From: a virus
Direction: 5' to 3' (one strand)
DNA: 54,788 bases
IMG/VR virus record: IMGVR_UViG_3300037493_002677
Location: 1 to 54,788 of that record
Position numbers and translations under genes: made by a program. The notes below the pieces were generated by a model. It was given only the letters and a program-made list of their open reading frames with translations, was not told the DNA's origin and did no database searches. Positions 1-54,788 of the stretch are shown here, piece after piece (within the stretch, counting starts at the first letter, position 1; every line of letters starts with the position of its first letter).

Positions 1-222
1 CCCTGCAAGCGCCACAAAATCCAGATAGCCTGCCTCATCCCACTTCTGGCCTGTTTCTGTGGTGGCTCGGGTGAAGGATGGGGTGAGGGAGCCGCGAGTG
101 GGGATGGCGGTGTGGGTGAGGGGTAGTGCGATAGGCGCGCCATCCAGCAGTGCCGATCTACCCCCACTACCGGAGTTGTTGCTCAAAAGCTGAGCGAGTA
201 TTTTGCGCTTACGCGGAAACAC
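1..222 (-). CDS. Partial tail/virion protein, cut by window edge
   Basis: An open frame starts at a GTG at 222, with a purine-rich AAGGGG ribosome-binding site about 6 nt upstream, and stays open for 74 codons to base 1. The translated start is basic (PRKRKILAQLL). It later shows a TRGSLTPSFTRATTETG-type stretch that I associate with N-terminal parts of phage tail or lectin-like virion proteins. It follows the decoration genes in the late operon. If base 1 joined base 54788 the next codon would be TGA, giving a 74-aa product; otherwise the rest lies outside the window. Confidence 0.55.
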   Translation of the reverse strand, partial: MFPRKRKILAQLLSNNSGSGGRSALLDGAPIALPLTHTAIPTRGSLTPSFTRATTETGQKWDEAGYLDFVALAG

Positions 223-232
223 GTTGCGCCCC

Positions 233-649
233 TTACGCCAAAATTATTTCAAGGGTGATGTCGTAGGTCGCGCCGGAAGCAGCGCCAACCGAAGTCAGGA
301 GAATGTCCCCGATAGCGCCGGTCACCGCGTCCACAGAGGTGTTGGGATCTTTCAACCCGCCGTAGGTTTCGTAGTTCTCGTACCCGTTGAGGCTGAGCAG
401 GCAGATGGTGTCATCCGCCGTATGATCCCAGCTCAGTTTGATGTAGCTGAACCCCTGAATATTCCAGCGGATCGAAGCGATGTGGAGCTTCGTCGGCGCG
501 GCGTCGATACCGGGAATCAGGAGGGTGGAGCGATCCACTTTGACCACAGCGGACTCCCCGGTGCCGTCAGAGATTCCAGTCAGGTGTACAATCGCTCGCT
601 TGGTGCGAACGCCGCTCATCATCGTGTTGCTGGTTACGGTATCAGCCAT
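233..649 (-). CDS. Small virion protein downstream of capsid genes, unknown fold
   Basis: A 138-residue protein starting at an ATG with a strong AAGGAGAA site. The sequence is rich in Thr, Ala and beta-type segments and ends in a hydrophobic beta strand (YDITLEIILA). It contains no enzyme motif I recognise. It is the second gene after the major capsid protein, so a head decoration or head-tail joining role is likely by position only. Confidence 0.65.
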   Translation of the reverse strand: MADTVTSNTMMSGVRTKRAIVHLTGISDGTGESAVVKVDRSTLLIPGIDAAPTKLHIASIRWNIQGFSYIKLSWDHTADDTICLLSLNGYENYETYGGLKDPNTSVDAVTGAIGDILLTSVGAASGATYDITLEIILA

Positions 650-701
650 TTCAGTTCTCCTTCACGGTGCCGGCGAAGCCAGCCCTCATTACAAATTCAT
701 T

Positions 702-725
702 GGGGCGGACTTAACCCGCCGCCCC
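702..725 (-). other. Intercistronic hairpin in the late operon
   Basis: A perfect 7-bp inverted repeat (GGGGCGG / CCGCCCC) with a 10-nt loop lies in the 86-bp gap between two virion genes. No U-run follows, so it is more likely an mRNA-stabilising or partial-termination element than a full terminator. Confidence 0.5.
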
Positions 726-735
726 GAAGGGTTTA

Positions 736-1215
736 TTACGATGGATCGGTTACGGTGATGCCGCCAGTCAACGCGGCCATACCATGCACGAACCACTGAA
801 CACCGTCACTCTCCAACTCCACGTAATCCCCGAGGGCTTCAGCGGAGGCTACAAAGTTGATTTGGTCTTCAGCACCAGCGACTATCACTGCCCCGGCCAC
901 TTCGATCGAGCCATCGATATTATCGCCTTCAGCAGAATCGATAACCCAGTTGTCGGTGGCAAAAACAGCAGCCACAACGAACCGGAAATATAAACCAGCC
1001 GAAACCGCAGGGAGGATAATCGTCTTACCCGCTGCAGCATTCAAGTACAGCGTCTTGCCGTTATCAGCAGCAGTCAACGTTAGATTGGCGGCGACCGTCT
1101 GGGCTTTACCAAGATTGCGATAAACCCCACCGACCTTTAGAGCTCCACCCCCCGTGGCCGTACCGATCTCCACATTGGAGAAGTTAGTGAATGTACTGTC
1201 TTCGTTCATTGCCAT
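736..1215 (-). CDS. Probable head decoration/stabilisation protein
   Basis: A 159-residue protein immediately downstream of the major capsid gene. It starts at ATG 1215 behind a GAAAGGAAAG site; a second ATG lies two codons in. The middle has a beta-rich pattern (NGKTLYLNAAAGKTIILP) of the kind seen in trimeric decoration domains of phage heads and fibres. No catalytic motif is visible. Position and abundance of beta strands suggest a capsid surface protein; this is inference. Confidence 0.6.
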   Translation of the reverse strand: MAMNEDSTFTNFSNVEIGTATGGGALKVGGVYRNLGKAQTVAANLTLTAADNGKTLYLNAAAGKTIILPAVSAGLYFRFVVAAVFATDNWVIDSAEGDNIDGSIEVAGAVIVAGAEDQINFVASAEALGDYVELESDGVQWFVHGMAALTGGITVTDPS

Positions 1216-1241
1216 TTTTCTTTCCTTTCTAAGTAAGTCTA

Positions 1242-1263
1242 CCGGGAGCCTTGCGACCCCCGG
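1242..1263 (-). terminator. Hairpin just after the capsid gene
   Basis: On the minus strand a 7-bp stem with one G-U pair forms between CCGGGGG and CTCCCGG, 9 nt after the capsid stop codon. There is no clear poly-U tract. It may attenuate transcription after capsid or protect the capsid mRNA 3' end. Confidence 0.4.
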
Positions 1264-1271
1264 CGGAAAGT

Positions 1272-2192
1272 TTAGGTGCCCGGGGTGCCGTAGACGGTGC
1301 GCCAGTCAGTCCAACCAGAGCCGAAGCGCATGGTGGACTTGTAGCGAACGCTGTCGGTTTCGAAGTCACCTTCCATCGACTTCTCGACCTTGCGACGCCA
1401 CTTGACCTGCATACCGTTGTCTGCATCGGTCTGAACGAACCAAGCGGTGTTGGACGTCATACGCGACAGGGTCACGATGTCGCCCAGCATACCCATCGAC
1501 TTGACGGGGTTGAGGTCGTTGTTGGCAGTGCCAGCGCGCAGCACGCTCTTCAACAGGACTTCAGCCGCCAGCATGTTCGCCGGGGACACGACCAGCTTCT
1601 TCGGCGTGAGGCGGATCTTCTTGCCACGCGGGTCGGAAGCCTGACGAATCTGAACCAGAATCTGTTCCAAGGAAGTCTGCGAAAGCACCGCCGAGGTGGT
1701 CAGAAGGTTCGACGTGCCAGTCGAGTCAGCCGTAACGGCAGTGTGCGAAGCCGAGCACAGGATGATGCCATCGCCGCCGGTGTAGCCGGAGGTGAAGGCA
1801 CGGTTGAAGTGATTCGCACATACCGTTTCCAGAGCTTCAGTCATGGACTGAGCCAGATGCTTGGAGTAGGTGCTGCCGATGCGGATGTGGTCGCCGTCTT
1901 CCACGAGGACTTTGGTCAGCGCGAACGCCAGACCATAGACATCGTAGGTGTAGCGCTTGACGAAGAGCTGACCGCCGCTGTCGTATGCGACCGGGTTCGA
2001 ATCCGGGAGCAGTTGAGCGGAGGACATGCCGTACAGCATCGGCTCTTCGTGGTAGGCGCGGGCGATGCCGGTACTTTCCTGAAAGACCTGCTTGTACTCG
2101 TCGGCACGCTGGTCATAGACGCCGTCGAAGGCTTGGTTAAGAATCGGTTCAACAATGGACCTAAAGTCCGATGATCTCATGGGCGTTGCCAT
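1272..2192 (-). CDS. Major capsid protein
   Basis: A 306-residue protein with the layout of HK97-fold major heads of the Mu gpT-like/podovirus type. The N-terminus (SSDFRSIVEPILNQAFDGVYDQ) resembles heads that need no long propeptide. A Pro-rich substrate-like segment (ADPRGKKIRLTPKKLVVSP) sits near residue 190, followed by a C-terminal beta segment. It starts at ATG 2192 with an AAAGGAA site. Scaffold and GroES-like genes lie upstream in the same operon and would assist its assembly. A homing endonuclease gene abuts its 5' side. Confidence 0.85.
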   Translation of the reverse strand: MATPMRSSDFRSIVEPILNQAFDGVYDQRADEYKQVFQESTGIARAYHEEPMLYGMSSAQLLPDSNPVAYDSGGQLFVKRYTYDVYGLAFALTKVLVEDGDHIRIGSTYSKHLAQSMTEALETVCANHFNRAFTSGYTGGDGIILCSASHTAVTADSTGTSNLLTTSAVLSQTSLEQILVQIRQASDPRGKKIRLTPKKLVVSPANMLAAEVLLKSVLRAGTANNDLNPVKSMGMLGDIVTLSRMTSNTAWFVQTDADNGMQVKWRRKVEKSMEGDFETDSVRYKSTMRFGSGWTDWRTVYGTPGT

Positions 2193-2216
2193 TTCATATT
2201 CCTTTCAATTTATCGC

Positions 2217-2945
2217 CTAAGCGCCCTTGGAGCACTTACGTATATGTTTCTTTCCGCGCATCCCAGCTATTCGTTTAGCACGAATTTCAGGGTCAGCCCA
2301 GCTATTCAAATTGGCAGAAGTGAGTTTGCTAGAACGGGACTCCCGTGTCTCTTGGCTCATATTCTGCTGCAATAGCTTTGCGGCTGCGGAATGAATTTCA
2401 TAGCGTTCCGGGCGTTCTTCAAAGCTGCGAAGTTGCGCATTACTGCGGTCCTCCGAACTCTGTTTGGCATTGGCTACGGCTAGTCCCGCCAAATGGCGCT
2501 CCCTAGCTTCGCCACGCAACGCGAAAGTAGTCGCCTTAGATACAGCAGTCTTAAATTCAGCAGTTGAAGTGACCTGCTTCATAATTTCAGAATGCCTTTC
2601 CTTAGCCCCGTCCTTGGAGAAACGCGCTTTGCCCTTTTCAGACAAATTCTCCGAGGACGACGTTTGACCGCCTTCCCCGCCAATTGTTTGGTTACAAAGA
2701 ACAACGCCAGCTTTTCGCAGCGCATCAATTGCGGCCATTTCACGGAAGAAAGCTTCTTGCTCAGAAGCACACTCCATAATCTCCACAACTATATTCTCTT
2801 CACCATACTTCTTGACGATGTTGCCATGCCATCTATTACGCCCGCCAGCCTTAAGTGCATACGCCCTGTCCTCAGTCCCCTTCCCCACATAAAACGGGGT
2901 CAGATCTGGCTTCATGTGCACGTAAGCGTAAAAGGCGGTGGTCAC
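2217..2945 (-). CDS. GIY-YIG homing endonuclease (free-standing)
   Basis: A 242-residue protein starting at GTG 2945. The N-terminus carries a GIY-YIG-like core, with the paired motifs YAYVH and FYVGKG at about residues 6-22, followed by a conserved Arg and later a Glu (REMAAID, near residue 68). The rest is rich in Lys, Arg and Ser with short repeated blocks of the type that bind DNA in phage homing enzymes. It sits between two virion genes, next to the conserved capsid gene, where such mobile endonucleases often insert. It would cut a cognate allele in a related phage and spread by repair. Composition looks more AT-rich than its neighbours. Confidence 0.85.
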   Translation of the reverse strand: MTTAFYAYVHMKPDLTPFYVGKGTEDRAYALKAGGRNRWHGNIVKKYGEENIVVEIMECASEQEAFFREMAAIDALRKAGVVLCNQTIGGEGGQTSSSENLSEKGKARFSKDGAKERHSEIMKQVTSTAEFKTAVSKATTFALRGEARERHLAGLAVANAKQSSEDRSNAQLRSFEERPERYEIHSAAAKLLQQNMSQETRESRSSKLTSANLNSWADPEIRAKRIAGMRGKKHIRKCSKGA

Positions 2946-2981
2946 GTTAGTCTTCCAAGGGCACTGTCAGCAAATTAGCGA

Positions 2982-3542
2982 TTAAATCGCGTTCACTTGC
3001 GTGAAGCGCTGGTTAGCGCCAATGGCAACGCGCACGATGGTTTTAGCATCACCCCACGCATTGTCGATACCCAGTCCAACTCCCAGAATACGGAAGTTGC
3101 CGACTGCTGCCGCGCCTGTGAGGGCTGCGATGTAGCTGGCCGACTGACCAGTAACAGTGCTACCGGCGGCGTAGGTGATATTGGCCGAATCGCCAACCGC
3201 CGTCGCTGCCACAGCAATGCTAGCCTGAATCTCGAACTCGGTCATGAGGTCAGTGATGACATAGAACTCGATGTTCGTCGCGCCGGAAGTGCTGCCGGGC
3301 CAGTAAGGTGAGTAGATCGGCTTGCCGGTCGAGTCGTTGTAGCGGCAACCATCGAAAACGCCGATGGAAGCATCGCCAGCACCGGACACGATGCAAACGC
3401 CGGTGGTGCCGTCCCATTTGACAAGGTCGCCCTTGTAGATGGCAGCATTCGTGGAAACCGTCGGGTAGAAGGTCTCCGTGCGGATGGTGCCGCTGGGGTG
3501 GTAAATGGCGCGAGCGCCAAAGTACGCAGCTGATGCGGTCAT
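2982..3542 (-). CDS. Virion protein upstream of capsid (possible decoration)
   Basis: A 186-residue protein with a good AAAGGA site before ATG 3542. The sequence is Ala/Thr/Gly-rich with alternating hydrophobic residues, and includes a YKGDLVKWDGTTG stretch typical of beta-barrel capsid-associated proteins. No enzyme motifs are seen. It lies directly upstream of the major capsid gene, interrupted only by the GIY-YIG gene, suggesting it was originally adjacent to capsid. Confidence 0.65.
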   Translation of the reverse strand: MTASAAYFGARAIYHPSGTIRTETFYPTVSTNAAIYKGDLVKWDGTTGVCIVSGAGDASIGVFDGCRYNDSTGKPIYSPYWPGSTSGATNIEFYVITDLMTEFEIQASIAVAATAVGDSANITYAAGSTVTGQSASYIAALTGAAAVGNFRILGVGLGIDNAWGDAKTIVRVAIGANQRFTQVNAI

Positions 3543-3552
3543 GATTTATCCT

Positions 3553-4113
3553 TTATGCGAAGTGGGAGGGCGGACGAACCGTACGCCCCATGTTGTTGAA
3601 TTCCCCTTCGACGCTGCCAAGTGCCCGTCCGCCGCTGTCGTGTTCTTGAGTTCCCATCACCCGCTCGCGAATCGACGCCTCTTGTTCCAGCGGCATATCG
3701 TAGTGGTAAATGGTCATGAGGTCGTTGTACGTGGTCTCATCAATCTTGAACAACAGCATTTCGTTACAGGCAATGCATCCATCGAACTCGCCGCCTTGCG
3801 CCATGAACTGGACGCCAAATCCCGGCATTTCCGACGCCTTGACCGGCTGATACCCACGTTGAACCCGTTTGTAGATTGGGTCCATCGCATTGGTAGTACT
3901 CAGCCAGCAACAATGGAAGCCGGGGATGTTGGGTGGGGTGGGGAGGATTTCTTGGACCCAGTCTTTGCGAAGCGCACGACGCCGCTCCTCTGCTGTCAGG
4001 GTTGTTCCATCGGTTTGTACGCGATCAAAATCCGCGCTATCACGGGAGCCGCGAACATCGTTCCCAGCTGATTTCTTCAGGCGATCGTCGCCGAAATTGT
4101 CTTTGGTAGCCAT
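3553..4113 (-). CDS. Conserved-type phage head-module protein, unknown function
   Basis: A 186-residue protein between scaffold and capsid. It starts at ATG 4113 with an AAGGAG site. The N-terminus is charged; the centre holds IPGFHCCWLSTTNAMDPIYKRVQ, a pattern I associate with small proteins encoded near capsid genes in other phages. No catalytic residues can be assigned. A role in head assembly is inferred from location. Confidence 0.6.
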   Translation of the reverse strand: MATKDNFGDDRLKKSAGNDVRGSRDSADFDRVQTDGTTLTAEERRRALRKDWVQEILPTPPNIPGFHCCWLSTTNAMDPIYKRVQRGYQPVKASEMPGFGVQFMAQGGEFDGCIACNEMLLFKIDETTYNDLMTIYHYDMPLEQEASIRERVMGTQEHDSGGRALGSVEGEFNNMGRTVRPPSHFA

Positions 4114-4125
4114 ATTCGTTGCTCC

Positions 4126-5088
4126 TTATCTGTTATCCGCCGCAGCGGACTTGTCGTACTCTTGATAGCGGCGAATTGCTTCGGCGCGCTTCTTTGGGTC
4201 TTCGTAGATTCCGGCTTCCTTAAGCGCTTGAACGCGCTCGGCCGAAAGGCGGTAGGCAGTTTTCGTACCCGCGCCGGAGTCCTGATTCGAGCCGCCGACT
4301 GGAACGCGCGGTCTTGAACTGGAACTTGATTGAGGTTTATTATAGCCAGATTCAGCGCGGTGGGGCAAATATTTTTTAACCCGTGCGTCCAATTCCTCCC
4401 AGTACTCAGAGGTCGTAGGGTTCCAGCCCTCTTTGACCAGCCGGTCGTCCAGCTTCAGAACGATGTCGCTGTCCATATCCTGACCGGAAGGGTCATACCA
4501 GTTGTTGCGTTCCATCCAGCTGTCAGCGTGCTGTTTGAGGCGCGGGTCGAGAGGCGCGGGCTTGGTGGCTTGTTGCCCCATCTGCTTCTTGGTGCTCTGG
4601 AGCATTTGATACCGCTGCTGGGCGGCGAACATCTTCTCCTGAGCGTCCACGGCGGCCGCGCCATTGGCCTGTTCGATAGCCTGTTGATTGACGTTCTTGA
4701 AGTGGTTGTAGTACTGCTCGGCTTCCTTGATGGCCGCATCAACCTGCGAAATCTGCGCACCGACGGAACGCTGCTCGACGCTGGCCACACGAGAGGACAG
4801 GTCGTTGATCAGCGAGTCGCGGGAAGCCAGTTCGCGCTTCAAGGATTCGATGTAGCTCTTGCGCGATTCCTTGTTGTGGGCTCGGCGTTCGCGGTTGCGC
4901 TGGCGACGAGCTTCGGCGTCCTCTGCGGACTCCTCGGCGTGACCGGCTTCGTCTTCGTGGGCTTCGTCGGAGGTGGCGAGCTTCTCGTCAGCCTCGGGTT
5001 CTTCCTTTTCGGGGGGATCGCCAATGACCAAGGAGCCGTCCTTGTCCTCAGTCATCCTCAGTTCTTCGTCCTTCTTTTCTTCGGTCAT
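4126..5088 (-). CDS. Scaffold protein
   Basis: A 320-residue, strongly charged protein. I place the start at ATG 5088 (MTEEKKDEE), which has an AAAGGAAA site; an upstream in-frame ATG at 5139 would overlap the GroES-like gene. The first 80 residues are very acidic (EEPEADEK, DEAHEDEAGHAEESAEDAEARR). A long predicted coiled coil follows from about residue 90 to 190, and the C-terminus is basic and disordered. This acid N-terminus plus coiled coil just upstream of capsid is the usual look of a phage scaffold, which templates the procapsid and then leaves. Confidence 0.75.
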   Translation of the reverse strand: MTEEKKDEELRMTEDKDGSLVIGDPPEKEEPEADEKLATSDEAHEDEAGHAEESAEDAEARRQRNRERRAHNKESRKSYIESLKRELASRDSLINDLSSRVASVEQRSVGAQISQVDAAIKEAEQYYNHFKNVNQQAIEQANGAAAVDAQEKMFAAQQRYQMLQSTKKQMGQQATKPAPLDPRLKQHADSWMERNNWYDPSGQDMDSDIVLKLDDRLVKEGWNPTTSEYWEELDARVKKYLPHRAESGYNKPQSSSSSRPRVPVGGSNQDSGAGTKTAYRLSAERVQALKEAGIYEDPKKRAEAIRRYQEYDKSAAADNR

Positions 5089-5101
5089 GATCTGTTTCCT
5101 T

Positions 5102-5509
5102 TCACAGAAGAGTGTCAAATTGCTCGAAATTCGACTCAACCACTATCTTCAGGTTGAAGTCCTCAAAAATAGCGAAGATTGCTTTGTCTTCCGTACCGGG
5201 AATCGGCACCTCAAAGCGAAATCCGCTCCAACGCGGAACTACGACGACATCCCCAACGGTTGCCCAAGCGCCCTCTTTCCAGAATTCACCGGAGTTGCGA
5301 TCACGGTAGGCGATCTGCCCGAGGGACACCACCATGGCAAGCTGGGTGTTGCCGTTGTTGAAGTCTTTGGTGTCGTTGACCAGCACAATACCGCCCTTGG
5401 ACGCCGACTTCATCGTACGGAATTGCACCAACACCTGATTACCGCAAGGGCGGCAACCGGGGTTCACTACGGGGAAATGCTCTGCTACGTATTCGTCTTT
5501 GGTTTTCAC
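5102..5509 (-). CDS. GroES-like co-chaperonin
   Basis: A 135-residue Cpn10-fold protein. It contains the mobile-loop signature KGGIVLV near residues 38-44 (GGIVL is the GroEL-contacting tripeptide region in GroES) and the later VGDVVVVPRWSG strand. The start is GTG 5509, overlapping the upstream stop as GTGA. Cellular GroES is about 97 residues; the extra length is at the N-terminus and in the roof/loop region. No GroEL partner is in the window, so it likely caps host GroEL to fold the capsid protein, as T4 gp31 does. That role is inferred. Confidence 0.8.
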   Translation of the reverse strand: MKTKDEYVAEHFPVVNPGCRPCGNQVLVQFRTMKSASKGGIVLVNDTKDFNNGNTQLAMVVSLGQIAYRDRNSGEFWKEGAWATVGDVVVVPRWSGFRFEVPIPGTEDKAIFAIFEDFNLKIVVESNFEQFDTLL

Positions 5510-5706
5510 GAACGTTTTTCCTTTTCAAGATTGTCGCGCAAAATGTCTTCCAGAATATCCAGCGCGAATTGGATACCCTGATACCTGCCACACTGCACCC
5601 CATGCTCGAACGGGTCGGACTTGGGGAACTTCATGGAATCTGCGGCGGTTTGTGCTAAAGCCTCTTTGGCTTCGCCAGTGAACCGCGCTAGTAATCGGTC
5701 GGTCAT
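5506..5706 (-). CDS. Small hypothetical phage protein
   Basis: A 66-residue, helix-rich protein (MTDRLLARFTGEAKEAL) with no known domain. Its start overlaps the upstream stop (ATGA) and its stop overlaps the GroES-like start (GTGA), which supports its being translated. The C-terminus is charged (LEKEKRS). Confidence 0.6.
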   Translation of the reverse strand: MTDRLLARFTGEAKEALAQTAADSMKFPKSDPFEHGVQCGRYQGIQFALDILEDILRDNLEKEKRS

Positions 5707-5999
5707 TCGACGACCACAATCTCATCTACCGGAGCGGCAACTTCCTCGACTGCAGCAGCCTCCTCCTCGATGGGGGCGAAATCGTCCATAAGAGTCGGGG
5801 TAACGACGACCACTTCCACCGGGGCAACTTCCTCGACTGCAGCGGCGTCCAACTCCACGCCGTCGGCATCAAGCAGTTGAACGTCGCGGCGTCCGTTGAA
5901 CACGGATGCACGGAAGCTGGCTGGGTCGCTGCCCTCTCCGTCGCCGGTACGGAAATGGTGAAGGGTGTCGGAGTCCGAGTACTTGACAAAGATGTCCAT
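5703..5999 (-). CDS. Acidic hypothetical protein with EEVAAPV repeats
   Basis: A 98-residue, very acidic protein. The second half repeats short Ala/Val/Glu blocks (AAAVEEVA occurs twice, with APVEVVVV and APVDEIVVV). The start codon overlaps the upstream TAA as TAATG. It may be a virion linker or scaffold-associated peptide; no function can be assigned. Confidence 0.6.
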   Translation of the reverse strand: MDIFVKYSDSDTLHHFRTGDGEGSDPASFRASVFNGRRDVQLLDADGVELDAAAVEEVAPVEVVVVTPTLMDDFAPIEEEAAAVEEVAAPVDEIVVVE

Positions 6000-6154
6000 T
6001 ATTTCTTACCCTTCTCTTTCTTCTCTTCCTGTTTGATCATCTTCTTGATGAGCTTCTTGTCTTGGGCTTCATCGGTGTGCACAGCGCCGCCCTTCTTGAA
6101 TGCCTTCAAACCAGGTTGGCTCTGACCTTGAACTACTTTTGCGAGGCGTCCCAT
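5999..6154 (-). CDS. Small basic protein with KKGGAV motif
   Basis: A 51-residue protein, MGRLAKVVQGQS at its start and a Lys-rich tail (KKLIKKMIKQEEKKEK). It contains FKKGGAVHTDEAQDKK, a short motif I have seen in many small late phage proteins. It has a GAAGGAGA site 6 nt before ATG 6154. Function unknown; the FKKGG element recurs in other late proteins of this window. Confidence 0.6.
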   Translation of the reverse strand: MGRLAKVVQGQSQPGLKAFKKGGAVHTDEAQDKKLIKKMIKQEEKKEKGKK

Positions 6155-6255
6155 TTTGCTTCTCCTTCGGTTGGTTGTTTAGGAAACAAAGGTGGAGCCT
6201 TGCGTCTTGCTTTGGCGCGCTCCTTGCGCCGTTTCTTGTCTTTGCTGGCGCTCAT
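6133..6255 (-). CDS. Very small basic ORF after the holin
   Basis: A 40-residue ORF, start MSASKDKKRRKERAKARR. Its ATG overlaps the holin TGA stop (ATGA), and its last 22 nt overlap the next small gene. It is almost entirely Lys/Arg/Ala in its first half, so it might bind nucleic acid. The coupling overlap is the main support. Confidence 0.45.
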   Translation of the reverse strand: MSASKDKKRRKERAKARRKAPPLFPKQPTEGEAKWDASQK

Positions 6256-6761
6256 TTGATTGGCGTCGCTTGGGCTAGCAAGTTAGACTTGGCGATACTA
6301 CCGCTGGTCGTGCCAAACCAGTACGATACACAACCTGTCCACGCTGTGCCGAGGGAGCCGAGCATGATGAGCAAGGGTGGGGAATTCACCACTGTGTCGT
6401 CGTAAAGCATCAATCCCAAAATAGCGAAGAACCCTGTGGTGATCATGTAGGTCAGCACTGTCGGCGTAGTTGAATGGGTAGACATCTGCATCTGCCGGGC
6501 AGAGTCCCTATCCTTGAACTCCAGATCGGCGTAGCGAAACCCTCGCTCGGCTTCGTCTGCCTTGTACTTCATCTCCAGTTCCTTGATCCCCGACAGTTGC
6601 TCCGGGGTCAGCTTACCGTCCTGAAAGACCTTCGACACCGTAGCGACTGTGGCATTGTCGATGTTGAACAGGCTACCAAGGGCAGTGACCGCAACCCCAC
6701 CGAGGGGTCCGAGCAAAGCACTGGCTAACGTTGGTGCTAGCGTCCGCAACAGTTCATTCAT
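6252..6761 (-). CDS. Holin, three-transmembrane (GTA-holin-like)
   Basis: A 169-residue membrane protein. Hydrophobic segments lie at about residues 8-32, 101-122 and 127-150, separated by a charged region (residues 50-95, KYKADEAERGFRYADLEFKDRDSARQMQ). This resembles the three-TM holin family known from gene-transfer agents and many phages. It lies next to an M15-type peptidase, fitting a lysis cassette. The start is the middle of three ATGs in ATGAATGAATGAAC at 6765-6754. It would permeabilise the inner membrane to release the endolysin. Confidence 0.75.
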   Translation of the reverse strand: MNELLRTLAPTLASALLGPLGGVAVTALGSLFNIDNATVATVSKVFQDGKLTPEQLSGIKELEMKYKADEAERGFRYADLEFKDRDSARQMQMSTHSTTPTVLTYMITTGFFAILGLMLYDDTVVNSPPLLIMLGSLGTAWTGCVSYWFGTTSGSIAKSNLLAQATPIK

Positions 6762-6882
6762 TCATGCTCTCCCAGATCAGCAGGACTATCAAAATCAGTG
6801 GAATCCCGATCACGAAGAAGATCGTCAGGTCGAGCAAGAAGCCGAAGTCGCTGTTTAACGCGCCATGCCTTAATGAATTCAT
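6754..6882 (-). CDS. Candidate 42-residue single-TM protein nested in lysis cassette
   Basis: A small frame from ATG 6882 (MNSLRHGALNSDFG) encodes one strongly hydrophobic helix (LLDLTIFFVIGIPLILIVLL) and ends MNE with a stop four bases into the holin start cluster. There is no clear ribosome-binding site. It is nested in a different frame inside the 68-residue ORF at 6758-6964. Hydrophobicity makes it a plausible lysis modulator (pinholin- or spanin-like), but only one of the two nested frames may be real. Confidence 0.4.
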   Translation of the reverse strand: MNSLRHGALNSDFGFLLDLTIFFVIGIPLILIVLLIWESMNE

Positions 6883-6964
6883 GCGAGTCTCGGGTTTGTG
6901 AGGGGAAAGGCGCATCGGGCCGCAACATCAGGTTCAGGATGCGGTGGGATAGGAGGGTGGTCAC
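6758..6964 (-). CDS. Candidate 68-residue ORF linking endolysin and holin
   Basis: This frame can start at GTG 6964, which overlaps the peptidase stop as GTGA, and ends in a TGA overlapping the holin ATG (ATGA). The flanking overlaps match the style of the whole operon and favour translation. The product is charged (WRVKQRLRLLARPDDLLRDRD) and has no membrane segment. It competes with the nested 42-residue TM frame. Confidence 0.4.
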   Translation of the reverse strand: MTTLLSHRILNLMLRPDAPFPSQTRDSHEFIKAWRVKQRLRLLARPDDLLRDRDSTDFDSPADLGEHE

Positions 6965-7374
6965 GGGTGAAACACCCTTCTCTTTGAACCGGGAGCCTTC
7001 GTACTCCAGTGGCTCCATCCGGGGGTATCGTCAGGATGTTCCAGATAAATACCGCACCACTCCAACCTACGGAGGTTCGCCATGCACCATGCGTCTATCG
7101 CACCTTCAGGGTCATAGCGGTCGAGGGCCATGCCTTCCTTGTGGGCCGACTTCTTGGCCCCGACTGTGCAGGACTGTGGCCTGAACCCGCCGAACTGTAC
7201 CCCGCTCAGCGGGGTTCCTGTGACTGGGTTCAATGGAAACTCGACACCATCTTGTCGGGCGAACACCTCAAGGTCTGAGCAGGCGTCCAGCAACTTCTCG
7301 GCGTTATCGACCCGCTCGGGAGTGGCGTCAGGATGACCCAACCACCTCCCCATGTAGTCGCTGAAGGTTATCAC
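6961..7374 (-). CDS. Endolysin, M15-type peptidoglycan peptidase
   Basis: A 137-residue protein from a GTG at 7374 that overlaps the upstream stop (GTGA); an in-frame ATG at 7422 would add 16 residues. Metal-binding signature: SAHKEGMALD at residues 76-85 (S-x-H-x3-G-x-A-x-D; His78 and Asp85), then WSHW with His122. This matches the D-Ala-D-Ala carboxypeptidase/VanY-like M15 family that cleaves peptide stems of the cell wall. No signal peptide is seen, so release through the adjacent holin is expected. Confidence 0.75.
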   Translation of the reverse strand: MITFSDYMGRWLGHPDATPERVDNAEKLLDACSDLEVFARQDGVEFPLNPVTGTPLSGVQFGGFRPQSCTVGAKKSAHKEGMALDRYDPEGAIDAWCMANLRRLEWCGIYLEHPDDTPGWSHWSTKAPGSKRRVFHP

Positions 7375-7721
7375 TTGCTCGGCCCATGCAAAAATGCGAC
7401 CCACACCGTGTAAGCCAGCCAACCAACCACTCCGATCAGACCATACTTGCTGACCTCAAACAACATCTTCTTCCAGAACTCGGCTCGGGCAGCAACCATT
7501 GCCATCTCGTCTTCGTGATATTTGCGATGCCCTTCTGGATCACCGGAAGGGAAGGCATTCTTCGACAGGTCTTTGAGCAACTCTGCCCACTCAGCAGGTT
7601 CAGTCTCAATGTGTGCTGTGAGAGTCTCACCCATAGACTTCTGGGCAGCCTTCACATACTGTACGTCCGTATGTATGGTGTTGAGCAAGGTAAGTATGAT
7701 GTCTGGAGCAGATGATGACAT
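7371..7721 (-). CDS. Membrane-anchored lysis-cassette protein
   Basis: A 116-residue protein with a helical, charged N-terminal two-thirds and a single C-terminal hydrophobic helix (KYGLIGVVGWLAYTVWVAFL, about residues 92-111). It starts at ATG 7721 behind GAAAGGAAG and couples to the endolysin by a GTGA overlap. The topology resembles hemolysin-XhlA-like or antiholin/holin-accessory proteins. Spanin or second-holin roles are alternatives. Confidence 0.6.
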   Translation of the reverse strand: MSSSAPDIILTLLNTIHTDVQYVKAAQKSMGETLTAHIETEPAEWAELLKDLSKNAFPSGDPEGHRKYHEDEMAMVAARAEFWKKMLFEVSKYGLIGVVGWLAYTVWVAFLHGPSK

Positions 7722-7775
7722 TTTGATTCTTCCTTTCCGCTCTATGTTGAGCAGATGCGTTGTGCTATGAAACCT

Positions 7776-10337
7776 TTACTCAGTGTAGGCTTGGCTGGCG
7801 GCGTGGCCGGCCACTGCGGCCTCCACTACTGTTTGCATGGATGCGAGTTGCTGTTTCATCTGCTCAATGACGATCGCGGTGTCGTTGTCGTCCTTGTTCT
7901 TGGCCAACTCCGTCATCTGATGGAAACGGTTGTCAGCCTCGTTCCGCTGATTGGCCATCATCTCTTTGAACTGCGCCTGTTGGTCGTCCCGCTGCATCCG
8001 GAGTAGCTCCAACTGAGCTGCCTGTTCACGCTTCACCTGTTCGACCATCGGGGCAGCTTGAAGCTCCTGCATCTTCATGGCGTTGGTCATCTGAAGCTCT
8101 TGCTGCTTCAATTGCAGGGAGGCTTGGTCAGCTTGCGTCTTGCGCTGAATCTCGGCCATCGCGGCTTGGAACGTCTTCTCGATGGCAGGGTCAGACGGCG
8201 GTGGCGGGTTCTTGCTTTGTACCACTTGCTGAGCCTGTTGGAGGAGTGGTAGCAACTGCTGGTCCATGGCGCTGGTGGCTTGTTGGGCCTGCATCGCAGC
8301 CATCAGGGTAAGCTGGTCAGGTGGCAGTTCCGGGTGCTGAGCTTCCGCCACCATCTGGGCGGACTGAACCACATGTGCGTAGTCCAGTATGAAATGTTCC
8401 TGCACGTGCGCTAGGAGCCCGGCGAGTTGCTGGCCCAACCCATTCGATGCACCGATCATCGGATGCAGAATGAACATCAGGTGGGTCTTGATGTGGGCAA
8501 GGTGATCTTGAATGATGTTCGCCTTGAGCTGCGAGCCTTGGAGTACCGCCACATTCTCGGAAGCGGCGTCTGCCGTCACCGGATTCAGGGGCTTCGGCAA
8601 CAGCTCGTCCACATTGTCGACGCGCAGCAACTCCAGCATACGACGGCGGATGGCAATGAGGTTCCACGGTATCGCGGGGTTGCCGGTGTCGCCTGACGCC
8701 AACTGCATGACCGACTGCATCTGGGCGAAGCGCTGGGTCTCGCTGAAAATGTTGGGGTCGCTGACCGGCTCGATGTCGTCGCTGTCGAGGAAGTCCTCCG
8801 GTACCAAATCGAAGCGCCCAAGGTCCGCCAGCGCATGCTCGGGGTAGTCGGCAATTAACCGGCAGATGATCTTGAGTGCACGCCGCTGGGCTTCATGCAA
8901 ACGCGCGTGGATCGAACTGAAGACCTGCGAACCCTGCTCAATGAGTGCCAAGGCCGTCCCCACTGGCATGTTAGCGCCCGCGTCTGCGATTTTCTCTTCA
9001 GCAGTGGCCACCACCCCACGGGCTTGGCTAGTCAGCCAGTCCAAGAGCTGGAACAGCACCGCGCTGGGGGGATTGAACGGCAACGGCATCATGATCTTGC
9101 GGATGTCGTCTACGCCAGCGGGCGCTTCCATCTCCGTGACGCCGGTGACGTCGATGTTGATATTCTGCCCACTCGCACGTCCACCCTTGAGTTTGATGGC
9201 TGCGGGGGCGTTGTTGATGTGGGCAGAATCTAGCAGGGCTCGGAGGGAGCCCGTAAGGGAGGCAGCAAGGCCACCGATCAGGTGTGGGAATCCAATTCCG
9301 TATGCCCCGCGCCATGGGATGAACTTGTCTTCGACGAACCAATCCAGCTTGGTTTTCTCGTCGTCGGATTCTTTCCAGTTGCGATAGATGGCCGCGATCT
9401 TGCCAGTCGGCTCGTCAATGTGGATTACGTATGGGGCGCGTCCTTCGCCTTCCACATCGTAGAAGCAGGTGCACTCGTAGATGGTGCGGACGCCATCTTC
9501 ATTGTAGCCGCTGTCGTCCTTGCCCTCGATCTTGTCGTTGGCTTTTTGGGAGGCGGTCTCTTCCGGTGAAGCTTCATGCGTGGTGAAGATGTCTTTGTAG
9601 AAGCCAAATTTGATGTGCTCGTCGACCATCGCTTCGGTCAAGTCGCGCTCCTGCGTCACTCGGTTCGCGGTGTAGAAGCTATTGGCGGCGAACGGCAGGA
9701 ACACCTTGTCGATGGGCACGAACTCCATCCGCACCCGCTTGCCGTCGAACCAGTATTTCTCGTACTGACTGCCGCCGAGGGGCAACTGCGTGAACAGGAT
9801 TTCCTTCTCGCTACGATACTCCGGCATCTTCTCCGTGACGTAGAAGTTCAAGAAGTCGCGTTTCTTGCGGGCCTTCTCCAGCTTGGCTTCATCAGTCTTG
9901 CCGAATATCTTGGTCTTGACCGGGCCGTTGCTCGGGAACAACTCTTTGATGGCGCGGGCTGAGAAGTCTACACAGCCTTCAGCCAGCACCGGATGAACGA
10001 CTTTGGAGGCACCTTCGAAGCTCGCTCCACCGGGGGCGTCGTTGCCGAGACCTGTACGCCTTATGCCTTCTTCCTGCTGCTTGTCGCGCTCCTTGCGGGC
10101 TTCTTTGTCCTTCTCGATCAGTTCGAGGAGGTTAGTGGCGATGGTGTTGAGGTCGAAGTCCGGCAGGCTTTCCGCGAGGTTGGCGGAGAAGTCCGTGGAA
10201 GAATCGACGGCCTCGGAGGAGTCATCCTCAACAAGGGCGCTGCCATCAGCAAGCTCGGTCACGCCAGGGGGAGAGTCCATGGCGAGAGAGTTGAAAGCAG
10301 CAGACCGCTCAGCGGTCTCGTCGGAAATCTTAGGCAT
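7776..10337 (-). CDS. Portal protein
   Basis: An 853-residue protein. I use ATG 10337 (MPKISDETAERS) because it has AGGAG 11 nt upstream and overlaps the previous stop; a longer frame starts at 10439. Residues about 90-600 have the mixed alpha/beta layout of large podovirus portals (e.g. KTKIFGKTDEAKLEKARKKRDFLNF, the membrane-like LIGGLAASLTGSLRALLDSAH, and the QARGVVATAEEKIAD segment). The C-terminal 250 residues are a Gln/Met-rich coiled coil (QQATSAMDQQLLPLLQQAQQ) like the portal barrel. It forms the DNA entry ring. Length and its place after terminase support the call. Confidence 0.8.
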   Translation of the reverse strand: MPKISDETAERSAAFNSLAMDSPPGVTELADGSALVEDDSSEAVDSSTDFSANLAESLPDFDLNTIATNLLELIEKDKEARKERDKQQEEGIRRTGLGNDAPGGASFEGASKVVHPVLAEGCVDFSARAIKELFPSNGPVKTKIFGKTDEAKLEKARKKRDFLNFYVTEKMPEYRSEKEILFTQLPLGGSQYEKYWFDGKRVRMEFVPIDKVFLPFAANSFYTANRVTQERDLTEAMVDEHIKFGFYKDIFTTHEASPEETASQKANDKIEGKDDSGYNEDGVRTIYECTCFYDVEGEGRAPYVIHIDEPTGKIAAIYRNWKESDDEKTKLDWFVEDKFIPWRGAYGIGFPHLIGGLAASLTGSLRALLDSAHINNAPAAIKLKGGRASGQNINIDVTGVTEMEAPAGVDDIRKIMMPLPFNPPSAVLFQLLDWLTSQARGVVATAEEKIADAGANMPVGTALALIEQGSQVFSSIHARLHEAQRRALKIICRLIADYPEHALADLGRFDLVPEDFLDSDDIEPVSDPNIFSETQRFAQMQSVMQLASGDTGNPAIPWNLIAIRRRMLELLRVDNVDELLPKPLNPVTADAASENVAVLQGSQLKANIIQDHLAHIKTHLMFILHPMIGASNGLGQQLAGLLAHVQEHFILDYAHVVQSAQMVAEAQHPELPPDQLTLMAAMQAQQATSAMDQQLLPLLQQAQQVVQSKNPPPPSDPAIEKTFQAAMAEIQRKTQADQASLQLKQQELQMTNAMKMQELQAAPMVEQVKREQAAQLELLRMQRDDQQAQFKEMMANQRNEADNRFHQMTELAKNKDDNDTAIVIEQMKQQLASMQTVVEAAVAGHAASQAYTE

Positions 10338-13300
10338 TGGCGTGGTACTCCTGGAGTTTTTGCATAATATCACGGATATTCGGTTTCGTGGAAACTGTTC
10401 CGCCGTCGGCGAAGTTGCCCGCGTCGATGTCTGCCACAAAATTCTTATCGATGTCCGATAACATCGACTGTTCCATGCGTTTCATTCGGTTGTAATACGC
10501 GACAGCAGACTCGCCATTACCCGGACCGTTGCTAAACTTGCCAGTGTCATCGGTGCCAAAATGTTTGATTGATAGCTCTCGCATTTGAGCGTCATCGGCG
10601 TACCTTCCACCCACTTTCGTCAACCCAGTGTTACCCAAGTCACCCACATCACCCCAAGGCACTCCGTGCGGGGGATTCTTGACGAAGTCTTGGACGAAGG
10701 GGAGGTACTCGTCATTCGGCTTGCGGTTCTGCTTGCCTTTGATTTGGGAGATGGATAGTGGCGCATTCTCCGGCAAATATTGCGGCGCGTGCTCCGCTAC
10801 GAACGCTTTCAAATCGGACTGTCTTCCGGACGGGTAAGCCTTGGCAAAAGCATTCCAGACTTCTTCAGGCAGGGTGTCCATGCCAAGGGCGGTTTGCTGC
10901 GGAGGATTAACCTCCACCGTCACATGCGGTTCGCCCTTGGCGTCTCGGAGGCTGAAGATCCGGGACCGACCGCTCGCCACATCATCGCAGTAGCCGCCGA
11001 CACAGTGCCCCATGGTGTCACCTTCATATTTGAGTTGGTCGGCAAGCTCTTTGTGCGCGTCCTTCTTGCTCATAGCCTTCGGACGTAGTTCATTGTGGTA
11101 TAGCTCTTCATCCGGGCGGCTCTTCAACTCCACCCACCTGAGTCCTTTGGGGTTGGGCATTGCGTCGCTATGAGGGTAGTCACGTACGGCCATGGCCCTG
11201 TTGGCGAGCTCTGCGTTCGCGGCGACCTTCTGCTCCGCACGCCACGCGTTGATGTCAGCGACACGGCGCACGGCCTTCTCCATGCTCATATTCTTGACGG
11301 CTTCTGGTGAGAGAAGCAGGTGACGCGGCAACCCAGAGTCCGGGTTCAGTGCGTTGCGGAGTTCGTCGGTGAGGTGAGCGAAGCCGAGGTCTTGCATACT
11401 TGTAGTAGAGGGCGTATATACCGGGGTCTTAGGGTCTACTGTTGAGAGCCATGGGTTTTGTCTAAGCACACTCTCGGCTTTTTCAACACCACTAGTACCA
11501 AACCCATAGGAGTCACTACGAAGCCTAGAAGCTGCGCTCTCAGGATAAATAGACAAATCAGCCATATCTTCCCAAGCAATGCCGCTAGGTGTAATCGCGT
11601 CATTCTCCATGCCTACTTTGGCAGTGTGTCGCCGCTTCCTAGCTGCCATTTCATAACCCTCAGGCACATACGTATGCAGCACCCCCTCCTCTGCGAGTCT
11701 CCGCACTTCGTCCTCGGGACTCGCCATGCGAGTCTTGACGTACTTGGTGAGCGGGCCTTCAACCCATGAGTTCATGGACTTAGTTCTGCTGATCTCGTCT
11801 ACTAAATCGGGCTCTACCAACGGATCCATCTCCCGGCCCTTCAATCCGCGCAGCGCATCCTCCACGGAGTTGTTGATCCAGTTGCCGCCCTTGGGTTTGA
11901 CGACGCTCAGCGCGCCCATCGGAGCTGCCGTCGAGGACGCTCCTTCCTGCAGTCTCGGCATCGAGCGCTGGGCCATGCGCTTCGCGGCTCCTGCTACGCT
12001 GCCTCCGACTCCGAACTCTACGGGACGTACATTGTTCTCCAGCATTAGACGAAGCATATCAGGGTCGCTGTACCAACTGTGGATCTTTGAAGCAGATTCA
12101 GAAAGCGCAAACGGATTTTGCAGCGCCTTGTCCAGCTCCTCGCCCTCATAGCCTTGTGCCTTAATGGCCAGTGGGGTGTGGTCGCCATATGCTTGCTCCA
12201 CCGCGCGCATCCGGTGGCGACCTTCATGACCGCGGATTCTGGAGAATGCCAGATCGTCAGTGTCCATGAAGTTAAGCGTTGGGACATCCCCGAATCCACG
12301 GAACTTCGGAAACTTGTCGAAGTGGTAGTTACCTTGCTTTGAACCGCCAGGAAGGGACTCCCGAGTTCTTAGCATCTCGGCCAGCGTGTCAACCTCAGCA
12401 TCACGCGCCGCTGATTGAGGAAGCTCAGCTGCCAAGTTACGGAACTGCCTTGGTGTAGTAAGCGCCACTCTCACCCGCTCATCTGGATGCGACGCCTTCA
12501 TTGCCAGCTCAGCGAGCCTGTCTGGGCGATTGACATCAAAAGTGGCAGGCGCATAGTCCCTAACTGTTTCGAGAATTCCTTCAGCGCGTGGCAAAGTTCT
12601 TTCGTACCCGGCGCGCGGTGCCATCTTGCGAAGACCTTTAATAATGCGGTCGAATGACACCGGTGACGCGGCTTCTGTGTCAGCCGCATAGCCTGCAGTG
12701 CTTGCCGTCAAAGCTGTCGGCAAGGCCTTCTTAGCCAACTTACCCGCGTACTTCAAGGCACCAAGACCAACAGCATTCAATGGGTCACTTGCAAACTCAC
12801 CAACCATTCTAGCTGCTGAGTCCGCAGTGGGCTCATGCCGTTCGTCTGCAGCCCACCCGCCAAAGCTCCCGGCACCTGAGAGCGCAGCACGCGCAATCTG
12901 AGAAGCTCGGGACGGAGATGCCGACATCTCAGCACTACGCCCTTGGTCCAATGTATCCCAGAACTGGGCGTCTCGCTGCAACTCCTCGGAGGTGTATCTT
13001 CCAGTTTGCCCGTAAGGCTCTCCTGTCGGTACCGTGCGGCTCTGTTCTGCGACCCGTGCCACCAAAGCGGCCAGGTCTTGCTTATGCCCTTGTTGTATGT
13101 CTTTGGGGCTGACGTGGAGCTGTTTAGACGCCCTGGTGGGCGACTTTGTGAAGTCCATCCACCCGCCCTTTGCCATGCCGGGCAGCCTCAGCTGATTTTC
13201 ATTGACCTCAGGTGCTTCGCGCTCAGCACGTTGTGTAAATTCGTAGAACGGGTTGCCGCCGTTCCTCTTCTTCCCGGTTGGGCGGGCGCCAAGGTTGTAG

Positions 13301-13890
13301 TAGTATTCCAAGTTACTGAACTCCGGCTTGTTGATCGTCTCAAACAGCAGGTTGTCATTACCAAGCATGTCCTGTGCTTGGCGGATATACTCCTCGCCAC
13401 GCTTGAACGGTACTCCACCCTCTGTTTGGCCGAGCACGCCAAGTGAGTGCAACGTGCCTGGCTCCGGGCCCGTAAAGTCCATGTCCATAATGTCTTTGTT
13501 GCTTATGCCATAGACATCGCCCTTCTGAAAGCTCGCAGCGCCTACGGGCTTACCGCCTGAGTCAACTTGCATAAGCAGACGCATCTCCGGGTTCTCAGAC
13601 CACTTACCACCCGCATTCGAGGCGTCTTCGAGCGCAGACTCCAGCATTCCGTACTTGCGTCTAGCCACCTCGGCGCCTTGGTTCTCGGCTATCCGTGCCA
13701 TCCTCGACATATCCATTTGGTGTTTGCGCAGAATTGTGAGCGGGCTCTCTTTGCTGTACGACGCTTCCACGGGGTGGACAAGATATACTCCGCCACCCAG
13801 GTTCCGAGTGCCTGCCGCCGGGTGTATGAACGTCGACTGTCCGCCACTACGCTCGAAGGTCTTGGTAGGTGGGAATAGTTTAGGCGGCAT
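10330..13890 (-). CDS. Large polyvalent-type protein with PcfJ-like and ParB-like segments
   Basis: An 1186-residue multi-domain protein between large terminase and portal. Near residues 960-985 it has MGHCVGGYC followed by SGRSRIFSLRDAKGEPHVTVEV, the core of the PcfJ domain. Near residue 555 it has SRIRGHEGRHRMRA, which resembles the ParB/Srx-like pocket (GHxGRHR) found in phage polyvalent proteins. Two MAKGGW/FADGGTV motifs, near residue 240 and the C-terminus, flank domains. Polyvalent proteins are thought to be packaged and injected to act early in the new host. The start overlaps the terminase end by 11 nt. The remaining regions are unassigned. Confidence 0.7.
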   Translation of the reverse strand: MPPKLFPPTKTFERSGGQSTFIHPAAGTRNLGGGVYLVHPVEASYSKESPLTILRKHQMDMSRMARIAENQGAEVARRKYGMLESALEDASNAGGKWSENPEMRLLMQVDSGGKPVGAASFQKGDVYGISNKDIMDMDFTGPEPGTLHSLGVLGQTEGGVPFKRGEEYIRQAQDMLGNDNLLFETINKPEFSNLEYYYNLGARPTGKKRNGGNPFYEFTQRAEREAPEVNENQLRLPGMAKGGWMDFTKSPTRASKQLHVSPKDIQQGHKQDLAALVARVAEQSRTVPTGEPYGQTGRYTSEELQRDAQFWDTLDQGRSAEMSASPSRASQIARAALSGAGSFGGWAADERHEPTADSAARMVGEFASDPLNAVGLGALKYAGKLAKKALPTALTASTAGYAADTEAASPVSFDRIIKGLRKMAPRAGYERTLPRAEGILETVRDYAPATFDVNRPDRLAELAMKASHPDERVRVALTTPRQFRNLAAELPQSAARDAEVDTLAEMLRTRESLPGGSKQGNYHFDKFPKFRGFGDVPTLNFMDTDDLAFSRIRGHEGRHRMRAVEQAYGDHTPLAIKAQGYEGEELDKALQNPFALSESASKIHSWYSDPDMLRLMLENNVRPVEFGVGGSVAGAAKRMAQRSMPRLQEGASSTAAPMGALSVVKPKGGNWINNSVEDALRGLKGREMDPLVEPDLVDEISRTKSMNSWVEGPLTKYVKTRMASPEDEVRRLAEEGVLHTYVPEGYEMAARKRRHTAKVGMENDAITPSGIAWEDMADLSIYPESAASRLRSDSYGFGTSGVEKAESVLRQNPWLSTVDPKTPVYTPSTTSMQDLGFAHLTDELRNALNPDSGLPRHLLLSPEAVKNMSMEKAVRRVADINAWRAEQKVAANAELANRAMAVRDYPHSDAMPNPKGLRWVELKSRPDEELYHNELRPKAMSKKDAHKELADQLKYEGDTMGHCVGGYCDDVASGRSRIFSLRDAKGEPHVTVEVNPPQQTALGMDTLPEEVWNAFAKAYPSGRQSDLKAFVAEHAPQYLPENAPLSISQIKGKQNRKPNDEYLPFVQDFVKNPPHGVPWGDVGDLGNTGLTKVGGRYADDAQMRELSIKHFGTDDTGKFSNGPGNGESAVAYYNRMKRMEQSMLSDIDKNFVADIDAGNFADGGTVSTKPNIRDIMQKLQEYHANA

Positions 13891-15448
13891 AGGGATTCTG
13901 CTTTCTCTTTGTGTACTCGGCTTCTTCTACTTCATCGACGTCCGCAAAAGCCATTTCGAAGTGTCCTTGGTCCCTGAGAAGACTCAGCGCTTGGGTGTAA
14001 GTGTCTACGTAATCGTCATGCGCTGCTTTGGGAAACTTGGCAACTTGTTCTACAAATGGCCGCGCCCATGTTACGAATTCACCCGGCTCTTTACTCGACT
14101 CAGGGATATATATTACATCGAGTTCGTGAACAGGCGCGACGGAATGTGCACGCATTGTTTTCGAGGCATTGCCTGGATTGTACGGGATCGCGGGAATGTT
14201 CGCAGCTCTCAGGTCTTGGAGGATCGATATGCCGCTGCTCTTGTTCTCCATCAACACCACGTCCGACTTCCTGCCCTTCCGCTCTTTCGTCTTGCCGTAG
14301 ACCGAGTGCCATTCGTCGATCACCTTCTTCCTGAAGTCCGGGTAGCCTAGATGGTCGTCCCACGCATCCAAGAGCATAGCTCCTTGGACCTTGCCGTCCG
14401 TGAAGCAGCCCCATACAGTGCACGCAGTGGGGTCATTGTTTGAGGTAGCGTCGTCGTCGTACGCTCCGTCGTAACTCTGCACTACGTAGTCGAAGACAGG
14501 CAGCGGCTTCTTGGCAGGCCACAGCTTAAAGTGGTGGGTCTTGAGTATGCCGCCACCCATTGGAGCGGGCTGCTGCTGGAACTGGCCTGCGGTACCGTAC
14601 TCGCCAAGCAGCTTCTTCAGCTTCTTGACGCTCTTGGCAGGGAAGAGCTCAGGCCAGAGCAGCGACCCTTCCACCGTACGCGGGTCCTCCCACCCTATGC
14701 TCGTGACATAGTGCTTCTTCGGCTTGACGTACTCCATGGGCAGGTGGAGGTGCTCATAGTTGTATTGCTCGGCAAGGATGTGCCCAGTCAGGTCGTCCTC
14801 AGCCAGCCGCTGCATCACAACTACGGTCCTGGCTCCTCGGGACTCGCCGCGAGTACTCAGTGTGCGATCGAACCATGTGTTCGCGCCCCCTCGCTCCGCA
14901 TCCGACTCAGCCTGCTTGGCAGACGTAGGGTCATCCACTATCTTCCGGTCCGGATGTTCTCCAGTCGCACGGCCTCCGACCGAAGTAGCCATGCGCCAAC
15001 CGCCTGAGGTGAGTTCGTACTTAGTCTTTTGGTCTGAGCCCTTACGTACTTGGACCTTAGGCCACCGCTCTTGGTACCATGCGGAGGTGATAATGTCCTT
15101 GCACTTGGCTGCGTCGCGGATGGCCAGATCGGCACCGTATGAGGCTCCTAAGATCCTCAGCCCTGCGTCCTTAGTCCACTCCCACGCCGGCCACGCAACA
15201 CTCACCAGGATCGATTTGCAGCAGCCCGGAGGGATGTTTATAACGAGGTTCTCTATCTCGCCTGAGGACACGGCTTCCAGGTGGTCAGCAATGGCGTGGA
15301 GGTGCCAGCCATCGATGAACTTAGTACCGGGCTCTATGATCTCCCAGCATTGCTTGTTGAATTCGAGGAGCGACCCCTCTGCCAGCCGCTGGCTCTTAGC
15401 CCTACGCACTGCGTCTAGCAGTATGACAGGCGAGAGCGGTGCGTTCAC
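13880..15448 (-). CDS. terL: Terminase large subunit
   Basis: A 522-residue packaging motor. The ATPase half carries a P-loop PPGCCKS at residues 73-79 (Cys-Cys where Gly or His-Met are usual), a Walker B region RKIVDDP with Asp172-Asp173, and the DAERGGANTWFDRTLSTR segment common in terminases. The nuclease half has SYDGAYDD (Asp327) and a late HDDYVDT acidic motif. The start is GTG 15448 overlapping the upstream TGA. It cuts concatemers and translocates DNA through the portal. The 3' end overlaps the polyvalent gene. Confidence 0.92.
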   Translation of the reverse strand: MNAPLSPVILLDAVRRAKSQRLAEGSLLEFNKQCWEIIEPGTKFIDGWHLHAIADHLEAVSSGEIENLVINIPPGCCKSILVSVAWPAWEWTKDAGLRILGASYGADLAIRDAAKCKDIITSAWYQERWPKVQVRKGSDQKTKYELTSGGWRMATSVGGRATGEHPDRKIVDDPTSAKQAESDAERGGANTWFDRTLSTRGESRGARTVVVMQRLAEDDLTGHILAEQYNYEHLHLPMEYVKPKKHYVTSIGWEDPRTVEGSLLWPELFPAKSVKKLKKLLGEYGTAGQFQQQPAPMGGGILKTHHFKLWPAKKPLPVFDYVVQSYDGAYDDDATSNNDPTACTVWGCFTDGKVQGAMLLDAWDDHLGYPDFRKKVIDEWHSVYGKTKERKGRKSDVVLMENKSSGISILQDLRAANIPAIPYNPGNASKTMRAHSVAPVHELDVIYIPESSKEPGEFVTWARPFVEQVAKFPKAAHDDYVDTYTQALSLLRDQGHFEMAFADVDEVEEAEYTKRKQNPYAA

Positions 15449-16641
15449 GGCACCGAGCCTCCACGCTTGTAGTTCAGTAGTCCTTCGTTCTTAATGGCGT
15501 TGAGCACGCCTTCGGGGAGGTCCATTGTTGTCCACCCGTTCTCTTGGCGCAAAGGTACTCCGCGCTTGGAGAGTGGATCGTAGAACTGCTTGCTCAGCTG
15601 CTTGTCATAGACATCCTGGAAGAAGGGGAGCTGCCTGAAGTCGCGCACAGAAGCTATGCGATTAGCATCGGGGAACGAGATGCTCGGCGCTCCGGCCTCA
15701 GCGCTACGATCTACGAGCATGCGTCCGAGCTTACCGTAGATGCCCTCTAATGCCGGATGATTAGGCATACCCTCTAGTGCGTCTGACTGTAGCTCCTCGA
15801 CATACACGTTGCCACTCGGCGTCATTGAGCCACGCGCATGTCCTAGCTGCGAGGGATTCATGAAGTGATCCGTCTGGCCTGCGATATTCAAGTCGCCACG
15901 TGCTCGGCTCGGCGTGCCACGCAGCACAGTCTCGAAGTAGCTTGGCTCTGCATTGTACGGAATCGTCGAGTTGGTCTCACGGGTCAGGCCTCGCTGCCGC
16001 TGGTATCCTTCGTATCCCGGCTTCATAGACTTGCCGCCAGCTTGCTGCCGAGCCATCTCAAATGCATCGCCTGCCAGCTCGTTCATGTAGATGTCATTAG
16101 TGTCTTGGCCAAGGAATCGCCACGCGAAGTCTTGCGCAGCACCTAAGGCCTGAGCGCTTGGTCTGTCCGTGCCCATCGCTTGCAGCAAGTGGTTAGCAAG
16201 CTGCACCGTAGAGTCGTCAACGCCATAGTGGCCAGCATCACGGAGCATAGACCTGAGCAGCTCAGTACGACGCTCTTCGAAGTGGGGGCCATAGATAAGG
16301 TCGGTGGCCAGCTCATGAATGCCTTCGTCATCTAACCTATCCGTCATGCCGCGCTGTGCGAAGAGCTTAGGACTACGCACTTGGCCCGCAAGTTGCAGTG
16401 GCGAGAGCTTAGCATCCGGATCGAGGTGACCGAGGTGCTGAGCCAGCGCGCTAGCCTTCACACCGGGCTTACTGCGAAGCTGGTTTAAGAGCTGCCCACC
16501 GGGTTGCACGCCTCCACGTAAGCTCGCGGCTATGTCGCCGAGTCCGGAGGCCATACGGACCTGTTGTGGCCGCACCGGGCTCAAGATACCAAGCATCTGC
16601 TGCATTGCACGAGCCGAGAGTGCCGGGCTCCAAGGTCCCAT
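15445..16641 (-). CDS. Polyvalent-type protein with EIQSD-like region
   Basis: A 398-residue protein placed between the terminase genes, which is not the usual arrangement. Residues 235-287 (SYFETVLRG, TDHFMNPSQLGHAR, NVYVEELQSD) match the layout of the HF-x-x-PN-LAH-R ... EIQSD region of phage polyvalent proteins. The N-terminal 200 residues are helical and include FAWRFLGQDTNDIYMNELA. It ends in YKRGGSVP, a motif shared with other late proteins. Starts at ATG 16641 (TAATG with the small terminase). Probably delivered with DNA or structural; biochemical activity unknown. Confidence 0.6.
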   Translation of the reverse strand: MGPWSPALSARAMQQMLGILSPVRPQQVRMASGLGDIAASLRGGVQPGGQLLNQLRSKPGVKASALAQHLGHLDPDAKLSPLQLAGQVRSPKLFAQRGMTDRLDDEGIHELATDLIYGPHFEERRTELLRSMLRDAGHYGVDDSTVQLANHLLQAMGTDRPSAQALGAAQDFAWRFLGQDTNDIYMNELAGDAFEMARQQAGGKSMKPGYEGYQRQRGLTRETNSTIPYNAEPSYFETVLRGTPSRARGDLNIAGQTDHFMNPSQLGHARGSMTPSGNVYVEELQSDALEGMPNHPALEGIYGKLGRMLVDRSAEAGAPSISFPDANRIASVRDFRQLPFFQDVYDKQLSKQFYDPLSKRGVPLRQENGWTTMDLPEGVLNAIKNEGLLNYKRGGSVP

Positions 16642-17123
16642 TATCCTTCGCCTCCCGAAGCCTTGCTGAGAATCTTTTCCAAGGTATCAAGCTCCTTAGC
16701 GCTGAGGTTCGAGAGCTGCGACGCGTCGATAGTCAGTCCTACGCTCTTGGCATCTAGCACCATGTTCGCGGCGGGCTTGCGGAGGGAATACTCCATGATT
16801 GACTTGGCGGCTGACATCCGGTCACGAGGCTCCGAGAACGGATTCTCCATGATCCTACGCATGACGTCGAGGGGGTGTTGGGAGAACGACTGAACGTAGA
16901 GAGCTTGGAGCCTAAGGCCTTCGTCACTGAGCGGGTCGATCTGAGGCACCGAGTTACCACGCGCCTCGAGCCACCGCAGCATGGACATGTCCTGCTCAGT
17001 ATCCAAGGTCTGAGCGGCCACGCGCCGGGCTTCTACGCCCTTGGATACGACTTCGGCAGCATCTAATGCCGATGCACTAGGCTGCTGAGTACTCGGCGCT
17101 GAGGTCTTCGTTGGGCGGGTCAT
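16641..17123 (-). CDS. terS: Terminase small subunit
   Basis: A 160-residue protein (from ATG 17123; an upstream ATG at 17138 would overlap the promoter -10 box). The C-terminal half (EPRDRMSAAKSIMEYSLRKP) is the helical segment common in phage small terminases, followed by a Leu-rich end. It would recognise the packaging site and recruit the large subunit. No ribosome-binding site precedes either ATG; promoter geometry suggests a leaderless mRNA starting at 17123. Confidence 0.75.
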   Translation of the reverse strand: MTRPTKTSAPSTQQPSASALDAAEVVSKGVEARRVAAQTLDTEQDMSMLRWLEARGNSVPQIDPLSDEGLRLQALYVQSFSQHPLDVMRRIMENPFSEPRDRMSAAKSIMEYSLRKPAANMVLDAKSVGLTIDASQLSNLSAKELDTLEKILSKASGGEG

Positions 17124-17129
17124 GCGCGG

Positions 17130-17158
17130 ATAATGCACGATGTGGAGGGAAATGTAAA
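17130..17158 (-). promoter_or_regulatory. Late promoter, sigma70-like
   Basis: On the minus strand, -35 TTTACA (17158-17153), a 17-nt spacer and -10 CATTAT (17135-17130). The predicted +1, about 7 nt downstream, falls on the A of the small-terminase ATG at 17123. It is the only good promoter seen for the leftward operon near its head. Confidence 0.6.
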
Positions 17159-17557
17159 CTATCTTCGCGCTGAGCAGCTTCGAAACGAAGGAAGCGATTA
17201 GAGGGGGGGAGATGTTTCAGCGCTTCGAGCAGTGGTACCAAGGTTCTTGGAACCTATGAAACATTAATACATTAAAAAGATATAAATTAAGCCGGAATAC
17301 ACATACATTATTCGGAATAGAACACACTCTCATTTCAAATCAACTTGACACGCGAAAATAACGTTTCAGTTTCGGAATCCGAGAGCCGAGAAACTAAGCT
17401 CAACGCATTGATGCATAAAGTAAATATGCACTAGGAATGACGTGAAACGAAACGTTGTCAATCCGCCGCCTTTTCACGTAGAGCTTTACCGAGTAAATGT
17501 GGTTTACTTTATTCGGCGGCTGTTTATAATAGCCACACACTTTCGGAGGGTATTTCG
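17139..17557. other. Divergent intergenic control region
   Basis: A 419-bp AT-rich gap between the leftward late operon and rightward early operon. It holds overlapping palindromes at 17238-17255 (CCAAG-GTT-CTTGG and AGGTTC-TTG-GAACCT), an inverted repeat TGCATA-aagtaaa-TATGCA at 17412-17430, an AGTAAA-tgtgg-TTTACT repeat near 17492-17508 that overlaps the early -35 box, and an AGTTTC...GAAACT pair. These look like operator sites. An origin of replication is possible but not shown. No tRNA or ORF with support is seen here. Confidence 0.6.
17503..17530 (+). promoter_or_regulatory. Early rightward promoter
   Basis: -35 TTTACT (17503-17508), 16-nt spacer, -10 TATAAT (17525-17530). A CGGAGGGT ribosome site follows, then ATG 17558. 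The -35 hexamer is one arm of an AGTAAA/TTTACT inverted repeat, so a repressor could bind here. Confidence 0.7.
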
Positions 17558-17956
17558 ATGGGAATAACGCGCATCACAATTGAGCTGCCGGACAACATTT
17601 TAGAGAAGCTGGACGAAGAGGCTAAGAACTTAATGGCTCAGGAATCTCGCCCCTCCCAATTTGAATGGTTGAATGGCACACCTGAGGGCAAGGAGCTTTT
17701 AATTGACATAACCTGCCGCGGCAAATATAACAGGCTCTCTAATATAGAGATGAACTCGATGATCCGCAAAATGTATACAGACGCGACGGGCGGCGTAAAA
17801 ATGGGGAGGCCAGCGCTGGGCACATACAGGTCTCAAGTAGTTGCTAAGCTAGTGCAGGATATGGTGCTGAGTCCTGTAGTAGCGCGAAAGCAAGTAAAAC
17901 AGTGGAGTATTATGGCTGAGGCCGTAGAGCAAAGAGCCGCGAGGATGGGCTTGTGA
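17558..17956 (+). CDS. Ribbon-helix-helix domain protein, putative regulator
   Basis: A 132-residue protein, first gene of the early operon. Residues 3-24 (ITRITIELPDNILEKLDEEA) look like a CopG/Arc-type ribbon-helix-helix: one beta strand then an amphipathic helix. A GRPALG element at about residue 83 resembles a minor-groove AT-hook. With palindromes upstream, autoregulation of the divergent promoters is plausible but inferred. The strong ribosome site GGAGGG decides the start. Confidence 0.6.
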   Translation: MGITRITIELPDNILEKLDEEAKNLMAQESRPSQFEWLNGTPEGKELLIDITCRGKYNRLSNIEMNSMIRKMYTDATGGVKMGRPALGTYRSQVVAKLVQDMVLSPVVARKQVKQWSIMAEAVEQRAARMGL

Positions 17957-19980
17957 GCCGCGCTACCGAGAAGCTGGCCTCCTCAGGTCTGTCAAAAGAC
18001 TTAGCCAAGGAGCTGGGTATATGGGCCCATACGGACGCGAGCAAGCTCGACAATGCCTTCCACAAGGTCGAAGCCCTCCAACTGACCTACCGCGACCTGG
18101 ATGGCTCTGACACTGGTTTTTATCGTCTCCGGTATCTGCAAGACCCGCCCGGCTTCGGAGCTCAGTTAGCCAAACCTCAAAGATACGTGCAGCAGAAGGA
18201 CACGCTCAATTGGATATACCTCCCCCACTGTACAGATGTCAATGGCGTTAAGGCAAATTGGGAAGCCTTGAGCAAAGATTCAAGCAGAGCCCTGCTGATT
18301 ACAGAGGGCGAGTTCAAAGCCGCTTGCGCGCAAGTCCATGGCTTCGACACGATTGCGTTGGGCGGAGTTACCATGTGGCAGAGTGCCAAGCGAGGAGTCT
18401 CTCTACTGCCGCCGCTTGACAAATTCAATTGGCGTGCACGCTCAGTCACTATTGTCTTTGACTCAGATGCGGCCATCAACCCGCAAGTTGCCAAGGCCTC
18501 AGTACGATTGGCTAAAATGTTGGTCTTGCACGGTGCAATCGTAAGAATTGCCTCCCTCCCCGCTGCCATCAATGGCGACAAGCAAGGATTAGACGATTTC
18601 CTGGTAGCGGGCCAAGACCTGAGCGCCGTGCTCTTAGAAGCTAAGCCGTTGGAGTTCGGTGAGTACCTGGCCGAGTTCAACGATCAATATGCCTATGTCA
18701 AAGATCAGGATGTGATCATAGACTTCGACACAGCACACAGATACAAACGAGACAGCTTCCTGAATGGGCTGCATGCCAACACAAAAGTCGTTGAGTTCCA
18801 AGTAATGCAGAACGGTGCCAATAAGCGGATCGAGCTGAGCGTGCCGAAAGAGTGGCTGCAATGGCCGGCGCGCCGAGACGCTAATCGTTTGGTCTACGAG
18901 CCAGGTAAGCCGAGATTGACACAAGGCGGCAGTTTCAACTCTTGGAAGTCGTGGGGCTGTGTGCCATGTAAGGGCGACATCAGTCCTTGGAACGATTTGA
19001 TGGAGTACGTGTTCTCTGAGTCGCCGAAAGATCGCAAATGGTTTGAGCAATGGTGTGCTGCCCCCATTCAGCAGCCCGGTCTGAAGATGTATTCCGGTTG
19101 CCTATTTTGGGGCCCTGAGACAGGCACGGGCAAATCGCTGATCGGTGTCACGATCGGACGAATCTACGGCCATGACAACTTCACCGTCGTTGAGAATGCC
19201 GATTTGTTCTCCACCTTCAACGAGTGGGCAGTCAACAAGCAATTCATAATGGGTGACGAAATTAGTGGCACAGACAAACGGCATGAGGCCGACAAGCTGA
19301 AGTCGCTGATTACTCGTGGAAAAGTCCGGATCAATATGAAGCACCTCCCCACGTATGAAGTTACTGACTGCGCAAATTACTTCTTCACTTCCAACCATGC
19401 CGATGGACTGTTTCTGGAGGACCGGGATCGGAGGTGGTTCATACATAGGATGCCGGTTAAGCTGAAGGAGCGGAGCTTCTATGTCAAGTTCATGAAGTGG
19501 TTGGACGAACAAGGAGGCAAAGAAGCGTTGATGGCGCACCTCTTGGAGGTGAGCTTGGAGGGGTTCGATCCAGGCGCTCCGGCACCGCTCACGTCAGCCA
19601 AGCTTGAGATGATCGACCATGCCAAGAGTGACGTGGGCGCGTTCGTGCAAGACTTGCAACATAACCTTGAGGAGGGCCTCGAGAAGATCAAGCAGCACTG
19701 GTCATTGCCCGAGGCGCCGGACATTGTGTTGAACAAGCACCTCCTTACGTTGTATGATCCGGACGAGAAGACCAGGGTAACCAGTCGCGGCATCGGCCGA
19801 GCATTGGCAGCGGCCTCGGTTAAAAGTTTCTCCGTCAATCGAACCGCTGCCTTCGGCACGCAACGGTTCTACGTACTGAGAAACGGAGAGCATTGGCTAA
19901 CGTGTGCACCCGAAGTAGTGCGCGAATATATTGACAAAGTTTACCGGCCTACGCCGGTCCACAAGAAGGGGAAATACTAA
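17953..19980 (+). CDS. Primase-helicase (TOPRIM plus SF3-like ATPase)
   Basis: A 675-residue protein. Residues 113-175 form a TOPRIM/DUF3854-like module: LLITEGE (Glu118) and IVFDSDA (Asp170, Asp172). Residues 385-500 form the ATPase: Walker A GPETGTGKS (387-395), Walker B FIMGDE (431-436), sensor FFTSN (477-481) and the arginine-rich RDRR (491-494), similar to the DUF5906 family. It should prime and unwind DNA at the fork. Start is GTG 17953 overlapping the upstream TGA. Confidence 0.85.
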   Translation: MSRATEKLASSGLSKDLAKELGIWAHTDASKLDNAFHKVEALQLTYRDLDGSDTGFYRLRYLQDPPGFGAQLAKPQRYVQQKDTLNWIYLPHCTDVNGVKANWEALSKDSSRALLITEGEFKAACAQVHGFDTIALGGVTMWQSAKRGVSLLPPLDKFNWRARSVTIVFDSDAAINPQVAKASVRLAKMLVLHGAIVRIASLPAAINGDKQGLDDFLVAGQDLSAVLLEAKPLEFGEYLAEFNDQYAYVKDQDVIIDFDTAHRYKRDSFLNGLHANTKVVEFQVMQNGANKRIELSVPKEWLQWPARRDANRLVYEPGKPRLTQGGSFNSWKSWGCVPCKGDISPWNDLMEYVFSESPKDRKWFEQWCAAPIQQPGLKMYSGCLFWGPETGTGKSLIGVTIGRIYGHDNFTVVENADLFSTFNEWAVNKQFIMGDEISGTDKRHEADKLKSLITRGKVRINMKHLPTYEVTDCANYFFTSNHADGLFLEDRDRRWFIHRMPVKLKERSFYVKFMKWLDEQGGKEALMAHLLEVSLEGFDPGAPAPLTSAKLEMIDHAKSDVGAFVQDLQHNLEEGLEKIKQHWSLPEAPDIVLNKHLLTLYDPDEKTRVTSRGIGRALAAASVKSFSVNRTAAFGTQRFYVLRNGEHWLTCAPEVVREYIDKVYRPTPVHKKGKY

Positions 19981-20154
19981 ATGAAGTTCAAAGCAGGAGA
20001 GCTGGTAATGAAGGTCGGCGGTAGCTACCAGGCCGCTGGCATAATCGTCGCGGCCTTTACGACGACGCAAGGCGCCGAGCGCTACGTCTTCGAGTTTGAA
20101 AGTCCCGCAGGGATGTTGCATATTTTTGGGCCACAACAACTGGAGAAGAGATGA
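19981..20154 (+). CDS. Small conserved-type phage protein (SH3-like)
   Basis: A 57-residue protein starting MKFKAGELVMKVGGSYQ and containing RYVFEFES and HIFGPQQLEK. This KxGdxVxKxGG...Y...F layout recurs in small phage proteins of beta-barrel type. It begins directly after the primase stop and overlaps the next start by ATGA. Function unknown. Confidence 0.7.
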   Translation: MKFKAGELVMKVGGSYQAAGIIVAAFTTTQGAERYVFEFESPAGMLHIFGPQQLEKR

Positions 20155-20600
20155 GCTACTTTAACGACGTGAAGAAGTTCCACGATAAATTCAACTTGAG
20201 CTACGACGGGCCTCCGCGGGTACTGAGCGCCGAAGAGCAGGGATTCCGGTGGAGGTTTCTCAACGAGGAGCTTGCCGAAGTGAAGGAGGCTCTGTTGGAG
20301 GAGGACGTTGCACAGGTCGCCGGGGAGCTGGCGGACGTTATTTGGATTGCATGTGGGATGGCACACAGAATGGGGATCAATCTGGATTCGCACTGGTCAG
20401 CCATACGCGATGCGAACATGGCCAAGGTAAAGGCTTCCGCCGAGAATCCAGGAAAACGTGGTAATGCCATGGACATAGTTAAGCCGCCAGGTTGGCAGCG
20501 GCCGAACCACGACGAGATTCTGGAGCGTACTCGGCAGACGTATGAGGCCGACGAATACCAAACGCGTATGGCCATTGCCAAGGTCTTTGCGGACGACTAA
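20151..20600 (+). CDS. MazG-like nucleotide pyrophosphohydrolase
   Basis: A 149-residue all-alpha NTP-PPase. The metal-binding motifs are visible: NEELAEVKEA (E-x2-E pattern near residues 38-47) and GELADVIW (ExxD near residues 63-68), followed by a second helix pair. It resembles phosphoribosyl-ATP pyrophosphohydrolase/MazG folds that hydrolyse (d)NTPs to monophosphates. In a phage it may clean the nucleotide pool or lower ppGpp. Its C-terminal 45 residues are extra. Confidence 0.75.
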   Translation: MSYFNDVKKFHDKFNLSYDGPPRVLSAEEQGFRWRFLNEELAEVKEALLEEDVAQVAGELADVIWIACGMAHRMGINLDSHWSAIRDANMAKVKASAENPGKRGNAMDIVKPPGWQRPNHDEILERTRQTYEADEYQTRMAIAKVFADD

Positions 20601-20691
20601 TAAGAACGTGCGATGTGCCCGCCCGCGTGCGTATAGCACAGTTACTAGGAAATGTACAGCTATTTAGTTTCTAGGCCCTAGCAAATAGTTG

Positions 20692-20720
20692 TTTACAAGT
20701 CCTAGCGTTCCTAGTATAAT
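20692..20720 (+). promoter_or_regulatory. Middle promoter P1
   Basis: -35 TTTACA (20692-20697), 17-nt spacer AGTCCTAGCGTTCCTAG, -10 TATAAT (20715-20720). The spacer carries a CTAG-cgttc-CTAG palindrome; another (CTATTT...AAATAG with CTAG-gcc-CTAG inside) lies just upstream, and may be an operator or upstream stop. Confidence 0.75.
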
Positions 20721-20729
20721 TCAAACATC

Positions 20730-20752
20730 GACTCAAGCAATCCTGCTGAGTC
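20730..20752 (+). promoter_or_regulatory. Leader hairpin after P1
   Basis: GACTCAAGCA pairs with TGCTGAGTC, leaving one bulged A and a 4-nt loop, between P1 and the ribosome site of the next gene. P2 and P3 have similar leader hairpins followed by TGACAAC and the ribosome site. Confidence 0.55.
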
Positions 20753-20775
20753 TGACAACTGAAAGGAAGAATACC

Positions 20776-21090
20776 ATGGATGCCAAGACCCTCTCCGCGA
20801 TGTCCCTCACCGACCTGTCCGCTGTGTACAACAAGTATGCCGCCAAGCCGATCAAGAAATTCTCTTGCTCCAAAGATGCGGCCATCGCCAAGATTCTCCC
20901 GCTGCTCCCGACCAAGGCCACGTCCACCAAGAAGCTTGGCATTGGCAAAATGACGGTCGAGCTGCTTAAGGATGGCAACAAGCCCGCCGACGTGTTGGCT
21001 GCTCTCCGCAAGCACTTCAAGGCTGATGTGTCGAGCATGCAATCCGTGTATTGGTATTCCTCCAAGATCAAAACCGGCGACATCGAATAA
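20776..21090 (+). CDS. Unknown protein with C-terminal helical module
   Basis: A 104-residue protein, start MDAKTLSAMSLTDL behind GAAAGGAAG. The N-terminal part (AVYNKYAAKPIKKFSCSKDA) resembles small phage proteins with a KPxKxF motif. The C-terminal 45 residues (VELLKDGNKPADVLAALRKHF, then YWYSSKIKTG) resemble the end of the protein at 35074-35709 and suggest a shared helix-turn-helix-like module. First gene of the P1 transcript. Possible nucleic-acid binding; not proven. Confidence 0.6.
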   Translation: MDAKTLSAMSLTDLSAVYNKYAAKPIKKFSCSKDAAIAKILPLLPTKATSTKKLGIGKMTVELLKDGNKPADVLAALRKHFKADVSSMQSVYWYSSKIKTGDIE

Positions 21091-21097
21091 GAGTCCC

Positions 21098-21125
21098 GCT
21101 TCGAGGGGGTCACACCCCTCCGAGC
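21098..21125 (+). other. Strong intergenic hairpin
   Basis: GCTTCGAGGGG pairs with CCCCTCCGAGC around a short loop, with one wobble and one mismatch. It follows a gene stop and precedes the AAAGGAG of the next gene; there is no U-run. A similar element lies at 25358-25382. Confidence 0.5.
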
Positions 21126-21154
21126 AGTATTCTTTCCAACCAAAGGAGATGACC

Positions 21155-21289
21155 ATGAGTGCAACAGCTACAACTTTGATGGGCGCGATCAGCTTGCATC
21201 GTCGGCAGAAAGCCGGCGCTGTGTTCTTCGCAGACTACTGTGCCTTCGCAGGCCGCATGGCTGCCCAACTCATCGGCGAGGGGTGCTGA
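21155..21289 (+). CDS. Small hypothetical protein, amphipathic
   Basis: A 44-residue ORF. ATG 21155 is 6 nt after AAAGGAG; an ATG at 21149 is too close. Sequence MSATATTLMGAISLHRRQ then KAGAVFFADYCAFAGRMAAQL, a weakly hydrophobic helix. No function known. Confidence 0.5.
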   Translation: MSATATTLMGAISLHRRQKAGAVFFADYCAFAGRMAAQLIGEGC

Positions 21290-21291
21290 TC

Positions 21292-21573
21292 ATGATGAGC
21301 CTGGACCCCGCCGTTGAGCCCGTAGCAGCCCCGATCGAAGTAGCCAAGCCCGATACCCTCGGCAAGTTGACCGAAGCCCTGATGGCCCTTATAGGGCCCC
21401 GTATCGAGGAGTTGGTTGCTGCCGCAGTCGAGTCGAGGCTTGAGAACTTCGTCAAAGATGCCGTGCAAGAGGCCATTGAATCGGAGGACTTCAATAATGC
21501 GGTGGAGTGCGTGGTAGACAATATCGAGTTCACCGTCGAAGCCCGCACCAACAACGGCCGTCGTTACCGCTAA
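21292..21573 (+). CDS. Hypothetical acidic helical protein
   Basis: A 93-residue protein starting at ATG 21292 (GAGGGG 8 nt upstream; GTG 21283 and ATG 21295 are alternatives). Mostly helical with alternating Glu and Ala/Val (RIEELVAAAVESRLENF) and a basic end (NNGRRYR). Nothing diagnostic. Confidence 0.55.
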   Translation: MMSLDPAVEPVAAPIEVAKPDTLGKLTEALMALIGPRIEELVAAAVESRLENFVKDAVQEAIESEDFNNAVECVVDNIEFTVEARTNNGRRYR

Positions 21574-21586
21574 GGAGCCAAGAGCC

Positions 21587-21889
21587 ATGTTCACTGAAGC
21601 CCAATGGCAAGCAAGCATTGCCAAGTTAGCAACTGAGTTCGCCGCGGAGCTTACGCAGTCCCTCACGGTCGCCGAAGCATTCCAGGTAGCTGAGGCCCAA
21701 GGCGCCGAGACCGACGACACCGTGTGCCACCTGCATGACGTCTGCGACGCAAACATGGTCATGGAGGCTGCGTTCAAGCGGGTCTTCAATGACGAGCCCG
21801 ACCTCAATGACGAGGACCTGGACGTCGCGCTGTGGAACGCTGCGTGGCCCATTGGTCGTCAAGCCTTTTTTGCAAGGGTGCTGCCATGA
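21587..21889 (+). CDS. Hypothetical acidic protein
   Basis: A 100-residue protein (MFTEAQWQASIAKL), highly acidic in the second half (NDEPDLNDEDLDVALW). It overlaps the next gene by ATGA. No family recognised. Confidence 0.55.
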   Translation: MFTEAQWQASIAKLATEFAAELTQSLTVAEAFQVAEAQGAETDDTVCHLHDVCDANMVMEAAFKRVFNDEPDLNDEDLDVALWNAAWPIGRQAFFARVLP

Positions 21890-22122
21890 ACAAGCTGACA
21901 CAAGACATCATGGATCGCTGTGGCTGTTCTAAGGCCGTGGCGCTGAAGATCCAAGACCAGGTGGAGAATGCGCTTGACCTCTCAGAATGTTCATGGGAGG
22001 CCCTTTACAGTGTCATTGATTGTCATTGGGCGAGTATTAAGGGCTCAGTGCCTAGAGCTGAGGACGTGGCTGCAGCGAAGGCAGACATATACAACGACCA
22101 CGTAAAATGTGGAGAGGTGTGA
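21886..22122 (+). CDS. Hypothetical protein
   Basis: A 78-residue protein (MNKLTQDIMDRCGCSKAVA) coupled to the upstream stop by ATGA. Helical, with two Cys near the start (CGC) and two later. No family recognised. Confidence 0.5.
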   Translation: MNKLTQDIMDRCGCSKAVALKIQDQVENALDLSECSWEALYSVIDCHWASIKGSVPRAEDVAAAKADIYNDHVKCGEV

Positions 22123-22123
22123 G

Positions 22124-22324
22124 ATGAGCTACAAGGTGAAGATCCTGCCCGCGAACGCAGCAGCCGGGTGGTTGGCAAATGGAGGCAAGAGCAGCATGCC
22201 AACATACTACCCGCATCCAGGGCCCGCGCGCATAGCGGCTCAGAACTACGTGGCTCGGCACCCTGGAGACGTGTGCGAAGTCATGACGTGGAAAGACGAG
22301 GCCGTCGTGGAGGTGGTGCAATGA
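22124..22324 (+). CDS. Hypothetical protein
   Basis: A 66-residue protein, start ATG 22124 (MSYKVKILPANAAAG) with GGAGAGG upstream. The layout (KVKILPANAAAGWLANGG ... ARIAAQNYVARHPGD) suggests a small alpha/beta fold. Couples to the next gene by ATGA. Confidence 0.5.
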   Translation: MSYKVKILPANAAAGWLANGGKSSMPTYYPHPGPARIAAQNYVARHPGDVCEVMTWKDEAVVEVVQ

Positions 22325-22566
22325 ACATGTCATGGGAGGGACTGTTCATGACGGGGCCGAAGTTGAAAGCCAAGGTGGTGCCGGTGACTAAGCCCCAAGC
22401 TACCTCACGCCGATGCACTGCGTGCGAGAAGATGGTCCCGGTCAGTGACTTCGAGACTAAAGGCAAGCGCGACAGCGGCAGCATAAAGTATGGCTCCAAC
22501 TGCTTACCTTGCGCGGCCAAGAGGAACCGTGAGGTAAGAGCCCGGAAACGTGGTGGCGTGCTGTAA
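22321..22566 (+). CDS. Small zinc-ribbon protein
   Basis: An 81-residue protein with CTACEKMVPVSDF and later CLPCAAKRNREVRARKR: two CxxC knuckles and a basic tail. This is the ribbon often found in front of HNH/endonuclease VII nucleases, here without the nuclease domain. Probable nucleic-acid binding; partner unknown. Confidence 0.6.
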   Translation: MNMSWEGLFMTGPKLKAKVVPVTKPQATSRRCTACEKMVPVSDFETKGKRDSGSIKYGSNCLPCAAKRNREVRARKRGGVL

Positions 22567-22575
22567 GCATTAGGG

Positions 22576-22604
22576 GTTACACAGTGCTATTTTCCTAGTA
22601 GAAT
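22576..22604 (+). promoter_or_regulatory. Middle promoter P2
   Basis: -35 GTTACA (22576-22581), 17-nt spacer, -10 TAGAAT (22599-22604), just past the upstream stop. Preceded by AGCATTAGGGGTTAC, a 15-mer also present in P3. A wobble-paired leader hairpin (GCTCGGTCA...TGATCGGGC) and TGACAACCAGGAG follow. Confidence 0.65.
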
Positions 22605-22655
22605 ATCATCATCGGCTCGGTCATGTTGATCGGGCTTGACAACCAGGAGATGATC

Positions 22656-23381
22656 ATGGAAGACGACAAGAAGGCGTGGGCGAAGGACAAAGTGGCCAAG
22701 CTCATGGCATTGGCCAAGAATTCCGCGGCTACCGAGAACGAGGCCGAGCGGGCCTTGTCCCAAGCCGAGTCGCTGATGCGCAAGTATGGCATCGACCAAG
22801 CCGAGTGTGTCCTGAACGGCGCGCCCAATACGTTTGACTGGTCTTCGAGCTTCACACCTTATGGGAACCGTTACCATCAAGCCGCTACGCTCCCGTTGTG
22901 GTATCAGTTCGTTGCTACGGGCGTTGCAACCTTCACCGACACCATTGTCCGTACGCACACCGACAAAACGACGGGCATGGGTGTCGGGTTCTACGGCGAG
23001 CGTGGCGACATTGCTTTCGCAGTGTGGCTGATGGACTACCTGCGGGACACCGTGCAAGCCTCTGCCGTCGCGCATAAAGAGCTTAGCCGTGCAGATAGGG
23101 AGGCCTTCCGCAAAGGCATGGCGACCCGTTTAAGCAAGCGCATGCGCGACCTAAGAGCCGAGCGCGATGTGGCTTTCAAGGCAGGTACGGGTACAGCCCT
23201 GGTCGTCGTCAGCGACAAGCTCGCCAAGCGAGACCAGGAATTTGGGGTAGCCAAGTACAAGACAAGCAAAGTGGTGGCCACCAATGCAGCCGCTGCGGCC
23301 ATGGGAAGAGCCGCTGCTGACAAGGTTGGCCTCGGTCGTCCGGTAGGTGCGCAGCAACAGCGCGCTATGCTCGCAGCATGA
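22656..23381 (+). CDS. DUF2786-domain protein
   Basis: A 241-residue protein. ATG 22656 (MEDDKKAWAKDKV) is chosen because AGGAG lies 7 nt upstream. Residues 8-55 (KVAKLMALAKNSAATENEAERALSQAE...MRKYGI) match DUF2786, common in phages and bacteria without an assigned activity. The C-terminal half is basic and Ala-rich. First gene after promoter P2 and translationally coupled to the glycosylase gene (ATGA). Possible DNA-associated role by context only. Confidence 0.7.
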   Translation: MEDDKKAWAKDKVAKLMALAKNSAATENEAERALSQAESLMRKYGIDQAECVLNGAPNTFDWSSSFTPYGNRYHQAATLPLWYQFVATGVATFTDTIVRTHTDKTTGMGVGFYGERGDIAFAVWLMDYLRDTVQASAVAHKELSRADREAFRKGMATRLSKRMRDLRAERDVAFKAGTGTALVVVSDKLAKRDQEFGVAKYKTSKVVATNAAAAAMGRAAADKVGLGRPVGAQQQRAMLAA

Positions 23382-23713
23382 GAATGTGGATGGTCCCACC
23401 TGGGGAGCTGTGCAACAAGCACCTCCTCGGCGAGCACGGTGAGCTGCACAAGTTCCTCCATAATTGGGTGAAGCAACACAAGATCATCGGCCGCATCGCC
23501 GGCAATGCCATGGAGCCGGGGAGCTACAAGGCTCGGCACGATGTGCTCGCCGCTGAGATGCTAGCTCGGGGGATGAACCATCAATCCCCGCTTGAGCAGC
23601 CCGACTTCAGCTACCTGCCCATGACTCAGCAGGCCTTCAAAGTGGACGTTGCAGCTAACCGATGGCTGCTCCACGAGCGCTGCGAAAATTGTGCATCGAA
23701 GTCCATTTCATGA
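23378..23713 (+). CDS. denV: Pyrimidine dimer DNA glycosylase (T4 endonuclease V-like)
   Basis: A 111-residue protein with MRMWMVPPGELCNKHLLGEH at the start, LHKFLHNW, ARHDVLAAEMLARGMNHQSPL in the middle. This is the Pyr_excise family: it excises UV cyclobutane dimers and nicks the strand. T4 DenV has 138 residues, so this version is slightly short. In T4 DenV Thr2 is the nucleophile; here residue 2 after Met is Arg, so the catalytic details may differ, as in other family branches. The start overlaps the upstream stop (ATGA). Confidence 0.75.
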   Translation: MRMWMVPPGELCNKHLLGEHGELHKFLHNWVKQHKIIGRIAGNAMEPGSYKARHDVLAAEMLARGMNHQSPLEQPDFSYLPMTQQAFKVDVAANRWLLHERCENCASKSIS

Positions 23714-23750
23714 CATAATTAAGCCACGGTTAATTTTTGAGGATACGACC

Positions 23751-24317
23751 ATGGCACAAGAGATTGCGCGAGGAACAGTCAGAGAGTCTGATGGGCGCAT
23801 GTATTGGGGGACGTACAATACTAAACTAAAGTCAGGCGGCATACGCAAGTCCCAACTTTGGCTCTCTCCAGAGAAGTTCGTAAAAAGACGGGTACAAAAC
23901 AATGGGTGCTCAAAGGCTACACGCAAGGCGAATGCGCATCTAAACAACGAGGCGCACGCTAAACGGAAGGCTTCTGTACAAAGGGCTATGGAGAAGCGAG
24001 CAAGCCTATGGCCAATTGATGCACTGTTACGATCTGCTAAGGTACGGGCATTTAGGAAAGGTCTGCCGTACAACTTGACTAGGGAGCTAGTTGTACCGCT
24101 TACGTGCCCGTTATTGGGAATCCCACTCAAACGTGGGAAGCTTAAAATTGAACCGGGCTCCCCGTCAATTGACCGCAAGAACCCAACCAAGGGGTACACA
24201 ATGGGCAACGTATGGGTGATCTCATTTAGGGCGAACGCTATTAAGCAGGACGCAACTTTGGAGGAGCTGGAGTTACTTGTAAAAAACCTCAGAGCATTAG
24301 GGGTTACTAGTAGCTAG
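23751..24317 (+). CDS. HNH-type homing endonuclease
   Basis: A 188-residue protein (start ATG 23751, MAQEIARGTVRES). Residues about 115-185 show AFRKGLPYNLTRE, CPLLGIPL, SPSIDRKNPTKGYTMGNV and SFRANAIKQDA, the motif order of free-standing phage HNH-like nucleases. Composition is more AT-rich than its neighbours and the first half is basic with short repeats, all pointing to recent transfer. Its stop codon lies inside promoter P3. Confidence 0.75.
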   Translation: MAQEIARGTVRESDGRMYWGTYNTKLKSGGIRKSQLWLSPEKFVKRRVQNNGCSKATRKANAHLNNEAHAKRKASVQRAMEKRASLWPIDALLRSAKVRAFRKGLPYNLTRELVVPLTCPLLGIPLKRGKLKIEPGSPSIDRKNPTKGYTMGNVWVISFRANAIKQDATLEELELLVKNLRALGVTSS

Positions 24318-24331
24318 CGTTATAGTATAAT
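24303..24331 (+). promoter_or_regulatory. Middle promoter P3
   Basis: -35 GTTACT (24303-24308), 17-nt spacer AGTAGCTAGCGTTATAG, -10 TATAAT (24326-24331). The 15-mer AGCATTAGGGGTTAC (24293-24307) is shared with P2. An AACTC-aatt-GAGTT hairpin and TGACAACTAAGGAG follow. Confidence 0.75.
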
Positions 24332-24374
24332 TACCATATCAACTCAATTGAGTTTGACAACTAAGGAGATTCAA

Positions 24375-32143: not shown

Positions 32144-32829
32144 GCACACCAAAACCCAAGATAACAGCCTGGTCATTCAGCCGCTGGAACGAGTACGAAA
32201 GCTGCCCACAGCGCACTCACTTCAAGGTCAACATGAAGATGAAGGAGCCGACCGGACCGGCCTTGGTGCGTGGCACTGAGCTGCACAAGCAGTGCGAGGA
32301 CTACCTGAAGAAGGGTGGGCGCATTCCCAAGGAACTCAAGCTGATCGGTGATGTGCTCAAGGACTACAAGAAGCGCGGGGCTATTGCAGAAGCCGAGTTC
32401 ACCTTTACCAAGGACTGGAAACCAACCTCTTGGTTTGGCTCAGACGCCTGGTGCCGGGTTAAGGCTGACGTGACCATCCCGCCGATCGCAGACAGCGACG
32501 AGCCCATTGTTGAAGTGCACGACTTCAAGAGCGGTAAGCTCAAGGACCAATATTCGGAGTACGGCCTGCAGTTAGACCTGTACGCCTTGGCTGGCCTGAT
32601 GGCTTATCCCACCGCCAAGCGTGCAAAGACGTCCATGGTATTCATCGATCACGGTAAGGTGGTGCCTGTGGAGACGGAGCACACGCAGAAGGACGTCAAG
32701 ACACTGACCAAAGCCTGGGAGCTGAGGGTCAAGCGCATGCTTAACGATACACAGTTCAAGCCAACGCCTGGTGATGGCTGCCGCTGGTGTACATTCAGCA
32801 AGGCCCGTGGCGGGATGTGTGCATTCTAA
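32140..32829 (+). CDS. PD-(D/E)XK nuclease (RecB/Cas4-like)
   Basis: A 229-residue nuclease. SFSRWNEYESCP at the start, RGTELHK (His49), the core Asp110...EVHDFKSGK (Asp128, Lys130) and QLDLYAL (Gln144) are the PDDEXK_1 order. Cys22 and Cys216, Cys219-like and Cys227 (CRWCTFSKARGGMC) could hold an iron-sulfur or zinc cluster as in Cas4/AddB. Overlaps the polymerase end (ATGA). Likely DNA recombination or host DNA breakdown. Confidence 0.8.
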   Translation: MSTPKPKITAWSFSRWNEYESCPQRTHFKVNMKMKEPTGPALVRGTELHKQCEDYLKKGGRIPKELKLIGDVLKDYKKRGAIAEAEFTFTKDWKPTSWFGSDAWCRVKADVTIPPIADSDEPIVEVHDFKSGKLKDQYSEYGLQLDLYALAGLMAYPTAKRAKTSMVFIDHGKVVPVETEHTQKDVKTLTKAWELRVKRMLNDTQFKPTPGDGCRWCTFSKARGGMCAF

Positions 32830-33158
32830 TGTTTAAACCCCCAAAAGCTAAGCCACCCCTCGAGGCTAAGGAGGAGGCGGATTTTGTCAAGGCGCTGAAG
32901 AACTGTGGCGTGGAGTTCAAGGTACGAAAGCTGAACGGATTAGGCTACCGCTCTTGGCCTGACCGCTTAGTGCTCGGCCCTGAGCGCTTCATGATCATGA
33001 TTGAATTGAAGCGCAAGGAAACCGGCAAACTGTCACAGGGCCAGAGTGACCTGTTTGACGAGCTTTTCGAAATCGGCCATCAAGTTTTTGTCTTTGATGA
33101 CGGAAAGGAAGCTGCGGCCTTTGTCATGCAGCGTTTTGAGGAGCATGTCTGTGGGTAA
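32829..33158 (+). CDS. VRR-NUC domain nuclease
   Basis: A 109-residue protein (start ATG 32829, TAATG with the nuclease). EADFVKALKNCGVEFKVRK, the SWPDRLV Asp and IELKRKETGKLSQGQ follow the VRR-NUC layout: an Asp, the ExK pair and a Gln-rich helix. Stand-alone VRR-NUC proteins in phages cut branched DNA. The last 14 nt overlap the HNH gene inserted before the helicase. Confidence 0.75.
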   Translation: MFKPPKAKPPLEAKEEADFVKALKNCGVEFKVRKLNGLGYRSWPDRLVLGPERFMIMIELKRKETGKLSQGQSDLFDELFEIGHQVFVFDDGKEAAAFVMQRFEEHVCG

Positions 33159-33651
33159 GTACGTCCTTTCTGCTGAGGCCAAGAAACGTAAAGCTGAGAC
33201 ATCAAAAGCTTGGAGAGCACGTAACTTGGAACATGCAAAAGCAATGTGCAATGCTTGGAAGGCTGCTAATCCATTAAAGAGCAAAGCAGCGGCGGCAAGA
33301 TGGTGCATCATGAACCCTGAAAAGGTTATACGCGCCAATGCTTCAAGAGACCCGGCAAAATCAAAAGTATTGGCTCAGAAATTTTATAGGAACAACCCAG
33401 GATATGCAGTTGCAGGTAGCAGGCTATACGCGCTAAAGAAAATACAAAGAACGCCTGCATGGGCGTCTAGAGCCGCCATTACGCAATTCTATAGAAAAGC
33501 GGCTGAGTTGACAAAAGCCACTGGCATTGTTCACCACGTTGATCATATTATTCCTTTACGTGGAAAGCTAGTATCTGGGTTGCATGTTGAAAACAATTTA
33601 CAAATTCTAGATGCTAAGTCCAATCTTACTAAAGGTAAGCGCTATGCCTGA
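33145..33651 (+). CDS. HNH homing endonuclease
   Basis: A 168-residue protein (start ATG 33145, MSVGKYVLSAEAKKRKAE). The N-terminal 90 residues are very basic with repeated RARN/AWKAANP blocks that look like DNA-contact repeats. The C-terminus has VHHVDHIIPL and GLHVENNLQIL, the HNH core (His-His-Asp-His and the trailing Asn). AT-rich compared with flanking genes. It overlaps the VRR-NUC end and the helicase start, so it slid in without breaking either. Confidence 0.8.
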   Translation: MSVGKYVLSAEAKKRKAETSKAWRARNLEHAKAMCNAWKAANPLKSKAAAARWCIMNPEKVIRANASRDPAKSKVLAQKFYRNNPGYAVAGSRLYALKKIQRTPAWASRAAITQFYRKAAELTKATGIVHHVDHIIPLRGKLVSGLHVENNLQILDAKSNLTKGKRYA

Positions 33652-35032
33652 GCCATGGAAGCCTTTAAAATTTCAAGAGCGGGGCGTACAGCATTTGGTT
33701 GAGCGTTCACATGCAGGGCTCTGTTTGAAACCCGGAATGCGCAAAACATCTATAACCTTGGCGGCGTTCAAGGTGCTGAAGAAAGTCAAAATGGTGGACA
33801 CTATGCTTGTCCTTGCGCCCCTTCGTGTGATTTACACCTCCTGGCCCCAAGAGGTGCGTAAGTGGGAGGAGTTCTCAGGGCTGTCCGTTGGCATCCTGCA
33901 TGGCAAGCATAAGGACAAAGTGCTGAGGGAGAAGCACGACGTTTACCTGGTGAACTACGAAGGCATCAAGTGGTTGCTAGAGCAGCTTGCTACCTTCAAG
34001 AAGTTCCCATTTGATATGCTGGTGGCCGACGAAAGTACTAAACTGAAGAATACCGCGTCTGCCCGTTTCAAGCTGATCAAACCGTGGCTGCGGTTCTTCA
34101 AGCGCCGCGTGATTCTGACCGGCTCCCCAATGGCTAACCGATTGCTAGATATTTTCGGGCAGGCCTACGTCATGGACAGCGGCGCAACGTTCGGGCCATA
34201 CATCACCAAGTTCAGGGAGGAGTTGTTCCTTCCGCTTGACGACTATGGTAACTGGGTACCTAAGCACGGCACCGAGGCGATTATACATGCCAGGCTCGCG
34301 CCTCGTGTATACTACGCCCACAGTGAAGACTGGCTCAACTTGCCACCACTAATTGAGAAGGACATTGAAATTGAGCTCCCACCTAAGGCCATGGCTGCTT
34401 ACAGGCAGATGGAGAATGCTCTCCGTCTGGATTTCGAAGCCGGGCGCGTAGTAGCCGCAAACACAGGCGTGGCTACTATGAAATGTAGGCAAATTGCTAA
34501 TGGCGGCTGTTATCTAGACGGTATGAACAAGACGTGGGAACATATTCATGAGGCCAAGGTGGAGGCAGTCGTTGATCTGGTGGAGGAGCTACAGGGCGCA
34601 CCAGCGCTGATTACCTATGAATTCCTGCACGACCTTGACCGCTTGAAAAAGGCGTTGGGAAAAGATACCCCACACATCGGTAAAGGTGGCGTAGCCCCAA
34701 ATCAAATGACCAAGCTCATAGCTGCTTGGAACCGAGGTGAGATTCCATACATTATCGTCAACGAGCAGTCAATGTCGCACGGAGTTGACGGGTTACAGGA
34801 AGCCGGGCGGGCAGTGATCTGGCACTCGCTCACGTACAACTTCGAGAACTACGATCAGCTGATCCGGCGTCTCAGGCGGTCAGGTCAACGTGAACGCGTG
34901 CTGGTGGCCCACATTATTGCCAAGGATACTATTGACTCCGTGCTGCTAGCTACATTGCGGCGCAAGGACAAGACACAAGGAAATTTGTTTAGCGCTTTGA
35001 AGGATTACTGGGTTACGAATGCTAATCGATAG
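33644..35032 (+). CDS. SNF2/DEAD-type helicase
   Basis: A 462-residue superfamily 2 helicase. The Walker A region reads PGMRKTSITL (Arg replaces the usual Gly before Lys-Thr), motif II is VADES, then GSPMANRLLDIFGQ, SHGVDGLQEAG (motif V) and QLIRRLRRSGQ (motif VI). Phage versions accompany VRR-NUC nucleases and are used in recombination or remodelling. Start ATG 33644. Confidence 0.85.
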   Translation: MPEPWKPLKFQERGVQHLVERSHAGLCLKPGMRKTSITLAAFKVLKKVKMVDTMLVLAPLRVIYTSWPQEVRKWEEFSGLSVGILHGKHKDKVLREKHDVYLVNYEGIKWLLEQLATFKKFPFDMLVADESTKLKNTASARFKLIKPWLRFFKRRVILTGSPMANRLLDIFGQAYVMDSGATFGPYITKFREELFLPLDDYGNWVPKHGTEAIIHARLAPRVYYAHSEDWLNLPPLIEKDIEIELPPKAMAAYRQMENALRLDFEAGRVVAANTGVATMKCRQIANGGCYLDGMNKTWEHIHEAKVEAVVDLVEELQGAPALITYEFLHDLDRLKKALGKDTPHIGKGGVAPNQMTKLIAAWNRGEIPYIIVNEQSMSHGVDGLQEAGRAVIWHSLTYNFENYDQLIRRLRRSGQRERVLVAHIIAKDTIDSVLLATLRRKDKTQGNLFSALKDYWVTNANR

Positions 35033-35040
35033 GATATAAT
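35012..35040 (+). promoter_or_regulatory. Middle promoter P4
   Basis: -35 GTTACG (35012-35017), 17-nt spacer, -10 TATAAT (35035-35040), at the end of the helicase gene. It drives the histone-like protein and the nucleotide-modification genes. Confidence 0.7.
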
Positions 35041-35073
35041 AACTATACTAACAAGTTCATAAGGACTTAGAAA

Positions 35074-35709
35074 ATGGAATATCCAGTTGTAGTCGTTACT
35101 AAGAAGGGCCGTGGGATGCTACTAGTATCTGAGACCCAGGCCATACATGTGGCTGAGGAAGACGGTCTCATTGAGTATACTGAAGACATCCCTAAGGATC
35201 TGAGGTATACAGATTTTCCAGTCAGTGTCTATGCCAATCACTTGGCGGCAGGCACTTGTCACCACCCATATGAGACAGCCGTAGTACGCGGATTGCAAAC
35301 CTGCTACGAAAACTTCCTCATGCCGGTATACTGCTCGAAAGAGCAGTGCCAAAAACTTTTGAATTCGATGGCGCGCCCAGTCGCCGCGAGTGTATTTTTC
35401 CCTTTCTGGGCACCACCTAAACTTGAACAGGAGTCGGAAGACATGGCAACGAAGAAAGCATCCGCAGCAAAACCAGCAGCTACTAAGGCTGTAAAGAAGG
35501 CTGCGCCTGCCGCCAAAGCTACTAAGAAGGCTGCAGCACCGGCTGAAGGCGCCAAGAAGCGTGGCGTCGGCGCATTTTGTAAAGAACTAATCGTCAAGGG
35601 CAAGACCAACGACGAAATTCTGGAAGCGCTGGCCAAGGAATTCCCTGATGCCAATACCTCCAAGGGCAGCTTGGCGTTCTACCGCAACGCCGTCAAGGCC
35701 GGCAAGTAA
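35074..35709 (+). CDS. Two-part protein with histone H1-like linker
   Basis: A 211-residue protein. The first 120 residues form an unrecognised compact domain. Then comes a Lys/Ala/Pro repeat region (KKASAAKPAATKAVKKAAPA, KATKKAAAPAEG; about 126-160) of H1/HU-tail type, and a 45-residue helical end (GKTNDEILEALAKEFPD). Inside the gene, ATG 35443 (MATKKASAAK) has AGGAG 10 nt upstream, so a short 88-residue basic product may also be made. The end resembles that of 20776-21090. Possible DNA-compacting or silencing protein. Confidence 0.65.
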   Translation: MEYPVVVVTKKGRGMLLVSETQAIHVAEEDGLIEYTEDIPKDLRYTDFPVSVYANHLAAGTCHHPYETAVVRGLQTCYENFLMPVYCSKEQCQKLLNSMARPVAASVFFPFWAPPKLEQESEDMATKKASAAKPAATKAVKKAAPAAKATKKAAAPAEGAKKRGVGAFCKELIVKGKTNDEILEALAKEFPDANTSKGSLAFYRNAVKAGK

Positions 35710-35710
35710 C

Positions 35711-36040
35711 ATGGCTGACGTCGACCTGACAAACATCAACACGGTCGATCTGCTCCAGGAGCTCACCCGCAGGGGTGGGCATCTGGAGGCTTTGGCCGAG
35801 GCTGGTTTGCTTTGCGCCAAGAAGGCCGAGGACTACAATGCTGGTACCATATCGAGGGACAGCTACTTCCCCTTCGGCCTGCAGTCCTACGCACAGATGA
35901 TCCATACGAAGTCGCAGCGGCTCATCTCGCTTTGTGGCAAAGACAGCTCCGAGAATTTCGAGTCGGCCCGTGACACCTGCTTGGACTTGGTTAATTACGC
36001 AGGATTCTGTGCAGACTGGCTAAAGAGGACTAAAAAATGA
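35711..36040 (+). CDS. Nucleotide modification associated protein (DUF1599/Nmad1)
   Basis: A 109-residue helical protein from ATG 35711. LCAKKAEDYN (about residue 39), FGLQSYAQMIHTKSQRLISL and ARDTCLDLVNYAGFCADWL fit DUF1599, also called Nmad1. This family sits beside thymidylate-synthase-fold genes in phages with altered bases. Here the ThyA-fold gene follows with a 4-base overlap. Confidence 0.7.
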   Translation: MADVDLTNINTVDLLQELTRRGGHLEALAEAGLLCAKKAEDYNAGTISRDSYFPFGLQSYAQMIHTKSQRLISLCGKDSSENFESARDTCLDLVNYAGFCADWLKRTKK

Positions 36041-36861
36041 AAGCATGGCAACGACTGCTGGAGACGGTTTCAGAGCTTGGTGAAATTCGTGGCGACCGAA
36101 CCGGTGTTGGCACGCAAAGCATCTTCGGGCTCAGCGCTGAGTTCGTTAATACTCCAGGGTTGTTTCCAGCTGTAACTACCAAGCGCCTTGCGGTGAAGCA
36201 GTGCTTTGCCGAGATGGCGCTGTTCATCCAGGGCAAGCACACACTGGCTGACTTCCACGCACTCGGCTGTACCATTTGGGACGGCAATGGCACGGCACCA
36301 GGGTGGCAACCGTGGGCAGACGGCGACCTTGGTCGGATCTATGGGGTGCAGTGGCGAGATTGGCGTACCGGAATTTCCAGCAGTCAAACGGGCACAGACC
36401 AGCTCTACCTGTTTGTTGAGCGTTTGAAGAAGGACCCCAATTCACGGCGCCACATTATGACCACCTGGAATCCTGGAGAACTGGCGCATATGTGCCTCCC
36501 TCCTTGTCACATCATGCTGCAAGCTTACGTCTCAGGCCAGCACCTTGACTTCCTAGTCTATATGCGCTCAGTTGACCTCGTTCTTGGCCTTCCGTTTGAC
36601 GTGGCAGGCTATGCTCTGCTTCAGCATTTGGTCGCAAAGGAGGTCAATTTGAAGCCGCGGCGGCTGCTGTTCAACTTCGGCGACGCACACATCTACCGCA
36701 ACCATTCGAAGGCCGTGGCGACGATCCTAGCGCGTCTGCCGAAGGCTCCGCCACGCCTGCTGCTTGCACCGGAAGCAAGGCTTTTTGACTTCCACCCGGA
36801 CATGGCGACGCTGGAGGGCTACGACGCACACGAAGCAGTCAAGGCGGAGCTGAATGTATGA
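36037..36861 (+). CDS. ThyA-fold enzyme, predicted dCMP (hydroxy)methylase
   Basis: A 274-residue thymidylate-synthase-fold protein. Catalytic Cys157 in LPPCH, Arg177-Ser178 with Asp180 in MRSVD, and His218/Tyr220 in DAHIYRNH are kept. The substrate-choosing Asn of ThyA (LPFN) is Asp188 here (LPFD). In T4 dCMP hydroxymethylase the matching residue is Asp, and Asn-to-Asp in thymidylate synthase shifts preference to dCMP. With Nmad1 before and dCMP deaminase after, 5-methyl- or 5-hydroxymethyl-dCMP is predicted. If the Asp is only variant, ordinary dTMP synthesis is the alternative. Confidence 0.75.
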   Translation: MKAWQRLLETVSELGEIRGDRTGVGTQSIFGLSAEFVNTPGLFPAVTTKRLAVKQCFAEMALFIQGKHTLADFHALGCTIWDGNGTAPGWQPWADGDLGRIYGVQWRDWRTGISSSQTGTDQLYLFVERLKKDPNSRRHIMTTWNPGELAHMCLPPCHIMLQAYVSGQHLDFLVYMRSVDLVLGLPFDVAGYALLQHLVAKEVNLKPRRLLFNFGDAHIYRNHSKAVATILARLPKAPPRLLLAPEARLFDFHPDMATLEGYDAHEAVKAELNV

Positions 36862-37292
36862 GACCGTGCAAGAACTTGTACTTTATGCGTCTCGCCGACC
36901 TGGCCAGTACCCGAGCGACATGCTTAAAACGCGCCGTGGGCTGCGTCTTGGTGGACCAAAGGGGCCACGTACTGAGCATGGGGTACAACGGGGTGTCGTC
37001 TGGAATGCCGCATTGCAACGAGGAAAACCCTTGTCACAATTGGGACCTTCCCCCTGGTCAAGATTCTTGTGAGGCCGTGCACGCGGAGCAGAATGCCCTC
37101 CTCCAATGCCGAGACCCTTGGAGCATAGACACCGCTTACGTCACACTTAGCCCCTGCAAGGCGTGCCTCAAGCTCTTGATGAACACCTCTTGCCAGCGCA
37201 TTGTATTTCGCGCTGAGCACTCGGATCCTTGGCCCAAAGCACAATGGGAAAAAATGGGTAGGATCTGGGTACACCTTGACGATGTTCTATGA
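36858..37292 (+). CDS. dCMP deaminase
   Basis: A 144-residue zinc deaminase: HAE (His75, Glu77) and PCKAC (Cys100, Cys103) bind the catalytic zinc; extra Cys and His in MPHCNEENPCHNWD fit the second zinc site of allosteric dCMP deaminases. It turns dCMP to dUMP, so it competes or balances with the neighbouring dCMP-acting enzyme. Overlaps it by ATGA. Confidence 0.85.
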   Translation: MRPCKNLYFMRLADLASTRATCLKRAVGCVLVDQRGHVLSMGYNGVSSGMPHCNEENPCHNWDLPPGQDSCEAVHAEQNALLQCRDPWSIDTAYVTLSPCKACLKLLMNTSCQRIVFRAEHSDPWPKAQWEKMGRIWVHLDDVL

Positions 37293-37489
37293 ATACTCGC
37301 TATAGCTTCGGATGGACAGACCACCGGGAAATTTTCGGAAGAGCAGCTCTAGGTGGCGGCAATAACGACGTTAATCTGAAATACACCGGAAAAGAATCCG
37401 TCGACAAAGGGTGGGCGTGCTCTTACTGCCGCAGCTTATTCACAGCCACTCGCACAACATCCTGTCCCAACTGCGGAGCACCGAAATGA
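37289..37489 (+). CDS. Small zinc-ribbon protein
   Basis: A 66-residue protein with CSYCRSL and CPNCGAPK at the end (two CxxC), ATGA-coupled to the deaminase. Could be a nucleic-acid or partner-binding ribbon. Confidence 0.55.
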   Translation: MNTRYSFGWTDHREIFGRAALGGGNNDVNLKYTGKESVDKGWACSYCRSLFTATRTTSCPNCGAPK

Positions 37490-37671
37490 ACAACCACTAC
37501 GAATCCGATAACCTGCAATGCGCCGCAAAATCAGAAAAGACCAAGAAACGCTGCGCCCTGATCGCCAGTCATAGCGACGGCGGCAAGGTGCTGTGTCTCC
37601 GCCATCACCAGATTGCGATAAGGAACCGCGCCAACTCAGTTCCATTGAAGAAATCATCTTCGACTCAGTGA
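37486..37671 (+). CDS. Small Cys-containing basic protein
   Basis: A 61-residue protein (start ATG 37486). CAAKSEKTKKRCALIASHS then CLRHHQIAIRNR suggests a zinc knuckle with two Cys and His. Similar C..K..kkRC..H elements occur in small phage proteins. Function unknown. Confidence 0.5.
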   Translation: MNNHYESDNLQCAAKSEKTKKRCALIASHSDGGKVLCLRHHQIAIRNRANSVPLKKSSSTQ

Positions 37672-37711
37672 CTGAGAGAACAAGGGAGTTTATCTTGAGA
37701 AGGATACCGAA

Positions 37712-37888
37712 ATGAAAGCCGACCGCGTTGTGTTCTACACCTGCCTCCTGATCGCTGGCTTCCTGCTCGGCCAGTGGTCTGTGCCTGAAGCGAAGCTTGG
37801 CGCATGTGTCGAGATGCCGAGCAAGATGAGATCCCTAAGTCAGGATCAGGGGGCGTGGATTAAGTACTACCGGAGCAAAGCGCAATGA
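37712..37888 (+). CDS. Small exported or membrane protein
   Basis: A 58-residue ORF. Residues 6-22 (VVFYTCLLIAGFLLGQW) are one hydrophobic helix; the rest (residues 26-58) is outside or periplasmic. It ends in the start of the next gene (ATGA). No family. Confidence 0.5.
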   Translation: MKADRVVFYTCLLIAGFLLGQWSVPEAKLGACVEMPSKMRSLSQDQGAWIKYYRSKAQ

Positions 37889-38058
37889 GCCAATTCCAAA
37901 TGACCAGCACCGAGTACGGACTGAGCGTCCATGTCCGTCTGGATGCAGAGGGTCACCTAAACCAAGCAGACCTACGTGATGCACTCAACCGTCTGCTGAA
38001 CTGCCTGTCGAACTGGGAAGGCGTTGATATTGAAATCAAGTCGGTGAGCCAGTCATGA
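37885..38058 (+). CDS. Small hypothetical protein
   Basis: A 57-residue ORF (MSQFQMTSTEYGLSVHVRLD), overlapped at both ends by ATGA. Acidic, helix-rich centre (LRDALNRLLNCLSNWEG). Confidence 0.45.
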   Translation: MSQFQMTSTEYGLSVHVRLDAEGHLNQADLRDALNRLLNCLSNWEGVDIEIKSVSQS

Positions 38059-38447
38059 ACTGGGACACCGCGCCACAAGAGTTGGACGCACTCCGGGCGC
38101 AGGTTGCGGCGCTGACGGAGGAGCGTGATCACTGGCAGCAAGCATACGAACGCTGCAACGAGGTGTGCAAAGCAACTGCGGAATGTTGGAACGCAGACCT
38201 AGCAGTGGCACAGGTAGAGAACGTACAGTTGAGGGATTTCGTAGAGACAGTGCGCGAACTTGCCACAATCGAAACGCCAACGGCGGTTATCCAAGCACTC
38301 AATTCTCTCGACCTGCATACTTACCACACCGCCGCACTGGATGCTCTGCTTGCACAGGAGCGGGAGGCGTGTGCTGTTGAGTGTGCGAAGTACGCATCGA
38401 ATACGTCACACCAAGACGTTGCCGCCGCTATCCGGGAGATGAAGTAA
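38055..38447 (+). CDS. Hypothetical coiled-coil protein
   Basis: A 130-residue protein starting MNWDTAPQELDALRAQVAAL, with heptad Leu/Ala/Val spacing to about residue 60 and two CxxC-like elements. This type of N-terminal coiled coil recurs in accessory phage proteins; no activity known. Confidence 0.55.
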   Translation: MNWDTAPQELDALRAQVAALTEERDHWQQAYERCNEVCKATAECWNADLAVAQVENVQLRDFVETVRELATIETPTAVIQALNSLDLHTYHTAALDALLAQEREACAVECAKYASNTSHQDVAAAIREMK

Positions 38448-38623
38448 TGAAACTGACACCGTGGTATCCGGCCAATATCAAGCCGGCGCGTGAGGGGTGG
38501 TACAAAGTACGTTGCTCTTACAAGAATGTCTGCGGCGGTATGCACTACTGGAACGGAAAGCGGTGGGAAGTTCCGCCGTGGGGTGAAACCTTTGCTGCAC
38601 CGTGGAGAGGAATACGGAAATGA
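38447..38623 (+). CDS. Small Trp-rich protein
   Basis: A 58-residue ORF (start ATG 38447 in TAATG). MKLTPWYPANIKPAREGWYK then WNGKRWEVPPWGET: a Trp-rich small beta fold seen in accessory phage proteins. Confidence 0.5.
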   Translation: MKLTPWYPANIKPAREGWYKVRCSYKNVCGGMHYWNGKRWEVPPWGETFAAPWRGIRK

Positions 38624-38709
38624 TCTCCGTGACCACTGCATTCCTTTTCATCCTCGCCGCAGTTGGGCTTGGACTTTTAGTTGGTTGGATAATTTGGGGG
38701 AGATGGTAA
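38620..38709 (+). CDS. 29-residue membrane peptide
   Basis: MISVTTAFLFILAAVGLG plus LLVGWIIWGRW: one transmembrane helix, coupled by ATGA to the gene before and by TAATG to the gene after. Confidence 0.45.
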   Translation: MISVTTAFLFILAAVGLGLLVGWIIWGRW

Positions 38710-38867
38710 TGAACCTAGCACGCGAAGCAGTACGAGCATGGCCGAGGCATCCACTCGCCACACGGCAGCAGACCAACGCACTCCGCAGGGGCTACATCAA
38801 AGCAAGGGTGTGGCTTGGAGACAAGTGGCTGCTGGCTGTGCCGGTGAAGCGTAAAGAAGAACACTGA
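38709..38867 (+). CDS. Small basic protein
   Basis: A 52-residue ORF (MNLAREAVRAWPRHP ... GYIKARVWLGDKWLL). Basic, with several Trp; no family recognised. Confidence 0.45.
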   Translation: MNLAREAVRAWPRHPLATRQQTNALRRGYIKARVWLGDKWLLAVPVKRKEEH

Positions 38868-38893
38868 TTTTTAACCACGAAAGGAAACATGAA

Positions 38894-39133
38894 ATGAGCA
38901 ACGATCCTTGGATTCACCGCAGCGACAACATGAAGTGCAAGACATGCATATGGTTTGTGCCGAAGGTGGCCGCAACGCACCCACTGCACGACAACGAGCA
39001 CAATGACACGAACACCTACGACCTTGGCCGCTGCCGTCGCCACTGCCCGACTATGGGCGGCTACCCTGTCGTGATGGTGAATGATTGGTGTGGCGACCAC
39101 CGGCTTGACGAGAACAAGTTTCGCGCTGGCTGA
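38894..39133 (+). CDS. Small Cys/His-rich phage protein
   Basis: A 79-residue protein with CKTCIWF, GRCRRHCPT, and VNDWCGDH: three pairs of Cys/His suggest a zinc-bound fold common among short phage ORFs. AAGGAAAC ribosome site upstream. Confidence 0.6.
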   Translation: MSNDPWIHRSDNMKCKTCIWFVPKVAATHPLHDNEHNDTNTYDLGRCRRHCPTMGGYPVVMVNDWCGDHRLDENKFRAG

Positions 39134-39135
39134 CC

Positions 39136-39209
39136 AAACCTTCCGCCCCTGCGTGTGACCCTTAACCAAGTTATGTGTCCAGTGAAGCGCGGGGGTGGGA
39201 GGTTTTATA
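39136..39209 (+). terminator. 18-bp stem-loop with trailing U-run
   Basis: Bases 39136-39153 (AAACCTTCCGCCCCTGCG) pair with 39188-39205 without a gap (18 bp, three wobbles) around a 34-nt loop that contains TAAC-caa-GTTA. TTTTATAT follows. It lies in a 98-bp gap among densely overlapped genes. Reads as a terminator, or as a stable small RNA. Confidence 0.55.
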
Positions 39210-39231
39210 TTGAATTATCTGGGAGATATAA

Positions 39232-39405
39232 ATGTGGACTTGCAGATGCGAGAACAGACGCGCAGAGGACTGTGAGTCTACGGTTCGTATTGCTGTGCTG
39301 AAGGAAGCACTGGCTCAGATGGTCAGTGTGTTCCAGACCAAAGCCGATTCGTACCCGACACACGGCGCTATTGCTGCTGCTGTCAAAGCATTGGAGGGGA
39401 AATGA
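39232..39405 (+). CDS. Small hypothetical protein
   Basis: A 57-residue ORF (MWTCRCENRRAEDC; helical AVLKEALAQMVSVF), ATGA overlap with the next gene, GGGAG upstream. Confidence 0.45.
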   Translation: MWTCRCENRRAEDCESTVRIAVLKEALAQMVSVFQTKADSYPTHGAIAAAVKALEGK

Positions 39406-39731
39406 CGGACGAAGAAGCAGTCCTTGCCGCGATAAACGAACTCATATCCCTGCGGCTTGAGGTGAAGACCTTGACGAAGGAGCGCAACGATCTACAAGAC
39501 AAGTGCAACAACTTCGCGGAGAAGTTTCATGCTGCTATCACCAAGGCTGAGAAGTATAGGCCGGTGGCATTCTCGACCATCGACATCTGTAACCTTGAGC
39601 GTATAGGTCAGCATGACCTTGCGGGATACCTGCGTAGGAATGACGGGAAAATATACTTTCTGGAAGAAGGACTGACAAACAGGTTGGACGATAATAGGTC
39701 GTTTACTGGAGCGTGGAGGTCAGAGAAATGA
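39402..39731 (+). CDS. Hypothetical coiled-coil protein
   Basis: A 109-residue protein. Residues 1-50 form a Leu/Glu/Lys coiled coil; the second half (TIDICNLERIGQHDLAGYL) is compact. No function known. Confidence 0.5.
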   Translation: MTDEEAVLAAINELISLRLEVKTLTKERNDLQDKCNNFAEKFHAAITKAEKYRPVAFSTIDICNLERIGQHDLAGYLRRNDGKIYFLEEGLTNRLDDNRSFTGAWRSEK

Positions 39732-39934
39732 GCATCTACACCGTGTCATGGTGCGTCAAGGATGACGGGAAGTGGGTGAAACGGGTGGAGCGTGTCGAGT
39801 ACCCCGATGATGATGCCGCGAGGAATCACGTATTCCCGCACGAAGCTATCGACAGCCCCTACGCGCAGATCGAATCTGGCCCACTCGCAACACCTTACGC
39901 GCCTATCCCGAAGCGCAAGAACACCAACGCATAG
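39728..39934 (+). CDS. Small hypothetical protein
   Basis: A 68-residue ORF from ATG 39728 (MSIYTVSWCVKDDGKWVKRV), ATGA-coupled upstream. Beta-rich start, Pro-rich tail. Confidence 0.45.
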   Translation: MSIYTVSWCVKDDGKWVKRVERVEYPDDDAARNHVFPHEAIDSPYAQIESGPLATPYAPIPKRKNTNA

Positions 39935-39954
39935 AAACCTAAGAGGTACGGAGC

Positions 39955-40371
39955 ATGAACCGCAGAGGCTTTCTTCAAACATGTCTAGCCCTAGCCGCAG
40001 CACCGGCTATCGTCCGGGCCGAGAGCATCATGCGCATCTGGACGCCGCCGCAGAATATCGGGCTACTAAGGCCGGGGGTTATGCACATGATTCAGATGCA
40101 GAGGTCATGGTTGGGGGCTGGCACAACTAAGTGGTTTCTCGACGGGCGGCAGGTTGATGAAATCCGTGGAGTTGAGTCGAACGGATTCGATCTGCATGTC
40201 GATGGCGTTCCGTTGATAACGCAACCCTACCAGCCGGCCACAGATCGTCAGATCAGCCTGTCGATTAGGCGGGATACGCCAGCACAGCACACTCTAGGCA
40301 GCGTGACGATGGAGTACAGAAGCATTGCCTCGCCGACAACCTACATGTTCAACAACTGGAGTCACCAATGA
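39955..40371 (+). CDS. Protein with twin-arginine signal
   Basis: A 138-residue protein whose start MNRRGFLQTCLALAAAPAIVRA fits a Tat signal: Arg-Arg-Gly-Phe-Leu, hydrophobic stretch, Ala-x-Ala cleavage site. The mature part is beta-rich. It would be exported folded to the periplasm, unusual in a phage. Function unknown. Confidence 0.6.
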   Translation: MNRRGFLQTCLALAAAPAIVRAESIMRIWTPPQNIGLLRPGVMHMIQMQRSWLGAGTTKWFLDGRQVDEIRGVESNGFDLHVDGVPLITQPYQPATDRQISLSIRRDTPAQHTLGSVTMEYRSIASPTTYMFNNWSHQ

Positions 40372-40583
40372 AACCTGTCAATCCGAATACCGCGTGGCCG
40401 GTTTATACCCCAGCTCCTAAAGCCGATTTCGACGACTTCTTCCGGCTTATTGTCCGCGGTATGTTGACAGAGCCCCCTGAGGAAGCGCAGTCCGAAGCCC
40501 CGAGTAAACCGCCGCATTCGCCAGAGGACTGCGCGTCGCTTCCGGAGCCCCGGAAAGTACAGCCCGGCCTACCGGACTATTGA
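40368..40583 (+). CDS. Pro-rich small ORF, overlaps a convergent gene
   Basis: A 71-residue ORF (MKPVNPNTAWPVYTPAPK), Pro/Ser/Glu-rich at the end (PPEEAQSEAPSKPPHSPEDC). ATGA overlap with the Tat-signal gene. Its last 137 bases overlap the end of the convergent virion gene, so it may be decayed. Confidence 0.4.
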   Translation: MKPVNPNTAWPVYTPAPKADFDDFFRLIVRGMLTEPPEEAQSEAPSKPPHSPEDCASLPEPRKVQPGLPDY

Positions 40584-42063
40584 GACCATGAACCAGTCCC
40601 TGCTCAGCAGCAAGCGCTGCACCAGCCCATGGAAGAACGCCAGCTGCATGTGGAGCCCACGCGGGGGCTGTAAGGCCAGCGCTCAGCGCTAAGGGCTTAG
40701 CCCATCCGCTAGAAGGCTCACCACGAACAAACTCCCGCGAGCCGCGCTGTGCCAAGCGGAAAGCATCTAGTGCATTCTTGCCGCCCTGATCGAGGCGATC
40801 GTAGAGCTGCTTGTTGATTGTGGCGTTGCGCTGACTCAGCGCCATGTCCCGCACAATGTCTTCCGGGCGCTCATAGGCGTTGTCCACAATCTTACCAGCC
40901 ACTGGATGCTCCCGCAGCGGCAGGATTTCGTTCTTGAACGTAGAGCTAAGTTCTTTGTGGGCAGCGAGGGCTTCCTCCGTCGCCTTGGCGCCACCCCAAG
41001 TATCAATGTCTTCCATGATACCTTTGTACAGCTGTTTCCAACGGTTGGAGTCAGCTGTATTGATATTGCTCGCCCCGCTCTTGGACTGCATCTCGACCTT
41101 TGCCATGATCGGGCCGAGGGTCTTGCGCAGGTCATCTAGCTGGCGGAAACTCATATTCTTTGGAATACGTCCGGCAGGAGCTGCGACAATACTGTTCACA
41201 AGCTGACGCAGGGTCGGATCACCAATGGCATCCAAGGTGTTCGGACTGCGCGTAGCAATCGCCTTCAAGGAGTCATAGGTGTTCCGAGGCACCACCTTTG
41301 GCATTGCAGGGTTTGCCGTGATTAGATCATCCAACCGCGTGGCGGCGTCCGATACTCTGGACTGAGCCGCTTGGTAGGCATTCATGACCGCATTGCTTAA
41401 CGGGTTGTTAGTAACGTCCGCCATCATGGTGGCGACCTGAGCGGGCTGGCCGGCGGAAGGAGATGCGAACGACTTTTCTTCCAGCATACGGAGGAGCTTG
41501 GAGTCGGCAATGTCCCCTGCGGTCAGCCCGAGGCCCTGTGGACGCGCCGCAGCCGCAACTTGCCCCTCTCGCGACAGATTACCAGCTAGGGTGTTAGCGC
41601 CACGCACGAGGCCGGAGGCCAGTGCCTGCCCACCGCCGAACTCCGCAGCGCCTTTCAAGGCATTGACGCCGCGCTCCATTACGTTGGGGGCTGGCTCTAT
41701 GGCCCGCGTAGCCGCACCATATAGGGCTTGAGGCACCACCCGCGCAGGTGCGGCCATGGAGCCCGCCACATCGGGCAGGAGCGCCCCTATAGAGCCTGCG
41801 GTATCCTGCGACAGCCCGAAGTCTTCCGCGGCAGGTTCTCCGCGCAGACCACGAGCCTTATTGACGAACCCCATGCCGGCACCCGCCAATCCACGCTTCA
41901 ACCAACTTGGCTCAATCTCGGAGGCGGCGCTCGGCGCACCGAACACTTCCCGCGCTACTTCTGGAGTCGTGAATGGTTTGCCCGTCGCGGGGTTGGTGCC
42001 GGCCGCAGCAGGCTCGCCGTCGAAGTCCTCGGCAGTCAGGTCTTGGAATTTAGTGTCAGCCAT
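40447..42063 (-). CDS. Internal virion/ejection-type protein
   Basis: A 538-residue protein (start ATG 42063 in TAATG). Ala/Gly-rich helical stretches separate hydrophobic patches (residues 20-160 and 450-510, e.g. AGVLPWAGAALAAEQG), with a long helical core. This is the usual look of podovirus internal proteins that enter the cell with the DNA. It is the last gene of the late operon. Confidence 0.6.
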   Translation of the reverse strand: MADTKFQDLTAEDFDGEPAAAGTNPATGKPFTTPEVAREVFGAPSAASEIEPSWLKRGLAGAGMGFVNKARGLRGEPAAEDFGLSQDTAGSIGALLPDVAGSMAAPARVVPQALYGAATRAIEPAPNVMERGVNALKGAAEFGGGQALASGLVRGANTLAGNLSREGQVAAAARPQGLGLTAGDIADSKLLRMLEEKSFASPSAGQPAQVATMMADVTNNPLSNAVMNAYQAAQSRVSDAATRLDDLITANPAMPKVVPRNTYDSLKAIATRSPNTLDAIGDPTLRQLVNSIVAAPAGRIPKNMSFRQLDDLRKTLGPIMAKVEMQSKSGASNINTADSNRWKQLYKGIMEDIDTWGGAKATEEALAAHKELSSTFKNEILPLREHPVAGKIVDNAYERPEDIVRDMALSQRNATINKQLYDRLDQGGKNALDAFRLAQRGSREFVRGEPSSGWAKPLALSAGLTAPAWAPHAAGVLPWAGAALAAEQGLVHGLNSPVGRAVLSGAPEATRSPLANAAVYSGLRTALPQGALSTYRGQ

Positions 42064-43712
42064 TATTTCACCCTGTTCCAACTTTGCACGGCGTCGGAAT
42101 CCGTTGCGCCCGGATTCTTGGCTTTGAATTTATCGATGTATTGCGTAGCGCCGATCCATTGACTGCCCAACTTCTTCACGGAGCCCTTGGCCTCCTTCAT
42201 CAGTGGAGAATTCGACCAAGCATCGCTGTACCCCTCGAACGTTCCGGTGGTGTTCTTGTGAGCCAGACCGACCTTCTCACGCATCTTGAGCTGGCGAGCG
42301 GTCTCCATGATGTAAGCCTCGAGGTAGGCGTTGGCGTCCGGGTCGCTGCCGATCGAAGTAACTTGGCTCCGAGCACGTTGCGCGTCGCCCTCAGTCTGAA
42401 CACCCTTCGCCGCCATAAGGATCTGATTCACCATCCCCGCTGTCAGCTTCTCAGCTTCCTGAGCGTTGGCGATCCCTTTGCGTAGGTCCGAGTTCTCGGG
42501 GAGGAAGCTCAGCGCGTACTTGCCAGTTTCTCCACCCATGAACTCCTTCAGCTTGCCGTTCTTCAGAGCGTAGTTCATCTGCCCGAGGACGTTGAAGTCC
42601 TGCATGATCTTGCCGGTGTTCGCGAACGCTTCGGCAGGCTTGGCCACGTTGTCGGCAAACAGACCTTCATAGGTCTTGGCGCTAGCTCCAGCAGTTTCCT
42701 TTCGAGCTTCCGCGCCGGGGATGTCTTTCTTGGGCATCGCGTTAGAGCGCGTCAGGGCGGACTCCACTCCTTTCAAGGTGCCGGCGTTCGGACGAGCAAT
42801 GTACCTCTGGAAGTTGCGTTCCACTTCAGCGCGGGCCTCCGGAGGTAGGGAGGCGATGTGGTTTTTCAACGCGGCTATATTGTCTTCGTGACCAGCTGAA
42901 GTTTCCTCCGCGAGCGCCTTACCCACGGCTTCCGGCTGTGGCGTAGAAACTTCGGCCGCTGGTTGGTCAGTAGTCGGAACGCCCCCAACGTCCCCAGCGA
43001 GAGGCTTGGTGCGGTTTCCCATACGGCGGTTGGCATCTTCGATGAGGCGCAGCGCCTCCGTGTGTGCCCAGTGGGTGGCTTCGTCGAGGGTCGCATATTC
43101 ACCCTTTTCTACAGCGGCTTTAGCCAGTGTCTGCGTCAGCTGCGTCAACTTGCCAATGTCCTGTGGGCCGTAAGTACCTACAGGCAGGCCGGTGTTCTTG
43201 TCGTATACAGTCGTGGTTCCATCCGAATTCTTGCGCGGCTCGAAGCCCTTGTTTTGGCCATAGAGCTGCTTCATCATTGCTGCACTTTGGTCCTTGGACT
43301 CCAGAGCACGTACTTCCGCCTGCCGCGTCTTGGTCAAATCGCCTTGGTTCTTGAGGTCTTGCTGTTGGGTCTGGTCTACAAACTTGCCGTACTCTGCACC
43401 ACCCTTACCCAACATGGCCCCGGTATTGCCCCACGTCGGAGCAACGGAGCTGAATCCCTGAGCGATAGAGCCCCAGCGGCCGGCTTCTGAGGCCTCTGGC
43501 TGACGAGACTGCTCAACCATCTGGGCATATTGGTTCATATCCCGGTTGTACGCGTCCTGTACCTTTTCCAAATAGCTCTGCTTTTTCTCCGCTTGAGCAA
43601 GCGCAAAGTTCTGTAACGCGCCCTGCGGGTTCATTGCAGGGTCGGGCTTTCCGACTTGTGCTGCGCCGATTTGGGTCAATGCGCCAGCGGGTTGTTCTTG
43701 GATGCCGTCCAT
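42063..43712 (-). CDS. Internal virion protein, coiled-coil type
   Basis: A 549-residue protein rich in Gln, Ala and Lys with long helices (residues 30-120, 200-240, 310-360). No enzyme motif. Follows the two smaller virion proteins; likely another ejection or core protein. Confidence 0.6.
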   Translation of the reverse strand: MDGIQEQPAGALTQIGAAQVGKPDPAMNPQGALQNFALAQAEKKQSYLEKVQDAYNRDMNQYAQMVEQSRQPEASEAGRWGSIAQGFSSVAPTWGNTGAMLGKGGAEYGKFVDQTQQQDLKNQGDLTKTRQAEVRALESKDQSAAMMKQLYGQNKGFEPRKNSDGTTTVYDKNTGLPVGTYGPQDIGKLTQLTQTLAKAAVEKGEYATLDEATHWAHTEALRLIEDANRRMGNRTKPLAGDVGGVPTTDQPAAEVSTPQPEAVGKALAEETSAGHEDNIAALKNHIASLPPEARAEVERNFQRYIARPNAGTLKGVESALTRSNAMPKKDIPGAEARKETAGASAKTYEGLFADNVAKPAEAFANTGKIMQDFNVLGQMNYALKNGKLKEFMGGETGKYALSFLPENSDLRKGIANAQEAEKLTAGMVNQILMAAKGVQTEGDAQRARSQVTSIGSDPDANAYLEAYIMETARQLKMREKVGLAHKNTTGTFEGYSDAWSNSPLMKEAKGSVKKLGSQWIGATQYIDKFKAKNPGATDSDAVQSWNRVK

Positions 43713-43721
43713 AGTGTCTCC

Positions 43722-44630
43722 TTAACGCGGTACTGGAGCCTGACCAGCGGTGATGGGCGAGGCCAAGGTGCGCGCCCCGGCGAAGCCCTGAGCAGCAGCC
43801 GCTAGAGGACTGACCTGCGTTCCAGCCGTCGGTACTTGAGTGACGGACTGCGTGGTGGATTGTTGCGCAGGCAAGCCGCGTATGATCTGGCTCAGCCAGT
43901 CAAGATTACCTCGCTGCCAGTTGTTCTGGTTCTGCCAGTCGTTGTTGGCAGCGATGAGGTTCTGTTGAGTCAAGGCTTGCTGCTGACCACCGGCTGTGCT
44001 GAGCGCGCCGACATCGTTGGCAGCGTACTGCTGCACTTGACCGCCGAGGTTCGCCTGACGCTGAAGGTCGGCCAGTGCCATGTTCTGAGCATTCTGGAAT
44101 CCTGTCTGTAGAGCGGAAGATTGCTGCCCAAGGATGGATTCATTGGCGTCACGCAGGGCATTGTTCATGAAGCCCGCGTTGCGCGTAGAGCCGAACTGCC
44201 CAGCACCGGTGAAGGTGGAATTGACCTGCGGCATCAAGTTTTCCGTCAGGTTGCGCTGGCCGAGCTGAGCGATCCGATTGACCACAGAATCCGTGTAAGG
44301 ATTCATGTACTGACCAACTACCTGCGGCACCGTCGATGATGCAGCGTTCGTGTACTGTTGCCAGTTGCCTTGGTTGGCTTGAGTGTCGGCGATAGCCTGA
44401 TTTTGTATGGCGTTCAGACCGGCGACCTGCCCAGTGTCTTGACCATAAGTGGCCGCGTTGGTGGGGGCTACGTATGGTTGGTATTCTCCGCCAGCGACTT
44501 CCGCCGCCTGTCCTGCCAGCCCTCGGGTGTACTCTTGAAGCCAGCCCGGTAGTTGAACATTGGAGTCCGATAGCGCAGACGTCAGAGACGCTGCGTTGGG
44601 ATCCATTCCGGGAAGAGCGGTGGCGGCCAT
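43722..44630 (-). CDS. Gln/Asn-rich virion protein
   Basis: A 302-residue protein from ATG 44630 (MAATALPGMDPNAAS; TAATG coupling). Gln and Asn make up much of the second half (QQQALTQQNLIAANNDWQNQ), with short repeats of QNAQNMALADLQRQ type. Likely internal or tail-lumen component. A longer frame to 44894 would overlap the upstream gene and is not used. Confidence 0.6.
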   Translation of the reverse strand: MAATALPGMDPNAASLTSALSDSNVQLPGWLQEYTRGLAGQAAEVAGGEYQPYVAPTNAATYGQDTGQVAGLNAIQNQAIADTQANQGNWQQYTNAASSTVPQVVGQYMNPYTDSVVNRIAQLGQRNLTENLMPQVNSTFTGAGQFGSTRNAGFMNNALRDANESILGQQSSALQTGFQNAQNMALADLQRQANLGGQVQQYAANDVGALSTAGGQQQALTQQNLIAANNDWQNQNNWQRGNLDWLSQIIRGLPAQQSTTQSVTQVPTAGTQVSPLAAAAQGFAGARTLASPITAGQAPVPR

Positions 44631-45499
44631 TATTTGGCTCCTTTGAGGTAAGCTTCCGGAGCTTTCGCCTTCGGAGGAATCTTGGTTGCAGGAGCTGCGC
44701 GCTTGTGAGTTCGGATACCGACACGCATCTTGTCCAGCTTCTTGGCGCCGGCGGCGTTGTTGCCGTCGCCGAGGTCGGAGACTGTGGCGGCGTCCATCAC
44801 GTACTCGCCGTCTGAGAGCATCGCCGGAATCTTGTCGGCTTGGCCTGCCGTTCCACCTTTGACGTAGTGCGCTGAGCCTCCACATGCTTGGCACAGGCCG
44901 CCTTGACCACGAGCGACTCCGCCTTCAGCGGCATACATCGTGTTGGTCGAGCGCGGTGTCATCGCGGCGAGGGAGTTGCCGGAGAAAGCAGGACGCCCAG
45001 CGCCCCACGTAGGAAGCGATGCTCGTTGGTTGGTCACACGGACGGGAGCGGTAGACGTCTGGTGTTGTGCGAGAGCTGCGGCGCGAGCAGCCAGAGCCTC
45101 CCGTCGGGCTTGTTCCAGTGACTTGTTCTGGCGGTTGGCGCCGTAGGCCGAAACCAGAGCGCCCAGACCGCCGATACCGAACTTGCCCAGAGGCGAAGAT
45201 GCGGCGCGATCGATGGGGGCATACAGCTCGCTCATGCGATCCCACATGGAAGGCTCCACATTCGACGGAGTGTAGCCAGTATCTTGAATCCCCATGTCGA
45301 TAGGGTATGTCATTTCACGTGGCGAGTAGCCAGTGTCAGGAATTCCCATATCTATCGGGTATGACGCGTCTCCGCCGCCGAACCCGTACGAAAGGCTCGG
45401 CATCCAGAGGGAATCGCTTCCAGCGTCCATCAGTCCAGCAGCATCCAGTGAGGAAGTCGCTCCACTCCCAATGCCTATAAGATCGTCTAACCAGCTCAT
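44630..45499 (-). CDS. Virion protein with YPIDMGIxDTGY tandem repeat
   Basis: A 289-residue protein (start ATG 45499, ATGA with the previous gene). Residues 47-60 and 65-78 repeat YPIDMGI(P/Q)DTGY(S/T)P with an 18-residue period. The C-terminal 90 residues hold GGLCQACGGSAHYVKGG and ADKIPAMLSDGEYVMDA, a block I have seen in many podovirus-type phages. Virion role likely; exact position unknown. Confidence 0.65.
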   Translation of the reverse strand: MSWLDDLIGIGSGATSSLDAAGLMDAGSDSLWMPSLSYGFGGGDASYPIDMGIPDTGYSPREMTYPIDMGIQDTGYTPSNVEPSMWDRMSELYAPIDRAASSPLGKFGIGGLGALVSAYGANRQNKSLEQARREALAARAAALAQHQTSTAPVRVTNQRASLPTWGAGRPAFSGNSLAAMTPRSTNTMYAAEGGVARGQGGLCQACGGSAHYVKGGTAGQADKIPAMLSDGEYVMDAATVSDLGDGNNAAGAKKLDKMRVGIRTHKRAAPATKIPPKAKAPEAYLKGAK

Positions 45500-46224
45500 G
45501 AGCGTGCTCCTCGAATCGAATGCGAAGGTGGCCGTGGCCCAAACGCGGGGTTCCACGGTTGTTGCTGATTTTGCAGGGGGATGGCGACTCGCCCAAGTCC
45601 GCCAACAGACGTCGGCCTAGCGGGAGGATTCAGCATGTTGTTAAGTCCGCTGGCAGCATTGTACAGGCCGCGAGCTTTGTTGGCGGTGGAGAGCGCGCCC
45701 TGCACCGGACGGGAAATGCCAGCCATGTCGCCGACTTCTTGCATTGACTGCGGATACCATGTTCCGCCGACGGCGTCATCCACAAACTGTGGAGCACCTT
45801 CGAACCCTGCTTCGGAAGCAAACCCGCCGAGTCCGCCAGCGGCCGCATCGCCACCCATAGTCAGGGTCGGTGTTCCTTCCAGCGCGGCCCATTGGGAGGC
45901 TAGAGGACCACTCGCCGCACCAGCGCCGGCTAAAGAGCCAAGAGCGTCTAAGCCAGCGGTGCCTTCCATCATTCCGCCCCAACCAAGAGCGTCTGCTCCC
46001 GCCCCCATTCCGGCGGACGCGATGCCGCTACCAATTCCCTCCGCCATCCCAGCACCAAGTCCCCAGTCAGCCATCCCACCGAGGAGAGCCTCCCCGCCGA
46101 AACCTTCAGCAAGTCCAGCGCCAAGCAACTCCCCACCTAGCATTTCACCAGCCAGAAGCTCTGCACCAACAACCTCTCCAAACAGGGCTTCCCCTGCGAC
46201 TGCTGCGGTTACGGGATCGCACAT
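45496..46224 (-). CDS. Gly/Ala-rich virion protein
   Basis: A 242-residue protein starting MCDPVTAAVAGEALFGEVVGA, with 100 residues of Gly/Ala-rich amphipathic sequence that could insert in a membrane, then a Pro/Gln-rich tail. The MCDP start is common in phage internal proteins. Probable ejection protein. Confidence 0.6.
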   Translation of the reverse strand: MCDPVTAAVAGEALFGEVVGAELLAGEMLGGELLGAGLAEGFGGEALLGGMADWGLGAGMAEGIGSGIASAGMGAGADALGWGGMMEGTAGLDALGSLAGAGAASGPLASQWAALEGTPTLTMGGDAAAGGLGGFASEAGFEGAPQFVDDAVGGTWYPQSMQEVGDMAGISRPVQGALSTANKARGLYNAASGLNNMLNPPARPTSVGGLGRVAIPLQNQQQPWNPAFGPRPPSHSIRGARS

Positions 46225-46225
46225 A

Positions 46226-46687
46226 TTAGTTCATCCTTTTGCTGGACATGAAACCGGACAAGGTGTAGCCCAGCTTCTGGTAAAGGTTCGCCGTATTCTC
46301 AACGCCGATTCCGGTGGATTGGGACAGGTACACGCGTTGATACCCATTTTGCTTAGCGTAGTTTTCCACGGCGGCAATCAGGCGTGTGGCAACACCCTCA
46401 CCACGGTGCTCTGGCGAGGTCCAAACCAAAAGGTCTTTGACGCTCAGCTTCTTTGGGTTGTACCATGCTGGCCCGAAGCCGATCAAGGCGCACCCAATGA
46501 GGGCGTCACCTTCGAGGGCCAAAAACGCCACGATAGACTTTGCCAAGAGCAATTTCTTCACATGCGCGGTATCAATGTCGCTGGCCGCAATGTCAGGGCT
46601 TTCCTGTGTCAATAGCTCCACCAACCCCGGCATGAACGAATCAATCATTGCCCCGCTGGTCGTTGGGTCAAACTTGACGATGTTCAT
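46226..46687 (-). CDS. GNAT acetyltransferase
   Basis: A 153-residue protein with the GNAT core: beta4 strand SVKDLLVWTSPEHRGEGVATRLI contains the acetyl-CoA loop R-G-E-G-V-A (Q/RxxGxG/A type), then ENTANLYQKLGY near residue 132. It is embedded in the tail module, ATGA-coupled to the tail hub gene. Could modify a virion or host protein. Confidence 0.75.
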   Translation of the reverse strand: MNIVKFDPTTSGAMIDSFMPGLVELLTQESPDIAASDIDTAHVKKLLLAKSIVAFLALEGDALIGCALIGFGPAWYNPKKLSVKDLLVWTSPEHRGEGVATRLIAAVENYAKQNGYQRVYLSQSTGIGVENTANLYQKLGYTLSGFMSSKRMN

Positions 46688-48228
46688 GACCGATTGTCCC
46701 CCAGCTCTGTGTGGATGATCACCTTCCCGGCTTCATAGAATCCATCCAAGGTGTTGGATTCGAACTTGAGTAGGATGTGGCGGCGTTGTTCGCGCATGTC
46801 GATCTTTCCAGTGGAGGCTGAGTAATTATAACTCGTTTCTGGCTCGGCAGGGGACTGTGCGAATTCGTAGCCAAGTACAGACACCGTCATATCCCCAGTC
46901 TGAATGAAGTCCGGCTCGACGCGAGTCAAGCGAGTCCAGCGATTCGGCCCCTGTGGGCTGTCCTGTACGCCTCCGGTGAGGTACCCGAAGTTCTGCGTGG
47001 TGTAGTAGCTCTGGATGGCAGACTCTACATCACCGACGGAAGCGTTGTACCCGATCTCGTGTTGGTACAGCCCGTAGGTAGTCGCGGTGTCAAGTTCCGC
47101 ATTCACCCATGTCGGGTAGTGGCGTACCTGCGAGTAGAACCCAGCGGAGCGCGCCAGTTCGATGTCATACCACGTCTTGAGGCGCACGTTGAAGATGACT
47201 GCATGGGAGCATTCCGTATTGTCGCCGCGAGGGTAGAACCACCAGATTTCACCGAAGCGCGGAACCTTCGTTGCCCAGATCTTCTGGCGGTGTTCGTAGT
47301 TGAGGTTGTCGAAGAACCAGTTCTGGTTCAGCTCATTAGGCAACTCATGCACGGCGGTGTCGAAGTACATGAAGCGATCGACACCAATCCAGAAGTACGC
47401 GCCGTCATATTCCACCACGGAGTTCTGGGCGAGAATGGATGACTGGGTGCTAACCGTGGAGAAGCTGAAAATGTCCCCGCCGCCGATGTAGTCCATGCGA
47501 ATGACTGAATCCAATGACCACAGGAGCGCCGCCAGCTTGCCAGAGCGCAGTGGAAGGCCGCACACAATCTTGGCTCCAGTGACTCGGTCAGAGCCGGCAT
47601 CGCCCGGGACGGTAGAGCCACTCCACACTTGGGGCTGGTTGGCGTCCGACCAACCCACGAAGCCGTCCGAGCCGTAAACAACACTGTAGGGCGCAAGGGA
47701 AAAGATTCCGCCCGACACGGCAGGGGCATCGGTGATGGTGACGAACAGTGAGGACGAGGAGGTGGCCAGCGCCCAGAAGGGTTTGCTTGCCGTGTCGTCG
47801 TCAATGTTGTTCAGTGACTGATTGCAATGCGCGAGGATGATGGTTCCGGTAGTGCCGACGGCATCATCGTACTGCGTGTCCGCCGTCCACATGTTGTCGG
47901 TGGCGCTGGTGAATCCAGCCGCCGGGGTGCGGTCCCGGATGTCATTTCCGACCAAGTTGTTGTCCACCAACAGTGTCTCGATCTTGGAAGATGAGAAACT
48001 GATACAGGAGTTCAAGTCCTTGCGTGACCAGAGCAGGAACTTCCGAATGGGGCCAGTGAGCGCATCGGTGATCCGGCGATAGCCTCCCATCTTCTTGGCT
48101 TTGCCGCGCTGGAAGCGAACCCACTGGCCGTCGGTGCAATTCTCCCCCTCCAGCATGGTGCCGTCTCGTTTGATTCCAGCTTGTGGAATCAGCGTGAATA
48201 CCATTTCGTCTGCGTTGTTCTCAGCCAT
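46684..48228 (-). CDS. Tail hub/packaged-DNA stabilisation-like protein
   Basis: A 514-residue, beta-rich protein with repeated Trp/Tyr-Gly strands (DGAYFWIGVDRFMYFD, GEIWWFYPRGDN, SHAVIFNVRLKTWYDIE), like the beta-propeller hub of P22 gp10-type tails. It would form the tail nozzle or seal DNA in the head. No tape measure exists, which fits a short tail. Confidence 0.65.
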   Translation of the reverse strand: MAENNADEMVFTLIPQAGIKRDGTMLEGENCTDGQWVRFQRGKAKKMGGYRRITDALTGPIRKFLLWSRKDLNSCISFSSSKIETLLVDNNLVGNDIRDRTPAAGFTSATDNMWTADTQYDDAVGTTGTIILAHCNQSLNNIDDDTASKPFWALATSSSSLFVTITDAPAVSGGIFSLAPYSVVYGSDGFVGWSDANQPQVWSGSTVPGDAGSDRVTGAKIVCGLPLRSGKLAALLWSLDSVIRMDYIGGGDIFSFSTVSTQSSILAQNSVVEYDGAYFWIGVDRFMYFDTAVHELPNELNQNWFFDNLNYEHRQKIWATKVPRFGEIWWFYPRGDNTECSHAVIFNVRLKTWYDIELARSAGFYSQVRHYPTWVNAELDTATTYGLYQHEIGYNASVGDVESAIQSYYTTQNFGYLTGGVQDSPQGPNRWTRLTRVEPDFIQTGDMTVSVLGYEFAQSPAEPETSYNYSASTGKIDMREQRRHILLKFESNTLDGFYEAGKVIIHTELGDNRS

Positions 48229-49698
48229 TTAGATCACCTTCTCATGCCAGTTCATACCGGCGCGGATGTTTGATGTGCCTGAAGTCGATGTGCAGACAAC
48301 CGTCACCGGGAGCTGCGTTGCGGCTAGCGCGTCGATCTTGCTCAACACAGTGGGGTTGCGGAAGTCAGCCGTTGCCGCCGCCGACCCGCGCACAGAGCCA
48401 CCGCCACTCAAGACTTCCCCAGTGACTACGACTCCACCCCCCACGATAGCTGTGGCACTGATGTCGTACTCAGCGATGGAGTTTTCTGGAGTGGCGGTTC
48501 CGGTTCCGACGCCAACCCCTGTAGCAACAAACGACACCCCGATGGTGTTGGCAGACGCACCAATCAGGGTGTAGTTCGTCGTGCCAACAGTAAGAATCTT
48601 ATACCTAACCCCGACGATGAACGCACCCGCCGCCACAGACCCCCCTACAGCTAGCCATGCCGCTCCGGTAAGGGTTCCGCCAATCACGATTTCGTAAATA
48701 CTACTGTTGCTCGAAGCCGTCAGCCAGTAATCCTCGATGTCGATGTGACCTCGGTTCGTGATGCCACTGAACGTGGCGGATGGGCGGATGCTGAACACGG
48801 GGCGACGTGTGGTGACGGCAATGGCCGTGATGCCGGGGTTTTGAGACTGCGGGAAGCCACGGGCTTGGTCTGCTCCTTCGGACTGCACTGAGCAGCAGAT
48901 GTACTGGATGGTGCCGCCAGCCGCAGCGCGGACTGTCTCAAGGTAAAACCCATTGGCGTGATCGAAATACCCGCATCGCGCTTTGCTCTCTGCTGCCCCG
49001 GTATTGCGAATCTCGTAGCGCATGGGCAGATTGAACGTCTGCGTGTAGGGCAGCGTCAGCACGTTGGCGTGAAGGAATTGGTGTGCCGGCCATAGACGAC
49101 CGTTGATGTCGAAGCCCATGATCACGCGGCCAACACCGAGCCACTGCGCGGCGGTGAACAGAATCTGCGTCTTGGTCAGGTCGAGGGTGATGCCACTCGG
49201 CCCAGTGCCGTCGAATTGGTCGATATTCCATCCATTGACGCCGAGACGGGTTACTTCTTCCTCTACGGGCGATCCACTAGTGCTAGTGCGGCGCACAAGA
49301 TTGGCCGTCCAACCGCTGCCACTAGCGAACACGCCGGTCATCAACACCAAATGCGAGAAGCCGGGAATGTAGCGGGTGTACTGCCGCGATTGCAAGATGC
49401 TGTAATGGGCGTTCGTCGAGCTGACCGTGATGGGGGTCATGCGGCTGTTGGTCGCCGTTGGCCCTACAGCATTACTCCCGCTTACCACAGACCCATTCGG
49501 CGCAAGGATCGTCGGCAAAGCGCCGTTCGCTGTGGCGTCCCATGTTCTCAGAGTGTCAAGGCCGTACTCCTGCTGCGAATCGAAGATGCGGTTGGCTTGG
49601 GACGTGCGCAGACGCTGGAAGGCGTCAAGCGCCGCCGAGTCCCCGAAGCCCATCGAGACATTGCCGAATCCATCTTGCGGTAGAGGGATGAAGCTCAT
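48229..49698 (-). CDS. Virion structural protein, tail-associated
   Basis: A 489-residue protein (start ATG 49698, overlapping the previous stop). N-terminal MSFIPLPQDGFGNV and a beta-rich fold; near residue 370 GVRYKILTVGTTNYTLIGA is a block seen in many fibre and baseplate-type proteins. Likely part of the tail tip or fibre base. Confidence 0.6.
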   Translation of the reverse strand: MSFIPLPQDGFGNVSMGFGDSAALDAFQRLRTSQANRIFDSQQEYGLDTLRTWDATANGALPTILAPNGSVVSGSNAVGPTATNSRMTPITVSSTNAHYSILQSRQYTRYIPGFSHLVLMTGVFASGSGWTANLVRRTSTSGSPVEEEVTRLGVNGWNIDQFDGTGPSGITLDLTKTQILFTAAQWLGVGRVIMGFDINGRLWPAHQFLHANVLTLPYTQTFNLPMRYEIRNTGAAESKARCGYFDHANGFYLETVRAAAGGTIQYICCSVQSEGADQARGFPQSQNPGITAIAVTTRRPVFSIRPSATFSGITNRGHIDIEDYWLTASSNSSIYEIVIGGTLTGAAWLAVGGSVAAGAFIVGVRYKILTVGTTNYTLIGASANTIGVSFVATGVGVGTGTATPENSIAEYDISATAIVGGGVVVTGEVLSGGGSVRGSAAATADFRNPTVLSKIDALAATQLPVTVVCTSTSGTSNIRAGMNWHEKVI

Positions 49699-50066
49699 AT
49701 GATCAACCACCCGCCGGAGGTAGCCTTGAAGTGTAGCGCCATGCCGAGAACATTCATAAGCACTGTGGAAGCCCCATAGACAAGATCAGGAGACGTTGTT
49801 GCTACCGTCACGTTCGTTGCTCCAATCATCACCACCTCAAACTCCCGCCCACCTTTCGCCAGCGGCAAGGTCACCGTTCCTCCCGATGCGCAAAGCAGAA
49901 TGTCATCCTTTTCGGTGATCGTGTAGGTTCCCGAGACATCGCGCTGGCGGAGTATTGCTTGCCCTTGCGTGACATCGTCATGGCGAACTACACGGTCAGA
50001 CGAATGCCAGTGCAGCGGGCAATCACCGCCGTTGGTTAGTTGGGATTCGTGGGAGGGGTTGATCAC
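49695..50066 (-). CDS. Small tail or fibre-associated protein
   Basis: A 123-residue protein; after a His-rich start (LHWHSSDRVVRHDD) comes a beta-rich domain (GTYTITEKDDILLCASGGTVTLPLA) like the short strands in decoration and fibre modules. Lies between the fibre accessory gene and a tail protein. Confidence 0.55.
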   Translation of the reverse strand: MINPSHESQLTNGGDCPLHWHSSDRVVRHDDVTQGQAILRQRDVSGTYTITEKDDILLCASGGTVTLPLAKGGREFEVVMIGATNVTVATTSPDLVYGASTVLMNVLGMALHFKATSGGWLII

Positions 50067-50356
50067 ACCAACTGGCCCCGCAGGGTGGCAGCTTCGGCGT
50101 CAAGGGTCGCTATTCGTACGGCGTCACCTTCCCGCAGTGCTCGAATAGATTTGGTATCAAGGATGGCAAGTCTCGCTTTGATCCCTTGAACTCTTTCTGC
50201 CTCAGATACAGGAGGAGCAATGAATGCCCCGTCAGAGTAAGACCAACCGATTGCCACATCAGCAGGGCATTGAATTCCACCGTGACTATCTGAATCAGTA
50301 AGTGCCTCAGATATGTTGGCTACGACGCCATTCTCAATATGTGCGTACCTGTTCAT
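50063..50356 (-). CDS. Fibre-assembly-type accessory protein
   Basis: A 97-residue protein (start ATG 50356 in TAATG), MNRYAHIENGVVANISEAL: this Y-A-x-I-x-N-G-x-V start is common in proteins encoded right after tail fibres. Helical C-terminus. Likely fibre chaperone or assembly factor. Confidence 0.55.
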   Translation of the reverse strand: MNRYAHIENGVVANISEALTDSDSHGGIQCPADVAIGWSYSDGAFIAPPVSEAERVQGIKARLAILDTKSIRALREGDAVRIATLDAEAATLRGQLV

Positions 50357-52425
50357 TATGCAAACTCCCATATCATTACAAGACCAGAACCACCTGCGCC
50401 GCCAGCGGCAGAGGTTCCTACCGTGCCAGCGCCGCCCCCACCTGCTCCAGAATTAGCGGCAGCTGCTCCTCCAGCATTAGTGCCAAGGGCGTATCCGCTA
50501 ATTCCACCGACGCCAATACAAGAGGCTCCGGGAGCACCGTAGTAAGTGGTTCCGGGAGTGTTAATTGCTCCATCCCCTCCTAATCCTCCAGCCGCTGTGA
50601 GTAGCGCTCCCACTGAGGTAGCTCCTCCAGAACTTCCATTACCACCAGCGGTACTTCCCCCTGCGCCTCCTCCTCCTATAGTTATTGCGTAAGACGCCGC
50701 AGGAGAGGCTGAATACGCTTGTGCCACCGCCCCGGCAGCACCACCGCCCGCGCCGACGGTGGAGAGAGCGCTAGCTACACCACCACCACCACCACCCCCA
50801 CCAACTGCCATAGCAATAATCTTCGTAGTGGAAGCATTAATGTTCCAAGTGCCATTGGAAGTGAATGTGGTGACGGTGATGAGACCGGTGACTCCGGCAG
50901 CAGCAGTAAACCACTCCGGCGCAGTGGCTCCAGCATTCATACGGAGTTGTTGGAGCGTCGTACCTTTCGCAAGTTGTGTTACCGTTCCTGCTCCGGATGC
51001 GGTCAGGATGTCCCCTTGAGCCAGCGTCAAGTTCTTCAAGGTCTGGAGGTTAAGACCGTACGCTTGAATCGTCACGCCGATGAGCGCAGCTACCGAAGCT
51101 GCCGTTGCATACAGCGTGTCGAAGTACGTCTTGAGGGTCGCCTTGACGTTTGCCCACGTTACCTTCGTGGCGGTAGTCGTAGCTGCCGAATCGTACAGCG
51201 GGAGTGAATCCGCATCGACGGGGGTTGTCTTACCCGTAGCTGCGTTCGTGATGATGCTCAGGTTCGACCAAGTCGGGGCTCCGGTGCCGCCAGAAATGGC
51301 GACTTGCCCAGCTGTGCCCGCCGCGCTGAATCCTGTAGAACTTCCGCCGGCTTGATACACCAGTTGTCCAGCAGCGCCCCCGGAAAGGTTCGCCGTAGGT
51401 AGGGAAGATGTCTGGGCGTTGACCACATTGACGCCGTCGCAGTATAGGATGACGTTGTCGGTGTTGGTCATCGCGATGCCAGTGCCAGCGACGGTCTTGA
51501 ACTCCACTGTGAAAGCACCAGTGAAATTATTCTGGACGTAGTAAATACCAACCACAGCCGGGATCGTGACAATCACGTTTCCAGTAATTGTGCCAATGAA
51601 GTTCATCAACTTGTTGCCAGCTTGCGTGCTAGTCAGCGTGAAGGTTGCCGCGCCCCCGGACACATCCAACACAAGCTTGGTGAATTGGAACGCCGTACTA
51701 CGCCCGTATCCGATGGATGCCCAGTTGGTCGTTCCAGCGCTGACCACCGTGCAGGATTCTCCGGGAGCCAGCGCTTTGGTCGCTGCGCCGTCCAGAGTCT
51801 CGCCACCTTGCATGGTCAGGGTGACCGTGCCGGTGCCTTGGTTGCTTACGTTGGCGAACCAGCCGTTCCCCACAGTAGCGGAAGCCGGGAATGTACAAGC
51901 CACCGTGCCGGAGTTGGTGAATGCGAATGTTCCAGCGCGATCGGTAATAGCCAGCGTCTTGGCAACGGCGCTGATTGTGGTAGAGGAGGCTTGTGACAAT
52001 TCGCTCCCCGTCGCCGTCATTCCGTAACCCGCCAGAGCCGCAGCATCCGCCGCGCTCGTACCCGTGCCGAAAGTGAAGACCGTCCATACGCCATTCGCCG
52101 AGGAATTGTCTGTGATGTACAGATACTTGGCGACGCCCGCAGCGACGGTTCCGATAGTGCCGCCACCTTGGTCTTTCAGCGTGACCGTGAATGCGCCAAG
52201 ATTCCGCACCAGAACATCGCGCCCTGTGCTGACCGCGTTAGCAGCTGGGAAGGTCATCGACCACGCGGCCGTAGGAGTTACCTCCATGATGTCCGCCATC
52301 AAGCTCGAACCACTTGCCAGCTCCGGCCAGTAGAACGTCGTGTCGGCAGAAAGGGCCACTGCGGAATACCCATTCCGACTTGGGGGGATGGTTTCACTGC
52401 CAAAAACTGACGTGTACGTGGTCAT
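50356..52425 (-). CDS. Tail fibre with glycine-rich tip
   Basis: A 689-residue beta-rich protein. Ala/Thr/Gly-rich beta-helix-like repeats fill residues 60-520. The last 140 residues are Gly-rich (VGGGGGGGGVAS, GGGAGGSTAGGNGSSGG, GGLGGDGAINTPG), with FTSNGTWN just before: the receptor-binding tip type with polyglycine sandwich. The accessory gene follows. It determines host range. Confidence 0.8.
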   Translation of the reverse strand: MTTYTSVFGSETIPPSRNGYSAVALSADTTFYWPELASGSSLMADIMEVTPTAAWSMTFPAANAVSTGRDVLVRNLGAFTVTLKDQGGGTIGTVAAGVAKYLYITDNSSANGVWTVFTFGTGTSAADAAALAGYGMTATGSELSQASSTTISAVAKTLAITDRAGTFAFTNSGTVACTFPASATVGNGWFANVSNQGTGTVTLTMQGGETLDGAATKALAPGESCTVVSAGTTNWASIGYGRSTAFQFTKLVLDVSGGAATFTLTSTQAGNKLMNFIGTITGNVIVTIPAVVGIYYVQNNFTGAFTVEFKTVAGTGIAMTNTDNVILYCDGVNVVNAQTSSLPTANLSGGAAGQLVYQAGGSSTGFSAAGTAGQVAISGGTGAPTWSNLSIITNAATGKTTPVDADSLPLYDSAATTTATKVTWANVKATLKTYFDTLYATAASVAALIGVTIQAYGLNLQTLKNLTLAQGDILTASGAGTVTQLAKGTTLQQLRMNAGATAPEWFTAAAGVTGLITVTTFTSNGTWNINASTTKIIAMAVGGGGGGGGVASALSTVGAGGGAAGAVAQAYSASPAASYAITIGGGGAGGSTAGGNGSSGGATSVGALLTAAGGLGGDGAINTPGTTYYGAPGASCIGVGGISGYALGTNAGGAAAANSGAGGGGAGTVGTSAAGGAGGSGLVMIWEFA

Positions 52426-52428
52426 GGA

Positions 52429-53058
52429 TTATTCTCCGTTGCGCGAAGTGCCGGCGCGGTCTGCTGTGATTCGGCGGCTGGATTCTTGCGATACACCCTG
52501 CAAGGCTCGGTCATACAGGGCTTGGAACTCGGCCACCCGCTCAGGACGCTTGAGGAAGGGCTGCGCTTCGAGGAGGGAGCCGTAAAGCAGTATTTGTGGC
52601 ACGTATTGCGTCAGCCAATTCGTCTGGTTGGTGTCGCTCAAGGGCTCTGGGCGCTCGTAGTAGGCTAACTCGAAATCGTACACCGCTGGCGGGGTCGGAA
52701 CCACAAGGAAATGCTCGTACTCGTAATCAGCGTAGTAGCGCGGCACTCCAGTGATCGTCGGGTCTGGGCAGAAGGCGCGGCAGTAATCGTACGTGCGTTC
52801 TTGGAGGAACACGCGCTGGCTCGCCACGGTCACGTTGAAGCTGATCGTCTCGCGCCAGCGCTCCGGCTTGACCACGGTGTTGGAGTTCAGGCTCCCGGTG
52901 ACGTACTTCTGCAAACCAAGGCCACGCACTTCCGAGGCGATGCGGTTCTCGCACATCATCACGAAGCGCGGGATTTGGGTGACGAATGGATCATCATCCC
53001 GCTCGGCGTAGGTCTGTACGTCGGTGAGCAGTGATGCGTAGGTTAGCGATTCAGCCAT
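52429..53058 (-). CDS. Head-tail adaptor-like protein
   Basis: A 209-residue protein (start ATG 53058 in TAATG). Helical start YASLLTDVQTYAERDDDPFVTQIPRFVMMCENRIASE, then beta strands; this resembles podovirus adaptor (gp4/Ad1-type) proteins that sit between portal and tail. Confidence 0.65.
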   Translation of the reverse strand: MAESLTYASLLTDVQTYAERDDDPFVTQIPRFVMMCENRIASEVRGLGLQKYVTGSLNSNTVVKPERWRETISFNVTVASQRVFLQERTYDYCRAFCPDPTITGVPRYYADYEYEHFLVVPTPPAVYDFELAYYERPEPLSDTNQTNWLTQYVPQILLYGSLLEAQPFLKRPERVAEFQALYDRALQGVSQESSRRITADRAGTSRNGE

Positions 53059-53294
53059 TACCACGGCCCTCCTTCAATAGTTTCGTCGGTGCGTGGGTGT
53101 TGCACGGAAATGTCCTCGGCGCGGCGAGCAGGTAGTCGCCATGGATCGTAAAGATCGACACACTCGCCGCAGTAGTAATTCTGGTTGTTCGGGTCCTTCT
53201 TCAAAGCCCCGGCGTATATCTTCTTCTGACAGCGATAGCAAATCGCCACAGCCATCGAGCCGCCGACATTCTTGGGCATCAGGTAAAGGCTCAC
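53058..53294 (-). CDS. Small zinc-ribbon protein in head-tail module
   Basis: A 78-residue protein with CYRCQKKIYAGA and YYCGECVDLY (two CxxC). It can start at GTG 53294 (TAGGTG with the upstream stop) or ATG in MPKNVGG. Likely an adaptor or scaffold-binding ribbon. Confidence 0.55.
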   Translation of the reverse strand: MSLYLMPKNVGGSMAVAICYRCQKKIYAGALKKDPNNQNYYCGECVDLYDPWRLPARRAEDISVQHPRTDETIEGGPW

Positions 53295-54268
53295 CTAGAA
53301 TACACTCCAATGTTGGGTTGAATGTACATCGGCGCGCCATCGGTTTCGGATTGCTCCATTTCGAATTCTTGCTTATCAGCCATCTGCTGAAGCAGCGTAA
53401 CCAGCGCCATGTCGACGGTCGGTAGCTCAAACGCCAGCTTTGCGGCCAAGAGCCAAATGATACCGTCCAGCCAGCGCTGTGGGCACTCAAGAGTTTGAAT
53501 CAGCGTTCCCACATCCTGAACCTGCCGATGACGATAGATCATCAGGTGGTTGTCGGTGGAGTCCGGAACAGGCCACAAGGTAATTTCCGGGATCAACTTC
53601 TTCTCATAGAAGTAACTGGTGGAAGGATGCCCCTGCTTCGTCTTCTGGTTGATCACCGCGTAGGTGTCGCGATTCCATGCCGTCACAGGTAGTTCGCCCG
53701 TCACGGTGGCGACCTTGATGGCTGCGATCGGAGCGACCGCTGTTCCCTCGACAGCGATGTTGGTCGCAGTGACTGCGGCCGGGAGGTCTGCCCAGTAATA
53801 CTGGCCAGCTTCATAGGTCGCGGAAGGGAGAACTGTCGAGACTGTGTAGGTGACGGAGTCCGTGGAATAGCTGAGAACCATCACGCCAGTGTAGCTCGTG
53901 CTAACCGTGAAGCCGATGCGCGTGATGTCAGAAGAGGCGAAGGTCGCCGTGCCGCCGTTGCCACCGACCGCGAAGGTGTTGGTGACCAACGTCGGTGTGC
54001 AATACACGACGTTCAGGACGTCAAGGGTGCCCGATGGCGTGGCGTAAGTCGCCTGACCGACGTTCAGCCCGATGAAGGCTTTCTCCACAGCCCACAGATT
54101 CAATCCGCGATTGGATAGGTTCAAGAGGATCAGGTAGAGGTTCTCTTTGGCGATCAAGACCGTTTCCGGCGTCTGGGCCGAGGGCAGCACCCGGCAGCGA
54201 CGGAACGCATGTTCTACGACCGCCGCTGTGTCTATTGAGGTTGTCGCGATGGTGCCAGAAGTGCTCAT
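53291..54268 (-). CDS. Head-tail connector protein
   Basis: A 325-residue protein (start ATG 54268, MSTSGTIATTSIDTAAVVEH). ETVLIAKENLYLILLNLSNRG and a Trp near residue 60, then beta-rich middle and helix-rich C-terminus (CPQRWLDGIIWLLAAKLAFEL), like podovirus tail-tube or head completion proteins. Confidence 0.65.
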   Translation of the reverse strand: MSTSGTIATTSIDTAAVVEHAFRRCRVLPSAQTPETVLIAKENLYLILLNLSNRGLNLWAVEKAFIGLNVGQATYATPSGTLDVLNVVYCTPTLVTNTFAVGGNGGTATFASSDITRIGFTVSTSYTGVMVLSYSTDSVTYTVSTVLPSATYEAGQYYWADLPAAVTATNIAVEGTAVAPIAAIKVATVTGELPVTAWNRDTYAVINQKTKQGHPSTSYFYEKKLIPEITLWPVPDSTDNHLMIYRHRQVQDVGTLIQTLECPQRWLDGIIWLLAAKLAFELPTVDMALVTLLQQMADKQEFEMEQSETDGAPMYIQPNIGVYSR

Positions 54269-54618
54269 GCAACTTTCTCCCAGTTCTGTGTTCCTGCAAC
54301 CTGCAAGAGATGCCATTTGTAAGGCAACAAATCATATTCCATCGGTAGTTGGTGACGATTATCCAGCACCCACGTCTGGGAGTCCCAATCGACTAGCAGG
54401 ACAGCGTGATAGCCGCCTGTCTCGACGTAGCATGTTGCAAGTCTGAGGAAGTTGGTAGGCCATCCCATATCAACCAATCGCTCGAACTTGGCTGTGGCAT
54501 AGCTGTCGCAATCCCCCTCAGTGACGATAGGCTTCCAATCATCCTCAACCTCACTGCAATACGGCAGCATGTTGATCTTGGAATTGACCAGCTTCAGATC
54601 GTTGAATGAGATGCTCAT
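54265..54618 (-). CDS. Transglutaminase-like cysteine peptidase (BTLCP-type)
   Basis: A 117-residue protein (start ATG 54618). The catalytic triad is visible: GDCDSYATAK (Cys37), GGYHAVLLV (His71) and LDNR (Asp86), the BTLCP order. It sits at the head of the connector group. It might process a virion protein or open the cell wall; substrate unknown. Confidence 0.75.
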   Translation of the reverse strand: MSISFNDLKLVNSKINMLPYCSEVEDDWKPIVTEGDCDSYATAKFERLVDMGWPTNFLRLATCYVETGGYHAVLLVDWDSQTWVLDNRHQLPMEYDLLPYKWHLLQVAGTQNWEKVA

Positions 54619-54767
54619 TTCGGACAACTCGCTAGTTCAGGATGCTCAATGCACAGCTTGCTGTAACCAGCAGGAGGCGTTGCCAGTTCTCCACTACCAC
54701 GGAGAATGCTCGGCTCAGTACAGCCCACCAGCACTAGGCTACAGAGGATCAGCAGCAGGCGCATCAT
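54615..54767 (-). CDS. Small lipoprotein (possible outer-membrane spanin)
   Basis: A 50-residue protein: MMRLLLILCSLVLVGCTEPS carries a signal peptide with lipobox Leu-Val-Gly-Cys (Cys16). The mature 35 residues include a Pro-rich part. This is the size of Rz1-type spanins, but no inner partner is next to it. AGGAG lies about 11 nt before ATG 54767. Confidence 0.55.
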   Translation of the reverse strand: MMRLLLILCSLVLVGCTEPSILRGSGELATPPAGYSKLCIEHPELASCPK

Positions 54768-54788
54768 CTGTCAATTGCTCCTAGCTCA

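Follow-up and report, generated by a model that had tools for sequence, protein, structure and literature searches.

A thymidylate synthase-family gene in an IMG/VR virus record predicted to encode a dCMP C5-methylase

Thymidylate synthase (TS) reads its base through an Asn, residue 177 of the E. coli enzyme (EcTS), and a substitution at this position alone is reported to give TS dCMP methylase activity (Liu & Santi 1992, as cited in PMC8670742). Which substrate and which product should then be expected of a TS-family gene that naturally carries Asp there, and would that product enter phage DNA? We addressed these questions for a gene in a virus sequence of 54,788 nucleotides (IMG/VR record IMGVR_UViG_3300037493_002677; "the window" below is this whole stretch). 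The gene, its key residues, and its immediate neighbors are as follows:

35711–36040, + strand: DUF1599/Nmad1 protein, 109 aa, overlapping the TS start through ATGA (Pfam, relatives)
36037–36861, + strand: TS-family enzyme, 274 aa, predicted dCMP C5-methylase (ORF, Pfam, residues, AF2 model)
36496–36510, + strand: Leu154-Pro-Pro-Cys157-His158, containing the nucleophile Cys, preceded at −3 by Leu as in TS and followed at +1 by His (alignment)
36598–36600, + strand: codon of Asp188, the putative cytosine-reading residue (EcTS N177; T4 dCMP hydroxymethylase, dCH, Asp179) (alignment)
36829–36858, + strand: TS-like C-terminal tail HEAVKAELNV (confident model, aligning with that of E. coli TS)
36858–37292, + strand: dCMP-deaminase family protein with HAE and PCxxC zinc motifs, overlapping the TS stop through ATGA (Pfam, 8.2e-20)

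An aspartate at the base-reading position

The protein encoded at 36037–36861 matched Pfam Thymidylat_synt (E = 1.5e-78) as well as phrog_160, and PDB sequence searches returned no matches other than TS. Its AF2 model (pLDDT 95.4) had E. coli TS as closest structures, and aligned with 4gev over residues 1–274, tail included, with a Z score of 38.4, an rmsd of 1.2 Å, and 39% identity. The LPFD motif begins at residue 185, which places its Asp at residue 188, aligned with E. coli N177, as a sequence-only reading of this DNA had proposed. The same reading held that the other catalytic residues are intact, and all equivalents of the EcTS set are indeed present: E59, W81, Y102, R137/R138, C157, R177, S178, D180, H218, and Y220, corresponding in order to EcTS E58, W80, Y94, R126/R127, C146, R166, S167, D169, H207, and Y209. 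The hydride-transfer environment of EcTS (W80, L143, D169, and the C-terminal tail) is likewise kept, as Trp81, Leu154, Asp180, and the tail. Beyond Asp188, the clade of the window enzyme has changes of its own, for example Met176 and Cys153. A Trp83 to Asn change was dropped as a hallmark owing to an ambiguous alignment around an insertion there, and Arg-Ile-Tyr was rejected as an Asp-type-specific string because Bacteroides phage BF698P3 combines it with an Asn-type TS. A CMP (ribonucleotide) hydroxymethylase of the MilA/BcmA kind, in which two residues of the sugar/phosphate pocket, Ser and Arg, are exchanged for Ala and Lys (PMC5175136), was also rejected: Ser178 and Arg137/Arg138 are kept in the window enzyme, so its substrate should be a deoxynucleotide.

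Two scans blind to residue 188 recovered ~147 TS homologues, and 141 of these, our Asn-type control, have the Asn found at the EcTS 177 position in dUMP-using ThyA. Asp was seen only in the window enzyme and its four closest relatives (L001–L004). The nearest relatives, 47–55% identical by tblastn, also have Asp and form a phage clade, and a scan with the pattern RSxDxxLGxPFD matched 53 IMG/VR stretches. Leu154, a position outside the search pattern, was invariant across 29 aligned Asp-type proteins. A 75-sequence tree placed the window enzyme within 19 Asp-type phage sequences (SH-aLRT 86), themselves nested among 31 that form a starred group. On this tree, the distribution of Asp and Asn required four changes, of which strong branches enforce two or more. 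Judging from its recurrence in the nearest relatives and across the phage clade, Asp188 is real and inherited and no sequencing error.

Could the enzyme nevertheless be a dUMP thymidylate synthase, or a dual enzyme, in which Asp is tolerated? Its 39% identity to and superposition on E. coli TS would fit such an activity, and the adjacent deaminase would be able to make dUMP. However, Asn is invariant in the 141 Asn-type homologues and is the published specificity determinant, and Asp recurs in the phage clade, also in relatives retrieved without using it, all of which makes this reading very unlikely. Taken together, Asp at the EcTS 177 position, its conservation in the phage clade, and a surrounding cassette of DUF1599, MazG-like, and deaminase genes support cytosine specificity. 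We therefore consider dCMP as a well-supported substrate, on which the window enzyme very probably acts.

Methylation or hydroxymethylation of dCMP

The sequence-only reading had likened the enzyme to T4 dCMP hydroxymethylase (gp42). Both belong to the TS fold family and share the Cys nucleophile, the base-reading Asp, and an MRSxD motif, although T4 reads GFRND in place of LPFD, and MRSxD is not diagnostic since the Asp-type proteins L001 and L200 read QRSCD. In T4 gp42, hydroxymethylation depends on Asp145, a water-activating residue at −3 relative to the catalytic Cys, and the D145N change abolishes the reaction; further features are a Ser94-x-Tyr96 motif and the lack of the C-terminal tail that seals the folate site in TS (PMC6400193). 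None of this signature is found in the window enzyme, which instead has Leu154 at −3, Arg100-Ile101-Tyr102, and a full TS-like tail; the analogy to T4 dCH is thus unsupported.

These positions were examined in TS-family enzymes encoded near NodU-type carbamoyltransferases, which are expected to be hydroxymethylases because carbamoylated hydroxymethylcytosine requires a hydroxymethyl group. All five enzymes in this control set, from Xanthomonas phage Xp15, Acinetobacter phages Effie and HHU4, and Bacteroides phage BF503P2 (two copies), had Asp at −3, Thr at +1, and Ser-Asn-Tyr, as does T4 gp42. Relatives of phage Xp12 (AXL1, DLP4, and AAT-1) encode a TS with the same base-reading Asp but Asn at −3 and Pro at +1. 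T4 D145N has likewise lost hydroxymethylation. The two groups predicted to be non-hydroxymethylating, the Xp12 relatives and the group of the window enzyme, thus both lack an acidic −3 residue. In the cases checked, the combination of an Asp base reader with the identity of the −3 residue thus appears to separate methylating from hydroxymethylating TS. Carbamoyltransferases themselves did not discriminate, with none in 49 records with an Asp-type TS carrying Leu at −3 ("Leu-type") or in 27 hydroxymethylase-type records. Separately, the occurrence of carbamoyltransferases near TS with the hydroxymethylase signature in L358 (Xanthomonas phage Xp15), L359, L360, and L361 predicts 5-carbamoyloxymethylcytosine in these cultured phages.

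The residue combination of the window enzyme is that of the engineered dCMP methylase TS N229D. Like L. casei TS N229D and E. coli TS N177D, it replaces Asn by Asp while retaining the other catalytic residues and the tail; unlike these laboratory mutants, its Asp is natural, fixed in the clade, and accompanied by further clade-specific changes. A dCMP hydroxymethylase that would provide DNA with 5-hydroxymethylcytosine (5hmC) or a derivative is accordingly improbable. It would account for the Asp and MRSxD common to both enzymes, for the DUF1599 genes that also accompany hydroxymethylases, and for Stenotrophomonas phage AXL3 and ctUtU524, which combine a similar polymerase/helicase module with an enzyme bearing Asp at −3 and Thr at +1. 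Against it stand the missing signature residues and tail, the effect of D145N in T4 (PMC6400193), and the distance to T4 dCH, which is 24% identical and lies far from the window enzyme in the tree. The signature residues led us to set aside a T4-style enzyme as the preferred reading, and methyl rather than hydroxymethyl is the likely product, an assignment that is fairly well supported.

In the reaction we propose, the ThyA fold is ordinary except that Asp188 takes the place of the uracil-reading Asn, so that the enzyme would bind dCMP and protonate its N3. Cys157 would attack C6, methylene-THF would be transferred to C5, and the exocyclic methylene would be reduced by the THF hydride to yield 5-methyl-dCMP and dihydrofolate. 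Reduction rather than hydration to 5-hydroxymethyl-dCMP is expected from the retention of a TS-like setting for hydride transfer (Leu154, Trp81, Asp180, and the closing C-terminal tail).

Gene neighborhood and fate of the product

The placement of the gene between DUF1599/Nmad1 and dCMP deaminase genes was confirmed on both sides. The DUF1599 call had a Pfam E-value of 7.7e-4, below the gathering score, and homology was confirmed through relatives. Given the ATGA overlaps, the three genes are probably translationally coupled, and the downstream gene (36858–37292) is a candidate 5-methyl-dCMP/dCMP deaminase. Other features of the window relevant to nucleotide supply and replication are:

20151–20600, + strand: nucleotide pyrophosphohydrolase resembling MazG/PRA-PH, a candidate dCTPase that would provide dCMP (homology)
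30302–32143, + strand: family A DNA polymerase, in a replication module common to AXL3 and PW916
32140–32829, + strand: PD-(D/E)XK (Cas4/RecB-like) nuclease, same module
33611–35032, + strand: SNF2-type helicase, same module

This polymerase, nuclease, and helicase module lies upstream of the TS gene. The window also encodes a TROVE/Ro60-like protein with a vWA domain (27903–29297, +), unusual for a phage replication region. In relatives such as L003, L201, and L200, a MazG-like gene is located between the TS and deaminase genes. In the near relative L200, a protein with a PF18909 dATP/dGTP diphosphohydrolase N-terminal domain (7619–7948, −) directly precedes TS, in the place taken by DUF1599 in the window.

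DUF1599 genes within 1.5 kb and on the same strand as TS were found at 79/120 hydroxymethylase-type loci, at 4/52 Leu-type loci (plus the window), and at none of 143 Asn-type loci, counts that are not phylogenetically independent and reflect fewer independent events, the 120 hydroxymethylase loci forming four clusters at 50% identity. DUF1599 thus occurred beside Asp-type TS in three distinct TS groups. Most Leu-type loci, however, do not have it directly upstream, which counts against the methylase reading. In the T4-dCH-like IMG/VR loci L205–L324, it mostly lies directly upstream of the dCMP hydroxymethylase, a strong functional link for which we found no description. A dCMP deaminase gene was present within 3 kb of TS at 32/56 Asp-type vs 7/141 Asn-type loci, these sets including related viruses. 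A fold search with the DUF1599 AF2 model (pLDDT 90.8) gave no significant match: DCTPP1, dCTPase, and PRA-PH were among the matches, with Foldseek E > 0.9 and Z ~7, within the helical background.

Deamination of 5-methyl-dCMP yields dTMP, while deamination of 5-hydroxymethyl-dCMP does not. ThyX or another second dTMP synthase was detected in none of the 28 Leu-type records of ≥25 kb, compared to 8 of 27 hydroxymethylase-type records (Fisher p = 0.002, uncorrected for relatedness), in line with dTMP being provided through 5-methyl-dCMP deamination. One Leu-type record (L162, IMGVR_UViG_3300024346_000306) was alone in carrying a second full TS-family gene, a T4-like hydroxymethylase; this virus may produce a pair of modified cytosines, or employ them at separate steps. 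A reductive methylase also requires dihydrofolate reductase (DHFR), which a hydroxymethylase does not. No DHFR is encoded in the window; a DHFR gene directly adjoins a Leu-type Asp TS in two records (G012 and G030) and is close by in Bosaviruses. The loci in these two records (L160 and L181) have an E. coli-like Asp-type TS followed by DHFR, without a nearby dCMP deaminase. Likewise, no kinase was found in the window in a search with four phage kinases, while AXL3, Xp15, and a marine phage record each have one near TS. Both absences count against the methylase reading.

These observations bear on a further reading, in which the enzyme methylates dCMP for thymidylate supply only, 5-methyl-dCMP being deaminated to dTMP and DNA cytosine remaining ordinary. 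The overlapping deaminase directly downstream and the lack of ThyX or another dTMP synthase in the Leu-type records are both consistent with this, and a new thymidylate route is reported for Xp12-infected cells (Kuo 1982). In addition, the window still shows avoidance of six-base palindromes, whereas complete cytosine replacement predicts otherwise; four-base palindromes were weakly avoided in both the window clade and hydroxymethylase-type loci, in a comparison whose Asn-type control may consist largely of a few virus groups. On the other hand, thymidylate could be supplied by this deaminase together with an ordinary TS, without the Asp change, and DUF1599 and MazG-like proteins track Asp-type rather than Asn-type TS. 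The pairing of DUF1599 with Asp-type TS, and with none of the 143 Asn-type TS, favors DNA modification over plain thymidylate supply. Asp at position 177 is also tied to modified DNA in MetaGPA, where contigs with modified cytosine mostly have this residue, and position 147 is, besides 177, the top site differing between modified and unmodified contigs (PMC8670742). The window enzyme shares Asp177 with these phage TS, but they come from contigs chosen by modification and also differ at position 147, where the window enzyme keeps His158; this counts against the methylase reading favored below.

On balance, we regard a role confined to thymidylate supply as unlikely, and moderately favor a dCMP C5-methylase whose product is used as 5-methylcytosine (5mC) in DNA and in part deaminated to dTMP. 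Of the two bases anticipated by the sequence-only reading, 5mC is thus preferred and 5hmC disfavored, with entry of the product into DNA as 5mC being somewhat probable. In the favored methylase reading, the cassette most likely operates as in phage Xp12: dCTP would be converted to dCMP by the MazG-like pyrophosphohydrolase, perhaps with DUF1599, and then methylated by the window enzyme. Kinases would phosphorylate 5-methyl-dCMP to 5-methyl-dCTP, the form used by the phage polymerase, while part of the methylated pool would be turned into thymidine nucleotide by the neighboring deaminase.

Relation to known phage systems

The closest functional parallel may be found in Xp12, for which complete replacement of cytosine by 5mC is documented (5mC by LC-MS in PMC7653180). 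A dCMP methyltransferase is made in Xp12-infected cells (PMC8543423), while the genetic mechanism of Xp12-type modification was stated to be unknown in the AXL1 paper (PMC9206674). Judged through its relatives, the Xp12/Bosavirus TS (AXL1 gp63, DLP4, AAT-1) resembles the window enzyme in its Asp at the EcTS 177 position, in its association with MazG and DUF1599 domains and a dCMP deaminase, in its location near a DNA polymerase and an SNF2-like helicase, and in its predicted 5-methyl-dCMP product. The AXL1, DLP4, and AAT-1 cassette reads PPH(MazG+DUF1599)-TS(Asp)-dCD-DHFR, except that in AAT-1 TS and dCD are separated by one more ORF. Unlike the window, where MazG lies 15 kb away and DHFR is missing, Bosaviruses have MazG fused to DUF1599 and encode DHFR, and their TS is only 30% identical to the window enzyme, with Asn at −3 and Pro at +1 instead of Leu and His. 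By sequence, the Xp12/Bosavirus TS falls outside the window clade, with a long AXL1 branch whose placement is unsure. The best reading by analogy is thus that the window enzyme would work like the Xp12 dCMP methylase, while belonging to neither Xp12's nor T4's sequence group.

A further phage for comparison is AXL3 (gp27–gp30), in which PolA, a Cas4-like nuclease, and a helicase are followed by MazG, an Asp-bearing TS, and a dCMP deaminase, all in one direction. AXL3 gp28 (L325) is annotated as thymidylate synthase but displays the hydroxymethylase Asp at −3 and Thr at +1, and AXL3 also encodes ThyX. These residues, the presence of ThyX, and the resistance of AXL3 DNA to 35 of 37 restriction enzymes (PMC7504290) predict that its DNA contains 5hmC or a derivative. 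Another candidate methylase cassette was observed in L357 (uncultured phage MedDCM-OCT-S28-C10), a marine Autographiviridae member, where an NTP-PPase and a dTMP-kinase-like gene accompany an Asp-type TS (Leu at −3, Tyr at +1) and a dCMP deaminase.

Asp-type TS in phages with modified cytosine (MetaGPA) and dCMP methylation (Xp12) were already known; the present analysis adds the assignment of the TS-like Asp group to the methylase side, a check of the −3 rule near carbamoyltransferases, and the DUF1599 association. As a broader and still tentative proposal, a widespread third phage group of cytosine-type TS, with Asp as base reader but TS-like in all else, might represent natural dCMP methylases. 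Along with an overlapping deaminase, these could feed a single precursor into 5-methyl-dCTP as well as dTTP, with no need for a dUMP-based TS, and DUF1599 might be a general partner of cytosine-modifying TS, whether methylating or hydroxymethylating. If the −3 rule holds, phages with 5mC and those with 5hmC would be predictable by sequence alone, a candidate gene would be named for Xp12-type modification, and DUF1599 would gain a firm functional context.
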